From: Rhodoplanes sp. Z2-YC6860
GTDB taxonomy: Bacteria; Pseudomonadota; Alphaproteobacteria; Rhizobiales; Xanthobacteraceae
Reading direction: 5' to 3'
Assembly: GCF_001579845.1 (NCBI RefSeq)
Contig: NZ_CP007440.1
Coordinates: 8,020,029 to 8,084,028 of the forward strand
Length of the DNA stretch: 64,000 nucleotides
In this document: piece after piece, positions 1-64,000 of the stretch
Numbering within the stretch: the first letter of the stretch is position 1
How the letters are laid out: every line of letters starts with the position of its first letter
Made by a program: the position numbers and the translations under genes
The notes under the pieces: model-generated
Told to the model about the DNA's origin: nothing
The model's input: the letters and a program-made list of their open reading frames with translations, nothing else
Databases searched by the model: none

Positions 1-1
1 G

Positions 2-301
2 GCCGGGCAATTCATTCCGGCAAAATACACCCGCGAACTGATCGACAACTCCGACTTCCGCAAATTTGACGATGCGCTTCGCATGGTGCTCGACTGCACC
101 GTGGAGCTTGCCGACGAGATCGAGGCGCATCTCGCCGAACGCGCGAGGAACAACATTCTGCGCTACGGCACCCACCGCCAGCACGCCGCGATGATGACCT
201 GCTTCACGCCATCGCCGACGCGATCCAACCACGTGCACTTCGTCGACGGCGCGCTGGGCGGCTATGCGATGGCGGCAAGCCAGCTGAAGCGCGGGTTGTG
301 A
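2..301 (+). CDS. C-terminal end of a DUF3095-like protein (cut by window start)
   Basis: The reading frame is open from base 2 to a TGA at 299-301 and gives the last 99 residues of a longer protein. The tail contains MMTCFTPSPTRSNHVHFVDG followed by GGYAMAASQLK, which I recognise as the conserved end of DUF3095 family proteins (about 390 residues, some fused to or related to adenylate-cyclase-like domains). Function is unknown. The N-terminal three quarters lie outside the window, so the domain order cannot be checked. Family assignment comes from memory of the C-terminal motif only. Confidence 0.7.
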   Translation, partial: AGQFIPAKYTRELIDNSDFRKFDDALRMVLDCTVELADEIEAHLAERARNNILRYGTHRQHAAMMTCFTPSPTRSNHVHFVDGALGGYAMAASQLKRGL

Positions 302-327
302 TGCCTCGGGTTGACTCTCACTTTTTT

Positions 328-440
328 CACCTCTCCCATGGGGAGAGGTCGACGCGCGAAAGCGCGTCGGGTGAGGGGGTACGGTTTATCGATAGAGCTG
401 TTCCCCCTCACCCCGACCCTCTCCCCGATGGGGGAGAGGG
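328..440. repeat. Palindromic intergenic repeat, family A, copy 1
   Basis: Two hairpin-forming arms (CTCTCCCATGGGGAGAG, and CTCTCCCCGATGGGGGAGAG) bracket GACGCGCGAAAGCGCGTC. The first 70 or so bases recur almost unchanged at 2273-2387 in the same orientation, and a related block lies inverted at 58100-58244. Typical of interspersed palindromic elements in Rhizobiales genomes. It lies between the DUF3095-like gene and the DUF1989 gene. Confidence 0.85.
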
Positions 441-479
441 AGTCAGATCGAGTCTGCTGCAGCAACTGGGAATACAACC

Positions 480-1109
480 ATGAGCAAAGCCACCGCCGTT
501 CTCACACCCGGCACACCGGTCACACTGCCGCCGGCCGGCAACATCAGCTTCGAGATCGAGACCGGACAGCGCTTCAAGCTCACCCAGCCCGAGGGCGAGC
601 AGGTCGCCGACCTGATCTCGTTCAACCGAGACGACCCGCGCGAGCTTTTGTCGATGCACAGCAGCCGCGCCGTGAACCTCAGCTGGAAGTTCACCAAGCC
701 GATGACGCTCTACACCAACCGCACGCGGCCGATGTGGACGATCGAGGAAGACCTCACCGGCGAGAACTATTGCGGCGGTGGCTACTGCTCCGAGCATCTC
801 AACATGATGCGCTACGGCGACAAGGGCAAAGGCCAGCCGAACTGCCAGCAGAACCTCGAGAAGGCCATCAGCGGCTACGGCATGGACCGCTGGAACTTCA
901 ACATCGACGCCTGCTTCAACGTGTTCATGACGGTGGCCTACGATCCCGACGGCAAGTGGGAAATCCGCGACGCCAAGGGCAAGGTCGGCGACTACATGAT
1001 CATGAAGGCGCTGATGCCGCAGATCGTGGCGATCTCGAATTGCCCGATCCTGTTCAACCCGTGCAACAACTACAAGCTCAAGCCGCTGACGCTGGAGATT
1101 TTGAAGTAG
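480..1109 (+). CDS. DUF1989 / urea-carboxylase-associated family protein
   Basis: A 209-residue protein matching the DUF1989 (urea carboxylase-associated, UCA) family in length and conserved pieces: GQRFKLTQPEGEQVADLISFN near residues 29-49, YCGGGYCSEH near 97-106, and NPCNNYKLKPLTLEI at the end. The conserved Cys/His residues suggest a metal site. Family members often sit beside urea carboxylase or allophanate hydrolase genes, but none is visible here; the downstream gene is a TauD-type dioxygenase on the other strand. The specific reaction is unknown. The ATG at 480 follows a repeat block with only a weak purine stretch as ribosome site. Confidence 0.8.
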   Translation: MSKATAVLTPGTPVTLPPAGNISFEIETGQRFKLTQPEGEQVADLISFNRDDPRELLSMHSSRAVNLSWKFTKPMTLYTNRTRPMWTIEEDLTGENYCGGGYCSEHLNMMRYGDKGKGQPNCQQNLEKAISGYGMDRWNFNIDACFNVFMTVAYDPDGKWEIRDAKGKVGDYMIMKALMPQIVAISNCPILFNPCNNYKLKPLTLEILK

Positions 1110-1151
1110 CGTACTCGCTCTGTTGAAATCGCGGGGCTCGCTCTCTCCCCA

Positions 1152-1306
1152 CGTGTCCCGGGCGCAGCGCAGCACGAGCGAAAGCGAGTGGTGCGATGCA
1201 GACCCGGGACCCCGGTTTTTTCCTTCACGTTGACAGCAACCGGGGTCCCGGATCAGCGGTGCACCGTTCCGCTTCGCTCCACGCTGCACCGCGTCCGGGA
1301 CACGAG
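1152..1306. repeat. Palindromic intergenic repeat, family B, copy 1
   Basis: A long imperfect palindrome: GTGTCCCGGG at the left end, GTCCGGGACAC at the right, with inner arms GACCCGGGACCCCGGTT and AACCGGGGTCCCGG. It lies between the convergent DUF1989 and TauD-type genes. Near-copies occur at 10671-10804, 20809-20954 and 22121-22266, and a degraded one at 55965-56047. Confidence 0.85.
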
Positions 1307-1333
1307 TTGATAGACCGCAGCCCCAACTCAAAA

Positions 1334-2218
1334 TCACACCGGCCGCTCGCCCTTCACGGTGACGCGCGTGCCGGAGCGGGTGTGCGGCCAGTAGTCCCAC
1401 ATCGCGCGATGCTGCGTGCAGCGATTGTCCCAGAACGCGATCGCGTTCTCGGTCCAGCGGAAGCGGCACTGGAACAGCGGATTCTCGGCGTGCTGATAAA
1501 GATACGCGAGTATCGCGTCGCTCTCGTCGCGCGGAATGCCGATGATGTGGTGCGTGAATCCGCGGTTGACGTAGAGCGCCTTCTTGCCGGTCACCGGATG
1601 GGTGCGGACGATCGGATGCTCGGCGCTCGGATAGGCCGGCTTGTCGGCGACGCCGGCGTTTGAATAGAGCCCGCGATACACCGGCTCGCCATCGTGCAGC
1701 GCCGTGAGGCCGGCAAGATACGCCTTCATGCGGTCCGACAGCGCGTCATAAGCCGCATACATGCTGGCGAACAGCGTGTCGCCGCCATGCGGCGGGCACT
1801 GTTTGATATGAAGGATCGATCCCATCGGCGGTTCGAGATCACACGACACATCGGTGTGCCAGCCCTCGCCGTTGGCGCGCGGCGATTTTTCGTCGGCGTA
1901 GATCTTCATCAGCGCCGGCTCGCCGGGTTCGTGCGGCGCCGCCGGATGGATGTGCAGTTCGCCGAACAACCGGCCGAAGGCGAGATGCTGCTGCAGGCTG
2001 ATGAACTGATCGCGAAAAAAGATCACCGAGTTCTCCGCGAGCGCGCGGTGGATTTCATCACGCTCGCGGTTCGATAGCGGCTTCGCCAGATCGACGCCGC
2101 TGATCTCCGCGCCGATGATCGGCGTAAGCTTGTCGACGCCGATGGTTTCATAAGGCGTGGGGGTCTCGTCGGCGGCGTGCCGATAGCGCGGGCCGTCCTT
2201 GCTGCTGAGCGAACTCAT
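1334..2218 (-). CDS. TauD/TfdA-family Fe(II)/2-oxoglutarate dioxygenase
   Basis: A 294-residue dioxygenase of the TauD/TfdA family, which uses Fe(II) and 2-oxoglutarate to hydroxylate small organic substrates. Visible ligands are the facial triad H121-x-D123 (GWHTDVSCD) and a distal His in NRCTQHRAMWDYWPHT near residue 270, followed by TRSGTRVTVKG, which supplies the 2-oxoglutarate-binding Arg. The open frame extends upstream, but that part is translated repeat DNA. I place the start at the ATG at 2218, with GGGAGA 9 bases before it; an ATG two codons earlier is possible. The substrate (taurine, another sulfonate, or an aryloxy acid) cannot be told from sequence alone. Confidence 0.85.
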   Translation of the reverse strand: MSSLSSKDGPRYRHAADETPTPYETIGVDKLTPIIGAEISGVDLAKPLSNRERDEIHRALAENSVIFFRDQFISLQQHLAFGRLFGELHIHPAAPHEPGEPALMKIYADEKSPRANGEGWHTDVSCDLEPPMGSILHIKQCPPHGGDTLFASMYAAYDALSDRMKAYLAGLTALHDGEPVYRGLYSNAGVADKPAYPSAEHPIVRTHPVTGKKALYVNRGFTHHIIGIPRDESDAILAYLYQHAENPLFQCRFRWTENAIAFWDNRCTQHRAMWDYWPHTRSGTRVTVKGERPV

Positions 2219-2272
2219 GGCCATTCTCCCGGTCGAGAATGGGTTGATGATAGCGCGGATTGAGCACTCCTT

Positions 2273-2387
2273 CACCTCTCCCATGGGGAGAGGTCGACGC
2301 GCGAAAGCGCGTCGGGTGAGGGGGTACGGTTTATCGAGAGAGTGAGGCCCCCTCACCCCGACCCTCTCCCCGCTGGGGAGAGGGGGC
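2273..2387. repeat. Palindromic intergenic repeat, family A, copy 2
   Basis: Nearly identical to the block at 328-440 over its first 70 or so bases and in the same orientation. The pair therefore forms direct repeats on either side of the DUF1989 and TauD-type genes. It lies just upstream of the TauD-type gene start. Confidence 0.85.
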
Positions 2388-2429
2388 GCACCGCCGATGA
2401 CAACGCACCTTGCGCGACTGCAACGCGGC

Positions 2430-3128
2430 CTATTGGGCAGGCTTCTCCAGCGCCGCGCTTCGCGTGCGGATATTCACCTTGGTCTTCGGCGTGTCGCTCT
2501 TGGAGAGGTCGGGCGGCCATTCGGTCATCCAGCTCGCAAGCGGAATGACCGGCGGCGGCACGCCGGCGTCGACCAGCGCCGGATCGATGGCGTAGAGATC
2601 GCCGTTCTTTTCCCTCAGCACCGCGGTGTTGCGCGGGTCGACCAGACCGCCGGAGTTGGAAAGCTTCGCCACCTCGTGGAAACGGAACAGACCGCCGCGC
2701 TCCATCATCGTCATGTAGGTCCAGGTGTTGACCGACTCGTCGATGCAATCGAGCTGCGTCGGGTCGCTCATGTTCGGCAGGATCTCCCGATCCTTGTGGG
2801 TCCATTGATGGACCGCCGTGCCGGTCTTGGCGCCGACCAGCATGCGCATGGTGGCGACGGCGACCGAAATCTTGCGCCGCTCGGCCTTGGCGTCCTTGGC
2901 CGGCGGCCGCATCACCGCGACCACCTTCGACCATTCCTGCGGGCTGAGCGAGACCGTCGAGCTCGAGCTGCAGGCGAAGCCGTGGCATTCGCGGAACGAG
3001 GCGAGCGTCGGCTGGGCCTGGGCGTAGGAGTCGAGAAAGGTCGTGGTCTGATGCTGAGCGTTCTGGGTGACGCAGGCGGACAATGCCAGCGCCGCACCAA
3101 GCCCGCCGAAGACGTCCCGCACCCGCAC
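2430..3128 (-). CDS. Putative lipoprotein, unknown function
   Basis: About 232 residues. I choose the GTG at 3128 because AGGGGG lies 6 bases before it and it gives a compact lipoprotein signal: VRVRDVFGGLGAALALSACV, with LSAC as lipobox. A longer frame starts at 3239 but adds a hydrophilic extension that would bury the signal. The mature protein has several Cys residues (FRECHGFACSS, LDCIDES), which may form disulfides in the periplasm. I do not recognise a known domain. It is divergent from the MetE-like gene at 3335. Confidence 0.7.
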   Translation of the reverse strand: MRVRDVFGGLGAALALSACVTQNAQHQTTTFLDSYAQAQPTLASFRECHGFACSSSSTVSLSPQEWSKVVAVMRPPAKDAKAERRKISVAVATMRMLVGAKTGTAVHQWTHKDREILPNMSDPTQLDCIDESVNTWTYMTMMERGGLFRFHEVAKLSNSGGLVDPRNTAVLREKNGDLYAIDPALVDAGVPPPVIPLASWMTEWPPDLSKSDTPKTKVNIRTRSAALEKPAQ

Positions 3129-3334
3129 TGCCAACCCCCTGTCAGCCGTACACTCGGTGAAGATTACGGTATCGCCGAAGGGTGTCACGGCGAATCCCGG
3201 GATGCGCTGCAATTTTCCGCGAAGTGACGCAGGCCGCACACACCATCACCAACTCTAGATTTAAGATATTGAAATAACATAAAATTCTTTGGTCTCGCTC
3301 AGACCTCGACCCAGGAAAACAAAGGATTGCTCCC

Positions 3335-4456
3335 GTGACCGCACCCGCGCTTCCTCCGTTCAAGGCCGAGGTGGTCGGCAGCCTGCTGCGCCCGGCTACC
3401 ATCTTCGAGGCCCGCAACGGCCGCTTGCAGGGCCGCGTGAGCGCCGATGAATTGTGGGCGGTCGAGACGCGCGCCATCGAGGATGCGGTGGCGCTGCAGC
3501 GCGATGTCGGCCTCAAGGTGTGCACCGACGGCGAATTCCGCCGCCGGCACTGGTTCATGGATTTCATCGAGCGCATCGACGGCGTGGGCTTCGAGGGCTC
3601 GCTCCCGACGCGCTTTCACAACGAGGGCGGTGACGTCGAATTCGCACCGCCGCGCGTGATCGTCAAAAGCAAGCTGAAGCGCGTTCAGCCGCTCGCGGTC
3701 CACCATTTCGCGGCGCTCAAGCCCATCGCCGACAAAGCGGGTCTCGTCGCCAAGCAGCCGATCCCCTCGCCGACCATCCTGCACTTTCGCGGCGGTCGGG
3801 CCGCGATCGACAGCAAAGCCTATCCGGACATCGAGGAATTCTTTGCCGATCTTGCCAGCGTCTATCGCGAGGAGATCGCGGCGCTCTATCAGGCCGGCTG
3901 CCGCTACGTGCAGATCGACGAGACCAACCTGCCGTTCCTGTGCGATCCGCAGATGCGCAAAGGCGTGGTCGAGCGCGGAGACGATCCGGACGCCCTGCCT
4001 GCGAAATACGTCGCGCTGCTCAACGATTGCCTGCGCGGGGTGCCGGACGACATGGCGGTCGGCATGCACATGTGCCGCGGCAACCACGAAAGCAGCTGGG
4101 CCGCGGAAGGCGGCTACGATCCGGTGGCGGAGCTGGCCTTCAGCGCCATCGACGTCGACGCGCTGTTTCTCGAATACGACAGCCCGCGCGCCGGCACGTT
4201 TGTGCCGCTGACGCACTTGGCGAAGAACAAGGTTGCGGTGCTGGGCCTGGTCACGACCAAGAAGGGCAAGATCGAATCCCGGGACGAGATCAAGCGCCGC
4301 ATCGAAGAAGCGGCGCAAGTGGTGCCGCTTCACCAGCTGGCTCTGAGCCCGCAATGCGGCTTTGCCAGCACGATCAAGGGCAACGCGCTCACGCCCGACG
4401 AGCAGCGGCGCAAGCTCGAGCTGGTGGTCGAGGTGGCGAAGGAGATTTGGGGCTAG
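3335..4456 (+). CDS. MetE-like (cobalamin-independent methionine synthase C-terminal domain) protein, copy 1
   Basis: A 373-residue protein made of only the zinc-bearing C-terminal half of MetE (PF01717 type; YxjG/YxjH-like). Zinc ligands are visible as H245-x-C247 (MHMCRGN), E280 (FLEYD) and C341 (SPQCGFAS). The TDGEFRR motif of the family is at residues 64-70. Members transfer a methyl or alkyl group to a thiol held on zinc; epoxyalkane:coenzyme M transferase is a relative. The folate-binding N-terminal half of true MetE is absent, so methionine synthesis is not assured. Start is GTG at 3335 with AAAGGA 8 bases upstream. It is the most divergent of six paralogues here and stands alone. Confidence 0.85.
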   Translation: MTAPALPPFKAEVVGSLLRPATIFEARNGRLQGRVSADELWAVETRAIEDAVALQRDVGLKVCTDGEFRRRHWFMDFIERIDGVGFEGSLPTRFHNEGGDVEFAPPRVIVKSKLKRVQPLAVHHFAALKPIADKAGLVAKQPIPSPTILHFRGGRAAIDSKAYPDIEEFFADLASVYREEIAALYQAGCRYVQIDETNLPFLCDPQMRKGVVERGDDPDALPAKYVALLNDCLRGVPDDMAVGMHMCRGNHESSWAAEGGYDPVAELAFSAIDVDALFLEYDSPRAGTFVPLTHLAKNKVAVLGLVTTKKGKIESRDEIKRRIEEAAQVVPLHQLALSPQCGFASTIKGNALTPDEQRRKLELVVEVAKEIWG

Positions 4457-4460
4457 GTTT

Positions 4461-4534
4461 CGTAGGTTGGGTTGAGCGAAGCGAAACCCAACTTAGATCT
4501 TCGATGGGTTTCGCTGCGCTCAACCCATCCTACG
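4461..4534. repeat. Palindromic intergenic repeat, family E
   Basis: CGTAGGTTGGGTTGAGCG and GCGAAACCCAACTT are mirrored by GATGGGTTTCGC and GCTCAACCCATCCTACG, making one hairpin of about 74 bases. This is a widespread proteobacterial interspersed palindrome. It overlaps the last codons of the membrane protein gene at 4520-4999. Confidence 0.8.
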
Positions 4535-4999
4535 ACCGTCGCGCGCGGCATCGATCCGCTCGATCAACTCGTCGATGATCGGGTGATTGGAAAGCGGGAT
4601 GAGCTGAATGGGAGCGCAGAAGGTCACTTTGTCTCCAAAGACGCTGGGCTTTCGCAGAGACAGCGTGACGCGAGGCGGACTCATCATCGGCGTGTAGTTC
4701 ACGTTCTTGATATCCGACAACGCAATCCGATCGTCGCGGCCGCCGCTCTTCACCAGGAGCGCGTCACCGGCATCGAGCACCTCATCGACGAGATCGAAGA
4801 TGAACTTCTTCATAATGACGTAACCGACGACGGCCATCGCGACCGGCGCGATAAAAAACAGCAGGTCCGGCGACGCCGCAGCGCCTCTCGTCAACGAAAC
4901 AACGATTGGGACAGTCACAAATAATGCAAGAAACCCGTACCAGATGACGGGAAACACCCGCTTGTACCAAAACGTGGCCCGAGACGATAAGCGGCGCAT
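4520..4999 (-). CDS. Small membrane protein, unknown function
   Basis: 159 residues with two hydrophobic segments near residues 17-36 and 46-65. A soluble C-terminal part of beta-rich look follows (DALLVKSGGRDDRIALSDIKNVNY), resembling bacterial PH-like membrane-anchored domains. The last residues (RDGRRMG) are encoded inside the family E palindrome, so the original C-terminus may have been altered by repeat insertion. It lies just upstream of ispG on the same strand's far side and shows no functional link to it. I do not recognise a named family. Confidence 0.6.
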   Translation of the reverse strand: MRRLSSRATFWYKRVFPVIWYGFLALFVTVPIVVSLTRGAAASPDLLFFIAPVAMAVVGYVIMKKFIFDLVDEVLDAGDALLVKSGGRDDRIALSDIKNVNYTPMMSPPRVTLSLRKPSVFGDKVTFCAPIQLIPLSNHPIIDELIERIDAARDGRRMG

Positions 5000-5017
5000 C
5001 GGACCCGCCTCGGTGGA

Positions 5018-6271
5018 TTACTCCGCCGCGGTCTGGCCCGCACCGCCGACGCCGTAGCGGCGATCGATGTAGTCGATCACGAGCTTCTGGAAGTCTTGCG
5101 AGACGGTGGGACCGCGCAAGGTCACGGCCTTCTTGCCGTCGATGAACACGGGCGCAGCCGGCGCCTCGCCGGTGCCAGGGAGCGAGATGCCGATGTCGGC
5201 GTGCTTCGACTCACCAGGCCCGTTGACGATGCAGCCCATCACCGCGACGTTGAGCGCTTCGACGCCCGGATACTTCTTCTTCCACTCCGGCATCGAGTCG
5301 CGGATGAACGACTGGATCGAACCGGCGAGCTCCTGGAACGTGGTCGAGGTGGTGCGGCCGCAGCCGGGGCATGCCGCAACCAGCGGCACGAAGGTGCGGA
5401 AGCCCATGGTCTGCAGGATCTCCTGACCGACCTTCACTTCCAGCGTGCGGTCGCCACCCGGCTCCGGCGTCAGCGACACGCGGATGGTGTCGCCGATGCC
5501 CTGCTGCAGCAGAATGCCGAGCGCGGCCGACGACGCGACGATGCCTTTCGATCCCATGCCGGCCTCGGTGAGGCCGAGATGGATCGCATAGTCCGAGCGC
5601 TTGGCGAGGTCGGCATAGACCAGCACCAGGTCCTGCACCGACGAAACCTTCGCCGAGAGGATGATCTTGTTGCGCGGCAGGCCGATCTCCTCGGCGCGCG
5701 CGGCCGACAGCAGCGCCGACTGGATCATCGCCTCGCGGGTGATCTCGCGGGCCTCCTTCGGCTGGTTCGACTTGGAGTTCTCGTCCATCAGGTGCGTGAG
5801 CAACTCCTGATCGAGCGAGCCCCAATTGGCGCCGATGCGCACCGGCTTGTTGTGTTTGATCGCCATCTCGACGATCGAGGAGAACTGCTTGTCCTTCTTG
5901 TCCTTGAAGCCGACATTGCCCGGATTGATGCGGTACTTGTCGAGCGCCTCGGCGCAGCCGGGATGGTCGGCCAGAAGCTTGTGGCCGATGTAGTGGAAGT
6001 CGCCGACGATCGGAACCTCGCAGCCGATCTTGAGCAGCCGTTCCTTGATCTTCGGAACCGCCGCCGCGGCCTCGTCGCGGTCGACCGTGATGCGGACGAT
6101 CTCGGAACCGGCATTGGCCAGCGCCGCCACCTGGCGGACCGTGGAATCGATGTCCGCGGTATCGGTGTTGGTCATCGACTGCACCACGATGGGGGCGCCG
6201 CCGCCGACCGTGACATTGCCGACCTGAACCGGCACCGACTGGCGCCTCGCCTGCATTCCGACGTCCTGCAT
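5018..6271 (-). CDS. ispG: 4-hydroxy-3-methylbut-2-en-1-yl diphosphate synthase (IspG/GcpE)
   Basis: A 417-residue cytoplasmic [4Fe-4S] enzyme of the MEP isoprenoid pathway. It converts 2-C-methyl-D-erythritol 2,4-cyclodiphosphate into HMBPP. The iron-sulfur ligands are C301-x-x-C304 (CPGCGR), C347 ([10 protein letters not shown]) and the adjacent E354, as expected for the family. The N-terminal TIM-barrel opening ([20 protein letters not shown]) is canonical. The start at 6271 is backed by AGGAGAGAG shortly upstream. The DMT permease gene lies 34 bases upstream on the same strand and may be cotranscribed. High-confidence housekeeping gene. Confidence 0.97.
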
Positions 6272-6305
6272 TGGAACTCTCTCTCCTGACGGGCCTGATA
6301 TAGCC

Positions 6306-7208
6306 CTATCGAGGCCGGTTGACGAGTATCAGGCCGCCCGCGACCAGGGCCACGGCCACGGCAAAAGCCGGGGTCAGGGGCTCGCCCAGCACGAAATGGC
6401 CGGCCGCCACCCCGAACAGCGGGGTCAGGAACGTGAAGGCCGACAGCCGGCTCGCCGAGTATTTCACGATCAGGGCGAACCACAGGCTGAACGTGGTGCC
6501 GAGCACGACGGTCTGGTAGGCGAGCGAACCGAGCGCCACCGCGGACGGCATGGCGGTCATCCGTTCGCCGAACACCCATGCGCCCACGGCGACGATCGGC
6601 ACGCAGACCGCGACCTGGTAGAGCAGCGTCTTTTCCGGCGAGATGCGCGAAAGCGAGCTGGCCTTGATCACCAGCGTGGTCGCGGCCCAGGCTGCGGCCG
6701 CGCCGGCCATCATCAGGTCGCCGAGCAACTGGTGCGGCGAGGATGCCGGCGCTGGCACGCCAAACGCGACCATCATGCCGGCGAAGGCCAGCACCAGGCC
6801 GGCCCATTGCATGAGGCGGAAGCGATCACCCGGAAACAGCCAGCGCGCACCGAGCACGACGAAAAACGGCGCGAGGTAGATGAACAGCGTCGCGCGCGAG
6901 GCCGCGGTGTAGACGAGGCCGCGATAGATCAGCAGGAACTCGAGACCGAACAGGATACCGACGACAATGCCGGCCGCGAGCGTGCCGTCGCGCTCCATCA
7001 CCGGCAGGCCGCGGGCGCGCATGATGCCGAGCACGATCAGCATGCCGAGCGCGGAGCGGATCGCGCATTGCAACAGCGGCGGCACGCCTTCGAGGATCGC
7101 GAGCTTCACGATCGGCTGATTGAAGCCCCAGGTGATGCAGAGAAACACCGTGCTCGCCATGCCGGCGGTATCGAGCGGCCGCGTGTGGCTGGTGTGGGTG
7201 GTGGTCAT
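6306..7208 (-). CDS. EamA/DMT-family permease
   Basis: 300 residues with about ten hydrophobic segments arranged as two EamA repeats, the standard drug/metabolite transporter architecture. The first begins at [19 protein letters not shown] and the second near [20 protein letters not shown]. The protein ends [10 protein letters not shown]. Exporters of amino acids, metabolites or riboflavin belong here, but the substrate cannot be predicted. The start at 7208 has no strong ribosome site; the ATG 16 codons later is an alternative. The stop lies 34 bases before the ispG start. Confidence 0.85.
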
Positions 7209-7270
7209 GCGAAGAGATGCAGCGAGTGCGGTGCTTGAACGTTATGTTTTCGCACGCTCGCGCCACAACG

Positions 7271-7408
7271 TCCCCTCCCCCGCATAGCCCGTCGAAGACG
7301 GGCGTAAACGCCCTTTCGCGGGGGGAGGGCTAGGGAGGGGGCATGCTGCAGGCACCGGCCGTGATGCAGGCCCCCTCCCCAACCCTCCCCCGCAAGCGGG
7401 AGAGGGAG
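7271..7408. repeat. GC-rich palindromic repeat between DMT permease and Zur-like genes
   Basis: Arms GCGGGGGGAGGGCTAGGGAG and CTCCCCAACCCTCCCCCGC pair across a short loop near 7345-7370. A further inverted block contains GTCGAAGACGGGCG. Same general class as family A. Confidence 0.75.
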
Positions 7409-7446
7409 CGCGCCGCCCGGGGGGCACAGGGAGTCAATTACAAACA

Positions 7447-7941
7447 TCAGCCGGCGTGTTCGTGCTGCTGGCAATGGGCGCAGACGCCGGAGATCTCGAT
7501 CACCGGCGCCTTCGGCGCGAAGCCCGCGGCGCGCGCGGCGCTCTTGAGCTGATCGGCGACGGCGGCCGACGCGGCCTCGCCCACGGCGCCGCAGTGCTCG
7601 CAGATCAGGAACACCACGAGATCGCCCGCCGCGTGATTGTTGACGCAAGCGACGAAGGCGTTGCGGCTCTCGATGCGATGCACGAGGCCGTTGTCGCGGA
7701 GAAAATCCAGCGCGCGATAGATCGTGATCGGCGCAGGCCTGACGCCGTCGGCCGCGGCGCGATCCATGATCTCATAGGCGCCGAGCGGCTTGTGGCTGCC
7801 GAGCAGCACCTCGAGCACCTGGCGGCGGATCGGCGTAAGCCGCTGCGAGCGCTGCGCGCACAACGCTTCCGCATGCGCCAGCGCATCCGCGGTGCAGCGC
7901 TGATGATCGTGATCGGGAGCGTGGAAGACCGGGTGCGTCAT
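7447..7941 (-). CDS. zur: Fur-family metalloregulator, Zur-like
   Basis: 164 residues with an N-terminal winged helix (RLTPIRRQVLEVLLGSHKPLGAYEI) and a C-terminal dimerisation domain carrying two CxxC pairs (FLICEHCGAVG and SGVCAHCQQHEH) for structural zinc. The His-rich N-terminus (HAPDHDHQRC) and the sequence THPVF... fit Zur, the zinc-sensing repressor of uptake genes, better than Fur or PerR. No zinc transporter genes are nearby, so the regulon must lie elsewhere. The assignment to Zur over another Fur paralogue is an inference. Confidence 0.82.
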   Translation of the reverse strand: MTHPVFHAPDHDHQRCTADALAHAEALCAQRSQRLTPIRRQVLEVLLGSHKPLGAYEIMDRAAADGVRPAPITIYRALDFLRDNGLVHRIESRNAFVACVNNHAAGDLVVFLICEHCGAVGEAASAAVADQLKSAARAAGFAPKAPVIEISGVCAHCQQHEHAG

Positions 7942-8147
7942 GCCGCTGAGATAAGGTCCGGCGGCTGGAATGCCGCCCCTGAAGTGTAACGCGACCGCCC
8001 GAACCGCGCGAAATAACCTGCCGCACCGGAGCCATGCGCCGCGTTTTTGTTATTGCATTGCAACAATTCAATGGCCACTTTCGTCCTGCACTTCACCGGG
8101 AACCGCCCAGGGGGCGACCCTCAACACGAATTCATATGGTGCTACAA

Positions 8148-8930
8148 ATGCTTAAAGGGAAAAACGCAGTCGTAACCGGCTCCACGTCGGGGATCGGTCT
8201 GGGCATCGCCCGCGCCTTCGCCAAGGACGGCGCCAATGTGGTGATCAACGGTTTCGGCCCCGCAGACGAAATCGAGAAGGAGCGCTCCGGCATCGAGAAG
8301 GAGTTCGGCGTCAAGGCGATCTACTCGCCAGCCGACATGACCAAGCCGGCCGAAGTGGTCGCGATGATCAAGCTCGCGGAAACACAGCTCGGCTCCTGCG
8401 ACGTGCTCGTCAACAACGCCGGCATCCAGCATGTCGCGCCGATCGAGGAATTCCCGCCCGAGAAGTGGGACGCCATCATCGCGATCAATCTGTCGTCGGC
8501 GTTCCATGCCATCCGCACCGCGGTGCCGGGGATGAAGGCGCGCAAGTGGGGCCGCATCATCCAGACCGCGTCGGCGCATTCGCTGGTCGCCTCGCCGTTC
8601 AAGTCGGCTTACGTGACGGCGAAGCACGGCATCGCCGGTCTCACCAAGACCGTCGCACTGGAGACCGCGACCTTCGGCATCACCTGCAACTGCATCTCGC
8701 CGGGCTATGTGTGGACGCCGCTCGTCGCGAAGCAAATTCCCGACACCATGGCGGCGCGCCACATGACCGAGGAGCAGGTCAAGCGTGACGTGCTGCTCGC
8801 AGCCCAACCGACGAAGGAGTTCGTCACGGTCGATCAGGTGGCGTCGCTGGCGCTCTATCTCACCAGCGATGCGGCCGCTTCGATCACCGGCGCCAACATG
8901 TCCATCGATGGCGGGTGGACTGCCGAATAA
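8148..8930 (+). CDS. bdhA: 3-hydroxybutyrate dehydrogenase (SDR)
   Basis: 260 residues, the normal length for the family, beginning MLKGKNAVVTGSTSGIGLGI. It interconverts (R)-3-hydroxybutyrate and acetoacetate with NAD+, the last step of polyhydroxybutyrate use. SDR signatures visible are the TGSTSGIG nucleotide loop at 10-17, the NNAG motif, and SAYVTAKHG with catalytic Tyr near 155 and Lys near 159. The open frame starts at 8034, but the family start is the ATG at 8148 (an ATG at 8136 is also in frame; neither has a strong ribosome site). The stop TAA overlaps the patatin start by one base. Confidence 0.92.
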   Translation: MLKGKNAVVTGSTSGIGLGIARAFAKDGANVVINGFGPADEIEKERSGIEKEFGVKAIYSPADMTKPAEVVAMIKLAETQLGSCDVLVNNAGIQHVAPIEEFPPEKWDAIIAINLSSAFHAIRTAVPGMKARKWGRIIQTASAHSLVASPFKSAYVTAKHGIAGLTKTVALETATFGITCNCISPGYVWTPLVAKQIPDTMAARHMTEEQVKRDVLLAAQPTKEFVTVDQVASLALYLTSDAAASITGANMSIDGGWTAE

Positions 8931-10075
8931 TGGAATTGCTCAACCGGGCACTCCGCCGCCCCAGCGCGTCCAAGAATCCGTCCAAGAAATCTTCGAAGCC
9001 TGCGAACGGCAAGAAGAAGATCAATCTTGCGCTGCAAGGCGGAGGCGCCCACGGCGCCTTCACGTGGGGAGTGCTCGATGAGCTGTTGAGCGACGACCGC
9101 ATCGAGATCGAGGGCCTGTCCGGCACCTCGGCCGGTGCGGTCAACGCCGTGATGGTCGCCGACGGACTTGCCCGCGGCGGCCGCGAGGAAGCCAGAAAAC
9201 GCCTCGCCGACTTCTGGCGCGCGGCAAGCCGCGACGGCGACATGTCGAAGCTCAACCGCGCCATCTCGGAGCGGCTGTTCTCGCTGATCCCGATTGCCGT
9301 GACGCCGTTCCAGCCATGGTTCGACGCCATGTCGCGGATGCTGTCGCCCTACGACCTCAATCCGCTCAACATCAATCCGCTGAAGGACCTGATCGTCCGC
9401 TTTGTCGATTTCGACGCCGTGAAAAATAGCGGCATTCCCTTGTTCATCGCGGCGACCAATGTCCACACCGGCCGCCTGCGGGTGTTCCCGCGCGACAAGG
9501 TCAACGCCGAAGTCGTGATGGCGTCTGCCGCGCTGCCCTACGTGTTCCGCGCCGTCGAGATCGAAGGCGTGCCCTACTGGGATGGCGGCTACACGTCGAA
9601 TCCGCCGATCTATCCGTTCTTCCGGACCACCGAGACCGAGGACGTGCTGGTGGTGCAGATCAATCCGGTGGTGCGTGCGAGCGAGCCGCATTCGGCGCAG
9701 GAGATCATGAACCGCGTCAACGAGATCACGTTCAACGCCTCGCTGATCGCGGAGTATCGCGCCATCGAATTCGTGCGGCGGCTGATCGACGAGGGCGCGC
9801 TGAAGCGCGGCATGGGACCGGGCGAATACCGCCGCATCAATGTGCACCGGGTCGATCTCGGATTTATCGGACGCAAGCTGTCGGCGCAAAGCCGGCTCAA
9901 CACCGATTTCGATTTCTTCGAGATGCTGCATCGCGCCGGCACCCGCGCCGGCCGACGGTTCCTCGATCAGCATTTCGACGATATCGGCGTGCGCAGCACC
10001 ATCGACCTGCGCGAGCAGATGCGCGCCGAGCATGACGAGGAGATGCCGGCCGGCATCGATCGGCTGACGAAGTAA
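8930..10075 (+). CDS. Patatin-like phospholipase
   Basis: 381 residues with all patatin catalytic pieces: the oxyanion loop GGGAHG at residues 38-43, the nucleophile Ser in GTSAG at 65-69, and the catalytic Asp in DGGYTSNPP near 213. Patatins cleave acyl esters of membrane lipids by a Ser-Asp dyad. The first 30 residues are Lys/Ser-rich and not part of the fold. The ATG at 8930 shares a base with the bdhA stop (TAATG), so translation is probably coupled. This bdhA-patatin pairing hints at a role in polyhydroxybutyrate or storage-lipid turnover, which is inference. Confidence 0.9.
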
Positions 10076-10104
10076 TCAGCTGCGCCTTGTGCTACGTTGG
10101 CGCG

Positions 10105-10659
10105 ATGGCATCGCCGCTTCTCTCTGCCACTGTCAAGTCCGCGCGGCTCGACATCGTCGAGGGCGACATCACCGGGCTTGCGCTCGATGCCATCGTCAAC
10201 GCGGCCAACACGTCGCTGCTCGGCGGCGGCGGAGTCGATGGCGCGATCCATCGCGCCGCAGGCCCGGCATTGCTCGCCGAGTGCCGCACGCTCAACGGCT
10301 GCAAGACCGGCCAGGCGAAAATCACGCGCGGCTACAAGCTGCCAGCCAAACATGTGATCCATACGGCCGGGCCGGTGTGGCACGGCGGCGGCAGCGGCGA
10401 GGACGACCTGCTGGCGTCGTGCTACCGCACGTCGCTGGGGCTGGCTTTCGAACACGAACTACGCTCGGTCGCGTTTCCGGCGATCTCGACCGGCGTCTAC
10501 GGTTTTCCGGCCGATCGTGCGGCGTTGATCGCAGTGAAGACCGTTGTGTCGGAGCTCAAGGCCGGAACGCGCCATGTCGAGCGCGTGGTGTTCTGCTGCT
10601 TCGGCAAGGCCTCGGCCAACCATCACGCCGAGGCGTTTGCCGAATTCAAGCTGACATGA
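10105..10659 (+). CDS. Macrodomain protein (O-acetyl-ADP-ribose deacetylase-like)
   Basis: 184 residues forming a single MacroD-type domain. It shows the ligand-binding motifs [21 protein letters not shown] (written here in two parts: [10 protein letters not shown], then [12 protein letters not shown]) and [13 protein letters not shown]. Such proteins hydrolyse O-acetyl-ADP-ribose or remove ADP-ribose from proteins in the cytoplasm. I place the start at MASPLL (10105); an in-frame ATG at 10087 is less likely. It lies 29 bases after the patatin stop and may be cotranscribed. Confidence 0.92.
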
Positions 10660-10670
10660 ACGGCACTCTC

Positions 10671-10804
10671 GTGTCCCGGGCGCAACGCAGCACGAAGTGA
10701 TGCGTTGCAGACCCGGGACCCCGGTTTCTGTCTTTTCGCTGGGAGCAACCGGGGTCCCGCATCTGCGGTGCACCGCTTCGCGCTGCACCGCGTGCGGGAC
10801 ACAA
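10671..10804. repeat. Palindromic intergenic repeat, family B, copy 2
   Basis: Same plan as 1152-1306: GTGTCCCGGG at one end, GTGCGGGACAC at the other, and inner arms ACCCGGGACCCCGGTT and CAACCGGGGTCCCGC. It separates the convergent macrodomain and lactonase-like genes and could terminate both. Confidence 0.85.
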
Positions 10805-10808
10805 GCTG

Positions 10809-11606
10809 CTACACCTTCGGATCAACGTCCAAGCGAACAACCAAACCCGCCAGCGCCGATGACGCCGCCGGATAAAGCTTCATCACCGCTGGATCGTGCC
10901 CCGGCACGATGTGATTGCGCGACGAAGCGAGCCGCTTCAGCGTGTTGTAGCCCTCCAGCACCTCGCCGAGATGGTAGGTGGTCGGAAAGATCCGTCCCTC
11001 GTCGAGATGCGGATAGAGATGTACCGCATCGGCCGCGAGCATGACCCAACCGCGTTTCGTTTTCACGCGGATGCTTTGCAGGCCCATGGCGTGGCCGCCA
11101 ATGTGATGCAGCGTGATGCCCGGCGCAAGCTCGCTCGTGCCCTCATGAAACGTGATGCGGCCGGAGAACAGCTTCCGCACCATCGACACCACGTAGTCCT
11201 CTTCATAGGAAGAGCGGAGCTGCTTGTGGCACATGCAGCGGCCGGTGCAGTAGTTCATCTCCTTGTCCTGCACGTGATAGCGGGCGCGCGGGAACAGATC
11301 GACATTGCCGCAGTGATCGTAGTGCATGTGGCTGATGATGATGTCTTCGACCTTGTCGGGCTCGACGCCGAAACGCTTCAGCGCCTCGCCGACCGGCGTG
11401 ACGATGGTGCGACCGCGCTTGCTGCCGACCGGCTGGTCGAAGCCGGTGTCGACGATGAAGGTGCGCTTGTCGTTGCGGATCACCCAGACGAAATAGTCGA
11501 GCGGCTGCAGCACGTCGTGCGGATCGCCGCCGATGTAGTTGTCCGCGGCCTTGCGCTGATGCTCGGCGTAGCGGACGGCGAAAACCTCCCAGATATCGTC
11601 GCTCAT
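10809..11606 (-). CDS. Metallo-beta-lactamase-fold hydrolase, N-acyl-homoserine-lactonase-like
   Basis: 265 residues with the dizinc motif H93-x-H95-x-D97-H98 (SHMHYDHCGN), a later metal His in HIGGHAMG, an Asp in LAADAVH and a last His in VPGHDP. These are the positions expected of AiiA-type lactonases and related hydrolases. The cytoplasmic protein lacks a signal peptide. An extra Cys-rich patch (NYCTGRCMCH) is unusual. It may open lactone rings of quorum-sensing signals or of aromatic-catabolism lactones; the sequence does not decide which. The 3-hydroxyisobutyrate-dehydrogenase-like gene is upstream on the same strand. Confidence 0.82.
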   Translation of the reverse strand: MSDDIWEVFAVRYAEHQRKAADNYIGGDPHDVLQPLDYFVWVIRNDKRTFIVDTGFDQPVGSKRGRTIVTPVGEALKRFGVEPDKVEDIIISHMHYDHCGNVDLFPRARYHVQDKEMNYCTGRCMCHKQLRSSYEEDYVVSMVRKLFSGRITFHEGTSELAPGITLHHIGGHAMGLQSIRVKTKRGWVMLAADAVHLYPHLDEGRIFPTTYHLGEVLEGYNTLKRLASSRNHIVPGHDPAVMKLYPAASSALAGLVVRLDVDPKV

Positions 11607-11630
11607 GATTTTGCTTTCCCTCTATCCGCG

Positions 11631-11731
11631 GTCATTCCGGGGCGCGGATGAAGTCCGCGAACCCGGAATCCATAACCACTGCTGCGGAGTATGGATTCCG
11701 GGTCCGGCGCTTCGCGCCGTCCCGGAATGAC
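11631..11731. repeat. Palindromic intergenic repeat, family C, copy 1
   Basis: GTCATTCCGGGGCGCG at the left and GCGCCGTCCCGGAATGAC at the right, with GAACCCGGAATCCAT and ATGGATTCCGGGT as inner arms. Copies at 35328-35430 and 39446-39546. Confidence 0.85.
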
Positions 11732-11760
11732 TGTGGCAACAGTCTGCCACGTATGACTGC

Positions 11761-12657
11761 TCAAGCCTTCTTCGCCGCCCTCATCGTCACGCCTGCGCGC
11801 TTCTCGACGGTCTTGGCGAGCTCCGTGAAATCCGACTGCTCGCCGTTCTCTTTCATCGCCGTCTCCCACAGACTGCCGACCGCCTTGGCGACTTCGACCG
11901 GGATGCCGTAGTCCTCGGCCTCGGCCAGAAACAGCCGCACGTCCTTCACCATCAGCGCCATGCCGAAGCCGTAGTCGAAGGTGCCGGGCAGAACCGAGCG
12001 CGGAAACTTCTGGGTAGTCGCGGTGTTCATGCCGCTGCCGGCATTGATGACGTCGCACATCAGGCTCGGATCAAGGCCGGCCTTGACGCCCATCGCGATC
12101 GCTTCCGAACTCGCCGCCATGCCGGTGGCCGAGAGGAAATTGTTGGCGAGCTTCATGCTCTGCGCCATGCCGGGCTTGTCGCCGCAGTAGAACACCTTGC
12201 CGAACACTTCGAGCGCCGGACGGACCTGCTCGACCTCGTCTTTCGGCCCCGACGTCATGACGGCGAGTGTGCCCTTCTCGGCGCCGCCGACGCCGCCGCT
12301 CACCGGGCAATCGATCTGCACGATGTTGCGCGCTTTCAAAATCTCGGCGGTCTTCACCGCGGCGCGCGAGCCTGTGGTGGAGAGATCGATATAGCGGGCG
12401 ATGCGGTTGCCGCGTGTGAGCCCGTTCTCGCCGTTGACTACCTTCATGCCGATGTCGAGCGACGGCAGGCTCGTCATCACGGTCTCGACCCGGCTCGCGA
12501 CGTCGGCGGGCGAACTCGCCGCCTGCGCGCCGAGCGCCACGAGCTTGTCCATCGCCTCCTTGCGGGTGTCGAACACCGTGAGCTTGTGGCCGGCCTCGAC
12601 GAGGCGCCGGCTCATCGGGCCGCCCATGTTGCCGAGGCCGATGAATCCGATTTCCAT
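11761..12657 (-). CDS. NAD(P)-dependent oxidoreductase, 3-hydroxyisobutyrate dehydrogenase family
   Basis: 298 residues beginning MEIGFIGLGNMGGPMSRRL, the GxGxxG dinucleotide site of beta-hydroxyacid dehydrogenases. DCPVSGGVGGAEKGTL is the family's substrate-binding signature, and the catalytic Lys is in MKLANNF. Relatives oxidise 3-hydroxyisobutyrate, tartronate semialdehyde or similar hydroxy acids. The open frame begins at 12771, but the ATG at 12657 has GGGAGGA 7 bases upstream and matches the family's first residues. It is divergent from marR. Confidence 0.88.
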   Translation of the reverse strand: MEIGFIGLGNMGGPMSRRLVEAGHKLTVFDTRKEAMDKLVALGAQAASSPADVASRVETVMTSLPSLDIGMKVVNGENGLTRGNRIARYIDLSTTGSRAAVKTAEILKARNIVQIDCPVSGGVGGAEKGTLAVMTSGPKDEVEQVRPALEVFGKVFYCGDKPGMAQSMKLANNFLSATGMAASSEAIAMGVKAGLDPSLMCDVINAGSGMNTATTQKFPRSVLPGTFDYGFGMALMVKDVRLFLAEAEDYGIPVEVAKAVGSLWETAMKENGEQSDFTELAKTVEKRAGVTMRAAKKA

Positions 12658-12792
12658 TCCAAGTCCTCCCAAAGTGCTTTTGCGCGCCCTCCAGGCGCCG
12701 CGGCGCGGCGCACAGTGCCCGACCGCGGCACGGCCGTCACCCGGCCCGCGCCAGACCCGAAATTCCCGCATGGCAGAACCGCGGCCACCCGC

Positions 12793-12821
12793 TTGCAGAA
12801 ATGATAAGCAAGCTTATTATA
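12793..12821 (+). promoter_or_regulatory. marR promoter with operator palindrome in its spacer
   Basis: A sigma70-like promoter: TTGCAG at 12793-12798 and TATTAT at 12815-12820, spaced 16 bases. Between them lies a 6-bp inverted repeat with a 2-base centre, ATAAGC-AA-GCTTAT (12804-12817). A MarR dimer bound there would block RNA polymerase, giving autorepression. No transcript data; inferred from position and symmetry. Confidence 0.6.
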
Positions 12822-12833
12822 TCTCAGCATATC

Positions 12834-13319
12834 ATGATGAAACTTAGCAAAAACCGAGAAATCCTCTTTCTGATCAGCGACGTAGGCCGCTTATTGCGCA
12901 CCTATGCCGATCAGAAAGCCCGCCAATTCGGCATGACTCGGGCCCAATGGGCCGTCCTGCTCAAGCTCGAGCGGCACGAAGGCGCCAATCAGTCCGACCT
13001 CGCCGAGTTCCTGGAGATCCAGCCGATCACGCTGACCCGCCTGGTCGACCGGCTCTGCGACAACGGCCTGATCGAGCGCAGGCCCGACCCGGCCGACCGC
13101 CGCGCCAAGCTCCTTTACCTGACGCCGGCGGCGCGGCCGCTGATCGAAAAGATTTCCGCCGAGGTCGAAGTGCTGGCCGACGAAATCCTGGCCGGCACCG
13201 ATCCGCGGGCGATCGACTCCGTGATGTCGCAACTCGGCATCGCCCGTGAAAATTTGAAGCAGGCAATCGCGGGAAAGACCTCGCAAGAAGCGAACAAAGA
13301 CGTGAAGAAATATGGCTGA
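12834..13319 (+). CDS. MarR-family transcriptional regulator
   Basis: 161 residues with a winged helix (GMTRAQWAVLLKLERHEGANQSDLAE) and the MarR wing DPADRRAKLLYLT. It likely represses its own operon and is released by a small, often aromatic, ligand. I place the start at the ATG-ATG pair at 12834/12837; the frame opens at 12801 but those codons lie in the operator. There is no Shine-Dalgarno sequence, and the predicted transcript start is only a few bases upstream, so translation may be near-leaderless. The end overlaps emrA by 8 bases. Confidence 0.88.
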   Translation: MMKLSKNREILFLISDVGRLLRTYADQKARQFGMTRAQWAVLLKLERHEGANQSDLAEFLEIQPITLTRLVDRLCDNGLIERRPDPADRRAKLLYLTPAARPLIEKISAEVEVLADEILAGTDPRAIDSVMSQLGIARENLKQAIAGKTSQEANKDVKKYG

Positions 13320-14475
13320 GCCCACCCTCAAAGTCGTGACCGAGGCGCCGACGGCGCCCGACGCGAAACCCGACGCCGCGAAGGCGCCGGGCACAAGATT
13401 TTCGCGCAAGCGCATCCGCACCATTCTGCTGATCGTCGTGCCGCTGATCGTGCTCGCGATCGGCACGTTCATCTGGCTCGGCTCTGGCCGCTACATTTCC
13501 ACCGATAACGCCTATGTCGGCGCGCAGAAGGTGCTGATCACCCCGGACATCTCCGGCAAGGTGCTTCGCGTGATGGTGCGCGAAGGCCAGCACGTCAAGG
13601 CCGGCGATGAGCTGTTCGAGATCGATCCGCAGCCGTTTCAGCTCGCGCTGACGCAGGCGAAGGCCAAGCTCGAAACCGCCCGCGCCGACCACGCCAACCT
13701 GATCGCCAACATTCAGTCGCTCAATGAATTGGTCGACCTGGCGAAGCAGGCCGTCGCGCTGAAGCAGCGCGACGTCGACCGCAAGACGCAACTTGCGAAA
13801 ACCAATGCCGGCTCGCAAGCGGACCTCGACACCGCCCTGGCCGCGATGGTCACCGCGGAGCTGCAGTCGCAGCTTGCCGTCCAGCAGCGCAACACCACGC
13901 TGAACCAGTTGCTCGGCGATCCGAACCTGCCGCTGGAGAAATTCCCGGCCTATCAGCAGGCCCAGGCCGCACTCGACCAGGCCCAGCGCGACCTCAACCA
14001 CACCATGCTGCGCGCGCCGATCGACGGCATCGCGACGCAAGTCGACAACATCCAGCTTGGCCGTTTCGTGATGGCCAGCACGCCGGTGTTCTCGGTGGTC
14101 GACGACGCCGCGCCCTGGGTCGACGCCAACCCGAAGGAAACCGACATCACCAACCTGAAGATCGGCCAGCGCGCCCAGGTGATCGTCGACACGTTCCCGG
14201 ACCGCACCTTCTGGGGCACCGTCGCCGCGGTCGCTCCCGGCACCGGCTCGCAGTTCTCGATCCTGCCGGCGCAGAACGCCAGCGGCAACTGGGTCAAGGT
14301 GGTGCAGCGCGTTCCGGTGCGCATCCAGCTCGACCGCGATCCTGCGCTGCAGGGGCTGCGCGCCGGCATGAGCGTCACGGTCGACATCGACACCAAGTCG
14401 CTGCCCGCGGCGCCGCGCGCCGCCGCGGCGCAAGATTCGGCGCAGGAGCCGCAGAAGCAAGCCGCGAAACAATGA
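13312..14475 (+). CDS. emrA: HlyD/EmrA-type membrane fusion protein
   Basis: 387 residues with a short cytoplasmic N-terminus, one membrane segment (residues 38-55), a barrel-sandwich half (STDNAYVGAQKVLITPDISG), a long alpha-helical hairpin region around 110-220 (VALKQRDVDRKTQLAKTNAG) and a beta-barrel C-terminal part. This is the periplasmic adaptor of EmrAB-type tripartite efflux pumps linking the MFS pump to an outer membrane channel. The C-terminal Ala/Gln-rich tail is low complexity. It overlaps marR by 8 bases and emrB by 4, so one operon is clear. Confidence 0.93.
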   Translation: MAEPTLKVVTEAPTAPDAKPDAAKAPGTRFSRKRIRTILLIVVPLIVLAIGTFIWLGSGRYISTDNAYVGAQKVLITPDISGKVLRVMVREGQHVKAGDELFEIDPQPFQLALTQAKAKLETARADHANLIANIQSLNELVDLAKQAVALKQRDVDRKTQLAKTNAGSQADLDTALAAMVTAELQSQLAVQQRNTTLNQLLGDPNLPLEKFPAYQQAQAALDQAQRDLNHTMLRAPIDGIATQVDNIQLGRFVMASTPVFSVVDDAAPWVDANPKETDITNLKIGQRAQVIVDTFPDRTFWGTVAAVAPGTGSQFSILPAQNASGNWVKVVQRVPVRIQLDRDPALQGLRAGMSVTVDIDTKSLPAAPRAAAAQDSAQEPQKQAAKQ

Positions 14476-16013
14476 TCCGCGTTGCCACCAACATGTCGCC
14501 TACGGCGCGACGCACGATGCTGACGGTCTGCGCCATGACCGCCACCATCATGCAGGCGCTCGACACGACGGTGGCAAACGTCGCGCTGCCCTATATGCAG
14601 GGCAGCCTCTCGGCCTCGCTCGACCAGATCAACTGGGTGCTGACGTCCTACATCGTCGCCTCGGCCATCATGACGGCGCCAATCGGCTGGATGTCGGACC
14701 GGTTCGGGCGCAAACGCCTGTTCGTGATCTGCTCAGGAGGCTTCACGGTCGCGTCGCTCCTCTGCGCCATGTCGCAGGACATCGGCGCGATGGTGACGGC
14801 GCGGCTGCTGCAGGGCGCCTTCGGCGCCGCGCTGGTGCCGCTGTCGCAGTCCGTCATGCTCGACTCCTATCCGCCCGAACAGCGCGGCCAGGCCATGGCG
14901 ATCTGGGGCATGGGCGTGATGCTCGGCCCGATCATGGGCCCGACGCTGGGCGGCTTCCTGACCGATCAATACTCCTGGCACTGGGTGTTCCTGATCAACC
15001 TGCCGGTCGGCATCGTGACGGTGCTGGGCCTCATGGTGTTCATGGACGAGACCAAGAAGCAGGACCACCTGCGCTTCGACTGGTTCGGCTTCGTCGCACT
15101 CGCGATCGGCATCGGCGCGCTGCAGCTCGTCCTCGACCGCGGCGAACAGGTCGGCTGGTATGACGCGACCGAGATCGTCGTCGAGACCATCATCTCGGCG
15201 GCGGGCTTCTACTTCTTCTTCGCGCACTCGCTGACCACCGAAGAGCCGTTCGTGCGCTTCGAGATGTTCAAGGACCGCAACTTCGCGGCCGCCTGCCTTT
15301 TCATGTCGGTGATCGGCGTCGTCTTGTTCGGCGTCATGGCGCTGATCACCCCCTTCATGCAGAACCTGCTCGGCTATCCGATCATGACGGCGGGCTTCCT
15401 GCTCGGCGCCCGCGGCGTCGGCACGCTGATCTCGATGATGATGGTCGGCCGGCTGATGAAATTCGTCGAGCCGCGCACGCTGGTCGGCATCGGCCTCGCC
15501 ATCTCGGCCGTGACGCTCTACGAGATGATCAACTTCACCACCGACACCTCGGCCAGAACCATCGTGATCCTCGGCGTGATTCAGGGCGCTGGTCTCGGCC
15601 TCGTGTTCGTGCCGCTGTCGACGGTGGCCTTCACCAGCCTGCCCGGGCACCTGCGCACCAGCGGCACCGCGATGCTGACGCTCGTTCGCAACATCGGCAG
15701 CTCGGTCGGCATCTCCATGGTGATCGCGAATCTCACCAGCACCACGACGGTGATGCATGCGCGGCTGACTGAGCATGTCACGCCGTTCAACGACGCCTTG
15801 CAGCAGGCCGGCTCAATGCTCGATATGGCAACCGACCAGGGCCGCGCGCTGCTCGATACGATCGTCACCCAGCAGGCGACGATCATCTCCTACGACAACA
15901 CGTTCAAGCTGTTGATGATGCTGACGCTGGTGTCGTTGCCGCTGGTGCTTGCGATCGGCAAGGCACGGCCGAAGCCCGCGGGTGCGCCGGAAGAAGTGCA
16001 TGCGATGGATTGA
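14472..16013 (+). CDS. emrB: EmrB/QacA (DHA2) family MFS drug:H+ antiporter
   Basis: 513 residues with about 14 membrane segments. The DHA2 motifs are visible: DTTVANVALPYMQG in helix 1, GWMSDRFGRKRLF in the loop between helices 2 and 3, and the motif C region GMGVMLGPIMGPTLGG. With EmrA it exports hydrophobic compounds or aromatic acids across both membranes. The ATG overlaps the emrA stop (ATGA). No outer-membrane TolC-type gene follows. Regulation is expected through the MarR operator at 12804-12817. Confidence 0.95.
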   Translation: MIRVATNMSPTARRTMLTVCAMTATIMQALDTTVANVALPYMQGSLSASLDQINWVLTSYIVASAIMTAPIGWMSDRFGRKRLFVICSGGFTVASLLCAMSQDIGAMVTARLLQGAFGAALVPLSQSVMLDSYPPEQRGQAMAIWGMGVMLGPIMGPTLGGFLTDQYSWHWVFLINLPVGIVTVLGLMVFMDETKKQDHLRFDWFGFVALAIGIGALQLVLDRGEQVGWYDATEIVVETIISAAGFYFFFAHSLTTEEPFVRFEMFKDRNFAAACLFMSVIGVVLFGVMALITPFMQNLLGYPIMTAGFLLGARGVGTLISMMMVGRLMKFVEPRTLVGIGLAISAVTLYEMINFTTDTSARTIVILGVIQGAGLGLVFVPLSTVAFTSLPGHLRTSGTAMLTLVRNIGSSVGISMVIANLTSTTTVMHARLTEHVTPFNDALQQAGSMLDMATDQGRALLDTIVTQQATIISYDNTFKLLMMLTLVSLPLVLAIGKARPKPAGAPEEVHAMD

Positions 16014-16045
16014 GGCTCGCGCGCTAGTGGCACCGCTCTCTCCAC

Positions 16046-16133
16046 GTCATGGCCGGGCTCGTCCCGGCCATCTCGATAAGGGAGGCACGGTGCCCACCTA
16101 AGCGAGATGCGCGGGTCAAGCCCGCGCATGACG
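16046..16133. repeat. Palindromic intergenic repeat, family G, nuclease-free copy
   Basis: GTCATGGCCGGGCTCGTCC and GGCCATCTCGAT at one end, CGAGATGCGCGGGTC and GCCCGCGCATGAC at the other. Same plan as the inverted repeats that enclose the GIY-YIG gene at 17358-17645, but with only about 30 bases between arms. It separates the convergent emrB and CoA-transferase genes. Confidence 0.8.
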
Positions 16134-16166
16134 GCGGAGAATGGTTGGGCACGTTGCGTCAGTTTT

Positions 16167-17288
16167 CTACCGCTTGAACTCAGCCCTGATCTTGTCTGAG
16201 TGCTCGCCCACCCCCGGCACCGGCCCATACCGCCGCGGTGCGCCCTCGCGCTGCGCGGCGGGCGCGGGATAGGCCACCGGTCCATCCGGCGATCCCACCT
16301 CGATGCGGCGCAGGTGCGGATGATGGGCGAGCTCGCCGGGGCCGTTCACCCGCCCGAACGCGATGTCGGCCGCCGCGAGCTTGTCCTGCAGCGCCTCCAC
16401 ATCGAGCGCGCCAAAGGCGGCTGCGACCTTGCCGTCGGTTTCGGCCCGGCGCTTCACCCGTTCGATGTTGGTGCCGAAGTTCGGATCGGCAGCGAGCGCT
16501 TTGTCGCCCAGGACCTTTTCGGCGAGGATCCGCCACTCGCGATCGCTCTGGATCGAGATCAGGATGTCGGCGCCGTCCCTGGTCTTGAACACGCCATAGG
16601 GCGCGATCGACGTGTGGGCCAGGCCGATGCGCTTGGGCGGCGAGCCACCCTCATGCTGGAGAAGCGGCACCGTCATCCAGTCCGCCATGGCATCGAACAT
16701 CGACACCGAGATCGACGTGCCCTCGCCGGTGCGGCCGCGCGCGATCAGCGCTTCGAGAATGGCCTGATACGCGTTCATCCCGGACGCGATATCACAGACC
16801 GAGACACCGACCCGCGACGGCGCCTCGGGCCCGCCGGTGACGGAGGCAATGCCCGCTTCGGCCTGGATCAGCATGTCGTAGGCCTTGCGTTGCGCGTAAG
16901 GCCCGGTCTCGCCATAGCCCGACACCGAGCAGACGATCAGCTTCGGGTAGTCGCGGCGCAACCGCTCGACCGCGAAGCCGAGCTTCGCCACCGCGCCGGG
17001 CTTCAGGTTCTGGATGAACACATCGGCCTTGGCGAGCATGGCTTCGAGCAAGGCCTTGTCGTCATCCTTCGTGAGATCCATCACGATGGATTCCTTGCCG
17101 CGGTTGAGCCAGACGAAATAGCTCGACTGGCCCTTGGCCAGCGCGTCATAGCCGCGCGCGAAATCGCCCTCCGGCCGCTCGATCTTGATGACACGCGCGC
17201 CGGCATCGGCAAGCCGGCACGAGCACATCGGCGCGGCCACGGCCTGCTCCAGCGCCACGACGAGAATACCTTCGAGGGGAAGCGTCAT
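16167..17288 (-). CDS. Class III (CaiB/BaiF) CoA-transferase
   Basis: 373 residues starting MTLPLEGILVVALEQAVAAPM, typical of CaiB/BaiF enzymes that move CoA between acyl-CoA and a free acid through an aspartyl anhydride. The catalytic Asp is in VSVCDIASGMNAYQ near residue 165. CoA-binding features such as NLKPGAVAKLGF and the Gly-rich SVSGYGETGPYA are present. It lies downstream of the acyl-CoA dehydrogenase, MaoC and SDR genes on the same strand, so it probably activates the substrate for that set. The GIY-YIG element lies between it and the dehydrogenase. Confidence 0.9.
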   Translation of the reverse strand: MTLPLEGILVVALEQAVAAPMCSCRLADAGARVIKIERPEGDFARGYDALAKGQSSYFVWLNRGKESIVMDLTKDDDKALLEAMLAKADVFIQNLKPGAVAKLGFAVERLRRDYPKLIVCSVSGYGETGPYAQRKAYDMLIQAEAGIASVTGGPEAPSRVGVSVCDIASGMNAYQAILEALIARGRTGEGTSISVSMFDAMADWMTVPLLQHEGGSPPKRIGLAHTSIAPYGVFKTRDGADILISIQSDREWRILAEKVLGDKALAADPNFGTNIERVKRRAETDGKVAAAFGALDVEALQDKLAAADIAFGRVNGPGELAHHPHLRRIEVGSPDGPVAYPAPAAQREGAPRRYGPVPGVGEHSDKIRAEFKR

Positions 17289-17318
17289 AGTGTCCCCCGA
17301 TTCGCCACCCGCACCGCC

Positions 17319-17352
17319 GTCATCGCCGGGCTTGTCCCGGCGATCTCGATTA
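17319..17352. repeat. Left 34-bp inverted repeat of the GIY-YIG unit
   Basis: Starts GTCATCGCCGGGCTTGTCCC and ends GATCTCGATTA. All 34 bases are matched by the reverse complement of 17660-17693; the match stops exactly at both ends. The repeat itself contains the small palindrome CGCCGGG...CCCGGCG. Confidence 0.95.
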
Positions 17353-17357
17353 TTAGG

Positions 17358-17645
17358 CTAGACAATTTCGTCATAGAGATCGCGCCACCTGTCGTTCTTT
17401 TCAGCGATGAGTCGGGTCTTCCAAGACCGCGGCCAATGCTTGATGTTCTTCTCACGTTGAATGGCCTGATAGGCAGTGTCGTAAGCTTCGAAATGCACCA
17501 AGCGATCGATTTTGTATCGTTTGGTAAAACCCGCGACCAATCCATTTTTGTGCTCGTACGTGCGACGAACCAAGTCGTTGGTCACGCCAACGTAGATCGC
17601 GCCACCCGGTCTGCTTGCAAGAATGTACACGTAGAACTGTTGCAC
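17358..17645 (-). CDS. GIY-YIG nuclease domain protein inside inverted repeats
   Basis: 95 residues comprising a single GIY-YIG domain (UPF0213/YhbQ-like). The motifs are VYIL at 6-9 and YVG at 18-20, Arg27/28, His32 (EHKNG), the metal-binding Glu65 (REKNIKHW) and Asn84. Start is GTG at 17645. The stop lies 5 bases inside the left copy of a perfect 34-bp inverted repeat, and the start is 14 bases inside the right copy, so gene plus repeats form a 375-bp unit. Such domains make single DNA cuts in homing and repair nucleases. A role in moving or maintaining the repeat is inference. It sits between two genes of an acyl-CoA set. Confidence 0.93.
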   Translation of the reverse strand: MQQFYVYILASRPGGAIYVGVTNDLVRRTYEHKNGLVAGFTKRYKIDRLVHFEAYDTAYQAIQREKNIKHWPRSWKTRLIAEKNDRWRDLYDEIV

Positions 17646-17659
17646 ACACCGAGCATCGC

Positions 17660-17693
17660 TAATCGAGATCGCCGGGACAAGCCCGGCGATGAC
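17660..17693. repeat. Right 34-bp inverted repeat of the GIY-YIG unit
   Basis: Exact reverse complement of 17319-17352 (34 of 34 bases). No obvious target-site duplication is seen: the flanks are CACCGCC on the left and AGCAGTG on the right. Confidence 0.95.
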
Positions 17694-17718
17694 AGCAGTG
17701 TGCGGGTTACAATCGCGC

Positions 17719-18888
17719 TCAATACGACCTTGGCAAACCGAGCACGTGTTCGGCGATATACGACAGCACCAAGTTGGTCGAGATCGGCGCGACCGTATAA
17801 AGCCGCGTCTCGCGGAACTTGCGCTCGATGTCGAACTCCTCTGCGAAGCCGAAGCCGCCGTGGGTCTGCAGGCACATGTCGGCGGCGGCCCAGGAGGCCT
17901 CGGCGGCCAATTGCTTCGCCATGTTGGCCTGCTCGCCGCAATTTTCGCCCGCCGCGTAAAGCCGCGCCGCCTCGTGCACCATCAACTCGGCGGCGCACAT
18001 CTGCATGTAGGCCCGCGCGATCGGAAACTGCACGCCCTGATTCTGGCCGATCGGCCGGTTGAACAGCACGCGTTCCTTCGCGTAAGCCGAGGCTTTCTCG
18101 ATGAACCACTTGGCGTCGCCGATGCATTCCGACGCGATCAGAATCCGCTCGGCGTTCATGCCGGCCAGGATGTAGCGGAAGCCCTTGCCCTCCTCGCCGA
18201 CCAGGCTGTCCGCCGGGATCTTCATGTTGTCGAAGAACACCTCGGTGGTCGCGTGATTCATCATGGTGCGGATCGGCCGGATGCTGAGGCCCTTGCCTCG
18301 CAGGGCCCGCATATCGACCAGGAACACCGACAGCCCGTCGGTGCGAGACTTGGCCTGCTCACGCGGCGTGGTGCGGGCGAGGAGAAGCATCAGGTCTGAA
18401 TGCTCGGCGCGCGAGGTCCAGATCTTCTGACCGTTCACCACATAGCCGCTGTTGCCGTCCTTCACCGCCGTCGTGCGGAGCGACAGCGTGTCAGTGCCGG
18501 ACGTCGGCTCGGTGACGCCGAAGGCCTGCAGGCGCAACGTGCCCGACGCAATGCCCGGCAGATATTTCTGCTTCTGCGCAGCGCTGCCGTGACGGAGCAC
18601 GGTGCCCATGGTGTACATCTGCGCATGACAAGCCGCGCCGTTGCAGCCCGAAGCGTGAATCTCCTCCATGATCGCGGCCGCGGCCGGCATCGCGAGGCCG
18701 CTGCCGCCATACTCTTCCGGAATCAGCGCCGCGAGGAAGCCTGCCTTGGTCAGCGCTTCGACGAACGCGGTCGGATAGGCACGCTCGCGATCGACCTTGC
18801 GCCAGTATTCGCCGGGAAATCCGCCGCACAGCGCGCGCACCGCCTCGCGGATCGATGCAAGCTCTGAGTCGTCCGGCGCGGCCGTCAT
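17719..18888 (-). CDS. Acyl-CoA dehydrogenase
   Basis: 389 residues of the FAD-dependent acyl-CoA dehydrogenase fold: an N-terminal helical part (GFLAALIPEEYGGSGL), the middle-domain signature ACAD motif around QAFGVTEPTSGTDTLSLRT, and a C-terminal helical domain with LAAEASWAAADMCLQTHGG and GFAEEFDIERKFRE. It would introduce the alpha-beta double bond of an acyl-CoA. The frame opens at 19065, but the ATG at 18888 overlaps the upstream MaoC stop (ATGA) and matches family length. Substrate chain is unknown. Confidence 0.92.
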   Translation of the reverse strand: MTAAPDDSELASIREAVRALCGGFPGEYWRKVDRERAYPTAFVEALTKAGFLAALIPEEYGGSGLAMPAAAAIMEEIHASGCNGAACHAQMYTMGTVLRHGSAAQKQKYLPGIASGTLRLQAFGVTEPTSGTDTLSLRTTAVKDGNSGYVVNGQKIWTSRAEHSDLMLLLARTTPREQAKSRTDGLSVFLVDMRALRGKGLSIRPIRTMMNHATTEVFFDNMKIPADSLVGEEGKGFRYILAGMNAERILIASECIGDAKWFIEKASAYAKERVLFNRPIGQNQGVQFPIARAYMQMCAAELMVHEAARLYAAGENCGEQANMAKQLAAEASWAAADMCLQTHGGFGFAEEFDIERKFRETRLYTVAPISTNLVLSYIAEHVLGLPRSY

Positions 18889-19745
18889 CCCCGCACCTCG
18901 GCGCGGCCGTTGTTCATGACGACGACGTTCCTCTCGGGCACCGACGCGCGGAAGCTCACGACGTTGCCGTCGCACCACATCTCGGTGCGGATGGTCTCGC
19001 CCGGGAACACCGGCGCCGAGAAACGCCCGCCGAACGAGACGACGCGCGTGGGATCGTAGTCGCACACGCTCTTCAGGAACGCGTGACCTACCACGCCGAA
19101 GGTGCCGAGCCCGTGCATGATCGGCTTCGGAAAGCCCGCGGTCTTCGCCATGTCCGGGTCGATGTGCAACGGATTCCGGTCGCCGGTCAGCCGATAAATG
19201 ATGGCCTGCTCGGGCCGGGTGCCGAGATCGCAGACGAGATCGGGCTTGCGCTCCGGGATCGGATGCACCGGCGGGCTCTCGCGCGGCGGGCCGCCGAAGC
19301 CGCCATCGGCGCGGCAGAACGTGGTCTGCCCCACGGTCGCGATCACCGCACCGGTCGCCTTGTCGATAACCTTGCGCTCGGCATAGACCACCGCGCCCTT
19401 GCCCTGCCCCTTGTCGATCACTTCAAGGACGCGGGTCTTCCCGATCACCGTGCCGGTGGGCTTGAGCGGCTGATGCAGCGTCACGCTCTGCTCGCCATTG
19501 ACGATCCGCACCCAGTCGATGCCGGTGTCGAGTTCGCGCACCCAGAAACCGGGATACCCGACCATGGCGGCGAAGGTCGGCAGCGCCTTCAGGTTCTTTT
19601 CGTAGACGAAGTCGAGCTGCTTCAGATCGAGCGGATCGTGGCCGAGGCCGACGCCGAGCGCGTAGAGGATCGTGTCCTTGTCGGTATAGGTTTGCTCAGC
19701 GTCGGGAATCTTCAGCGCGAGCAGCTTGTCGTAGTTGATGGTCAT
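18885..19745 (-). CDS. MaoC-family (R)-specific enoyl-CoA hydratase 2
   Basis: 286 residues forming a double hot-dog fold. The hydratase-2 motif is complete: D189, N191 and H194 in GDRNPLHIDPDMA, followed by KPIMHGLGTFG. It hydrates 2-enoyl-CoA to (R)-3-hydroxyacyl-CoA, as in the central domain of peroxisomal multifunctional enzyme type 2. The stop overlaps the acyl-CoA dehydrogenase start by 4 bases, and the SDR gene is 54 bases upstream; all three are one operon by spacing. Confidence 0.92.
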   Translation of the reverse strand: MTINYDKLLALKIPDAEQTYTDKDTILYALGVGLGHDPLDLKQLDFVYEKNLKALPTFAAMVGYPGFWVRELDTGIDWVRIVNGEQSVTLHQPLKPTGTVIGKTRVLEVIDKGQGKGAVVYAERKVIDKATGAVIATVGQTTFCRADGGFGGPPRESPPVHPIPERKPDLVCDLGTRPEQAIIYRLTGDRNPLHIDPDMAKTAGFPKPIMHGLGTFGVVGHAFLKSVCDYDPTRVVSFGGRFSAPVFPGETIRTEMWCDGNVVSFRASVPERNVVVMNNGRAEVRG

Positions 19746-19799
19746 GGGACTACTCGTACGCTGATGGCGCGGCCACCTCAGGGTGACGGGGAGAGAGTG

Positions 19800-20714
19800 T
19801 CAAATCGGGTCCCAGGCGAACACCTCGGCGGAGCGGTCGAGCGGCGTGAATGACGGGCCGAACGCGCCCTTGAGCTGCGCATCGAGCCTTTCCGGCGTCC
19901 AGCCCTCGGAGCGATGGATCGAGCGGATCGGCCGGGTCTGGTTGAACAGGAAGATCTCGTTGTTGCGCACCGAAAATATCTGGCCGGAGATGCCAGCCGC
20001 CTTGTCGGAGCCGAGATAAACCACGAGCGGCGCGATCTTCTCCGGCGTCATCTGCTGCAGCCGCGCAACGCGCTCCTTCTCGGCGTCGGTTTCGGTCGGG
20101 ATCGAGCCGATCATGCGGCCCCAGGCGAACGGCGCGATGGCGTTGGAGCGGATGTTGAAACGCTGCATGTCGAGCGCGATGCCGCGCGACAGGCCGACGA
20201 TGCCCATCTTGGCCGCCATGTAGTTGGCCTGGCCGAAGTTGCCGATCAGGCCCGACGTCGACGTCATATGGATCATCGAGCCGGAGTTCTGCTCGCGGAA
20301 GTGTGTGGCGCAGGCGCGGCTCATGGCGAACGAGCCGTGCAGATGCACCGAGATCACATCGGACCAGTCCGACCAGCTCATGCGGTGAAAAATCTTGTCG
20401 CGCAGGATGCCGGCGTTGTTCACCAGAATGTCGACCCTGCCGAAGGTCTCGATCGCCGAGGCGACGATCTTGTCGGCATTGGCCGGATCGCCGATCGAGA
20501 TGGTCGACGCGATGGCCGCGCCGCCCTTCTTCTTGATCTCGTTGACGACCTCTTGCGCGGGGCCGGTGTCGCTGCCCGAGCCGTCGAGCGCCACGCCAAT
20601 GTCGTTGACGACGACCTTGGCGCCCTCCTCGGCCAGCATCAGCGCGATGGCGCGGCCGATGCCGCGGCCCGCGCCGGTGACGATGGCGACCTTGTCCTGA
20701 ACGATTCCGGCCAT
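19800..20714 (-). CDS. SDR dehydrogenase, MFE-2-like 3-hydroxyacyl-CoA dehydrogenase
   Basis: 304 residues starting MAGIVQDKVAIVTGAGRGIGRA. SDR features: the TGAGRGIG loop, NNAGIL, and NYMAAKMG with catalytic Tyr and Lys. The extended C-terminal tail (residues 250-304) is like the dehydrogenase part of multifunctional enzyme type 2, not plain FabG. Together with the next gene (MaoC) it would act as a split version of that enzyme. The frame starts at 20831 inside a repeat; I use the ATG at 20714. Confidence 0.87.
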   Translation of the reverse strand: MAGIVQDKVAIVTGAGRGIGRAIALMLAEEGAKVVVNDIGVALDGSGSDTGPAQEVVNEIKKKGGAAIASTISIGDPANADKIVASAIETFGRVDILVNNAGILRDKIFHRMSWSDWSDVISVHLHGSFAMSRACATHFREQNSGSMIHMTSTSGLIGNFGQANYMAAKMGIVGLSRGIALDMQRFNIRSNAIAPFAWGRMIGSIPTETDAEKERVARLQQMTPEKIAPLVVYLGSDKAAGISGQIFSVRNNEIFLFNQTRPIRSIHRSEGWTPERLDAQLKGAFGPSFTPLDRSAEVFAWDPI

Positions 20715-20808
20715 GTGTTCTGTCCGCTTTGGGTGTCTGACGGCACCTTTTTGCGAACAGATGGCCTGCCGGGTCAAGCCCGCCAGCAGGGTCGGGCTGG
20801 TGCAACTT

Positions 20809-20954
20809 GTGTCCCGGGCGCGTCGCAGCACGAAGTGATGCGACGCAGACCCGGGACCCCAGTTACTTGCAATTGAAAATAAAAGAAGCTGGGTCCCGGA
20901 TCAGCGGTGCACCGTTCCGCTTCGCTTCACGCTGCACCGCATCCGGGACACAAG
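20809..20954. repeat. Palindromic intergenic repeat, family B, copy 3
   Basis: TGTGTCCCGGGCGCG at the left, ATCCGGGACACAAG at the right, with inner arms ACCCGGGACCCCAG and CTGGGTCCCGG. It lies between the SDR gene and the end of MetE-like copy 2. Confidence 0.85.
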
Positions 20955-20974
20955 CGGCATAAGCCATGTCCTCA

Positions 20975-22081
20975 TCAGCGCCCCCAGACCTCGTCGGCGA
21001 CCTCGACGATCAACCGCAGCTTGGCCCATTGCTCGTCCTCGGTGAGCGTATTGCCCTCCTCGGTCGAGGCGAAGCCGCACTGGCCGGACAGCGCGAGCTG
21101 CTCGAGATCGCAGAACTTCGCGGCCTGGTCGATCCGGCGCTTGAGTTCGTCCTTGGTTTCGAGCTTGCCGCTCTTGGTGGTGACGAGGCCCAGCACCACG
21201 GTCTTACCCTTGGGCAAGAGCCGCAGCGGCTCGAAGCCGCCGGCGCGGTCGGTATCGTACTCCATGAAGTAGCCGTGCACGTTGGTCTGGTTGAACAGCA
21301 CGTCGGCCTCGGCGTCGTAGCCGCCGGCGCCCATGAAGGTCGATTTGTAGTTGCCCCGGCACAGATGCATGGTGACCGTCATGTCGGACGGAATGTCCGA
21401 CATCGCGGCGTTGATCAGCTTCGCGTAAAGCGGACCGAGCTTCTCCGGATCGTCGCCGCGCTTGACCATCTGGTCGCGATACTTCGGATCGCACAGCATG
21501 GCGATGAACACTTCGTCGAGTTGCAGGTAGCGGCAGCCGGCATCGGCGAAGCCGCGCACCGCCTTCTTGTAGGCATTGCCGAGATCGTCCCAGAAGCGGT
21601 CCATGGTCGGATAGGCGGTCTTGTCGATCGGTGTCGCGATCGGCCGGCCGTAGATCGCCGACGGTGCCGGAATGGTGATCTTCGGCGTGCGCTTGGTGTG
21701 GGCCGCGACGAACCGGAAATGTTCGACCATCGGATGAGGGCCGGCCATGCCGAGCCGGCCCGCAACCTTCACGCCCTCGTTGCGGGTGTTGACCGCGGCG
21801 AAATGGATGCCTTCATCCATGACGTGCTTTTCGACGCCGTCGAGGCCCCAGAGGAAATCGAGATGCCACCACGAGCGGCGGAACTCGCCGTCCGTGATGG
21901 CGTGGAGGCCAACGTCCTCCTGCTTTTTGATGACGCGCTCGATCTCGGTATCTTCGATTGTCTTCAGCGCGTCTTGCGTGATCTCGCCCTTGGCGCGCTT
22001 CGCACGCGCGTCGTGAATGACCTTGGGGCGAAGCAGGCTGCCGACATGGTCGGCGCGGAACGGCGGCTTGGTGCGTTTCAT
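20975..22081 (-). CDS. MetE-like zinc methyltransferase homologue, copy 2
   Basis: 368 residues, C-terminal-half MetE type. Zinc ligands are H239-x-C241 (MHLCRGN), E274 (FMEYD) and C335 (SGQCGFAS); TDGEFRR is at 64-70. It differs from the others at SGQC (SPQC elsewhere) and lacks the usual HFR stretch after APS (it has SAIYGRPIA). Start ATG at 22081 with AGGAAA upstream. It is the last gene of the minus-strand MetE-like array and is enclosed by two family B palindromes. Reaction is unknown: methyl or alkyl transfer to a thiol is expected from the family. Confidence 0.87.
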   Translation of the reverse strand: MKRTKPPFRADHVGSLLRPKVIHDARAKRAKGEITQDALKTIEDTEIERVIKKQEDVGLHAITDGEFRRSWWHLDFLWGLDGVEKHVMDEGIHFAAVNTRNEGVKVAGRLGMAGPHPMVEHFRFVAAHTKRTPKITIPAPSAIYGRPIATPIDKTAYPTMDRFWDDLGNAYKKAVRGFADAGCRYLQLDEVFIAMLCDPKYRDQMVKRGDDPEKLGPLYAKLINAAMSDIPSDMTVTMHLCRGNYKSTFMGAGGYDAEADVLFNQTNVHGYFMEYDTDRAGGFEPLRLLPKGKTVVLGLVTTKSGKLETKDELKRRIDQAAKFCDLEQLALSGQCGFASTEEGNTLTEDEQWAKLRLIVEVADEVWGR

Positions 22082-22120
22082 GGTTGTTGTTTCCTATGTG
22101 AGCCGACTTGCTCTGCTCTC

Positions 22121-22266
22121 GTGTCCGGGCGCGGCGCAGCGCGTCAGCGGTGCGACGCAGACCCGGGACCCCGGTTGCTATCAACGAAAGGAAAGAAACC
22201 GGGGTCCCGGGTCTGCAGCGCAGCACTGCGCTTCGCTTGTGCTGCGCTGCGCCCGGGACACAAGCG
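22121..22266. repeat. Palindromic intergenic repeat, family B, copy 4
   Basis: GTGTCCGGGCGCGGCGCAGC at the left is mirrored by GCTGCGCTGCGCCCGGGACAC at the right (written as overlapping parts: GCTGCGCTGCG, CCCGGGACAC). Inner arms are GACCCGGGACCCCGGTT and ACCGGGGTCCCGGGTC. It lies between MetE-like copy 2 and the binding-protein gene. Confidence 0.85.
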
Positions 22267-22275
22267 GAGAGAACG

Positions 22276-23544
22276 CTACTTCGCCTTCTCGTACGGATAG
22301 ATCACGTCGCCCGACTTGTACTGCGACGGATAGAGCAGCACCTCGGTCTTGAGGTCCTTGAACTCGTCGACCGAATTGCCCTTGATGTTCTGGAACTGCA
22401 CATAGAGCATCCGGTCCTTCTCCCACTCGCCGCGGGCGCCGAACTTCACGTCGCCGACCGTGGTCTTGAACGTGGTCTTGCGGATGTAGGCGGCGAGATC
22501 GTCGTCCTTGAGACTCTTGGTCTCCTTGATCGCGTCGCCGAGCACCTGGAGATAAGCGTAGGCCCAGACCGGCATGTAGTAGCCGAGCGGATCGACACCC
22601 TCGGCCGCAGCGCGCGCCTGATACTTCTTCAGGAGCTCCATCGAGCCCGGGAACTGCATCGACGGCACCGGGATCCAGGTCTCGTAATTGACGATGCCGT
22701 TCAGCAGCGGGCCAAGCTGTGTCTTGAACACGGTGGCCTGCAGGCCGACCATGGCGCCGCCAATCATCTTCGGCTTGAAGCCGATCTCGTTGATCGCCTT
22801 GATCATACCGACCGAGTCGAGCGGATACGAGCAGATCACGACGAGGTCCGGATTGCCGGCCTGGATGGCGCGCACGATCGGCGCGAAATCCGTGGTCGAT
22901 GGCGGATAGTTGCGGTCGTAGGTGATCTTGAGCTTGAGATTCTTGGCGTTCTCGCGCGCGCCGTCGCAGGCGTTGCGGCCAAACTCGGCGTCGGCGGCAA
23001 CGATCGCGACCGACGTCGGTTTCGGATTCTGCGCCATCGCGATCTCGAAGTAGCCCTTGGTGTAGGTCGGCTTCGGCGTCGGCCCGGTCGGCAGCATCGA
23101 GAAGTATTTGTCGTAGTTGAACTCGTCGTTGATGCCGGTGCCGAACAAGCTGATGAACAGCCGCTTCTTCTGGATCATGACCGGCATCGCGGGCGCGATC
23201 TGCGTCGACGCGTAGGCGCTGACCGCGAAGTCGACCTTGTCGACGTCGAGCAGCTTCGTATAAAGGGCCGGCACCTGCGCCGGGCTCGACTGATCGTCGT
23301 AATAAACGAGCTTCACCGGCCGGCCGAGCAACCCGCCGGCGGCGTTGACGTCCTCCTCCCAGATCTTCATCGCGACGAGCGACATCTTGCCGTTGGCCGC
23401 CAGCGGGCCGGTCAGCGACATGCTGAAGCCGATCTTGATCGGCTCGCCACTCTGCGCGAACGCGGCCACGGCCGACATCGCGACCGCCGCCGTGCCGCAA
23501 GCGACGCTCCGCGCGAGCCGTCGCCAGTTGAGCAATCCACTCAT
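22276..23544 (-). CDS. HAAT-family ABC transporter substrate-binding protein
   Basis: 422 residues with a signal peptide ending near AAFAQSGE (residues 28-32) and the type I periplasmic binding fold (IKIGFSMSLTGPLAANGK, then AGGLLGRPVKLVYYDDQ). Members bind amino acids, amides or aromatic acids for Liv-type transporters. I place the start at the ATG at 23544 with GGGAGGA before it. It sits between MetE-like copies 2 and 3, same strand, 28 bases downstream of copy 3, so its ligand is probably tied to these enzymes. No permease is next to it; the Liv-type set at 30752-34107 could serve it. Confidence 0.9.
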   Translation of the reverse strand: MSGLLNWRRLARSVACGTAAVAMSAVAAFAQSGEPIKIGFSMSLTGPLAANGKMSLVAMKIWEEDVNAAGGLLGRPVKLVYYDDQSSPAQVPALYTKLLDVDKVDFAVSAYASTQIAPAMPVMIQKKRLFISLFGTGINDEFNYDKYFSMLPTGPTPKPTYTKGYFEIAMAQNPKPTSVAIVAADAEFGRNACDGARENAKNLKLKITYDRNYPPSTTDFAPIVRAIQAGNPDLVVICSYPLDSVGMIKAINEIGFKPKMIGGAMVGLQATVFKTQLGPLLNGIVNYETWIPVPSMQFPGSMELLKKYQARAAAEGVDPLGYYMPVWAYAYLQVLGDAIKETKSLKDDDLAAYIRKTTFKTTVGDVKFGARGEWEKDRMLYVQFQNIKGNSVDEFKDLKTEVLLYPSQYKSGDVIYPYEKAK

Positions 23545-23572
23545 CGTTTCCTCCCTGCTTATTTCTTGGCGC

Positions 23573-24682
23573 CTAGCGGCCCCAGATTTCCTCGGCGAGC
23601 TCCACCACCATGCGGAGCTTCGCCCACTGTTCGTCCTCGGCGATGATATTGCCTTCCTCGCTCGAAGCGAAGCCGCATTGCGGCGAGAGGCAGATCTGAT
23701 CGAGCGGCATGAACTTCGCGGCCTGCTCGATGCGGCGTTTGATCGCATCACGGGATTCGAGCTGGCCGGTCTTCGAGGTGACGAGGCCCAGCACCACCTG
23801 CTTGCCCTTCGGCACGAAGCGCAGCGGCTCGAAGCCGCCGGCGCGCTCGCTGTCGTACTCCATGAAGTAGCCGTGCACGTTGATGGTGTTGAACAGAAGC
23901 TCCGCCACCGGCTCGTAGCCGCCCGAGGCGATGAAGGTGGAGCGGAAGTTGCCGCGGCACAGATGCATGGTAATGGCCATGTCGGCCGGAATGTCGGAGA
24001 TCGCGGCGTTGATCATGCCGGCATAAGCCATCGGCAGCGCGGCCGGATCCTCGCCGCGGTCTTTCACCTGCTGGATCAGCGTCGGGTCGCATAGATAAGT
24101 GAGATTGACCTCATCGAGCTGCAGATAGCGGCAGCCCGCGTCGGCAAAAGCGTTCACAGTCTTGCGATAGGTCTCGCCAAGGTCGCGGTAGAATTCGTCC
24201 ATGTCGGGGTAGACGGACACCGGCACCGCGTCACGGCCATCGCGGAAATGCACCGCCGACGGCGACGGGATCGTCATCTTCGGCGTCTGCCTCGTGTGCG
24301 CCTTCAGGAACTTGAAGTGCTCGATCATCGGATGACCGTCGAAGGCGCCGAGCTTCTTCGCCACGCGCGTGAGCACCTGCTGCGGCTGCACGCCGCCCGT
24401 AAACTTGACGGTGCGCTGGTGCGACACAGTTTCGATGCCGGGCAGCGCCGAGACAAAATCCGTCTGCCAGGATTTGCGGCGGTTCTCGCCGTCTGTGATC
24501 GACTTGAGGCCGGTCTGCTCCTGCTTCTTGATCAGGAGTTCGATCTCGCGATCCTCGATCGTCTTGAGTTGATCCGCGCTGATCTCGCCCGATGCGCGCT
24601 TGGCGCGTGCATCCTTCAGCGCCGCGGAGCGGAGAAGACTGCCGACCTGGTCGGCACGGAACGGCGGTTTTGTTCTTTGCAT
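23573..24682 (-). CDS. MetE-like zinc methyltransferase homologue, copy 3
   Basis: 369 residues: MQRTKPPFRADQVGSLLRSA at the start, zinc ligands in MHLCRGN, FMEYD and SPQCGFAS. The TDGE motif is followed by NRR where the others have FRR or YRR. I prefer the ATG at 24682, which has AGAG 8 bases upstream, over the one two codons earlier. It is 28 bases upstream of the binding-protein gene and likely cotranscribed with it. Closest in sequence to copy 4. Confidence 0.88.
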   Translation of the reverse strand: MQRTKPPFRADQVGSLLRSAALKDARAKRASGEISADQLKTIEDREIELLIKKQEQTGLKSITDGENRRKSWQTDFVSALPGIETVSHQRTVKFTGGVQPQQVLTRVAKKLGAFDGHPMIEHFKFLKAHTRQTPKMTIPSPSAVHFRDGRDAVPVSVYPDMDEFYRDLGETYRKTVNAFADAGCRYLQLDEVNLTYLCDPTLIQQVKDRGEDPAALPMAYAGMINAAISDIPADMAITMHLCRGNFRSTFIASGGYEPVAELLFNTINVHGYFMEYDSERAGGFEPLRFVPKGKQVVLGLVTSKTGQLESRDAIKRRIEQAAKFMPLDQICLSPQCGFASSEEGNIIAEDEQWAKLRMVVELAEEIWGR

Positions 24683-24711
24683 TGCCATTACTCTTTCAAC
24701 TCACTCAGGTC

Positions 24712-24860
24712 GTCACCCCCGGGCTTGCCCCGGGGTCCATACGATGGTGCCGCAAGCACAGTTCTTACGACCCATTTTCGTTGCACCCGCTCATGGATCG
24801 CCGGGTCATAGGCGAGCGAAGCGACGCCGTCCTTCGGCCGGCTATGCCCGGCGATGACAT
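24712..24860. repeat. Palindromic intergenic repeat, family D, copy 1
   Basis: GTCACCCCCGGGCTTGCCCC and GGGGTCCATAC at one end, ATGGATCGCCGGGTC and GCCCGGCGATGACA at the other. It lies upstream of MetE-like copy 3; the bases linking it to that gene (CACTCAGGTCGTCACC) are shared with copy 2 of this repeat. Confidence 0.8.
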
Positions 24861-24898
24861 CGGTGCGTGATGCAGGAACCTCGAACATAATCAGCTAT

Positions 24899-26005
24899 TC
24901 ACTTGCCCCAAACCTCTTCGGACAATTCGACGATCATCTTCAGCTTCGCCCATTGCTCATCCTCGGCGAGAATGTTGCCCTCCTCGGTCGAGGCGAAGCC
25001 GCATTGCGGCGAGAGGCAAAGCTGGTCGAGACCGATGTATTTCGTCGCCTGCTCGATGCGGCGCTTCAATTCGTCCTTCGACTCCAGCTTGCCGGATTTG
25101 GACGTCACCAGACCCAGCACCACGAACTTGTTCTTCGGCACGAAGCGCAGCGGCTCGAAGCCGCCGGCGCGATCCGTGTCGTACTCCATGAAGTAGGCCT
25201 GGATGTTGATCTCGTTGAACAGGATTTCGGCCACTGGCTCGTAGCCGCCCGACGCGACGAACGTGGACTGGAAGTTGCCGCGGCACAGATGCATCGCGGT
25301 CATCATGTCGGCCGGCACGTCGGAGATCGCGGCGTTGATCACCTTGGCATAGATATGCGGGAGCGTCGAAGGGTCATCGCCGCGCTCGGTGACCTGCTGG
25401 CGCAGCGCCGGGTCACAGAGATAGGTGAAGTTCACTTCGTCGAGCTGGATGTAGCGGCATCCGGCATCGGCGAAGGCGCGCACCGCCTTGCGATAGCTCT
25501 GGCCGAGGTCGCTGTAGAACTCCGTCATATCAGGATAGATAGACTCGGGCACCGCCGAGCGGCCGTAGCGGAAGTGCAGCGACGACGGCGACGGGATCGT
25601 CATCTTCGCGGTCTGTTTGGTGTGCGACTGCACGAAACGGAAATGCTCGATCATCGGATGGCCCGAGAAGGCCCCGAGCTTGCCGATCACGCGCAGCATC
25701 ATCGGCTTGGGGTTCTTGCCCTGGAACTTGATCTTGCGCTCGCCGAGATAGGCCTCGACGCCGGGAAGCTTGCCGAGAAAGTCGTAGTTCCAGAACGCCC
25801 GGCGGTATTCGCCGTCGGTGATGGATTTGAGCCCGACCTGCTCCTGCTTCTTGATGATCGCGTCGATCTCGCGATCCTCGACGGCCTTCAGCTGCTCGTC
25901 GGTGATCGCATTGGCCTCGCGCTTGGCGCGGGCCTCCTTCAGCGCGGCGGAACGGAGAAGACTGCCGACATGATCGGCACGAAACGGTGGTTTGGTTCTT
26001 TGCAT
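24899..26005 (-). CDS. MetE-like zinc methyltransferase homologue, copy 4
   Basis: 368 residues: MQRTKPPFRADHVGSLLRSA start, TDGEYRR, zinc ligands in MHLCRGN, FMEYD and SPQCGFAS, and an end of LSEEVWGK. Strongly similar to copy 3 from the first residues to the last, with the family D repeat upstream in the same position, which points to duplication of gene plus intergenic DNA. The ATG at 26005 has AGAG upstream as in copy 3; an upstream in-frame start at 26023 is unlikely. Confidence 0.88.
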   Translation of the reverse strand: MQRTKPPFRADHVGSLLRSAALKEARAKREANAITDEQLKAVEDREIDAIIKKQEQVGLKSITDGEYRRAFWNYDFLGKLPGVEAYLGERKIKFQGKNPKPMMLRVIGKLGAFSGHPMIEHFRFVQSHTKQTAKMTIPSPSSLHFRYGRSAVPESIYPDMTEFYSDLGQSYRKAVRAFADAGCRYIQLDEVNFTYLCDPALRQQVTERGDDPSTLPHIYAKVINAAISDVPADMMTAMHLCRGNFQSTFVASGGYEPVAEILFNEINIQAYFMEYDTDRAGGFEPLRFVPKNKFVVLGLVTSKSGKLESKDELKRRIEQATKYIGLDQLCLSPQCGFASTEEGNILAEDEQWAKLKMIVELSEEVWGK

Positions 26006-26033
26006 TGCCACTACTCTATCCATTCACTCAGGT

Positions 26034-26149
26034 CGTCACCCCCGGGCTTTGACCCGGGGGTCCATACTATGCCGCAGCAGACATCGTTCTTACGTTCTGC
26101 GTGTGCTGCTCCAGCTCATGGATCGCCGGGTCAAGCCCGGCGATGACAG
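26034..26149. repeat. Palindromic intergenic repeat, family D, copy 2
   Basis: Same ends as 24712-24860 (GTCACCCCCGGGCTTTGACC and GCCCGGCGATGACA), located between MetE-like copies 4 and 5. Confidence 0.8.
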
Positions 26150-26187
26150 CGGAGTATGACGTTAGTGCACGAAGCATCGTCTGCCGC

Positions 26188-27294
26188 TCACTTTCCCCAG
26201 ACCTCTTCGGCGAGTTCGACGATCATGCGCAGCTTGGCCCATTGCTCGTCCTCGGCCAGCACATTGCCCTCCTCGGTCGAGGCGAAGCCGCATTGCGGCG
26301 ACAGGCACAACTGGTCGAGCGCGACGTACTTGGTCGCTTCGTCGATGCGGCGCTTGATCTGGTCCTTGCTCTCGAGCTTGCCGCTTTTCGACGTGACCAG
26401 ACCGAGCACCACAGTCTTCTTGCCTTTCGGCACGAAGCGCAGCGGCTCGAAGCCGCCGGCGCGCTCGGTGTCGTATTCCAGGAAATAACCGTCGAGATTG
26501 ACCTCGCCGAGCAGCTTCTCGGCGACGAAGTCGTAACCGCCGCTCGCGATGAAGGTCGAGCGGAAGTTGCCGCGGCACGAATGCATCGAGATCACCATAT
26601 CGGCGGGCTTGCCCTCCAGCGCCTTGTTGGTCATCGCGGCGTATTTCGCCGGCAACGAATCTGGATCGTCGCCGCGCTCGCGCGAGTGCTCGCGCTCCTT
26701 CGGATCGCACAGCATCGACCAGGCGGTGTCGTCCATCTGCAGATAGCGGCAGCCGGCGTCGTAGAACGCACGGATCGCGTTCCGATAAGCCTTGGCGACG
26801 TCGTCGAAATAGGCGTCGAGCTCCGGATAGACCTTCTTGTCGATAGAGGCGCGGCCCTGACGGAAATGCAGCGTGCTGGGCGCGGGAATGGTCATCTTCG
26901 GCGTCACCTTGGAGTGAGCCTTCAGATACTTGAAATGCTCGACATGTGGATGACCGGAGAAACCGATCTTGCCGGTCACCCGCACGCTCTCGGCCTTGGT
27001 GGTGACGCCGGCGAACTGAATGCCTTTGTCGACCGTGTACATCTCGACGCCGTCGAGTCCCTTATAGAAATCGAACTGCCACCAGGAGCGGCGGAACTCG
27101 CCGTCGGTGGCGAGCTTCAGCCCGACCTCCTCCTGCTTGCGAATGATCTTGTCGATCTCGCGGTTCTCGATTTCGGCGAGCTGCGCGTCGATGAGCTCCC
27201 GCTTGGCATGCTTGGCGCGCGCGTCCTTCAGCGGCGCGGTGCGGAGCAGGCTGCCGACGTGATCGGCACGGAATGGCGGTGTGCTGCGCTGCAT
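26188..27294 (-). CDS. MetE-like zinc methyltransferase homologue, copy 5
   Basis: 368 residues: MQRSTPPFRADHVGSLLRTA start, TDGEFRRSWWQFDFYKGLDG, zinc ligands in MHSCRGN, FLEYD and SPQCGFAS. It differs from copies 3 and 4 in the pocket-facing segment after GCRYLQ (MDDTAWSM where they have LDEVN), a feature shared with copy 6. The ATG at 27294 has GGGAGGA upstream; the frame opens 20 codons earlier without support. Confidence 0.88.
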   Translation of the reverse strand: MQRSTPPFRADHVGSLLRTAPLKDARAKHAKRELIDAQLAEIENREIDKIIRKQEEVGLKLATDGEFRRSWWQFDFYKGLDGVEMYTVDKGIQFAGVTTKAESVRVTGKIGFSGHPHVEHFKYLKAHSKVTPKMTIPAPSTLHFRQGRASIDKKVYPELDAYFDDVAKAYRNAIRAFYDAGCRYLQMDDTAWSMLCDPKEREHSRERGDDPDSLPAKYAAMTNKALEGKPADMVISMHSCRGNFRSTFIASGGYDFVAEKLLGEVNLDGYFLEYDTERAGGFEPLRFVPKGKKTVVLGLVTSKSGKLESKDQIKRRIDEATKYVALDQLCLSPQCGFASTEEGNVLAEDEQWAKLRMIVELAEEVWGK

Positions 27295-27364
27295 TGCGTC
27301 GTCCTCCCTATGGCTGCGCCGTGTGCTTGCCGCTGTCGACGCCATCGTGGCCACTTGCTCCGGC

Positions 27365-27478
27365 CGTCACCCGCGGGCTTGACCCGCGGGTCCATGCGAT
27401 GCTGCCGCAAGCCATGTTCTTACGAACCTGGCGCGCTGCGCCCGCTCATGGATCGCCGGGTCAAGCCCGGCGATGACA
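27365..27478. repeat. Palindromic intergenic repeat, family D, copy 3
   Basis: GTCACCCGCGGGCTTGACCC and GCGGGTCCATGC at one end, ATGGATCGCCGGGTCAAGCC and CGGCGATGACA at the other, between MetE-like copies 5 and 6. Confidence 0.8.
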
Positions 27479-27549
27479 CCGAGCGAGAGGCGACGGCAAT
27501 CCACCTCAATTTGCGACTTGATCCAAACTCAATCCAACTCACTCCGAGC

Positions 27550-28656
27550 TCACTTCCCCCAAACCTCTTCGGCGATCTCGACCACCTCGCGCATCTTCGC
27601 CCATTGCTGTTCCTCGGTGAGCACGTTGCCCTCCTCGGTCGAGGCGAAACCGCATTGCGGGCTCAGCGCCATCTGCTCCATCGGCATGAACTTCGCAGCC
27701 TCGTCGAGACGGCGCTTGACGGTATCCTTGCTCTCCAGCGTGCCGCTCTTCGAGGTGATCACGCCGACCACGACGATCTTGTTGCCCTTGGGCAGGAAGC
27801 GCAGCGGCTCGAAGCCACCGGCGCGGTCCGAGTCGTATTCGAGGAAGTAGCCGTCGAAGTTGCACTTCGCGAGCAGGCGCTCGGCGATCGGCTCGTAGCC
27901 GCCCGACGAAATCCAGGTCGAGCGGAAGTTGCCGCGACAGACATGCGTCGTGATCGTCATGTCGGCCGGCTTGTCCTTGATCGAGTCGTTGATCAGCTTG
28001 GTGTAGTCATCGGCCAGCGTCGCGACATTCATCCCGCGCTCCTTGGCCCGCTTCATCTCCACGTCGGAGCAGAGATACGCCCACGCAGTGTCATCGAACT
28101 GCAGATAGCGGCAACCGGCGTCGTAGAACCCCTTCACGGCCTTGCGGTAAGCGGCAGCGAGGTCGGACAGGATCGCGTCGTTGTTCGGATACGCAGTCTT
28201 GGCAACCGCGCCCGGCTCAAGGCGGAAGTGAAACACCGTCGGCGCCGGGATGCACATCTTCGGCATCACCTTGGTGTGGTTCTTCACGAAGGTGAAATGC
28301 TCAAGCATCGGGTGCTTGCTGAAGTCGATCTTGCCGGTGACGCGGATGCCCTTCGGCTTGGTCTGCACACCCTGGAACTGGATGCCGTGATCCATCTCGT
28401 AGACCTCGACATTGTCGAGGCCGTCATAGAAGTCGTAGTGCCAGAACATCCGGCGATACTCGCCGTCGGTCACGCATTGCAGCCCGACGTCTTCCTGCTT
28501 CTTGATGACCTTCGGAATCTCCGCATCCTCGACCTTCTTCAGATCGGCCGCGCTGATCTGACCCTTGTCGCGCTTGGCGCGCGCCTCGGTGATCGCCGCG
28601 GAGCGCAGATAGCTGCCGACATGGTCGGCGCGGAACGGCGGCTTGGTTCTTTTCAT
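27550..28656 (-). CDS. MetE-like zinc methyltransferase homologue, copy 6
   Basis: 368 residues: MKRTKPPFRADHVGSYLRSA start, TDGEYRR at 64-70. Zinc ligands are H238-x-C240 (THVCRGN), E273 (FLEYD) and C335 (SPQCGFAS). GCRYLQFDDTAWAYL is shared in style with copy 5. The ATG at 28656 has GAGGAG upstream; the frame extends to 28746 with no better start. It is the first gene of the minus-strand array and divergent from the HAAT binding-protein gene at 29008, so one control region may serve both. Confidence 0.88.
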   Translation of the reverse strand: MKRTKPPFRADHVGSYLRSAAITEARAKRDKGQISAADLKKVEDAEIPKVIKKQEDVGLQCVTDGEYRRMFWHYDFYDGLDNVEVYEMDHGIQFQGVQTKPKGIRVTGKIDFSKHPMLEHFTFVKNHTKVMPKMCIPAPTVFHFRLEPGAVAKTAYPNNDAILSDLAAAYRKAVKGFYDAGCRYLQFDDTAWAYLCSDVEMKRAKERGMNVATLADDYTKLINDSIKDKPADMTITTHVCRGNFRSTWISSGGYEPIAERLLAKCNFDGYFLEYDSDRAGGFEPLRFLPKGNKIVVVGVITSKSGTLESKDTVKRRLDEAAKFMPMEQMALSPQCGFASTEEGNVLTEEQQWAKMREVVEIAEEVWGK

Positions 28657-29007
28657 CTCGGTCGTCTCCTCACTCGTCAATTCGTCGTTCGTTGGCAACA
28701 TTGCATCAGCATCGCACGTGTTCATGTCAGTGGTCGAGAACGGCACCTCTCGTCAACCCTCACCGGACGTTGCGGGACGACGACTTGCGTGCGTGGGAAG
28801 GCTCCCATTTCGACTCGCGGCCGCCGGAACGGAAGTGGGTTTTGCTGGCCATGTTGCAGCGCCGATATTCGACGAAAGATGCGCTGAAACGCCGCGTTTT
28901 CAGCGGCCCACTCGCTTGCCGCACCAGGCGCTTTCAACCTAGTATCCGCGCCGAACAGGCCGCGCTCGGGGGACAGCGGCCCGCGTCACTTTTCTGGGAG
29001 GATTCCA
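28657..29007. other. Divergent intergenic region between MetE-like array and HAAT transporter
   Basis: 351 bases without a convincing gene. It must hold the promoters of both the MetE-like array (minus) and the transporter (plus). It contains an 8-bp stem hairpin CGCTGAAA / TTTCAGCG at 28882-28905 and a candidate sigma70 promoter facing the transporter at 28916-28945. Two short overlapping frames here have no supported start. Confidence 0.6.
28916..28945 (+). promoter_or_regulatory. Candidate promoter of the HAAT binding-protein gene
   Basis: TTGCCG (28916-28921), an 18-base spacer and TAGTAT (28940-28945), about 60 bases before the ATG at 29008, which has GGGAGGA upstream. It matches the sigma70 pattern only partly, so this is a candidate. 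Confidence 0.35.
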
Positions 29008-30213
29008 ATGTTCAAACGCTTACTTTTGGCGTCGGCCGCGCTGGCGCTGACCACCGCGCTGTCGCAGGCGCAGGAGGTCAAGATCGGCCTCGTTGCCCCC
29101 TTTACCGGCATCGGCGCGGAGCTCGGTCAGCAGATCGACCGCGGCGTCGAGCAGTATCTCAAGCTGCGGGGCGACGAGTACAAGCCTTACAAGATCAACG
29201 TGATCAAGCGCGACGACAAGGACCCGTCGGGCGCCAACTCCAAGATCGCGGTGCAGGAGCTCCTGACCCAGGACAATGTCGATGCGCTCGCCGGCTGGAT
29301 CTATTCCCCGAACGCGATCGCGTCGGCGCCGGTCGTCACCGCCGGCAAGAAGATCGCCGTGCTGATGAATGCCGGCACCGCACACATCACCACCATGTCA
29401 CCCTACTTCGTGCGCACCTCGTTCAGCATGTGGCACTCGGGCTACGCGTTGGGTGAAGCCGCCGTCAAGCAGCTCAAGGCCAAGACCGCGGTCGTGGGCT
29501 ACAGCGACTTCCCGCCCGGCAAGGACAGCCTCGCGGCGTTCAAGCGCTCGTTCGAAGCCAATGGGGGCAAGGTGATCGACGAAGTCCCGATGGGCGGCGC
29601 CGGCCAGGTGCCGGACTTCACGCCGTTCTTCCAGCGCGTGAAGGACAAGAAGCCGGACGTCTTCTTCGTGTTCGTGCCGGCCGGCGACCACTCGCTGGCC
29701 GTGGTGAAGACCTATGGCGCGCTCGGCATGAGGGAAGCTGGCATCAAGCTGATCGGCCCGGGCGACATCACCCAGGACATCAAGCTGCAGGCGATGGGCG
29801 ACGCGGCCGTGGGCCTCATCACCATGCACCACTACTATGCCGACCTGGACAACCCCGCGAACAAGGCCCTGGTCGCGTCGTGGAAGAAGGACTACGGGCC
29901 GGACGCGACGCCGGACTTCGTCGCGCTCGGCGCCTATGACGGCATGGCCGCGCTCGCCCACATGATCACGGCGACCAAGGGCAAGATCACTGACACCGCC
30001 GCGGCGCTCGCCTCGCTCAAGGACTGGAAATACAACAGCCCTCGCGGCCCGATCTCGATCGATCCGGAGACCCGCGACATCGTCATGAATGAGTATCTGT
30101 CCGAAGTGGTGAAAGGCAGCGACGGCAAGCTGCACCAGAAGCAGATCGGCAAGATCGAGCACGTCAAGGACCCGTGCAAGGCCGAGAAGATCGGCCCCTG
30201 CGCACCGAAATGA
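29008..30213 (+). CDS. HAAT-family ABC transporter substrate-binding protein (LivK-like)
   Basis: 401 residues with a signal peptide (MFKRLLLASAALALTTALSQ, cut after AQA/AQE) and the type I binding fold (VKIGLVAPFTGIGAELGQQI). It should deliver its ligand to the LivHMGF set encoded 540 bases downstream. Two Cys near the end (DPCKAEKIGPCAPK) could form a disulfide. The ligand is not an obvious branched-chain amino acid; divergent linkage to MetE-like genes suggests a methylated or thiol-reactive compound, which is inference. Confidence 0.93.
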   Translation: MFKRLLLASAALALTTALSQAQEVKIGLVAPFTGIGAELGQQIDRGVEQYLKLRGDEYKPYKINVIKRDDKDPSGANSKIAVQELLTQDNVDALAGWIYSPNAIASAPVVTAGKKIAVLMNAGTAHITTMSPYFVRTSFSMWHSGYALGEAAVKQLKAKTAVVGYSDFPPGKDSLAAFKRSFEANGGKVIDEVPMGGAGQVPDFTPFFQRVKDKKPDVFFVFVPAGDHSLAVVKTYGALGMREAGIKLIGPGDITQDIKLQAMGDAAVGLITMHHYYADLDNPANKALVASWKKDYGPDATPDFVALGAYDGMAALAHMITATKGKITDTAAALASLKDWKYNSPRGPISIDPETRDIVMNEYLSEVVKGSDGKLHQKQIGKIEHVKDPCKAEKIGPCAPK

Positions 30214-30242
30214 CGATGGCCCGATAGGCCTTTTGCATCACG

Positions 30243-30277
30243 AAACCGCCGCCCTGACCGGGCGGCGGTTTTGCTTT
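30243..30277 (+). terminator. Rho-independent-like terminator after the binding-protein gene
   Basis: A 12-bp perfect stem AAACCGCCGCCC / GGGCGGCGGTTT with loop TGACC, followed by TGCTTT. It would separate high-level binding-protein mRNA from the membrane components, the usual arrangement in binding-protein operons. Confidence 0.75.
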
Positions 30278-30334
30278 GGGCGTGACAAGCGCGCGATCGC
30301 TTGAAGTGCTGCTGCGGCATCAGCGGTGCGCTCC

Positions 30335-30557
30335 CTCCCCGCCAGGGCCCGGCAATCGCATATGTTCGCGGCGAGGCCACGAGTCCCCTCTCCCGCTTGC
30401 GGGAGAGGGTGGCGAGCGTAGGCGAGCCGGGAGAGGGCTCTTTCTGTCTGGCAGCCCTCTCCCCCCTCGCATTCGCTCGGGACCCTCTCCCGCAAGCGGG
30501 AGAGGGGACCAAATCGCACCAGCGAGTCATATGCGATTGCCCCGCCCTGGCGGGGAG
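30335..30557. repeat. 223-bp nested palindrome
   Basis: Outer arms of 30 bases (30335-30364 and 30528-30557) match at 28 positions: CTCCCCGCCAGGGC, two mismatched bases, then GGCAATCGCATATG. Inside lie arms CCCCTCTCCCGCTTGCGGGA and TCCCGCAAGCGGGAGAGGGG, then GGGAGAGGGCT and AGCCCTCTCCC around a short centre. Almost the whole block can fold as one hairpin. Confidence 0.85.
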
Positions 30558-30698
30558 AGATGGCGGCTGTGGCACGGCCGATACAAATCTCAAGCGACCA
30601 CGCGACAAGATGACTTCCACGATGGTCTGAATTGGCGTTTGGCCTGCGATGCTCTATGTTTTTCGAAAGCCGGAACAACCGGCGGGGGGAATGTGGAA

Positions 30699-30755
30699 AT
30701 GGACCGGGCGCGAGCCATGACTTCGCACGCCCCGATCAGGCGGGCCTTAGCGTGA
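30699..30755 (+). CDS. Possible 18-residue leader peptide before livH
   Basis: ATG at 30699 with GGGGGA 8 bases upstream encodes MDRARAMTSHAPIRRALA and stops at a TGA that overlaps the livH GTG start (GTGA). The good ribosome site and overlap suggest translational coupling. There is no conservation evidence, so it may be chance. Confidence 0.35.
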   Translation: MDRARAMTSHAPIRRALA

Positions 30756-31615
30756 TCGAAATCGCCAATATGGTGCTGGGCGGCCTTGCCGCCGGTATGG
30801 TGCTGTTCATCGTCTCGGTCGGCCTCTCGGTGACCATGGGGCTGATGGGCTTCGTCAATCTCGCCCACGGCGGCTTCGCCATGATCGGCGGCTACGTCAT
30901 CGTGCTGGCGATGAACCGGCTCGGCATCCCGTTCGTGCCGGCGCTGGCCTTGGGCTTCATCGTGGTCGCAGCCATCAGCGCCGTGTTCGAGCGGCTGTTG
31001 TACTCCCGCCTGTACCGCGCCCCCGAACTCGACCAGGTGCTGTTCACCATCGGGCTTGTCTTCATCATGACCGCCTCGGTGCTTCTGGTGGTTGGGCCGG
31101 AGACGCAGCCGCTGACCCTGCCGACCTCAATGCAGGGGCAGCTCAACCTGGGCTTTATGACCTATCGCACCTACAGCGTCGTGCTGATTGTGGTGGGCGT
31201 CATCATCATGCTGGCGCTGTGGCTCGGCTTCGAGCGCACCCGCATGGGCGCGCAGATCCGCGCCGCGGTCGACAACCGCCGCATGGCAGAATCGCTCGGC
31301 ATCAACATCACACGGCTGTTCACCATCACGTTCGCGTTCGGCAGCGGCATGGCGGCGCTGGGCGGCGGGCTCGGCGCCGAGTTCCTCGGCCTCGATCCGC
31401 AATATCCGCTGAAGTACCTGGTGATGTTCCTGATCGTCGTTGCGGTCGGCGGGCTCGGCCGCATCACCGGCGTGTTCTACGCCGCGCTGATCATCGGCGT
31501 GGTCGACTTCACGCTGAAGAAATACCTGCCGCAGGGCGGCACCGTGTTCATCTATGCCATGACCATCCTGCTCCTCCTGTGGAGACCGCAGGGGCTGTTC
31601 GGACGTCCGACATGA
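30752..31615 (+). CDS. livH: Branched-chain amino acid-type ABC permease LivH
   Basis: 287 residues from the GTG at 30752 (VIEIANMVLGGLAAGMVLFI), with eight or so membrane segments and the LivH signatures VTMGLMGFVNLAHGGF and VVAVGGLGRITGVFYAAL. It is the first membrane subunit of a HAAT transporter. The open frame begins at 30632, but those codons look non-native and lack a start signal. An ATG six codons in (30770) is an alternative. The TGA overlaps the livM ATG. Confidence 0.9.
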   Translation: MIEIANMVLGGLAAGMVLFIVSVGLSVTMGLMGFVNLAHGGFAMIGGYVIVLAMNRLGIPFVPALALGFIVVAAISAVFERLLYSRLYRAPELDQVLFTIGLVFIMTASVLLVVGPETQPLTLPTSMQGQLNLGFMTYRTYSVVLIVVGVIIMLALWLGFERTRMGAQIRAAVDNRRMAESLGINITRLFTITFAFGSGMAALGGGLGAEFLGLDPQYPLKYLVMFLIVVAVGGLGRITGVFYAALIIGVVDFTLKKYLPQGGTVFIYAMTILLLLWRPQGLFGRPT

Positions 31616-32643
31616 GCGCGACGCAGATGCCTGACAGCAATACAAGCGACGCGCTCGCCGCGCGCATCCTCGCCCGCCGGCACCGCTTCCAATGGTGGGA
31701 GCCGCTGCCCTGGCTGTTGGCGCTCGGCTTCTATTTCGTGTTCCCGCGCTATCTCGGTTTCGGCACCGAGCTTTTGATCACGGTGCTGTTTGCGATCTCG
31801 CTCGATCTGGCGCTGGGCTACGCCGGCATCATTACGCTTGGGCACGCGGCGTTTTTCGGCGCCGGCGCCTACACGGTCGGCATCCTGGCCAAGCATGAGA
31901 TCTGGACCGAGCCGATCTCGGGATTGGTCATCGCCGCGATCGTCGCGGGCGCCGTTGGGCTTCTGTCCGGGCTGGTGCTGCTTCGCACCACGGGCCTGAC
32001 GCTGCTGATGCTCACACTCTGCACCATGGGGCTGCTCGAAGAGACCGCCAACATGGCCTCCGAGGTCACCGGCGGCTTCGACGGCCTCGACAGCCTGCCG
32101 ATCAAGCCGATCTTCGGCACATTCGAGTTCGACGTGCTCTATTCCAGCACGCAGTATCTCTACGTGCTGGGGGTGCTGCTGGTGTGCTTCATCTTCGTGC
32201 GCACGCTGGTCTACTCGCCCTACGGCCACAGCCTCACCGGCATCCGCGAGAACACGCTGCGCATGCACGCCATCGGCGCGCCGGTGCGCATGCGCCTCGT
32301 GACCTGCTACGCGATCTCGGCGGCGCTGGCCGGCGTCGCCGGCGCGCTGTGGGCGCAGGCCAATGCCTATGTCAATCTTTCCACCTTGGGTCTCGACCGC
32401 GCCGCGACCGTGATGATCATCCTGGTGCTCGGCGGCTACGGAAGGCTTTACGGCTCGATCGTCGGTGCGATCGCCTACATGGCGCTGTCGCACTTTTTGT
32501 CGAAGGCCTATCCGACCGCCTGGCAGCTCGGACTCGGCGTGTTGCTGGTCGCCATCGCGCTGTTCGCTCGCGGCGGCATCCTCGGCATCGCCGATCAGAT
32601 CCGGAGCCGGCTTGGCCGCGCCAAAGAGCAGAAGCCGTCATGA
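31612..32643 (+). CDS. livM: Branched-chain amino acid-type ABC permease LivM
   Basis: 343 residues with an N-terminal hydrophilic part of about 25 residues, then around nine membrane segments. LivM signatures: DLALGYAGIITLGHAAFFGAG (written here as DLALGYAGII, TLGHAAFFGAG) and the EAA-like loop GYGRLYGSIVGAIAY. It pairs with LivH to form the membrane channel. Starts with ATGA overlap to livH and ends with ATGA overlap to livG. Confidence 0.93.
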   Translation: MSATQMPDSNTSDALAARILARRHRFQWWEPLPWLLALGFYFVFPRYLGFGTELLITVLFAISLDLALGYAGIITLGHAAFFGAGAYTVGILAKHEIWTEPISGLVIAAIVAGAVGLLSGLVLLRTTGLTLLMLTLCTMGLLEETANMASEVTGGFDGLDSLPIKPIFGTFEFDVLYSSTQYLYVLGVLLVCFIFVRTLVYSPYGHSLTGIRENTLRMHAIGAPVRMRLVTCYAISAALAGVAGALWAQANAYVNLSTLGLDRAATVMIILVLGGYGRLYGSIVGAIAYMALSHFLSKAYPTAWQLGLGVLLVAIALFARGGILGIADQIRSRLGRAKEQKPS

Positions 32644-33395
32644 CCGCGCTGCTCGCCACCCAGTCGCTCAACAAGCACTTCGGCGCGCTGCACGCCACGC
32701 GCAACGTGACCTTCACGTTGGAGGAAGGCGCGCGACACGCGCTGATCGGCCCGAACGGCGCCGGCAAGACCACCTTCATCAATCTGCTGACGGGGTTCCT
32801 GCTGCCGACCAACGGCAACGTGACGTTCAAAGGCCGCGACATCACGAAAGCGGCGCAAGCCGAGCGCGTCAAACTCGGCATCGCGCGCACGTTCCAGATC
32901 AACCGGTTGTTCCGCGGCCTGACCGTGCTGGAAAATGTCTACATGTCGATCGCCGAGCGCACCGGCGCAGCGCCCGACATGCTTCGGCCGGCGGGCCGCC
33001 GCAGCGAGGTGATCGACGAGGCAATGGAATTGCTCACGCGGCTGAAGCTTGCCGACGTGGCGCACAAGACCATCCCGGAACTGCCCTATGGCCGCCAGCG
33101 GCTGGTGGAGCTCGCCATCACGCTTGGACTGAAGCCCGAGGTGCTGCTGCTCGACGAGCCGGCGGCGGGCGTGCCGAATGCCGAGAGCCACATCATTCTC
33201 GACGCCATCGATGCGCTGCCGAAAAGCATCGGCGTGCTGATCATCGACCACGACATGGAGTTGGTGTTCCGCTTCGCCAAGAAAATCACCGTGCTGGTGC
33301 GCGGCGCGATTTTCGCCGAGGGCACACCGAAGGAAATCGGCGCCAATCCGGACGTCCGCGCGGTCTATCTCGGACAGGCGACCACCCATGGCTGA
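32640..33395 (+). CDS. livG: ABC transporter ATP-binding protein LivG
   Basis: 251 residues. Walker A is GPNGAGKT near 38-45; the Walker B region VLLLDEPAAG and the switch His in IIDHDMELVF follow. The ABC signature position reads LPYGRQRLVELA where LSGGQQR is usual, a known LivG-type variation. It energises the LivHM channel together with LivF. The ATG overlaps the livM stop; the end overlaps livF by 8 bases. Confidence 0.93.
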   Translation: MTALLATQSLNKHFGALHATRNVTFTLEEGARHALIGPNGAGKTTFINLLTGFLLPTNGNVTFKGRDITKAAQAERVKLGIARTFQINRLFRGLTVLENVYMSIAERTGAAPDMLRPAGRRSEVIDEAMELLTRLKLADVAHKTIPELPYGRQRLVELAITLGLKPEVLLLDEPAAGVPNAESHIILDAIDALPKSIGVLIIDHDMELVFRFAKKITVLVRGAIFAEGTPKEIGANPDVRAVYLGQATTHG

Positions 33396-34107
33396 ACCAT
33401 CCAAGCCCAGCGCGGTCGAACTCAAGGGCGTGTCGGCGGGTTACGGCGAGACCGTGGTGCTGGAGGACGTCAATCTTTCGCTTGCGCCGGGCGCATGCAT
33501 CAGCGTGATCGGGCGCAACGGCGTCGGCAAGACCACGCTGCTCGCGACCATCATGGGCCACACCACCTTGCACAAGGGCGAGGTGACGCTTTCGGGCCGA
33601 AGCCTGAACCGCGTGCCGATCTATCGGCGCGCCGCGGCGGGCCTCGGCTTCGTGCCGCAGGAGCGCGAGATTTTTCCGTCGCTGAGCGTTCTCGAAAATC
33701 TCGAGGTCGGCGCGCGGCCAGGACCGTGGACCAAGGAGCGGCTGTTCGAGCTGTTCCCCAATCTGAAAGAACGGCTCGACAACCGCGGCAATCAGCTCTC
33801 GGGCGGCGAGCAGCAGATGCTGTCGATCGCGCGCGCGCTTCTGACCAATCCGTCGGTGCTGCTGATGGATGAGCCGACCGAGGGTCTGGCTCCGGTGATC
33901 GTCGAGGCGCTGACCGCGGTGCTGGTGAAGCTCCGCGGCGATCCGAACCTCTCGATCATCCTGGTCGAGCAGAACAGCCGCGTGGCGTTCGAGTTCTCCG
34001 AGCGCAGCGTGGTGCTCGACAAGGGCCGCATCGTCTATGACGGCGCCTCGGCCGCCTTGCGGGACGACCCGGAACGGCTCGCGAAGGTGATCGGCGTCAG
34101 CGAATAA
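33388..34107 (+). CDS. livF: ABC transporter ATP-binding protein LivF
   Basis: 239 residues with Walker A GRNGVGKTT near 41-49, ABC signature LSGGEQQMLSIARAL, Walker B VLLMDEPTEGLAP and switch region ILVEQNSR. Second nucleotide-binding subunit of the HAAT system. Last gene of the livHMGF operon; a palindromic repeat follows. Confidence 0.94.
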   Translation: MAEPSKPSAVELKGVSAGYGETVVLEDVNLSLAPGACISVIGRNGVGKTTLLATIMGHTTLHKGEVTLSGRSLNRVPIYRRAAAGLGFVPQEREIFPSLSVLENLEVGARPGPWTKERLFELFPNLKERLDNRGNQLSGGEQQMLSIARALLTNPSVLLMDEPTEGLAPVIVEALTAVLVKLRGDPNLSIILVEQNSRVAFEFSERSVVLDKGRIVYDGASAALRDDPERLAKVIGVSE

Positions 34108-34139
34108 GCTATATCACAGCGAATTGCGCTCTCTCCCGG

Positions 34140-34257
34140 CCTCATGCTGAGGAGCACAGCGAAGCTGCGCGTCTCGAAGCACGAGGCCGCCACGGACCGG
34201 GCCGCCCTCGTCCTTCGAGACGCGGTCCTTCGGACCGCTCCTCAGGATGAGGGCGGA
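34140..34257. repeat. Palindromic intergenic repeat, family F
   Basis: CCTCATGCTGAGGAGC and GCGTCTCGAAGCACGAGG are mirrored by CCTCGTCCTTCGAGACGC and GCTCCTCAGGATGAGG. A common interspersed palindrome in Bradyrhizobium-type genomes. It lies between livF and the TctC-type gene. Confidence 0.8.
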
Positions 34258-34340
34258 GGAAAATACTGCGAGCGTTGCCTCACCTTGTCGTACACCGGCA
34301 AAGCCGGGCATCCTCGGTGCAACAAACCGCGAGGAACTCC

Positions 34341-35318
34341 ATGATCATCGCCCGCCGTCATCTGCTGCAATTCGCGGCGCTTGCCGCTACGCTTCCGGCC
34401 ACAACGACAATGAGCCTGGCGCAGAGCTACCCTAGCAAGCCCGTCCGCTTCGTCATCGGCTTTCCGGCCGGCGGGCCTAACGACATTCTCGGCCGCATCA
34501 TCGCGGGGTGGCTGTCGCAGAAGCTCGGCCAGCCGTTCAACGTCGAGAACAAGGGCGGCAAGTCCGGCAACATTGCGACCGAGGAGGTCGTGCGCGCGGC
34601 ACCCGACGGCACCACCATCCTCCTGTGCGGCCCGGCCAACGCCATCAGCGGCTCGCTTTATCCGAACCTGTCGTTCAACTTTCTGCGCGACATGCTGCCC
34701 GTCGCCGGCGTCACCCGCGAGGCATTGGTGATGGTCGTGCACCCTTCCGTGCCGGCGAAGACCGCGGCGGAGTTCCTGGCTTATGCCAAAGCCAATGCCG
34801 ACAAGATCAAGATGGCCTCGACCGGCGTCGGCAGTTCGCCGCATGTGACGGGCGAGTTGTTCAAGCAGATGAGCGGGCTGAAGCTCGATGTCGTGCACTA
34901 CGCGGGCGGCGGACCGGCGCTGAAGGCGATGATCGCCGGCGAAGCGCAGGTGATGTTCGAACCGATGTCGGCCTCGATCGAGCCAGTGCGGAGCGGCAAG
35001 CTCCGCGCCATCGCGGTGAGCACGGCGCAGCGCTCGACGGCGCTGCCGGAGGTGCCGACCGTGAGCGAGGCGGTGCCGGGTTTCGAGGCCAGCGCGGTGA
35101 CCGGCATCGCGGTGCCGAAGGGCACGCCGGCCGAGGTCGTGGAGATACTGAACAAGGCCGTGCAGGCGGCGTTCAGCGATGCGGCGATGAAGACCAAGCT
35201 CGCCGACACAGGCGGCGAACCGCTGCCGGGCTCGGCTGCGGACTTCGCCAAGCTGATGGCGGCGGAGACGGAGAAGTGGGGCAAGGTCGTGAAGGCGGCG
35301 GGGATCAAGGCGGATTAA
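34341..35318 (+). CDS. TctC/Bug-type periplasmic solute receptor
   Basis: 325 residues with a twin-Arg-like N-terminus (MIIARRHLLQFAALAATLPA) and signal cleavage near SLAQ-SYP. Mature part shows the Bug fold: YPSKPVRFVIGFPAGGPNDI, then VHYAGGGPALKAMIAGEAQV and a C-terminal LADTGGEPLPGS. These receptors bind organic or aromatic acids for tripartite tricarboxylate transporters or act as sensors. Neighbouring ligC, ligB and ligA (opposite strand) suggest an aromatic acid. No TctA or TctB gene is nearby. Confidence 0.9.
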   Translation: MIIARRHLLQFAALAATLPATTTMSLAQSYPSKPVRFVIGFPAGGPNDILGRIIAGWLSQKLGQPFNVENKGGKSGNIATEEVVRAAPDGTTILLCGPANAISGSLYPNLSFNFLRDMLPVAGVTREALVMVVHPSVPAKTAAEFLAYAKANADKIKMASTGVGSSPHVTGELFKQMSGLKLDVVHYAGGGPALKAMIAGEAQVMFEPMSASIEPVRSGKLRAIAVSTAQRSTALPEVPTVSEAVPGFEASAVTGIAVPKGTPAEVVEILNKAVQAAFSDAAMKTKLADTGGEPLPGSAADFAKLMAAETEKWGKVVKAAGIKAD

Positions 35319-35327
35319 TCACGCGGC

Positions 35328-35430
35328 GTCATTCCGGGGCGCCGCGAAGCGGCGAACCCGGAATCCAGACGCACAAACCGCCTTTGAAACTGGATTCCGG
35401 GTTCGCGCCTTCGGCGCGCCCCGGAATGAC
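35328..35430. repeat. Palindromic intergenic repeat, family C, copy 2
   Basis: GTCATTCCGGGGCGCC at the left and GGCGCGCCCCGGAATGAC at the right, between the convergent TctC-type and ligC genes. Confidence 0.85.
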
Positions 35431-35454
35431 CGCTGAGAGAACAGCGCCAGAAAA

Positions 35455-36411
35455 CTACGCGTGCGCCTTGCGCTGCGGGTCGATGATCTTCTCGAGCTTG
35501 CCGAGCACATGCATGCACGGCAGCACCTGCTGCAGGCTGCCGTTCGGCTCGCGCTTCTCCTGGATCGCCTTGATGAACTCGCGGTCCTCGAGCTCGATAC
35601 CGTCCATCGACACGTCGACCTTGGACACGTCGATCTTGTTGTCCTTGCCGTCGGAGAGGTCGTCGTAGAACGCCTTGTAGGTGCCGTTGTCGCAGATGTA
35701 GCGGAAGAACGAGCCGAGAGGCCCGTCGTTGTTGAACGACAGCGACAGCGTCAGCATCGAGCCCGACGGGGTCTTGGCGACGATGCCCATGTCCATCGCG
35801 ATGTTGAGCTCCGGATGGATCGGACCCTGCACCGCGTAACAGTCCGAAATGTTCTCGCCGACCTGATACTGGAACAGGTCGATGGTGTGGGCGGCGTGAT
35901 GCCAGAGCAGATGATCGGTCCAGCTCCGCGCATTGCCGGCCGCGTTGATGTTCTTCCTTCGGAAGAAATAGGTCTGCACGTCCATCTGCTGGATCTTCAG
36001 CTCGCCGGCGACGATCTTCTTGTGCACGTACTGATGGCTCGGGTTGAAGCGCCGCACGTGCCCGCCCATGGCGGTGACGCCGGTCTCTTTCGCAATCTTC
36101 ACCAGCTTCTCGGCGTCCTCGACGCTGTCGGTCACCGGAATCTCGACCAGCACGTGCTTCCCGGCGCGCATCACCTGCTCGCCCTGGCTGAAGTGCATCT
36201 TGGTCGGCGTGGTGAGGATGACCGCGTCGGCGCGCTTGATGCCTTCCGAGAGGTCGCCGGTGTAATGCGGGACGCCGTACTTCTTGGCGATCGCTGCGGT
36301 CGAGTCCTGGTTGCCGCCGACCAGCGAGGTGACTTCGACACCGGGAATGCGCTTGAGCGCGTCGAGATGCTTCTGACCAAAGGCGCCCTGGCCGGCAACA
36401 CAGATTTTCAT
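35455..36411 (-). CDS. ligC: 4-carboxy-2-hydroxymuconate-6-semialdehyde dehydrogenase (LigC)
   Basis: 318 residues of the Gfo/Idh/MocA fold. It oxidises the LigAB ring-cleavage product to 2-pyrone-4,6-dicarboxylate with NAD(P)+. Evidence: GAFGQKHLDALKR at the nucleotide site, VLVEIPVTDS, GHVRRFNPSHQYVHKKIVAG, MDVQTYFFRRKNINAAGN and WTDHLLWHHAAHTIDLFQYQ, which closely follow LigC of Sphingobium as I remember it. Position downstream of ligB and length (LigC is about 315) agree. The C-terminus is also LigC-like (FSFNNDGPLGS...DREFIKAI). Confidence 0.92.
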   Translation of the reverse strand: MKICVAGQGAFGQKHLDALKRIPGVEVTSLVGGNQDSTAAIAKKYGVPHYTGDLSEGIKRADAVILTTPTKMHFSQGEQVMRAGKHVLVEIPVTDSVEDAEKLVKIAKETGVTAMGGHVRRFNPSHQYVHKKIVAGELKIQQMDVQTYFFRRKNINAAGNARSWTDHLLWHHAAHTIDLFQYQVGENISDCYAVQGPIHPELNIAMDMGIVAKTPSGSMLTLSLSFNNDGPLGSFFRYICDNGTYKAFYDDLSDGKDNKIDVSKVDVSMDGIELEDREFIKAIQEKREPNGSLQQVLPCMHVLGKLEKIIDPQRKAHA

Positions 36412-36429
36412 GGACTCTTCTCCTTTAAG

Positions 36430-36466
36430 CGGTATGGCCGGGACTTAAGCCCGGCCATGACGACAA
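36430..36466. repeat. Short palindrome of family G type between ligC and ligB
   Basis: GTATGGCCGGGACTTAAG and CCCGGCCATGAC form a hairpin with a short loop, like the G-type arms elsewhere. It sits inside the lig operon. Confidence 0.65.
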
Positions 36467-36481
36467 CAATGCGACCGCTGC

Positions 36482-37904
<1,423 letters not shown>

Positions 37905-38048
37905 CGAGGTCTCTCTATCGGGCCGAGCCGCGAGCAACGGGCCAAAAAGACTGGTCACTGAATGATATATCCAGCGCTCCATACCAATGCAACGGCGCGG
38001 CCTGCGCCGGCTTGAGGCAGATCAAACGGACCGTTATTTGGAGCAGGC

Positions 38049-38540
38049 CTAAAGGCCGGCGTCACGCCAGTTCGGCGCGGGCGCCTCAGGATGGGTCTTG
38101 TATCCCGCCAGATGCACGCCGGTCAGCGCCGCGTACTCGTCCTTGTCGGAGGCGTCGCCGGAGATGCCCACCGCGCCGATGGCCTCGCCCATCTCATTCA
38201 GCACCAGCACGCCGCCCGGCACCGGGATGAAGCGGCCGTCCGAAGCGGCCGCGATCGCACCCTGGAACGCCGGACGGTCCCTCAGCCGGTCGCGGATGGC
38301 GCGGCTTGCGATGCCCATCCCGAGCGCGCCGGCCGCCTTGCCGATCGCGATATCGGCGCGGAGGTTGCCCGAGCCGTCCTGCCGCTTCAGCACCACGAGG
38401 TGCCCACCGACGTCGAGCACCGCGACCGTGAGCGGCAGAAGCCCCGCCTCCGCTCCAGCCTTCAGCGCGCCGTCGGCGATAGCCTCGGCCACCGCCAACG
38501 GCATGCTGACCTGGAGCCGATGGACGAAGTGATCGGCCAC
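38049..38540 (-). CDS. GlcG/HbpS-like (DUF336) protein
   Basis: 163 residues with the DUF336 pattern LTVAVLDVGGHLVVLKRQDG and PVPGGVLVLNEMGEAIGAVG, and SGDASDKDEYAA. Family members include GlcG and the haem-binding HbpS, and they often sit in aromatic or glycolate catabolic operons; their biochemical role is poorly defined. It lies 4 bases after the ligI stop and 144 bases before ligA on the same strand, so it belongs to the lig operon. Confidence 0.88.
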   Translation of the reverse strand: MADHFVHRLQVSMPLAVAEAIADGALKAGAEAGLLPLTVAVLDVGGHLVVLKRQDGSGNLRADIAIGKAAGALGMGIASRAIRDRLRDRPAFQGAIAAASDGRFIPVPGGVLVLNEMGEAIGAVGISGDASDKDEYAALTGVHLAGYKTHPEAPAPNWRDAGL

Positions 38541-38544
38541 GATC

Positions 38545-39420
38545 TCAGCCCCAGTAGAGCTTCGTCGGATTGTCGACCAGGAGCTTCTTCTGCAGTTCCG
38601 CGGTCGGCGCGATCTTCGGGATCATGTCGGTGATGACGCCGTCGTCCGGCGCCTCCTTCGGCATGTTCGGATGCGGCCAGTCGGTGCCCCAGATCACGCG
38701 GTCCGGGAAACGCTCCACGATAGTCCGCGCGAACGGCACGACGTCGTCATAAGGCGGGCCCACGAGGGTGAAGCGCTCCGGACAAGTCACCTTGGTGATC
38801 CAGTTCTTGTTCTCGTCGAGCGCCTTGAGCCAGTTCTGGAACTGCTTGCCGTTCACGCCCTCTTTCACGTTCGGGCAGGCCATGTGGTCGAACACCAGCG
38901 TGGTCGGCAGCGACTTGAGAAACGGCCCCATCTCGTCGAGATCGGCGTGCTCGAAATAGATCACGACATGCCAGCCGAGCTTAGCGATGCGGTTGGCGAT
39001 CCGGACCATCACGTCCTTCGGAGTCGAATCGACGAGCCGTTTGATGAAATTGAAGCGCGCGCCCTTGATGCCGTCACGGTCCATCTGCTTGAGCTGATCG
39101 TCGGTGAAGCTCTCATCGAGAAAGGCGACACCCTTGGCGCGGCCATTCGACGTCACCACCGCATCGATCAGCGCGCGGTTGTCGGTGTCGTGGCAGGTGG
39201 CCTGCACGATGACGGCCTTGTCGAAGCCCAGGAAGTCGTGCAGCGCGAACAGCTTCTCTTTCGGCGCGTCGCACGGCGTGTACTTGCGCTTGGGCGCGAA
39301 CGGAAACTTGGCTTCCGGACCGAACACGTGATTGTGCGCGTCCACCGCGCCCGCCGGCGGCTTGTACTTCGGCTTCGACGGATTGGGATGAAACGGGATG
39401 TAGCCGGGACTCATCGGCAC
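38545..39420 (-). CDS. ligI: 2-pyrone-4,6-dicarboxylate lactonase (LigI)
   Basis: About 291 residues of the amidohydrolase fold. It hydrolyses 2-pyrone-4,6-dicarboxylate (made by LigC) to 4-oxalomesaconate. Evidence: PSKPKYKPPAGAVDAHNHVF at the start, GFDKAVIVQATCHDTDN, WHVVIYFEHADL, VFDHMACPN, and VIWGTDWPHPNMP with the catalytic Asp, followed by NPTKLYWG. These match LigI very closely. I use the GTG at 39420 because AAGGAG is 9 bases upstream; the ATG at 39414 gives nearly the same protein. Confidence 0.94.
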   Translation of the reverse strand: MPMSPGYIPFHPNPSKPKYKPPAGAVDAHNHVFGPEAKFPFAPKRKYTPCDAPKEKLFALHDFLGFDKAVIVQATCHDTDNRALIDAVVTSNGRAKGVAFLDESFTDDQLKQMDRDGIKGARFNFIKRLVDSTPKDVMVRIANRIAKLGWHVVIYFEHADLDEMGPFLKSLPTTLVFDHMACPNVKEGVNGKQFQNWLKALDENKNWITKVTCPERFTLVGPPYDDVVPFARTIVERFPDRVIWGTDWPHPNMPKEAPDDGVITDMIPKIAPTAELQKKLLVDNPTKLYWG

Positions 39421-39445
39421 GTTGCAGTTCTCCTTTTCTCTCATC

Positions 39446-39546
39446 GTCATTCCGGGGGCGCAGACGAAGCCTGCGAACCCGGAATCCAGACACTTACACA
39501 TGCCCCTGGATTCCGGGTTCGCGCCTGCGGCGCGCCCCGGAATGAC
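39446..39546. repeat. Palindromic intergenic repeat, family C, copy 3
   Basis: GTCATTCCGGGGGCGC at the left and GCGCGCCCCGGAATGAC at the right, between pcaF and ligI in an otherwise continuous minus-strand gene series. Confidence 0.85.
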
Positions 39547-39558
39547 AGAGGCGAAATA

Positions 39559-40764
39559 TCACACGCGTTCGATCGCGAGCGAGACGCCCTGGCCGACGCC
39601 GACGCACATCGAGGCCAGCGCGCGCTTGCCGCCTTGCTTCGCCAGTTGATGCGCCGCGGTCATCGCCAGCCGGGCGCCCGACATACCGAGCGGATGACCC
39701 AACGCAATGGCACCGCCGTTCGGATTGACGTGCTCGGCATCGTCGGGAAGGCCCAGCTGCCGCATACAGGCCAGCGACTGCGACGCGAAGGCCTCGTTCA
39801 ACTCGACGACATCGAAGTCGCCGATCTTGAGCCCGTAGCGCTCCATCAGCTTGCGCGTCGCCGGCACCGGGCCGATGCCCATCACCCGCGGCGGCACGCC
39901 GGCCGAGGCCATGCCGATGATGCGCGCGATCGGCTTGAGCCCATGCTTCTTCACCGCGGCTTCGGAGGCGATGATCATCGCGGCCGCGCCGTCGTTGACG
40001 CCCGAGGCATTGCCGGCCGTCACAGTGCCAGGGTCGCGCACGAAGTTCTTCAGCTTGGCGAGCCCTTCCATGGTGGTGTCGGCCCGGATGTGCTCGTCCT
40101 TGCTCACCGTTACCGGGCCGGCCTTGCCGCCCGGCACGATCACCGGCTCGATCTCCTCGTCGAAGAAGCCTGAGGCTTGGGCCTTTGCCGCGCGTTGCTG
40201 CGAGCGCAGCGCGAAGGCGTCCTGGTCCTTGCGGCCGATCTGATAGTCCTCGGCGACGTTCTCGGCCGTCTCCGGCATCGCATCGACGCCGTACTGCTTC
40301 TTCATCAGCGGGTTGATGAAACGCCAGCCGATGGTGGTGTCCTCGATCGTGGCGCTGCGCTGGAACGCCTCGTGCGCCTTGCCCATCACCAGCGGCGCGC
40401 GCGTCATCGATTCGACGCCGCCCGCGATGGCAAAGTCGCTGTCGCCGGCGCGGATCGCAGCAGCCGCAAGCCCGACCGCATTCAGGCCCGACGCGCACAG
40501 CCGGTTGACGGTGCAGCCCGGCACCGAATCCGGCAGCCCCGCGAGCAGCAGCGCCATGCGCGCGACATTGCGGTTGTCTTCGCCGGCCTGGTTGGCGCAG
40601 CCGAAATAGACGTCGTCGAGCGCGCCCCAATCGACATTCGGATACCGCTTCATCAGCGCCTTCAGCGGAATCGCTGCAAGATCATCGGTGCGCACCTTGG
40701 CGAGGCCGCCGGCATAACGGCCGATCGGCGTGCGGACGGCGTCGCAGATGAAGGCTTCGGACAT
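39559..40764 (-). CDS. pcaF: Thiolase, 3-oxoadipyl-CoA thiolase-like (PcaF)
   Basis: 401 residues. Nucleophile is C90 ([12 protein letters not shown]); the other catalytic residues are His in [19 protein letters not shown] and Cys in MCVGVGQG. The end [15 protein letters not shown] and the opening [20 protein letters not shown] are those of PcaF, which splits 3-oxoadipyl-CoA into succinyl-CoA and acetyl-CoA. A general acetyl-CoA acetyltransferase remains possible, since no other beta-ketoadipate gene is seen here. It is upstream of ligI on the same strand, separated by a family C repeat. Confidence 0.85.
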
Positions 40765-40786
40765 CGTGGAACTCCTGAGAACGGGC

Positions 40787-41764
40787 TTACTCTATCACTT
40801 CGTCGGCGCGGCCGAGCAATGTGATCGGAACGGTGAGCCCCAGCGCCTTGGCGGTCTTGAGGTTGATGGCGAGCTCGACATGGGTCGATTGCTGGATCGG
40901 CAGGTCGGCCGGTTTTGCACCCTTGAGAATACGCGCCGCGTAGTCGCCGCAAAGCTTCGCGGCCGCCACGATGTTGGCGCCGTAGCTCATCAAGCCGCCG
41001 GCAACGACGAACTCCCGCAGGAAATAGACCGCCGGAATCCCGGCGCGCGCCGCCAATGATGCCACGTGATCGACATCGACAAGGAACAAGGGATCGGCCG
41101 CGACGAACAGCGCGCCGATCTTTTCGGCCTTGGCCTGCGCGAAGGCCTGATCCACCTCGGCGAAGGCCTTTACGGGAAAAATGTGAAACGTCTTGCCGAT
41201 GGCGCGTCCGGCCTCCTGCACATTCCTGATCTGGGCTTCGGAGGTGGGTCGCGCCGGATTGATCAGCACGCCGAGATTGCTGACCGCGGGCACGAGCTCG
41301 TGCATGAGCTCCAGATTCTTTGCGCCGAGCTCACCGCTGAGCCAGGTGATGCCCGTCATGGTGCCGCCCGGCCGGCTGAGGCTTGCAGCAAGTCCCGATG
41401 CCACCGGATCGTCGCCGGTGAGAAACACGATCGGGATCGTCGAGGTCGCGCGCTTGGCGGCGAGCGCCGCCACATTGCCGCCAACCGTCACCAGCAGGTC
41501 GACCGGCCGGTTCACCAGCTCGGCAGCCAGCGCCGGCAGCCGGTCGAACTTTCCTTCGGCCCAGCGGAATTCGATCGTGACATTGCGGCCATCGACGAAG
41601 CCCGAGTCCTTGAAGCCTGCGAGGAAGCCGTCGACGTGGGCGCTGAAGATCTTCGACGAAACGCTGCCGAGGAAACCGACCACCGGCCGGGCGCCTTGCG
41701 CCCGCGCCGCGAGCGGCAAGGCTGCAGCCGCGCCAAGGCCCGCAATGACGTCGCGCCGCCTCAC
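40787..41764 (-). CDS. ABC substrate-binding protein (ABC_sub_bind family), tandem copy B
   Basis: 325 residues from the GTG at 41764, whose GTGA overlaps the upstream paralogue's stop. N-terminus RRRDVIAGLGAAAALPLAAR is a twin-Arg type signal, cleaved near ARAQGARP. Mature pieces: PVVGFLGSVSSKIFSAHVDG, LLVTVGGNVAALAAKRAT, and an ending of VPITLLGRADEVIE shared in style with copy A. PF04392 type; ligand unknown. No permease gene is next to it. Confidence 0.85.
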   Translation of the reverse strand: MRRRDVIAGLGAAAALPLAARAQGARPVVGFLGSVSSKIFSAHVDGFLAGFKDSGFVDGRNVTIEFRWAEGKFDRLPALAAELVNRPVDLLVTVGGNVAALAAKRATSTIPIVFLTGDDPVASGLAASLSRPGGTMTGITWLSGELGAKNLELMHELVPAVSNLGVLINPARPTSEAQIRNVQEAGRAIGKTFHIFPVKAFAEVDQAFAQAKAEKIGALFVAADPLFLVDVDHVASLAARAGIPAVYFLREFVVAGGLMSYGANIVAAAKLCGDYAARILKGAKPADLPIQQSTHVELAINLKTAKALGLTVPITLLGRADEVIE

Positions 41765-42738
41765 TCGATCACCTCGTCGGCGCGCAACAGCACCGAAGTC
41801 GGCAATTCGATGCCGAGACTTTTCGCGGTCTTGGCGTTGACCACCAGCTCGAACTTGGTCGGCCGCTCGATCGGAAGCTCGGCGGGCTTGGCGCCGCTCA
41901 ACACCTTGCCGGCCATGCCGCCGGCCTGGCGGAAAGCACCGAGCAGGTCGACGCCATAGGCCATCAATCCGCCATGGCGTGCGAACTCCGGAAACAGCGT
42001 GATGGTCGGCAAGCGATATTTGGTTGTGAGATCCGCCACGCGGCCCGGATTGGTGCCGAACAATGGCGATGACAGGATCAGCACGGCGTCGGGCTTTCGT
42101 TCGCCCGCGGAACGGAATGCGTCGTCCAATCCGTCGAGGCTCGTCACGTCGACGATGCCGTCGATCTTGACGTTCAGCCAGCCGGCGGCGGTCTGGATGC
42201 CCTTCAGCTGCGGCGAGGGACTGCTCGGATCGCGGACCACCACGACCTTCGACAAACGCGGCACCGTCTCCTTGAGCAGCTCCATCCATTTGGAGCTAAA
42301 GTCCGGAAAGTCGAAATAGACGCCGGTCACATTGCCGCCCGGCCGCGCCAGGTTCGTGGCGATGCCCGCGGCGATCGGATCGGTCTCCAGATCAAAGGCC
42401 ACAATGGGAACCGTCTTGGTGGCGGTGCGCGCCGCCTCGACCGAGATGAAGCTAATCGGCGCCAGCAGGTCGACCTTGGCGGCAATGAGCTCGGCAACCA
42501 GGCCGCTGTTCCGCGCGGCGACCGATTCAGCGAAACGGGCGTCGATCTCGACCTTGTCGTCGCCCCAGCCGGCCTCGCGGAGCCCATCACGGTAGGCCTG
42601 AAGCCGGGAGGCCGCCACGCTCGACAAACCGGGATAGAGAAATCCGACCTTCTTGCGGGTCTGGGCGGGCGCCTGCGCCGGCCACATTTGGCTTAGCCCC
42701 GCAGCACCCAGAAACTTGATGGCATCGCGGCGTTTCAT
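41761..42738 (-). CDS. ABC substrate-binding protein (ABC_sub_bind family), tandem copy A
   Basis: 325 residues, the same length as copy B. N-terminus MKRRDAIKFLGAAGLSQMWP with likely cleavage near APAQTRKK. Mature segments: KVGFLYPGLSSVAASRLQAY, VDLLAPISFISVEAARTA, and ARPGGNVTGVYF. Ends LPTSVLLRADEVIE. Its close tandem relation to copy B implies duplication followed by divergence. Transporter partner not visible. It is divergent from the DUF3237 gene. Confidence 0.87.
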   Translation of the reverse strand: MKRRDAIKFLGAAGLSQMWPAQAPAQTRKKVGFLYPGLSSVAASRLQAYRDGLREAGWGDDKVEIDARFAESVAARNSGLVAELIAAKVDLLAPISFISVEAARTATKTVPIVAFDLETDPIAAGIATNLARPGGNVTGVYFDFPDFSSKWMELLKETVPRLSKVVVVRDPSSPSPQLKGIQTAAGWLNVKIDGIVDVTSLDGLDDAFRSAGERKPDAVLILSSPLFGTNPGRVADLTTKYRLPTITLFPEFARHGGLMAYGVDLLGAFRQAGGMAGKVLSGAKPAELPIERPTKFELVVNAKTAKSLGIELPTSVLLRADEVIE

Positions 42739-42844
42739 GGCGGGGCTGTAGATTGGACGGGCCGGACAATTGCTGCGGCACGCATTGCTTGCGTGGGCGT
42801 TTCGTGCGGGAATTTAGGTGCCACCGCAGCCCGGGTCAAACAAC

Positions 42845-43303
42845 ATGCCGCTTGTCTCCGAGAAGCCGATTTTCGTCCTGACGTCGCCGCTGGGCGGCAT
42901 TCAGATACTCGGCAATACGCCCTATGGCGAGCGCCGCATCATCAACATCCTCGGCGGCACGGTCGAAGGGCCGAAGCTCAACGGCAAGGTGCTGCCCGGC
43001 GGCGCCGACTGGCAGATCGTGCGCGCCGACGGCGTGGTGCACCTGCATGCGCGCTATACGATCGAGACCAACACCGGCGGTCAGATCCTGGTGGATGCCG
43101 AAGGCTACCGTCACGGCCCGCCCGACGTGATGGCAGCGCTGGCGCGCGACGAGACGGTCGATCCCTCGCGCTACTATTTCCGGACCGCCATGCGGTTCGA
43201 AACCGCCGATCCGGCTTCATCCTGGCTTAACCGTATCCTCGCCATCGGTTATGGCGCCCGCGCCAACCAGCAGGTCCGTATCGAAGTGTTCGAAGTACTA
43301 TGA
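42845..43303 (+). CDS. DUF3237 family protein
   Basis: 152 residues from MPLVSEKPIFVLTSPLGGIQ, with PYGERRIINILGGTVEGPKL and an ending of GARANQQVRIEVFEVL. This is the small DUF3237 beta-barrel family, often next to aromatic or acyl-CoA catabolic genes, with no firm function. The frame starts at 42818; I choose the ATG at 42845, but the longer form is possible. Confidence 0.85.
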   Translation: MPLVSEKPIFVLTSPLGGIQILGNTPYGERRIINILGGTVEGPKLNGKVLPGGADWQIVRADGVVHLHARYTIETNTGGQILVDAEGYRHGPPDVMAALARDETVDPSRYYFRTAMRFETADPASSWLNRILAIGYGARANQQVRIEVFEVL

Positions 43304-43347
43304 GGGCGACTTGACCGAGACGCCCGGACCCCGCAAGACTCCTATTA

Positions 43348-43362
43348 GTTGTCTTTGACAAC
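43348..43362. promoter_or_regulatory. Inverted repeat overlapping a -35 element before the crotonase gene
   Basis: Perfect GTTGTC-TTT-GACAAC. It contains TTGACA (43355-43360), a consensus -35, but the -10 at the expected spacing is poor (AATTCG). Candidate operator for a regulator of the hydroxycinnamate cluster; the gene for that regulator is not in the window. Confidence 0.45.
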
Positions 43363-43405
43363 ATATTTTCGGACCTCAATTCGGACAACGGACGGCCCGA
43401 CCCTG

Positions 43406-44221
43406 ATGGCCAAAAAAGCAAGCCAGAAAGCAAGCCGCCCCACATCCGCCCTGCCCGACTCGCTCGCGGCCGAACTGCGCGGCAACATCGCTGTCGTGAC
43501 GCTGAAGCGCCCGCACAAGCGCAACGCGCTCGACGACACCACTGTGCTGGGCCTGCAATCGTTCTTTGCCACGCTGCCGAAGGACATCAAGGCCGTCGTG
43601 CTCAATGGCGAAGGCCAGCATTTCTCGGCGGGCCTCGACCTCACCGAACTCTCCGAACGCAACACCGCCGAAGGCGTTGAGCATTCGGCGAGCTGGCACC
43701 GCGCCTTCCAGCACATCGAATTCGGCAAGGCGCCGGTCGTCGCCGTGCTGCATGGCGCCGTGGTCGGCGGCGGTCTCGAGCTTGCCGCGGCTGCGCATGT
43801 GCGCATCGCCGAGCGCTCGACCTACTACGCGCTGCCCGAAGGCAGCCGCGGCATCTATGTCGGCGGCGGCGCGTCGGTGCGATTGCCGCGGCTGATCGGC
43901 GTGTCGCGCATGCAGGAAATGATGCTGACCGGCCGCACCTACAATGCGGAGGAAGGCTTCAGCATCGGGCTCTCGCACTATGTGGTCGAAGACGGCGAAG
44001 GCCTCGCCAAGGGCGTCGCGCTCGCCAAGCGCATCGCCGAGAACGCGCCGCTCACCAATTTCGCGATCACCCACGTGCTGCCGCGCATCGCCGAGAGCGA
44101 TCCGGCATCGGGCTACGTCACCGAGTCGCTGATGGCGGCGATCGCCCAAGGCAGCGACGAGGCCAAGTCACGGCTGAAGGATTTTCTGGAGAAGCGTGGC
44201 AAGAAGGTGCTTCGGGGGTGA
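43406..44221 (+). CDS. Enoyl-CoA hydratase/isomerase (crotonase) family protein
   Basis: 271 residues from MAKKASQKASRPTSALPDSL. The core is typical crotonase: HFSAGLDLTEL (oxyanion hole), GGGLELAAAAHVRIAE and YALPEGSRGIYVGGGASVRL. Both hydratase glutamates are present (GGGLE and LPEG). It does not look like the feruloyl-CoA hydratase-lyase (HCHL/Ech), so plain hydration of a cinnamoyl-CoA-type substrate is more likely. Feruloyl-CoA synthase follows 3 bases later. The Lys/Ser-rich first 20 residues are not part of the fold. Confidence 0.88.
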   Translation: MAKKASQKASRPTSALPDSLAAELRGNIAVVTLKRPHKRNALDDTTVLGLQSFFATLPKDIKAVVLNGEGQHFSAGLDLTELSERNTAEGVEHSASWHRAFQHIEFGKAPVVAVLHGAVVGGGLELAAAAHVRIAERSTYYALPEGSRGIYVGGGASVRLPRLIGVSRMQEMMLTGRTYNAEEGFSIGLSHYVVEDGEGLAKGVALAKRIAENAPLTNFAITHVLPRIAESDPASGYVTESLMAAIAQGSDEAKSRLKDFLEKRGKKVLRG

Positions 44222-44224
44222 AGC

Positions 44225-46105
44225 GTGGCTGAAGCAATGCGCAACAGGACTGCTGCCGCGGCGCCGCTCCGCCCGGTGCGGCTTGGACCTTCGGATGTCG
44301 AGATCGAGCGCAGGCCCGACGGCACGCTCCTTCTGCGTTCGCCGCATCCGCTCGAGCGCTATCACGACAAGCTGACGGTGCGGCTCGAGCATTGGGCGGC
44401 GGTGGCGCCCGATCGCGTGTTCCTGGCGCAGCGGACGCGCGACGGCTCCTGGCGCAAGGTGGCCTATCGCGATGCGTGGCTTCAGGTGCGCAGCATTGCG
44501 CAGGCTCTGATCGAGCGGAAGCTTTCGGTGGAGCGCCCGATCGCAATCCTCTCCGGCAACGACATCGAACACGCCCTCCTGGGCCTCGCCGCCATGATGA
44601 TCGGCGTGCCTTACGCGCCGATCTCGGTGCCCTACTCGCTGATGTCGAGCGACTTCGGCAAGCTCAAGTCGATCATCGAGGTGCTCAATCCGGGCCTGGT
44701 GTTCGCGGCCGACGGCAAGGCGTTTGCACGCGCGATCGACAGCGCGGTGCCGCTCGGCGTCGAGATCGTCACCACGGTCAATCCGCTCGACAGCCGCCCG
44801 ACCTCGTCCTTCGCCGAACTGCTGATGACCGAGTCGACCGTGACGGTCGAAGCCTTCCACGCCAGGGTCGGCCCCGACACCATCGCCAAGATCCTCTTCA
44901 CCTCGGGCTCGACCGGCTATCCCAAGGGCGTCATCAACACCCAGCGCATGCTGTGTTCGAACCAGGCGATGATCCGCGCCGGATTGCGCTTCGTCGGCGA
45001 CGAGCCGCCGGTGATCGTGGATTGGCTGCCCTGGAACCACACCTTCGGCAGCAATCACAACTTCAACCTGGTGCTCGACAACGGCGGGTCGCTCTACATC
45101 GACGAGGGCAAGCCGCTGCCCGGCGCGATCGCCGCCACTGCGAAGAACCTGAAGGAGATCGCGCCGACGATCTACTTCAACGTGCCCAAAGGCTACGAGG
45201 CGCTGCTGCCGCATCTTCGCGCCGACGCCGAGTTGCGGAAGAACTTCTTCAGCCGGCTCAAGGTGCTGTTCTACGCCGGCGCAGCGTTGCAGCAGTATGT
45301 CTGGGACGCGTTGCAGGAGCTCAGCGTTGCGGCCTGCGGCGAGCGGGTGATCTTCATCTCCAGCATCGGCTCGACCGAGACTTCGCCGCTCGCCATCGCC
45401 TGCAATTGGGACTATCCGCGACCGGGCAACATCGGCGTGCCGGCGCCGGGCGCCGTGCTGAAGCTCGTGCCCAACGAAGGCAAGCTCGAATGCCGGCTCA
45501 AGGGCCCGAACATCACGCCGGGCTATTGGCGGAAGCCGGAGCTGACGAACGACGCCTTCGATGAAGAAGGCTTCTACAAGATCGGCGACGCGCTGAAGTT
45601 CGTCGATCCGAACGATCCGAGCCAGGGCCTGTTGTTCGACGGCCGGCTCGCCGAGGACTTCAAGCTGGCCAGCGGCACGTGGGTCAGCGCCGGTGCGCTG
45701 CGTGCGCAGTTCGTAGATCATTGCGCGCCGCTGATGCGCGACGCGGTGATCGCCGGCGCCGACCGCGACGACCTCACCGCCCTGGTGTTTCCGGACATCG
45801 AAGCCTGCCGCAAGATTGCGGAGGTGCCCGCCGATGCGCCGCCCGCCGCGGTGCTGGGCGATGCCAAGCTGCGTGGCGAATTCAGCCGGCGCCTGACCGC
45901 ACTGGCGCAGCAAAGCGCGGGCAGCTCGACGCGCATTTGCCGGATCATCCTGATGGCCGAACCGCCGTCGCTCGATGCCGGCGAAGCCACCGACAAAGGC
46001 TCGATCAACCAGCGCGCGGTCTTGACGCGGCGGAAGGCCCTGGTGGAAGAGCTGTATGCGTCGACGCCATCGGCAAACGTGATCTCCATCGACGAACGGA
46101 ACTAG
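44225..46105 (+). CDS. Feruloyl-CoA synthase-like AMP-forming acyl-CoA ligase
   Basis: 626 residues. The AMP-binding motif LFTSGSTGYPKGV is near residues 223-235. GSTETSPLA, GYWRKPELTNDAF, YKIGDALKF and the C-terminal hinge GRLAEDFKLASGTWV follow. Large size and motifs fit the feruloyl-CoA synthase branch, which activates ferulate, caffeate or p-coumarate with ATP and CoA. A C-terminal lysine in DKGSINQRAV is at the expected catalytic place but reads differently from the usual GK. Other aryl-propenoate substrates are possible. Cotranscribed with the crotonase and SDR genes. Confidence 0.9.
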   Translation: MAEAMRNRTAAAAPLRPVRLGPSDVEIERRPDGTLLLRSPHPLERYHDKLTVRLEHWAAVAPDRVFLAQRTRDGSWRKVAYRDAWLQVRSIAQALIERKLSVERPIAILSGNDIEHALLGLAAMMIGVPYAPISVPYSLMSSDFGKLKSIIEVLNPGLVFAADGKAFARAIDSAVPLGVEIVTTVNPLDSRPTSSFAELLMTESTVTVEAFHARVGPDTIAKILFTSGSTGYPKGVINTQRMLCSNQAMIRAGLRFVGDEPPVIVDWLPWNHTFGSNHNFNLVLDNGGSLYIDEGKPLPGAIAATAKNLKEIAPTIYFNVPKGYEALLPHLRADAELRKNFFSRLKVLFYAGAALQQYVWDALQELSVAACGERVIFISSIGSTETSPLAIACNWDYPRPGNIGVPAPGAVLKLVPNEGKLECRLKGPNITPGYWRKPELTNDAFDEEGFYKIGDALKFVDPNDPSQGLLFDGRLAEDFKLASGTWVSAGALRAQFVDHCAPLMRDAVIAGADRDDLTALVFPDIEACRKIAEVPADAPPAAVLGDAKLRGEFSRRLTALAQQSAGSSTRICRIILMAEPPSLDAGEATDKGSINQRAVLTRRKALVEELYASTPSANVISIDERN

Positions 46106-46110
46106 ATTTC

Positions 46111-46872
46111 ATGGACCCCAAAGGACACGCCGCGATCGTGACCGGTGCTGCTTCCGGTCTCGGTGCCGAGACCGCGGCGGCACTGGCCAAGGCCGGCTCC
46201 AAGGTCGCCTGCCTCGATATCAACATCGAGGGCGCGAGACAGACCGCCAGCAGGATCGGCGGCATCGCGATCAAGTGCGACGTCACGAGCGAAAGCGGCG
46301 CCGTCGCGGCTTTGAAGGAGGCGCGCGACAAGAACGGCCCGGCGCGCATTCTCGTCAACTGCGCCGGCGTCGGTCCGGCCAAGCGCATGGTCGGCCGTGA
46401 CGGCCCGATGCCGCTGGCCGAATTCGAGAAAGTGATTTCGATCAATCTGGTCGGCACCTTCAACATGATGCGGCTCGCCGCCGCCGACATGCAGACGCTG
46501 GAGCCGCTCGCCGATCACGAACGCGGCGTGATCGTCTCCACCGCCTCGGTCGCGGCCTTCGAGGGCCAGATCGGCCAGACCGCCTATTCGGCGTCCAAGG
46601 GCGGCGTCGCGGCGCTGACGCTGCCGGCGGCGCGCGAGCTGTCGCAATTCGGCATCCGTGTGGCCGCGATCGCGCCCGGCATCTTCGCCACGCCGATGCT
46701 GACCGCGCTGCCCCAGGCCGCGCAGGACAGCCTCGGCGCCTCGGTGCCGTTCCCCAAGCGGCTCGGCGAGCCGCGCGAATACGCCGACCTTGTGCTGTTC
46801 ATCGTCCGCAGCAATTATCTCAACGGCGAAGTGATCCGGATCGACGGGGCGCTGCGCATGGCGCCGCGCTGA
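46111..46872 (+). CDS. HSD10-type SDR, 3-hydroxyacyl-CoA dehydrogenase-like
   Basis: 253 residues from MDPKGHAAIVTGAASGLGAE. Nucleotide loop TGAASGLG at 11-18; NCAG in LVNCAGVGPAK; catalytic Tyr near 157 and Lys in TAYSASKGGVAAL; ending VIRIDGALRMAPR. This subgroup (type II 3-hydroxyacyl-CoA dehydrogenase, HSD17B10) oxidises 3-hydroxyacyl-CoA. After ligase and hydratase it fits the third step of a CoA-dependent beta-oxidation of the side chain. ATG at 46111 lies 5 bases after the synthase stop. Confidence 0.9.
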   Translation: MDPKGHAAIVTGAASGLGAETAAALAKAGSKVACLDINIEGARQTASRIGGIAIKCDVTSESGAVAALKEARDKNGPARILVNCAGVGPAKRMVGRDGPMPLAEFEKVISINLVGTFNMMRLAAADMQTLEPLADHERGVIVSTASVAAFEGQIGQTAYSASKGGVAALTLPAARELSQFGIRVAAIAPGIFATPMLTALPQAAQDSLGASVPFPKRLGEPREYADLVLFIVRSNYLNGEVIRIDGALRMAPR

Positions 46873-46900
46873 AACTGGAGCAAGCCTTGAGGACAAAGCT

Positions 46901-47329
46901 GTGGGGATGATGATCTATATCCGGCACGCCCGCATCGAATGGGGCGACTGCGATCCCGCCGGCATCGTGTTCTTCCCGCGCTACTTCGCGATGTTCGACA
47001 GCTGCACCACGGGATTGTTCTCGCAGGCGCTCGGCATGAGCAAATATCAGTTCCGGCAACACTACGCGTTCGACGGCTATCCGATGGTCGACACGCGGGC
47101 GCGCTTTTTGAAGCCCACCAAGTTCGGCGACGACGTCGTGATCGAAACCAAGGTGACGGAGTTCCGCCGATCGAGCTTCGACGTGCAGCACCGGCTGACG
47201 CTCGACAACGAGCTTTGCGTCGAATGCCTCGACACCCGCGTCTGGGCCGAACGCAATCCGGACAATCCGGAAAAAATCCGCTCCAAGCCCATTCCGCAAG
47301 ACGTCATCGCGAAGTTCAACGTGCCGTAA
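46901..47329 (+). CDS. 4-hydroxybenzoyl-CoA thioesterase family protein
   Basis: 142 residues of the hot-dog fold. IEWGDCDPAGIVFFPRYFAM holds the catalytic Asp (D18), corresponding to D17 of the Pseudomonas 4-hydroxybenzoyl-CoA thioesterase. It would release free hydroxybenzoate from its CoA ester at the end of the side-chain pathway. The GTG at 46901 has TTGAGGA 7 bases upstream; the ATG at 46907 is an alternative. 28 bases after the SDR stop. Confidence 0.9.
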   Translation: MGMMIYIRHARIEWGDCDPAGIVFFPRYFAMFDSCTTGLFSQALGMSKYQFRQHYAFDGYPMVDTRARFLKPTKFGDDVVIETKVTEFRRSSFDVQHRLTLDNELCVECLDTRVWAERNPDNPEKIRSKPIPQDVIAKFNVP

Positions 47330-47353
47330 CGGCATGAACGGCCGCATGGTGTG

Positions 47354-48139
47354 ATGACAGAGCTCAAGCCCATTGTCCTGGTGACCGGCGCCTCGGCGGG
47401 ACTCGGCGCGGCGCTTGCCGAGGGGTTCGCCGAGCGCGGACACAGCATCGTGCTGGTCGCCCGCCGCGCAGCGCAGCTCAATGAAGTGGCTGACGGCATC
47501 GCGGCGAAAGGCCACGAGCGGCCGCATGTGATCGCGCTCGATCTGGCGTCGCCGGATGCCGGCGACCGCCTGGAGCGGGCGTTGCAGGAGGCGGGGCTTG
47601 AGCCCGAGATCGTCGTCAACAATGCGGGCTTTGGGCTGCTGGGCCCGGCCGTAAAGCTCGACCGCGCGCAGCAGCTGGCCATGGTCGATCTCAATGTGCG
47701 GATCGCGACCGATCTCGCGCTCCGCTTTTCCGACAGCCTCGCGCGCCGCAAAGGCGGCATCCTCAATGTCGCTTCGGTGCTGGGCTTCCTGCCCGGCCCG
47801 GGCATGGCGGTCTATCACGCCACCAAGGCCTATCTCGTGTCGTTCAGCCTGGCGCTGCATCAGGAGATGAAGGCCAAGGGCATCCGCGTGACGGTGCTCT
47901 GCCCGGGCCCAATCGAGACCGAATTCGCCGTGCGCCCGGTGGGCTATTTCGCGCGGCGGCTGACCCGGCCGCTCGAACACGTCGTGCGTCACGGCATCGC
48001 GGGTTTCCTCGCCGGCGAGCCTGTCGTGGTGCCGGGCAAGGACAACAAGGTCCTCACCGTGCTGGCGCGGCTGCTGCCGCGGTGGCTCACGCTGTCGATG
48101 GTCGGCAACAGCAAGCGCCGGCGTTTCGAGGCAACATGA
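47354..48139 (+). CDS. SDR family oxidoreductase, tandem copy 1
   Basis: 261 residues from MTELKPIVLVTGASAGLGAA. VTGASAGLG, VNNAGFG, and MAVYHATKAYLVSFS with catalytic Tyr and Lys. This is the DltE/YqjQ-like subgroup of classical SDRs with a C-terminal hydrophobic stretch (VLTVLARLLPRWLTLSMVG) that may touch the membrane. Substrate unknown. The TGA overlaps the start of the second copy. Confidence 0.87.
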   Translation: MTELKPIVLVTGASAGLGAALAEGFAERGHSIVLVARRAAQLNEVADGIAAKGHERPHVIALDLASPDAGDRLERALQEAGLEPEIVVNNAGFGLLGPAVKLDRAQQLAMVDLNVRIATDLALRFSDSLARRKGGILNVASVLGFLPGPGMAVYHATKAYLVSFSLALHQEMKAKGIRVTVLCPGPIETEFAVRPVGYFARRLTRPLEHVVRHGIAGFLAGEPVVVPGKDNKVLTVLARLLPRWLTLSMVGNSKRRRFEAT

Positions 48140-48912
48140 GCACCCCCGTGACGCTCATCACCGGCGCGTCCGCCGGTATCGGCGCGGCGCTTGCGACCAT
48201 GTTCGCCGAGCACGGCCATGCTGTGGTGCTGACGGCGCGGCGCGAAGCGCAACTCTCGGCCGTCGCGGATGCGATCGAGCGTGCGGGCCGGCCGCGGCCC
48301 CGCATCATTGCGACCGATCTCGCGCGGCCCGAGGCGACGGCTGAGATCGAGAGCGAATTGCGCGCGGCGGGCCTCGAGGTGCAATACCTGGTCAACAATG
48401 CAGGCTTCGGTTTCGTCGGCAACGCCACCGAGATGAACGGCGCCGAGCGCCTCGCGATGGTCGATCTGAACGTTCGCGCCCTCACCGAACTGTCGCTGAC
48501 GTTTGCGCCAAGCCTCGTGCGCCACAAGGGCGGGCTTTTGAATGTCGCGTCGGTCGCGGGATTCATGCCCGGTCCAGGCATGGCGGTCTATCACGCCACC
48601 AAGGCCTACGTGGTGTCGTTCAGCGAGGCCTTGCACCAGGAGCTGAAGTCGCAGGGCGTCCGCGTCACAGCGCTCTGTCCCGGTCCGGTCGAGACCGAAT
48701 TCCAGACGCGCGCCGGCATGCCCGAGGGCTACTTCCCGAAAATCATGACGCGCTCGCCCGATCGCGTCGCCCGTGAGGGCTATGACGGGCTGATGCGGGG
48801 CAGACGCATCGTGATACCGGGCTTCAACAATCAGGTGGCGGCGCTGCTGCCGCGGTTTGTGCCGCGCGGCTTGCTGCTTTCGATGATGGGACGGCGCAGC
48901 CGTAACGCCTAG
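48136..48912 (+). CDS. SDR family oxidoreductase, tandem copy 2
   Basis: 258 residues from MSTPVTLITGASAGIGAALA. It follows copy 1 in order and length throughout: VNNAGFGF, AGFMPGPGMAVYHATKAYVV, and the C-terminal LLPRFVPRGLLLSMMG. Plainly a tandem duplicate of copy 1 (ATGA overlap). Its TAG overlaps the stop of the convergent hydrolase gene in the sequence CTAG. Confidence 0.87.
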   Translation: MSTPVTLITGASAGIGAALATMFAEHGHAVVLTARREAQLSAVADAIERAGRPRPRIIATDLARPEATAEIESELRAAGLEVQYLVNNAGFGFVGNATEMNGAERLAMVDLNVRALTELSLTFAPSLVRHKGGLLNVASVAGFMPGPGMAVYHATKAYVVSFSEALHQELKSQGVRVTALCPGPVETEFQTRAGMPEGYFPKIMTRSPDRVAREGYDGLMRGRRIVIPGFNNQVAALLPRFVPRGLLLSMMGRRSRNA

Positions 48913-50171
48913 GGCTGCGGCGCGACAGCCCGACAGGTGCCGTCCGCGTCGAAGCGCCCAAACGTCTCGACGGCGTCTTGCGCCCACTCCTCGACCGGCA
49001 GCGGGCCGCAAACCAGCATCATGTACTCGTAGTGCGCGCGCCGATCGTTGCCCATGACGAACTGGTAGTGCATGCGGAACAGGTCCCAGCGCCGCTTCCT
49101 GTAGAACTCCGGCGACATCATCTCCCTGATCCGCACCTTCCAGACCAGCGGGTTGCGGCGCCACGCTCCTGCATCGATGCCGATGCCCGCGACTGGATCG
49201 AAGTTGAAGAAGTTGAGCACATCGGCGCGTGCCTGCACGTCGATCCAGAGGACCGACGGCTCGATCGCCACACGATAAACTTCGTTGCGCACGCGCGTGG
49301 CGTGGCGGTGCAGGCCGATGCCGGGCATCAGCGAACCGGGCGTCAGCAACACCACCTTGGGACCGTGGGTGCCAAGCGCCGGATCGATCTCCAGCGCGCG
49401 CGCCACCACGGCCGGTCCAAGCACGCCGCCGCCGGAGTGACCCACCACGACGATCTCGTCGATGCCGGGGGCCTTGACCATCTCGACCAGGCGCTGCGCG
49501 CCGGCTTCGACAAAGTAATCGAAGCACGAGGGCTCGCCGCGGCCGTAACGCAACAGATACGGCCAATGGCTGTTGATCTGCACCGTGAACAGCTTGTCGG
49601 CCAAGGGCCGCAGCAGCTTGAACACACCGATGGCGACCAGCGCTCCGACCAGGACATTGACCACCGATGGCAGGGCGATGAACTTCTGCAGGGCCCAGAC
49701 CACGCACCAGCCGCCGAGCGCAGAGGCCGCCAGCCACAGGATCAGCAGCAACTGGAAATACGTCAGCGCCGCGCCGTACTGCGGAGAGGCGCGATAAATC
49801 CGAAACAGAGTGCCGGTGTAGAGATAGTTGAACATCAAGCCGAGCGCGCGCGGCACCTGACGCCACATCGGCTGCGCCATGTTGGCGCGGATCATCCGCT
49901 CCTGGCGCAGGAATTCGTAGCAGGTGTGGACCCGCCAGTTGGGCCCTGCCGCCGCGACATCCCAATGGGCAAAGTCGTCGGAATCCAATTGCAACGGACC
50001 GGCCTTGGCGCGGACCGGCCAGTTTTTCAAAAACCGCCGCAAGGCGTGATCGAACAGCTTGTAATAGCCTTCGGCGCCCTGCGGATCGTAGCCCTCGATG
50101 TAGAGCACGTGCCGGCGCCAGCTCAGGCCGCCGCTGGTGGTGCTGCCGGTCTCAGCCATCGTGGCGCTCAC
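48909..50171 (-). CDS. Membrane-anchored alpha/beta-hydrolase-like protein
   Basis: 420 residues. Two membrane segments lie near 135-160 (TYFQLLLILWLAASALGG) and 168-186 (VVNVLVGALVAIGVFKLL), followed by a hydrolase-like part with the nucleophile elbow VVGHSGGGVLGPAVV near 241-255. An N-terminal soluble part opens VLYIEGYDPQGAEGYYKLFD. Lipase or esterase chemistry is inferred from the elbow. GTG at 50171 overlaps the ligase stop (GTGA); the ATG at 50159 is an alternative. I do not recognise a named family. Confidence 0.75.
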   Translation of the reverse strand: MSATMAETGSTTSGGLSWRRHVLYIEGYDPQGAEGYYKLFDHALRRFLKNWPVRAKAGPLQLDSDDFAHWDVAAAGPNWRVHTCYEFLRQERMIRANMAQPMWRQVPRALGLMFNYLYTGTLFRIYRASPQYGAALTYFQLLLILWLAASALGGWCVVWALQKFIALPSVVNVLVGALVAIGVFKLLRPLADKLFTVQINSHWPYLLRYGRGEPSCFDYFVEAGAQRLVEMVKAPGIDEIVVVGHSGGGVLGPAVVARALEIDPALGTHGPKVVLLTPGSLMPGIGLHRHATRVRNEVYRVAIEPSVLWIDVQARADVLNFFNFDPVAGIGIDAGAWRRNPLVWKVRIREMMSPEFYRKRRWDLFRMHYQFVMGNDRRAHYEYMMLVCGPLPVEEWAQDAVETFGRFDADGTCRAVAPQP

Positions 50172-51700
50172 GGATCGTGCCGCAGCCGATCGCGCAACTT
50201 GTGACGCTGGACCTTGCCGGTGGCGGTGCGCGGCAGGTCGGCGATCGTCTCGAAGCGGCGCGGCTGCTTGTAGCGCGGCAGCACTTGCGAGAGCCGCTCG
50301 CGCGCCGCGACGATCGCAGCCGCAGGCTCCGCGCCCGTCGCCGGCACCACATACAGCACGATCTCGGCGAGGCCGATCTCGTTCTCGCCCAGCACCGCGG
50401 CGCTCTCCACGATGGACGGAATGCCGGCCAGCGCGTCTTCGATCTCGGACGGCGAGACCCAGAGGCCGGAAACGCGCAGGATGTCGCCGGTGCGGCCGCG
50501 GTGATGATAGAAGCCGTCGGCATCGCGGGTGTATTCGTCACCCGTCGAGAACCAGCCGTCGGGCTTGAAGCGATCGGCTGGCCGCTCCGGCGGCCGCGAC
50601 GTGTCGCCCGCCGAGCGATAACCCTCGCACACCGACGTCATACGAACCTCGAGCCGGCCCGCGGTGTCGGGCTGCTCGACCACCGCGCCGTCGTCGCTGA
50701 CGATGCGAAGCTCCACGCCCGGCATCGCGTAGCCGGACGAGCCCGGCTTGCGTTCCGTGGGCGTGTTGCCGATCACCATATAGACCAGCTCCGAACAGCC
50801 GAGCCCGTCAAGGATCGGATGGCCCGATGCTGCTTCCCAGGCGTTCCAGATCTGCGGCGGCATGCGCTCGCCCGCCGATACGAAATAGCGCATCCCGCGA
50901 AACGACGGCGTCTGTGCCAGCCCGGCTTCGAGCAACCGATGATAGACCGCCGGAACGCTCAGCAGAACGGTCGGTTTGAAGCGCTCCATGGTGTCGGCAA
51001 CGCTTCGTTCGGTCGCCCAGCGCTCCAGCAGCACGTTGCCGCAACCCATGCGCAGCGCCGCGAAGCTGTTGCCGATCGCATAGGCGAAATGGAAGCGCGA
51101 CGTTGCAAACAGGCGGTCGTCCTTGGTGCAGCCCAGCACCTCGGCGTAATAGCGCGCGCTGATGCCGACGTTGCGATGATGATGCTCGACCGCCTTCGGC
51201 ACGCCGGTGGTGCCCGACGTCATCACCCAGAACGCCGGATCGTTCGGCTTGCGCGGCGTGGGCACGAGCGGCGCGGCAGGCTTGCTCTTCCAGGCGGCGA
51301 GCTCGCCGTCGCGATACATCAGCCTGGTTTGCGGCGACGCCGCCGCGATCGCGAGCTTCGCGGTCTCGACGAATTCGGCATCGATCACCAGCACCGCGGG
51401 GCGCACGATCGAAAGAATCTGCGTGAGCTCTTCGGGCGAAGCGCGGCTCGACATCGCGACCGCGATCGCGCCAGCCGCCATGGCGCCGAGATGCATCGCG
51501 ATGATGTCCGGCGTGTCGAGCATGAGCATGCCGACACGGTCGTTCGGCTGAACGCCCGCTTCGCGCAGTCCCGCCGCGAACTGGCCGACACGCGCGGCGA
51601 GCGCGCCGTAGGTCAGCGTCTCACCGGCGTTGAGCAACGCCGGATGATCCGGTCCCGCGACCTTCAGTCCGTGCAACAGGCAATATTCGACCGCATTCAT
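50168..51700 (-). CDS. Benzoate-CoA-ligase-family acyl-CoA synthetase
   Basis: 510 residues. AMP motif WVMTSGTTGVPKAVEHHHRN near 155-174, then GLGCSELVYMVIGN, STGDEYTRDADGFYHHRGRT, GDILRVSGLWVSPSEIED and RTATGKVQRHKL with the catalytic Lys. The wording HHRGRTGDILRVSGLWVSP is characteristic of benzoate/4-hydroxybenzoate-CoA ligases. It could re-activate the acids released by the thioesterase, but the exact substrate is not decided by sequence. Next to the O-methyltransferase-like gene (13 bases). Confidence 0.88.
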   Translation of the reverse strand: MNAVEYCLLHGLKVAGPDHPALLNAGETLTYGALAARVGQFAAGLREAGVQPNDRVGMLMLDTPDIIAMHLGAMAAGAIAVAMSSRASPEELTQILSIVRPAVLVIDAEFVETAKLAIAAASPQTRLMYRDGELAAWKSKPAAPLVPTPRKPNDPAFWVMTSGTTGVPKAVEHHHRNVGISARYYAEVLGCTKDDRLFATSRFHFAYAIGNSFAALRMGCGNVLLERWATERSVADTMERFKPTVLLSVPAVYHRLLEAGLAQTPSFRGMRYFVSAGERMPPQIWNAWEAASGHPILDGLGCSELVYMVIGNTPTERKPGSSGYAMPGVELRIVSDDGAVVEQPDTAGRLEVRMTSVCEGYRSAGDTSRPPERPADRFKPDGWFSTGDEYTRDADGFYHHRGRTGDILRVSGLWVSPSEIEDALAGIPSIVESAAVLGENEIGLAEIVLYVVPATGAEPAAAIVAARERLSQVLPRYKQPRRFETIADLPRTATGKVQRHKLRDRLRHDP

Positions 51701-51712
51701 CGGGAGGGTGCG

Positions 51713-52768
51713 TCAGGCTGGCCGCGCGTCGGCGGCGACCACTTCGATGACTTCGACGGCCGGATGCGCGGTCGGCAAGACGCGGTTGAGCTTCAACCCA
51801 GCCTTGCCGAACAGCGCCTGATACTCCGGCGCGGTGCGCTCGCGCCCGCCGGTGAGCAGCATGACGTGCAGGTCGAGCCAGCGGCCCGGTCCCGGCGTGT
51901 CGTCGGTCGGCACGGTCTTTTCGAGCACCAGCACGCGGGCGTCCGGCTTCATAGCGCGGCGCACGTTTCGCAGCATCTTCAGGCAGTCATCGTCGTCATA
52001 ATCGTGCAGGAGATGCCGGAACAGATAGCCGTCGGCACCCTCGGGCACGGACTCGAACACATTGCCGGCGATGAAGGACACGCCGGGCAACGGCCCGCCT
52101 TCGCCGCGGCGGGCGGCGTCGATGCCCTCCTGCAGATCGAACAGCGTGCCCTGCACGCCCGGATGCGCGGCGAGGATCGCCGACAGCAGCATGCCGTGAC
52201 CGCCGCCGACATCGACGATGCGCTTGAACTGGCCGAAATCGTAAGCCGAAACGATCGCCGGCGTCTCCGGCGAGTGCACCTCGACCATCATGCGCTGGAA
52301 GCGCGCGCCTTCCTTCGGATTGGCATGCAGCCAGTCGAACAGCTCTTTTCCCTTCAACGCTTCGAACGCGATGCCGCCCGCGAGCGCGCCGTCGAGCTTG
52401 CTCCAGATCTCGCCATTGTACTCGGTGAGCAGCTCCGCCGAGGTCTTCATCGAGTTCGGCGCACTCGACGTCAGCATCCGGCCCAGCGGGGTGAGCGCAA
52501 AGCGCTCGCCAGCCGATTCCGTGACGATGCCGCAGGTCGAGAGCGCGCGCAGGAGGCGATAGACCCGGTCGGGAACGAGGCCATGCGCTTTGGCCAGCGC
52601 TTCGGCACTGTCGCCGCCGGCCTCCATGGCATCGGCCAGGCCCAGCCGCGCGAACGAGCCGATGGCATGCGTCACCCAAAGGCTCGACAGAAGCTGCATC
52701 ATTTTCTTGTGCAGCGATGCGGGATCGGCAGCCGCTTTGGGTGACTTCACGCTTTCGACTTTCAACAT
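51713..52768 (-). CDS. Class I O-methyltransferase-like protein (acetylserotonin/hydroxyneurosporene type)
   Basis: 351 residues. An N-terminal dimerisation/winged-helix part (THAIGSFARLGLADAMEAGG, then RVYRLLRALSTCGIV) is followed by the Rossmann SAM-binding region RIVDVGGGHGMLLSAILAAH near 183-202 and HLLHDYDDDDCLKMLRNVRR. This is the plant-COMT-like architecture of bacterial O-methyltransferases. It might methylate a phenolic hydroxyl or act on an aromatic intermediate. The ATG at 52768 lies right after GGAGGGG (spacing short); an earlier in-frame start at 52858 exists. Confidence 0.85.
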   Translation of the reverse strand: MLKVESVKSPKAAADPASLHKKMMQLLSSLWVTHAIGSFARLGLADAMEAGGDSAEALAKAHGLVPDRVYRLLRALSTCGIVTESAGERFALTPLGRMLTSSAPNSMKTSAELLTEYNGEIWSKLDGALAGGIAFEALKGKELFDWLHANPKEGARFQRMMVEVHSPETPAIVSAYDFGQFKRIVDVGGGHGMLLSAILAAHPGVQGTLFDLQEGIDAARRGEGGPLPGVSFIAGNVFESVPEGADGYLFRHLLHDYDDDDCLKMLRNVRRAMKPDARVLVLEKTVPTDDTPGPGRWLDLHVMLLTGGRERTAPEYQALFGKAGLKLNRVLPTAHPAVEVIEVVAADARPA

Positions 52769-52900
52769 CCCCTCCGGGGCCGCTGCGGCCGTGCAGCCAT
52801 AGACCAAGTCTTGAGGTTTATCCAGGGACGCGTTTTCCCGGAAAATGACCGGCGGCATTCCTTTACTTCAACGGGCTTCTGAGGCTCAATCCAAGCAAAA

Positions 52901-52918
52901 GTTGGTCTTGAAACCAAC
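52901..52918. promoter_or_regulatory. Inverted repeat upstream of the TRAP operon
   Basis: GTTGGT-CTTGAA-ACCAAC, 35 bases before the dctP start. A second small palindrome, GGCCAAAGGCC, lies between it and the ribosome site. Could be an operator or an mRNA hairpin. Confidence 0.35.
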
Positions 52919-52952
52919 GTCCGGCCAAAGGCCGAAAAGGGAGGAACCTGAC

Positions 52953-53990
52953 ATGTCGCTTTCAGCGATGCTGAAATCCGCGCCGGCTTTAGGCTTGGCG
53001 TTGGCGCTCGGTGCCGCGCCCCAGGCGTCGGCGCAAGACAAGACCATCGAACTCAAGCTTTCGCACTGGGTGCCACCGACCCATCCATTGCAAAAGACGA
53101 TGGAAGAATGGGGCGCCGACATCGAGAAGGCTTCGGGCGGTACCATCAAATACAAGATCTTCCCCTCTCAGCAACTCGGCAAGGCGTTCGACCATTACGA
53201 CATGGCGCGCGACGGCATCGCCGACTTCACCTACGTCAATCCGGGCTATCAGCCGGGCCGCTTCCCGATCATCGCGGCGGGCGAATTGCCCTTCGTGGTT
53301 GGTCAAGCCAAGGGCGGCAACCGCGCGATCGATGCGTGGTACCGCAAATACGCCGCGACCGAGATGAAGGACGTGAAGTACTGCTTCTCATTCGTGCTCG
53401 ATCCGGTGGCATGGCACTCCAAGACCAAGAAGATCATGGTGCCGTCCGACATCAAGGGCATGAAGATCAGGCCGGCCCAGGCGACGATCGCGGCCTGGAT
53501 GACATTGCTCGGCGGCACCAATGTGCAGGCCAGCGCGACCGAAGTGCGCGACGTGATGGACAAGGGCGTGGCCGAGGCCGTGACCTTCCCGTGGGGTTCG
53601 GTGCCGCTGCTCGGCGTCGACAAGGTCACCAAGTATCACATGGATGCGCCGCTCGGCTCGGTGATGTTCCAGTGGCTGATGAGCCCGCGCACCTACAACG
53701 CCATGTCGGCGGCGCAGAAAAAGGTGATCGACGACCACTGCACCACCGACTGGGCGGCGAAGTTCGCCGACCCGTGGGCCGACTTCGAGCACGCCGGCAT
53801 CGAGAAGATCAAGGCGATGCCGGGCCATGAGGTCTACACCATCAGCAACGAGCAGCTTGCCGAGTGGAAGGCGTCAGCTGAGCCGCTGAAGAAGAAGTGG
53901 GCCGACGATGTGAAGAGGGCCGGCGGCGATCCCGACACGATCATGAAAGAGCTGCAAGCTTCGCTCGCGCAGTACAAGGCGGGCTTCTAA
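52953..53990 (+). CDS. TRAP transporter solute receptor (DctP family)
   Basis: 345 residues, signal peptide ending near AAPQASAQDK (about residue 25). Mature protein: ELKLSHWVPPTHPLQKTMEE, IKYKIFPSQQLGKAFDHYDM and GMKIRPAQATIAAWMTLLGG, with the conserved Arg for carboxylate binding. It delivers an organic acid to the DctQM membrane pair encoded next. The ATG at 52953 has GGGAGGA upstream; the earlier open frame is not supported. The context suggests an aromatic or related acid. Confidence 0.93.
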   Translation: MSLSAMLKSAPALGLALALGAAPQASAQDKTIELKLSHWVPPTHPLQKTMEEWGADIEKASGGTIKYKIFPSQQLGKAFDHYDMARDGIADFTYVNPGYQPGRFPIIAAGELPFVVGQAKGGNRAIDAWYRKYAATEMKDVKYCFSFVLDPVAWHSKTKKIMVPSDIKGMKIRPAQATIAAWMTLLGGTNVQASATEVRDVMDKGVAEAVTFPWGSVPLLGVDKVTKYHMDAPLGSVMFQWLMSPRTYNAMSAAQKKVIDDHCTTDWAAKFADPWADFEHAGIEKIKAMPGHEVYTISNEQLAEWKASAEPLKKKWADDVKRAGGDPDTIMKELQASLAQYKAGF

Positions 53991-54002
53991 CGCGGGGCGC
54001 GA

Positions 54003-54034
54003 ACAACGGCAGCGGACATTTTCGCTGCCGTTGT
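54003..54034 (+). promoter_or_regulatory. Intercistronic hairpin between dctP and dctQ
   Basis: Perfect 12-bp stem ACAACGGCAGCG / CGCTGCCGTTGT around an 8-base loop, with no T-run after it. Probably an mRNA-stabilising or attenuating hairpin that keeps receptor mRNA more abundant than the membrane-subunit mRNA. Confidence 0.75.
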
Positions 54035-54051
54035 CCTGTCAGGGTAGGGCC

Positions 54052-54618
54052 ATGTCCGGCGGCGATCCCACCGAGCCATCATCGGAGAGCAGCACGGCGC
54101 CGCGTGGATCGCGCGGCCCGATGAACTGGCTGATCGATCTGATCGAGCTGGTCGCCGCGGGATTCGTCGGCATCGTCGCGGCCGACATCTTCATCTCGGT
54201 GATGCTGCGCTACTTCTTCAGCGTGCAGATTCCAGACGCCTATGACTTCGGCCGGCTGCTGCTCGGCATCCTGATCTTCTGGGGCATCGCCGCGACGAGC
54301 TATCGCGGCACCCACATCACGGTCGATCTGCTCTACGCCAATGTCGGCCCGAAGCTGCAGCGCTTCATCGACGTGTTCGCGACGCTGGTGCTGCTGTTCG
54401 TCGTCACGGTGCAGACCTATACGCTTTACGACAAGGTCTGGACCACGAAGGCCGACCACGTCCTGACCTTCGATCTGCGCTTGCCGACCTGGCCGTTCTT
54501 CCTCGTGGCCTGGCTCGGCGACGCGTCCGCCGTGCTCCTCATCGCGATCCGGACCTATCGGCTGATCTTCCAGCCCGACGAGTTCGGCACGAAGTACCAG
54601 ATCAAGCCGGTCGAGTGA
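54052..54618 (+). CDS. TRAP transporter small membrane subunit (DctQ family)
   Basis: 188 residues with a hydrophilic N-terminus of about 25 residues, then four membrane segments starting at MNWLIDLIELVAAGFVGIVA. The DctQ signature LLGILIFWGIAATSYRGTHI, followed by TVDLLY, is present. Partner of the large DctM channel. ATG at 54052 with AGGGTAGGG upstream. Confidence 0.93.
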   Translation: MSGGDPTEPSSESSTAPRGSRGPMNWLIDLIELVAAGFVGIVAADIFISVMLRYFFSVQIPDAYDFGRLLLGILIFWGIAATSYRGTHITVDLLYANVGPKLQRFIDVFATLVLLFVVTVQTYTLYDKVWTTKADHVLTFDLRLPTWPFFLVAWLGDASAVLLIAIRTYRLIFQPDEFGTKYQIKPVE

Positions 54619-54622
54619 GCCC

Positions 54623-55921
54623 GTGAGCAGCGAAACCGTCGCCATCCTGGGTTTCGTGGCGCTGTTCTCGCTGATGCTGATGCGCGTGCCGGTCGGCATG
54701 GCGATGGGCCTCGTCGGCGTCGGCGGCTTTGCCTACCTGGTCAACGGCGACGCCGCGCTGAAGATCATCGGCCACACCTCGATGCGCACGGTGACCGACT
54801 ACACCTTCGGCGTCATCCCGATGTTCCTGCTGATGGGCGCCTTCGTCACCAACTCGGGCATGAGCAAGGAGCTTTTCCGCGCCGCCAACACATTCCTCGG
54901 CCATCGGCGCGGCGGCCTCGGCATTGCCACCATCGCGGCGTGCGGCGGCTTTGCCGCGATCTCCGGCTCGTCGGTTGCCACCGCGGCCACGTTCTCGACC
55001 GTCGCGTATCCGGAGATGCGGCGATACGGCTATCCGGAATCCTTCGCGGCCGGTGTGATCGCGGCTGGCGGCACCCTCGGCGCCATGCTGCCGCCGTCCA
55101 CCGTGCTCGCGGTCTACGGCATCATCACCGAGCAGGACATCGGCAAGCTGTTCATCGCGGGCGTCCTGCCCGGCATTCTCGCCGCTTCCATGTACATGAT
55201 CACCGTCGCGATCATCGGCTGGGCGCGGCCGGGCTATCTGCCAGCCGGGCCGCGCAGCACATGGCGCGAGCGGCTCACCGGGCTGCGCGACATCTGGGCG
55301 ATGCTGCTGCTGTTCTTCTTCGTCATCGGCGGGATGTATGGCGGCTTGTTCACGCCGACCGAAGCTGGCGGCGTCGGCGCCGGCGGCGCATTGATCGTCG
55401 GCGTGCTGCGTGGCCGGCTGGGCTTCGAGGAAATCCGCCGCTCGCTTTTGCAAGCCACCCGCACCGCGGCCGCTGTGTTCACCGTGCTGATCGGTGCGTT
55501 GCTGTTCGGCTATTTCCTCACCGTGACGCAGACGCCGCAGAACGTCACGGCGTTCCTCACCGGCTTGGGGATCGGCAGCTACGGCGTGCTGGCGCTGATC
55601 ATGGTGATGTACATCGTGCTCGGCTGCCTGATGGACGCGCTCGCCATGGTGATCCTGACGGTGCCGATCATCTTCCCGGTGATCAAGGAGCTCGGCTTCG
55701 ATCCGATCTGGTTCGGCATCATCATCGTGATGACGGTGGAACTCGGCCTGATTCATCCGCCGGTCGGCATGATCGTGTTCGTGATCAAGAGCGTGATCGG
55801 CGATATCAATTTTTCGACGATCTTTTACGGGGTCATCCCCTTCATCCTCACTGACCTGCTGCGCCTCGTGATCCTGATCACGTTCCCGATCATCGCGCTC
55901 TGGCTGCCGTCGCACATGTGA
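54623..55921 (+). CDS. TRAP transporter large membrane subunit (DctM family)
   Basis: 432 residues with about 12 membrane segments. MRVPVGMAMGLVGVGGFAYL at the start, CGGFAAISGSSVATAATFST and GAMLPPSTVLAVYGII in the transport core, and HPPVGMIVFVIKSV late. Na+-coupled uptake of the acid handed over by the receptor. GTG start at 54623, five bases after the dctQ stop. Confidence 0.94.
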   Translation: MSSETVAILGFVALFSLMLMRVPVGMAMGLVGVGGFAYLVNGDAALKIIGHTSMRTVTDYTFGVIPMFLLMGAFVTNSGMSKELFRAANTFLGHRRGGLGIATIAACGGFAAISGSSVATAATFSTVAYPEMRRYGYPESFAAGVIAAGGTLGAMLPPSTVLAVYGIITEQDIGKLFIAGVLPGILAASMYMITVAIIGWARPGYLPAGPRSTWRERLTGLRDIWAMLLLFFFVIGGMYGGLFTPTEAGGVGAGGALIVGVLRGRLGFEEIRRSLLQATRTAAAVFTVLIGALLFGYFLTVTQTPQNVTAFLTGLGIGSYGVLALIMVMYIVLGCLMDALAMVILTVPIIFPVIKELGFDPIWFGIIIVMTVELGLIHPPVGMIVFVIKSVIGDINFSTIFYGVIPFILTDLLRLVILITFPIIALWLPSHM

Positions 55922-55964
55922 TCCGGCGTGGCGCCGCGCCCTGCCTTCTGCCCACCGCAGCAGG

Positions 55965-56047
55965 CCGCGTGTCCCGGTCAGCGGTGCATCGTTCCGCCAT
56001 GGCGCACAAAGGCACGCTCAGGGCTGCACGCTGCACCGCATCCAGAC
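55965..56047. repeat. Degraded family B repeat
   Basis: CGTGTCCCGGTCAGCGGTGC at the left and GCACGCTGCACCGCATCC at the right resemble the right half of family B; the GACCCGGGACCCC part is missing. Confidence 0.6.
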
Positions 56048-56139
56048 CGCGCCGATTGGCCCCATGCCAACATCCCCCTCGACAAAATCCACCGCCCCTA
56101 TAAACAAAACGCCGATCGTTCCTTGGAGGAATCACCCAC

Positions 56140-57159
56140 ATGATGCGAGTTGACGCCTATACCCATTTCATTCCGACGCGCTTCTACAAAGAAGTGATGT
56201 CCGCGGGCAGCCACAAAGACATCGGCAAGCGCATGATGGGCGTGCCGTCGATCTACGACGTCAACGTCCGCCTCAAGGTGGTCGACAAGTTCAAGGACTA
56301 CGCCCAGGTCCTGTCCTATCCGATGCCGCCGTTCGAACTGATGACCAAGAACGGCAAGGAGACCGAGGAATACGCCAAGATTGTCAATGACGGCTTCGCC
56401 GAGCTCTGCGCGCAGCACCCCGACCACTTCCCGGGCTGGGTGGCGCAGGCCCCGATGGCGGCGCCGGACTGCGGCGTCCGCGAGGCTGCCCGCGCCATGA
56501 AGATGGGCGCGCTCGGCGTGCAGATTTACACCAACGTCGCCGGCAAGCCGATCGACCATCCGGACTTCGATCCGTTCTGGAAGGCGATGAACAAGACCGA
56601 GACGCCGATCTGGATGCATCCGTCGCGCACGGCGGCATTCTCGGACTATGCCTCCGAGACCAAGTCGAAATACGAGATCTGGTGGACGCTCGGCTGGTCC
56701 TATGAGACCGCGGCGGCGATGTCGCGGCTCGTGTTCTCCAAGATCCTCGACAAGTATCCGAAGCTGAAGATCATCACCCACCACATGGGCGGCATCGTGC
56801 CTATGCTCGAAGGCCGCATCGGTCCGGGCTGGGACCAGATCGGCGCCCGCACCTCGGACGAGGACTATCAGAAGCTGAAGAAGTCGCTGAAGAAGCGGCC
56901 GCTGAACTACTTCAAGGAAAACTTCTACACCGATACTGCTGTGTTCGGCGGCAAGCCCGCGACCGAGTGCGGCCTCGCCTTCTACCCGACCGAGAAGATC
57001 GTGTTCGCGTCGGACTGCCCGTTCGACCCCGAAAAGGGCACCTACTACATCCGCGAGACGCTGAAGATCCTCGACAGCATCGACATGTCGAAGAAGAAGC
57101 GCAAGGCGATCATGTACGGCAACCTCGAGGAGATCACCGGCCGAACGCTGGTGAAGTGA
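56140..57159 (+). CDS. Amidohydrolase_2 family protein (ACMSD/decarboxylase-like)
   Basis: 339 residues of a TIM-barrel metal hydrolase family that includes aminocarboxymuconate-semialdehyde and resorcylate decarboxylases. Metal-site segments: DAYTHFIP (residues 5-12), IWMHPSR, IITHHMGG and VFASDCPFD. The usual HxH (or ExH) at the first strand reads YTH here, so one common metal ligand is replaced. ATG at 56140 with TTGGAGGA upstream. It follows the TRAP operon by 219 bases; a ring-carboxylate decarboxylase role is plausible but unproven. Confidence 0.85.
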   Translation: MMRVDAYTHFIPTRFYKEVMSAGSHKDIGKRMMGVPSIYDVNVRLKVVDKFKDYAQVLSYPMPPFELMTKNGKETEEYAKIVNDGFAELCAQHPDHFPGWVAQAPMAAPDCGVREAARAMKMGALGVQIYTNVAGKPIDHPDFDPFWKAMNKTETPIWMHPSRTAAFSDYASETKSKYEIWWTLGWSYETAAAMSRLVFSKILDKYPKLKIITHHMGGIVPMLEGRIGPGWDQIGARTSDEDYQKLKKSLKKRPLNYFKENFYTDTAVFGGKPATECGLAFYPTEKIVFASDCPFDPEKGTYYIRETLKILDSIDMSKKKRKAIMYGNLEEITGRTLVK

Positions 57160-57182
57160 CCTCTACCGCATATCAGGAATGC

Positions 57183-57217
57183 CAGACGGCCGGGCTTGCA
57201 CCGGCCGTCTGTTTTTC
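57183..57217 (+). terminator. Rho-independent terminator after the amidohydrolase gene
   Basis: Stem CAGACGGCCGG / CCGGCCGTCTG with loop GCTTGCA (57183-57211) followed by TTTTT. Clear termination structure. Confidence 0.9.
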
Positions 57218-57271
57218 AGTGTAGTCTGCAGGCTCTCGGGAGCCTGACGAACGACCTCTGAAAGTCAGAAC

Positions 57272-58042
57272 ATGAAGCGGCCCGTCATCGGCGTGATCGG
57301 CAACGCACACCTGGTCGAACAACGCTTTCCGGCCCAACTCGTCAGCGAGCGAATTCTCCGCGCCGTCGCGGAAAGCACCAACGCCTTGCCGGTGATGTTT
57401 GCCGGCGCTCCGGACATCACCGACGCCGACGCGCTGCTGGAAACAGTCGATGGCGTGCTGCTGACCGGCGGCCGCGCCAACGTCCATCCGACCCATTTCG
57501 GCACCGAGCCGCATCCCCGATACGAACCCTACGATCTCAAGCGCGATGCGCTGGCGCTGGCATTGATCCGCATTTGCGTCGAGCGCGGCGTGCCGCTGTT
57601 CGGCATCTGCCGGGGCTTGCAGGAGATGAACGTGGCCTTCGGTGGCTCGCTGCATCCGGAGATCCGCGAATTGCCCGGCCGCGCAAACCACCGCATGCCG
57701 CGGCTGGAAAGCGGCGAAATCCACCCTGATCTCGATGTCATCTTCGGCGACCGTCACGACGTGCACCTCGTGGCAGACGGCGCATTCACGACGCTGCTCG
57801 GCTGCAAGACGATCCGGGTCAATTCACTGCACGGACAAGGCATCCTCGATCCGGGCCAGCGCATCGTCGTCGAAGGCGTGGCCGATGACGGCACCATCGA
57901 GGCGATCCGGATCGCTGATGCTCCAGGCTTCGCGCTCGGCGTGCAGTGGCACGCCGAATACGATCCGCAGAGCAATCCGGTGAATCGGGCGCTGTTCAAC
58001 GCGTTCGGCGAGGCCGTCGCGGCGCGAAAGCGCGCCGCGTAG
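57272..58042 (+). CDS. Class I glutamine amidotransferase-like peptidase (PuuD family)
   Basis: 256 residues. Nucleophile C113 in FGICRGLQEMN; His227 and Glu229 in VQWHAEYD complete the triad. GVLLTGGRANVHPTHFG is the PuuD-type oxyanion region. PuuD hydrolyses gamma-glutamyl-GABA in putrescine use; relatives act on other gamma-glutamyl amides. No other Puu gene is present, so substrate is open. Confidence 0.9.
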   Translation: MKRPVIGVIGNAHLVEQRFPAQLVSERILRAVAESTNALPVMFAGAPDITDADALLETVDGVLLTGGRANVHPTHFGTEPHPRYEPYDLKRDALALALIRICVERGVPLFGICRGLQEMNVAFGGSLHPEIRELPGRANHRMPRLESGEIHPDLDVIFGDRHDVHLVADGAFTTLLGCKTIRVNSLHGQGILDPGQRIVVEGVADDGTIEAIRIADAPGFALGVQWHAEYDPQSNPVNRALFNAFGEAVAARKRAA

Positions 58043-58099
58043 AGTCTGATTTGATGAAGCTCAAATAGTGCCGCTTCTGTTGCAACAGCGGCGGTGAAC

Positions 58100-58244
58100 T
58101 CCCTCTCCCCAGCGGGGAGAGGGTCGGGGTGAGCGGGCCTCGCTCTCTCGATAGACCTTACGCCCTCACCCGCCGCACCATAGCGCGTTGAAGACGCGCG
58201 TACTCGCGCTTGTGGTGCGGCGACCTCTCCCCACGGGAGAGGTG
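58100..58244. repeat. Palindromic intergenic repeat, family A, inverted copy
   Basis: CCCTCTCCCCAGCGGGGAGA and GGGTCGGGGTGAG at the left, GACCTCTCCCCACGGGAGAG at the right, with GACGCGCG inside. Opposite orientation to copies at 328 and 2273. Lies between the convergent PuuD-like and carboxymuconolactone-decarboxylase-like genes. Confidence 0.8.
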
Positions 58245-58297
58245 AAAAGAGCCGTTGCGCCACCGCTTTAACATGAGCAACGGCCATCCACACTGGA

Positions 58298-58843
58298 CTA
58301 TTCCGCGAGCGGGATCGGATTCACCGCCGGCGGCTCGACTCCGAACGATATCGCCGTCATGCAGGTCATCGAGAAGCTGCCGGTCGTTGCGACCGCTGCC
58401 ACCAGACTTTCCTCACCCAACGCCTTCTCGGCGGCAGCGTAGGTCTCGGCGCTCAGTCCCTTGTTGGCGAGCGCTTCGCGCGCCACGACGAAGCACATCT
58501 TTTCGCGCGGATCGGCCAGCTCAGGTTCTTTCCGCGCGTTGATCGCCTCGATCACCGCCTTGGAGAGCCCGACCTTGAGAGAGACTTCCACCTGGGCGAA
58601 CCACGGATACCGGGCGCCCCAGTGCCGCGCCACCGTGATGTTGACGATCTGCTGCTCGCGACGCGACAACGGTCCCGACCCCAGTGCGTTTCGCAGATTC
58701 TGCGCCGCCTCGAACAGCTTCGGTAATCGGATATAGGCGTAGTACGGCCCGCCCAACGGCCCCCCGGCAGCCTTGGCGGCGTCGTAGACCCGCGCCTGCT
58801 CGGCGTTCATGTTGGCGCGGTCGATTAGTTTAATGCGGGGCAT
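58298..58843 (-). CDS. Carboxymuconolactone decarboxylase family protein
   Basis: 181 residues from MPRIKLIDRANMNAEQARVY. All-helical AhpD/CMD fold: GPLSRREQQIVNITVARHWG, SLKVGLSKAVIEAINARKEP and FVVAREALANKGLSAETYAA. The CxxC of AhpD-type peroxidase members is absent, so decarboxylase-like or structural roles are more likely. ATG at 58843 with GGAGGA upstream. Divergent from mutS. Confidence 0.87.
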   Translation of the reverse strand: MPRIKLIDRANMNAEQARVYDAAKAAGGPLGGPYYAYIRLPKLFEAAQNLRNALGSGPLSRREQQIVNITVARHWGARYPWFAQVEVSLKVGLSKAVIEAINARKEPELADPREKMCFVVAREALANKGLSAETYAAAEKALGEESLVAAVATTGSFSMTCMTAISFGVEPPAVNPIPLAE

Positions 58844-58990
58844 CTCGTTTCCTCCATCCCGGATCTGTTTGGAACGCGAAGCTAGCATTGGCTTTCGGAC
58901 CGCACGAGAGGCGGGAAAAGTCCACAGCCGGCGCTGTTGCGGAGTGCCCAACCGTGAATCCGCCCCCGCCCTCTGCTACGGTCCGGCCCC

Positions 58991-61708
58991 ATGGACGCTG
59001 CTCGAAATCTGCCGCCTGACGAGACCGCCGCGCAGGAACCCGCGGCGCGGCCGTCGCCGGTCATGGAGCAATATCTCGAGATCAAGAGCGCCAATCCGGG
59101 CAGCCTGCTGTTCTACCGGATGGGCGACTTCTACGAGCTGTTCTTCGAAGACGCCGAGATCGCAAGCCGTGCGCTCGGCATCGTCCTCACCAAGCGCGGC
59201 AAGCATCTCGGCCAGGACATTCCGATGTGCGGCGTACCGGTGCACCGCGCCGACGAATACCTACATCGGCTGATCGCGCAGGGCCATCGCGTGGCGGTCT
59301 GCGAGCAGCTTGAAGACCCGGCTGAAGCAAAGAAGCGCGGCGGCAAGAGCATCGTGCGACGGAACGTCATCCGCCTCGTCACCGCCGGCACGCTCACCGA
59401 AGACACGCTGCTCGATGCGCGGCGCAACAACTACCTTCTGGCCGTCGTGCGCGCCCGCGTCTCCTCCGATGCGGCCGACGCACGCTTTGCGCTCGGCTGG
59501 ATCGACATCTCGACCGGCGAGTTCCGGATCGCCGAATGCGACCGCGTGGGGCTCGCGGCCGAGATCGCGCGGCTCGAGCCCTCCGAGATCATCGTCTCCG
59601 ACGCGCTCTACAGCGACGCCGAGCTTGCGCCGTACCTGCGCACGCTGCCGGCGGTGACCCCGCTCACCCGCGACGTGTTCGATAGCGCGACCGCCGAGCG
59701 GCGGCTGTCGGACTATTTCGCGGTCGCGACCACCGATGCCTTCGGCACGCTGACGCGGCTGGAGCTCACGGCCGCTGCAGCCTGCGTCACCTACGTGGAG
59801 CGGACGCAACTCGGCAAGCGGCCGCCGCTGTCGCCGCCGGTGCGCGAGGCCCAGGGCGCGACGTTGTCGATCGATCAGGCGACGCGGGCCAATCTGGAGC
59901 TGACCCGCACGCTCGGCGGCGAGCGACGCGGTTCGCTTCTGGCCGCGATCGACCGCACCGTGACCGCGGCGGGCTCGCGGCTGCTCGCGCAGCGGCTCGC
60001 CGCGCCGCTGACCGATCCGGACGAGATCAACCGGCGCCTCGACAGCATCGCGGTGTTCTGCGCCGATGCGCTGGCGCGGCAGGAAACCCGGCAGCATCTC
60101 GGCGCTGCGCCCGACCTTTCCCGCGCCCTTTCCCGCCTCGTGGTCGGCCGTGGCGGACCGCGCGATCTGGCCGCGATCCGCGACGGCATCGAGGCCGCGG
60201 CATACCTCGCCAAGCGGCTCGAAGCCCTGGCCGAAAAACCCGACGAGATCGCGCAGGCGATGGTCTCGCTGCGCCGTCCCGATCCGGCGCTGGCACAGGA
60301 ACTCACCAAATCGCTCGCCGATGAACTGCCATTGTTCAAGCGCGACGGCGGCTTCGTGCGCGAAGGCTGCCTCGCCGCACTCGACGAGGCCCGCGCGCTG
60401 CGCGACGAATCCCGCAAGGTGATCGCAGGGCTTCAGGCCCGTTACGCCGACGACAGCGGCGTGAAATCGCTCAAGATCAAGCACAACAACGTGCTGGGTT
60501 ACTTCGTCGACGTCACGGCCCAGCACGGCGAAAAGCTGATGAGCGCGCCGCTGAACGCGACCTTCATCCATCGGCAGACGCTGGCCGGCCAGGTGCGTTT
60601 CACCACCACCGAGCTCGGCGAGTTGGAGGCGAAGATCGCCAATGCCGCCGACCGCGCACTCAATCTCGAGCTGGAGATTTTCGAGCGGCTCACCGCAGCG
60701 GTGATCGCGGCAAGCGAAGCGATCAAGGCCGCTGCCGATGCGCTCTCGACGCTGGACGTGGCGAGCTCGCTCGCAGCACTTTCCGTCGAGCGGCAATACG
60801 TGCGGCCGGACGTGGACCGCTCGCTGGATTTCATCATCGAAGGCGGCCGTCACGTGGTGGTCGAGCAATCGATCGAAACGCCGTTTGTCGCCAACGACTG
60901 CGATCTGTCGCCGCCGGGCGGCGGCAAATCTGGCCGCATCTGGCTGATGACCGGACCCAACATGGCCGGCAAGTCGACCTTCCTGCGCCAGAACGCACTG
61001 ATCGTCGTGCTGGCCCAGATGGGCAGTTTCGTACCGGCGAGACACGCCAAGATCGGCGTCGTCGACCGGCTGTTCTCGCGCGTCGGCGCCGCCGACGATC
61101 TCGCCCGCGGCCGCTCGACCTTCATGGTCGAGATGGTGGAGACCGCAAGCATCCTCAATCAGGCGACGCCGCAGTCGCTGGTGATCCTGGACGAGATCGG
61201 CCGCGGCACCGCAACCTTTGACGGTCTCTCGATCGCCTGGGCCGCGATCGAGCATCTGCACGAGCAGAACCGCAGCCGTGCGCTGTTCGCGACGCATTTC
61301 CATGAGCTCACAGTGCTCTCGACCAAGCTGCCGCGACTGCACAACGCCACGGTGCGGGTGAAGGAATGGCAGGGCGACGTGGTGTTCCTGCACGAGGTGG
61401 TGCCCGGCGCCGCGGATCGCTCCTACGGCATCCAGGTGGCGAAGCTCGCCGGCCTCCCGGCCAGCGTGATCGAGCGCGCCAAGGTGGTGTTGGCGATGCT
61501 CGAAGCCGAGGACCGCGCCACGCCGCGCGGCTTCGAGGACCTGCCGCTGTTTGCCGCACAAGCGAAGCCCGTGGCGCCCGATCCGCATCAGAGCGCTCTC
61601 GAAGCGCTGGTCGGCGCGCTGCAAGCGCTCAACCCGGACGAAATGTCGCCGCGCGAGGCGCTTGAGGCGCTCTACGCACTCAAGCAAAAATCCCAGACCA
61701 AAGCCTAG
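58991..61708 (+). CDS. mutS: DNA mismatch repair protein MutS
   Basis: 905 residues. The mismatch-reading motif F47-Y-E49 is in [13 protein letters not shown]; the ATPase has Walker [11 protein letters not shown] near 653-662, Walker [11 protein letters not shown] near 730, and the ABC-like signature [14 protein letters not shown]. Length and domain order match alphaproteobacterial MutS1. It scans DNA for mismatches and recruits MutL. Divergent from the carboxymuconolactone-decarboxylase-like gene; ATG at 58991. Confidence 0.98.
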
Positions 61709-61789
61709 ACGCGCTTTTGGCATCGCGTGTTAGGCTGACAGCCACAAACGCGGGGCATCACCGCGAACTAAAGACTCTTGAGGAACGCC

Positions 61790-62776
61790 ATGAGGATCAT
61801 GCTCCGCGCGGGCGCCGCGCTGTTTGGGCTTTTCTTCGGCATTTCAAGCAACGGCTTGGCCTCGGCTCAGCCCTATCCCAATCGCACCGTCACCATCGTC
61901 GTCACATCGGCAGCCGGCGGACTGACTGACGTGCTGACGCGCGGCGTCAGCCAGAAGCTGTCCCAGCTCTGGAGCCAGCCTGTCGTCATCGAGAACCGCG
62001 GCGGTGCGGGACACAGCTTCGCCGCCACGGCGGTGAAGGCCGCAGCGCCGGACGGCTACACGCTGCTCGCGACCGAAACCGGCATGTTCACGATCCAGCC
62101 GTTCCTTCATTCTCCAGGCCGGCTCGCCTATGACGCGACCACCGATTTCATCCCGGTCGCGGGCTTCGCGTCGATCCCGATGGCGCTGCTGGTCAATCCC
62201 GCGGTGCCGGCGAAGTCGGTCGAAGAGCTGCTCAAGCTCGCGAAAGACAAGCCCAGCACCATCAGCTACGGGACCGCAGGCCTCGGCACGGCGCCGCATA
62301 TGGGTGCGCTGCTGCTTGAGACGATGACCGGCGCGAAGTTCACGGCCGTCCACTACCGCGGCGCAAGCCCGGCGCTGAACGACGTCATCGGCGGTCATAT
62401 CGATATGATCATCATGGGTCCCTCGATTGCGCTGCCGACCGTGAAGGCCGGCAAGCTCGGCATGCTGGGCTTCGGCAGCTTGCAGCGCGTGGCACAGTTC
62501 GCAGATGTGCCGACCATCGCCGAAACCGTGCCCGGCTATGACGCCAGCGTGGCATTCGGGTTGTTCGCGCGATCCGGAACCCCGCCGGAGGTGATCGCCA
62601 GGGTCAATTCCGACGTGCAGAAGGTGATCAACGACGCCGAGTTCCGTGCCAGATTTCTTGAGCCGCAAGTGGTGCAGCCGGTGCCCGGCTCGCTGGAAGG
62701 CTTCAGCGCCTATCTGCGCAGCGAGGCGGCGAAGTGGTCGAAGGTGGTCGGCGATGCCAAGCTACAGATCGATTGA
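61790..62776 (+). CDS. TctC/Bug-type periplasmic solute receptor, tandem copy 1
   Basis: 328 residues with a signal peptide (MRIMLRAGAALFGLFFGISS and on, cut near SAQPYP). Mature part: YPNRTVTIVVTSAAGGLTDV, AVHYRGASPALNDVIGGHID, ETVPGYDASVAFGLFARSGT. ATG at 61790 has TTGAGGAA before it. First of three consecutive receptors; no TctA or TctB gene is visible before the window ends. Confidence 0.92.
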   Translation: MRIMLRAGAALFGLFFGISSNGLASAQPYPNRTVTIVVTSAAGGLTDVLTRGVSQKLSQLWSQPVVIENRGGAGHSFAATAVKAAAPDGYTLLATETGMFTIQPFLHSPGRLAYDATTDFIPVAGFASIPMALLVNPAVPAKSVEELLKLAKDKPSTISYGTAGLGTAPHMGALLLETMTGAKFTAVHYRGASPALNDVIGGHIDMIIMGPSIALPTVKAGKLGMLGFGSLQRVAQFADVPTIAETVPGYDASVAFGLFARSGTPPEVIARVNSDVQKVINDAEFRARFLEPQVVQPVPGSLEGFSAYLRSEAAKWSKVVGDAKLQID

Positions 62777-62782
62777 AAAAGA

Positions 62783-62800
62783 GCCGCGATAAATCGCGGC
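62783..62800 (+). promoter_or_regulatory. Intercistronic hairpin between tandem receptors
   Basis: GCCGCGAT-AA-ATCGCGGC, a perfect 8-bp stem just before the GGGAGGAGG ribosome site of the next receptor. With only two loop bases it may open to a longer loop. Could limit read-through or affect translation of the second receptor. Confidence 0.55.
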
Positions 62801-62814
62801 CGGGAGGAGGTGCC

Positions 62815-63789
62815 ATGAGACATCTTACGGCGCTTGCAGCGCTCGTTGGCGTTCTCGCGGCAACATCTGTGCAAGCGCAGTCCTATCCGTCCCGCCCGAT
62901 CACGATCGTTGTCACGGCGCCGGCCGGCGGCGTGACCGACGTGGTGGCCCGCGCCTTCGCCCAGCAGATGGCCGAGGACTGGAGCCAGCAGGTCATCGTC
63001 GAGAACAAGGGCGGCTCTGCCCACGTGGCCGGGCTGAGCACCGTCGCCAGGGCAGCGGCGGACGGTCACACGTTGATGGTGGCCGAGGCCGGTGCGTTCG
63101 CCATCAACCCGCTGATCTTTCCGAAGGGCCGGCTGCCCTATGACGAGAAGACCGATTTCGCGCCGATCACGGGGCTCGTCCGCGTCAACCAGGGGCTGCT
63201 GGCGAGCAAATCGCTGCCGGTCAACAACGCCGCGGAGCTGATCGCGCTCGCGAAGCAAAAGCCCGGCGCATTGAACTACGCCACCGCCGGCATCGGCTCA
63301 GCGCTGCACATGAACATCGAACTGTTCAAGACCATGGCCGGCGTCAATCTCACGCCGGTGCACTATCGCGGCGGGACACCGGCGCTCAACGACCTGATCG
63401 CGGGCCACGTCGACGTGATGTCGATCAGCGTGAGCCTCGCGGTTGGGCCCTGGCAGGCCGGCCAGATCAAGATCCTCGGCATCGGCAGCGAGAAGCGGCT
63501 CAAGCGGCTCCCCGACGTTCCAACCATCGCCGAAACCGGGTTGCCGGGCTACGAGGCTGTCACCTGGTTCGGCCTGTTCGCGCCGGCCGGCACGCCGCGC
63601 GACGTGGTGATGAAGGTCAACGCCGAGGCGCGGAAGGTCTTCAGCGATCCGGCGTTTGACGAGAAATTCATGGCGCCGCAGATGTTCCAGTCGCTGATCG
63701 GCACGCCGGAGGAGTTCGAAGCCTTCATCAAGGCCGACACACAGAAATGGTCGAAAGTGGTGCACGAGGCCAAGGTGCACATCGACTAA
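62815..63789 (+). CDS. TctC/Bug-type periplasmic solute receptor, tandem copy 2
   Basis: 324 residues with a signal peptide (MRHLTALAALVGVLAATSVQ, cut near AQSYPS). Mature part: YPSRPITIVVTAPAGGVTDV, PVHYRGGTPALNDLIAGHVD, ETGLPGYEAVTWFGLFAPAG. Clearly homologous along its length to copy 1. ATG at 62815 with GGGAGGAGG upstream. Confidence 0.93.
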   Translation: MRHLTALAALVGVLAATSVQAQSYPSRPITIVVTAPAGGVTDVVARAFAQQMAEDWSQQVIVENKGGSAHVAGLSTVARAAADGHTLMVAEAGAFAINPLIFPKGRLPYDEKTDFAPITGLVRVNQGLLASKSLPVNNAAELIALAKQKPGALNYATAGIGSALHMNIELFKTMAGVNLTPVHYRGGTPALNDLIAGHVDVMSISVSLAVGPWQAGQIKILGIGSEKRLKRLPDVPTIAETGLPGYEAVTWFGLFAPAGTPRDVVMKVNAEARKVFSDPAFDEKFMAPQMFQSLIGTPEEFEAFIKADTQKWSKVVHEAKVHID

Positions 63790-63827
63790 AGAGCCGCAGC
63801 ATGGCGGCGTTCGGGAGAGGACGTGCG

Positions 63828-64000
63828 ATGAAAACTATGGGCGCGCTATTATCGTTGACCGGCTTCCTTGTCGCCGCGCAAGCACAAGCGCAAACCTATC
63901 CTTCGCGCCCGATCACGCTCGTCGTTACGGCCGCAGCCGGCGGCGTCACCGACGTGGTGGCGCGCGCCTTCGGCCAAAAGCTCTCGGAGGACTGGGGCCA
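63828..64000 (+). CDS. TctC/Bug-type periplasmic solute receptor, tandem copy 3 (cut by window end)
   Basis: ATG at 63828 with GGGAGAGG upstream begins MKTMGALLSLTGFLVAAQAQ, a signal peptide, then YPSRPITLVVTAAAGGVTDV and VARAFGQKLSEDWG before the window ends. Very close to copy 2 in the same region. Confidence 0.9.
   Translation, partial: MKTMGALLSLTGFLVAAQAQAQTYPSRPITLVVTAAAGGVTDVVARAFGQKLSEDWG

Follow-up and report, generated by a model that had tools for sequence, protein, structure and literature searches.

REP-like palindromes are common in intergenic regions of alphaproteobacteria. To our knowledge, their mover is unclear in genomes without a detectable Y1 transposase.

Several described systems are close to the locus analysed here; comparisons refer to the accessible parts of the cited papers. 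ISArsp11, an ISAs1 element, has ends beginning with CAGGGC and a 10-bp direct repeat (PMC6305408). TIMEs are reported to fold into long stem-loops of -70 to -115 kcal/mol (PMC4133298). IS3, IS110, IS4, IS256 and IS5 elements target REPs (PMC1525189). Bacterial MITEs (PMC10969869), REP/BIME repeats (PMC3733652) and the Br-REP1 and Br-REP2 repeats of Bradyrhizobium (PMC5082802) complete the set.

The window is the whole analysed stretch of 64,000 nucleotides of Rhodoplanes sp. Z2-YC6860. It contains a block (30331-30562) that is read, with a probability of about 0.86 and from sequence comparison, as a 197-bp ISAs1-type MITE carrying an inverted pair of REP-like palindromes and inserted in a GC-rich REP-like palindrome. 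CAGGGC ends are found here as in ISArsp11, and ISAs1 elements of related genomes (NF033564 transposase) have 15-16 of 17 TIR (terminal inverted repeat) bases in common with the family consensus. Unlike these elements, the window element has 197 bp, no transposase, a REP-like pair, and flanking 10-mers that are inverted and not direct. Like bacterial MITEs, it is short, non-autonomous and hairpin-forming, with TIRs resembling those of an autonomous element. Unlike those of TIMEs, its TIRs are ISAs1-like, not Tn3-like, and the same TIRs frame different REP-like pairs. It shares with REP/BIME repeats the GC-rich palindromes, the inverted pairs and the location near gene ends; it differs from GTAG- and CGTC-tagged REPs in that no conserved tag and no Y1 transposase were found and in that ISAs1-like TIRs enclose the palindromes. 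It sits inside a palindromic repeat, as REP-targeting IS elements do, but unlike them it also carries such repeats. Br-REP1 and Br-REP2, from related bacteria, are likewise intergenic repeats made of several palindromes and located close to gene 3' ends; their printed consensus sequences differ from the present ones, and the accessible text mentions neither a TIR frame nor a duplication. In the accessible text, ISAs1 has no mention in the main text of the MITE review (PMC10969869), no occurrence in PMC1525189, and is found in PMC4133298 only in the reference list.

Features are given below in window coordinates, with strand (+, -, or none assigned).

29008-30213, strand not given: binding-protein gene (Peripla_BP_6).
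30243-30271, none assigned: terminator-like hairpin, after the binding-protein gene and ahead of the element.
30331..30347, +: left half of the split GC-rich palindrome (putative target), bounded by the TIR end; family targets are often palindromic.
30338-30347, +: left target-duplication position, CCCGCCAGGG, the last 10 nt of the left target half.
30348..30544, none assigned: whole putative MITE, 197 bp.
30348..30364, +: left TIR, CCCGGCAATCGCATATG, 15/17 to the family TIR CAGGGCAATCGCATATG.
30365..30385, +: left subterminal stretch, with GTC at its end before core 1; common to the short copies in the alignment.
30386..30409, none assigned: REP-like core 1, CCCTCTCCCGC-TT-GCGGGAGAGGG, self-palindromic; searched as a 20-mer with at most two mismatches, it has 27 genome sites, against one for the reversed control.
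30410..30482, none assigned: inner stem of the REP-like pair, delimited from arms and fold (arms 30410-30439 and 30453-30482, 13-nt loop).
30483..30506, none assigned: REP-like core 2, CCCTCTCCCGC-AA-GCGGGAGAGGG, self-palindromic.
30507..30527, +: right subterminal stretch, GACCAAATCGCACCAGCGAGT, largely kept in the four short copies.
30528..30544, -: right TIR, 16/17 to the family TIR.
30545..30562, +: right half of the split palindrome, including the target-duplication position 30545-30554, CCCTGGCGGG.
30752-31615, strand not given: livH (BPD_transp_2).

The block is a three-layer nested palindrome, with the TIRs as its middle layer. The outer 30-nt arms (30335-30364 and 30528-30557) are identical at 28/30 positions and can be extended to 33 nt at 91%; the inner arms (30383-30439 and 30453-30509) have 57 nt and match at 89%; two self-palindromic cores of 24 nt (30386-30409 and 30483-30506) lie inside. 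The RNA fold of 30331-30562 reaches -187.7 kcal/mol, against -104.3 (sd 5.0) for shuffles (z -16.6; 0/200 as low). The nested palindrome described by the sequence-only reading is thus real and far beyond chance. Its limits had been set to 223 bp and are corrected here to about 30331-30562; its symmetry is imperfect, the 197-bp core and its own reverse complement being identical at 154/203 aligned columns. Its location, after the binding-protein terminator and before livH, is borne out by the gene domains and by the terminator-like hairpin. Folding of the wider region 30214-30760 gives z -12.1, with 0/100 shuffles as low. The Rfam search of the block (E up to 1) returned 16 matches, mostly to miRNA-precursor models, and none of them reached the gathering score. 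These were considered generic long hairpins, and a described RNA family was rejected. None of the four ORFs crossing the element region matches a Pfam family at E 0.001.

The genome searched is a single contig of 8.19 Mb. It contains the window copy and seven others (BLAST), some of which are short, degenerate or truncated. The outer arms, whose absence elsewhere had been named as an argument against mobility, are thus found at other sites. The copy at 6,751,922 is near-full (192/198 columns identical over the MITE); that at 6,253,720 is truncated; that at 900,583 is long and degenerate. Four short copies (1,930,681; 6,849,364; 600,207; 7,522,070) have one core, not two. A covariance model built from these four, which it finds by construction, also recovers the window, 6,751,922 and 6,253,720 copies. 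Covariation among the four short copies was dropped as support: two pairs show double changes and 122/500 shuffles score as high (20-32/500 for other measures). Two exact-pattern scans of genome contigs gave no match, and a plasmid search gave three records that cover at most 36% of the query. Eleven of the 13 element loci are free of overlapping ORFs in a simple ORF call; at c6751 and i3729, the element is overlapped by an ORF whose start is probably over-long.

Two observations concern the surroundings of these copies. A repeat of about 0.5 kb (L128 3206-3720; also L131, L141, L142, L143) is found at five sites in the window's genome; the other four copies are 77-96% identical to the L128 copy, and two adjoin element copies. 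It was considered as a possible parent element and set aside: no transposase was noticed in a by-eye ORF listing, and Rfam gave no match at gathering level. Copies L128 and L131 have 595 bp in common at 88%, right arm included; their interiors differ, being a portion of the long type in one copy and the short type in the other, which suggests interior gain, loss or conversion in place.

The TIRs extend beyond this genome. The 15-mer GGGCAATCGCATATG is found in 13/198 genomes of the family, belonging to 6/47 genera, often as inverted pairs; it occurs 27 times in G123 and 13 times in another genome, and the reversed control pattern has no matches in the table. Stretches around the matches listed for three genomes (34, G123 being represented by part of its 27 occurrences) and loci of other genomes were examined. 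The best inverted pair, 60-600 bp apart, was retained per locus; after removal of duplicates, 25 TIR pairs from 10 genomes remained, 6 in the window's genome and 19 from 9 others. Compared as direct repeats, the flanking 10-mers of these 19 pairs have an identity of 0.742; shuffles have a mean of 0.455 and a maximum of 0.626, and 0/2000 are as high. Length 12 shows a weak excess (0.474 vs a shuffled maximum of 0.469); no other length between 4 and 14 is conspicuous in the 19 pairs. The count includes ill-fitting pairs (L158, 0/10; L176 and L190, 4/10 each). From this peak at 10, the flanking direct repeats are the 10-bp target-site duplication of the TIR family. The direct signal is weak for the six pairs of the window's genome (0.633 vs 0.532; 40/2000 shuffles as high). 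The flanking 10-mers of the window copy (30338-30347 and 30545-30554) match at 10/10 as reverse complement and at 6/10 as direct repeat; this lack of a clean direct duplication stands against the MITE reading, as does the fact that movement of the element has not been observed. A family-wide search with model R1, whose rows are four copies of the window's genome, gave matches in 5/198 genomes; the four weak matches outside the window's genome were inspected, then set aside. One TIR frame in G033 (L146 336-1517) has grown to 1182 bp; judged by eye, the extra length seems to come from an insertion sequence of the IS5 type lying within the frame.

Autonomous elements with these ends are found in related genomes. 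PF13808 is present in 2/13 TIR-bearing genomes. The element at L204 (G058) has 1220 bp, TIRs at 15/17 and 16/17 and a perfect 10-bp duplication, GCCCCTACCC; its broken transposase gene survives as three frame pieces, all with matches to NF033564 ISAs1 (4e-36, 3e-35, 1e-21). The first piece was used as query over 391 family genomes, 31 of which have matches at E 1e-20 or better. Both TIRs were found at 15/17 or better in 16 of the 30 loci returned (L204 included), with an element size of about 1.2 kb; the other 14 do not show both TIRs at 15/17. Twelve of the 16 have a 10/10 duplication; four do not, in one case owing to a truncated flank. TIR sequence, duplication length and transposase family therefore all agree on ISAs1, and the near-identical TIRs of ISAs1 elements together with the 10-bp duplications lead to the reading of the window element as a 197-bp ISAs1-type MITE. 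In the window's genome, PF13808 has no match and no ISAs1 transposase was found at E 1e-20 (8 candidates scored). Present mobility would be limited by this absence of an autonomous partner, which a stranded MITE does not require; as neither a Y1 nor an ISAs1 transposase was detected in the genome, the element is probably stranded now.

Targets were rebuilt by joining flanks for 25 insertions: 13 IS (10/10 duplication) and 12 MITEs (at least 8/10). L231 is included (TIRs 14/17 and 12/17); L232 is left out (10/10 duplication, ends unlike those of the family). In 14/25 targets, at least 8/10 pairs are complementary about a centre within the duplication; among 715 control windows drawn from the same loci, 1.4% reach this level. 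Palindromes of the form CCCTCCCC-N-GGGGAGGG are frequent among the targets, and it is a split target of this type that, as read from the sequence, forms the outermost arms of the window block.

Most interiors are also palindromic. In 18/20 elements, the interior fold is much more stable than that of shuffles (z -4.6 to -13.3); in L151 and L158, it is like that of shuffles (z -1.2 and -1.1). Most interiors were recognised by eye as inverted REP-like palindrome pairs. They vary between genomes, even within one (G156: L149 vs L161); some have stretches of 21-61 nt in common, and one pair aligns over 154 nt at 70%. Ten interiors were compared with host repeats in random samples of five genomes (L147 was dropped, its pair not being found by the script). 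The counts were too small and not cleanly diagonal; the claim is therefore limited to interiors that differ.

Alternatively, the inner palindromes could be the mobile or functional unit, as in REP/BIME-type repeats, moved by a RAYT or similar protein, with outer arms that are accidental flanks. The inner pair indeed occurs without clear outer arms at five genome sites (3729896, 3741202, 2820451, 3506556 and 3779193, the last with its halves in reversed order), and 11/13 element loci are at most 50 nt from a called gene 3' end, as REPs often are (exceptions: the window copy, 117 nt, and c6751). However, the outer arms recur around different interiors in other genomes, with a 10-bp duplication, and no Y1 (PF01797)/RAYT transposase was found in the genome by a search that was positive in 5/14 control genomes. 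GTAG is found at 30418 in only 2/7 aligned rows, and CGTC is absent from the window copy. This explanation is considered very unlikely.

Under the MITE reading, an ISAs1-type transposase would have moved this copy, supplied by an element that the genome lost or never kept. The element, with 17-bp inverted-repeat ends, would have entered the middle of a GC-rich REP-like palindrome, whose halves would now be the outermost arms. The flanking 10-mers may once have been a near-palindromic direct duplication, later homogenised through hairpin or cruciform pairing: as the target is near-palindromic, arm correction through hairpin pairing would turn a direct repeat into an inverted one. Arms are more alike within one copy than between copies (permutation fraction of 0.021 over 7 copies), which would fit such correction. 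Target palindrome, TIRs and interior pair would each be symmetric and nested in one another, so that the whole block folds as a single long hairpin. The same likeness of arms would also fit a palindrome that arose by chance or mutation and grew through local duplication and inversion, since some arm correction may act; this origin is contradicted by the dispersed copies, by TIRs common to several genera and by the 10-bp duplications, and is given almost no credence.

The element is absent from the nine orthologous loci that have both genes on the contig. These come from 9/10 other genomes of the genus; their best TIR match is at most 10/17 and their best core match at most 13/20. G004 has the most similar binding-protein gene (90%); its contig ends 244 nt past the match, and the element is not present in those 244 nt. 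Divergence at these loci is too great for the empty site to be read at single-base level. The distance from the terminator arm to the leader hairpin is 399 nt here vs 46-108 nt in the seven relatives in which both patterns could be placed. The recent arrival or mobility proposed by the sequence-only reading gains support from these nine loci, the dispersed arms, the 192/198 copy and the TIRs with 10-bp duplications elsewhere.

The sequence-only reading had also proposed RNA control of the membrane subunits. The corresponding explanation is that transcripts reading through from the binding-protein gene fold at this point, protecting its mRNA or restraining expression of livH. Such a role is ascribed to the REPs between malE and malF. 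The very stable fold and the position between binding-protein and membrane-subunit genes are those expected from such a hairpin. Nevertheless, it is absent from the nine testable orthologous intergenic regions, which keep a terminator-like arm after the binding-protein gene and a leader ORF before livH, and in the window the terminator-like hairpin lies ahead of the element. The conserved leader is at 30660-30755 in the window: a hairpin and an ORF, MDRARAMTSHAPIRRALA, conserved in the genus. By pattern, the CCGG-N-CCGG hairpin is found in 8/10 loci; the leader ORF (16-23 codons, stop overlapping the livH start) is found in 9/10, or 10/10 when L047 is read by eye with a GTG start. RNA control of livH by the palindrome is left unsupported, since the insertion lies upstream of this conserved hairpin and of the leader ORF, both of which persist in relatives without the palindrome; a regulatory hairpin of the operon is regarded as unlikely. 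The leader itself could act by translational coupling or attenuation. A promoter-like hexamer pair near the hairpin, counted without a control run, has 7-10 of 12 positions in 8/10 loci; the best pair of L042 has a different -10, and the best pairs of L040 and L047 are elsewhere. A promoter scan of the window found none. A putative livH promoter near the leader hairpin is offered as a suggestion from these pairs; if real, it would make livH expression possible without transcription through the palindrome. An incidental effect of the palindrome on mRNA decay is possible. The putative MITE would be mainly selfish, tolerated between the terminator-like hairpin and the livH leader. Hairpins of such length and nesting can thus arise without selection for an RNA function, which calls for caution before they are named riboregulators.

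A wider reading, tentative and rather doubtful at present, is that ISAs1 TIR frames are vehicles for REP-like palindromes. The transposase would aim at REP-like hairpins, MITEs would acquire these palindromes in pairs, and palindromes within palindromes would build up over repeated rounds. If true, this would be a RAYT-independent spread of GC-rich intergenic repeats in these alphaproteobacteria, with one conserved TIR set carrying different interiors in different genera. The ISAs1-type frame, with its conserved ends, its preference for palindromic targets and the various palindrome pairs that it holds, would be a concrete and testable vehicle. Each part belongs to a known kind. Neither the nesting nor a common frame around differing interiors was found described in the accessible parts of the sources. 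No description of ISAs1-type MITEs with these ends was found in the accessible open-licence PMC literature, a statement that applies to this literature and not to print as a whole.

Other features of the window are as follows. No other TIR match of at least 13/17 is present in it. Two more single GC-rich palindrome cores of a related type are found at 417-440 and 7383-7406. Three tandem genes at 24899-28746 (-) each encode a Meth_synt_2 domain (cobalamin-independent methionine synthase, catalytic).
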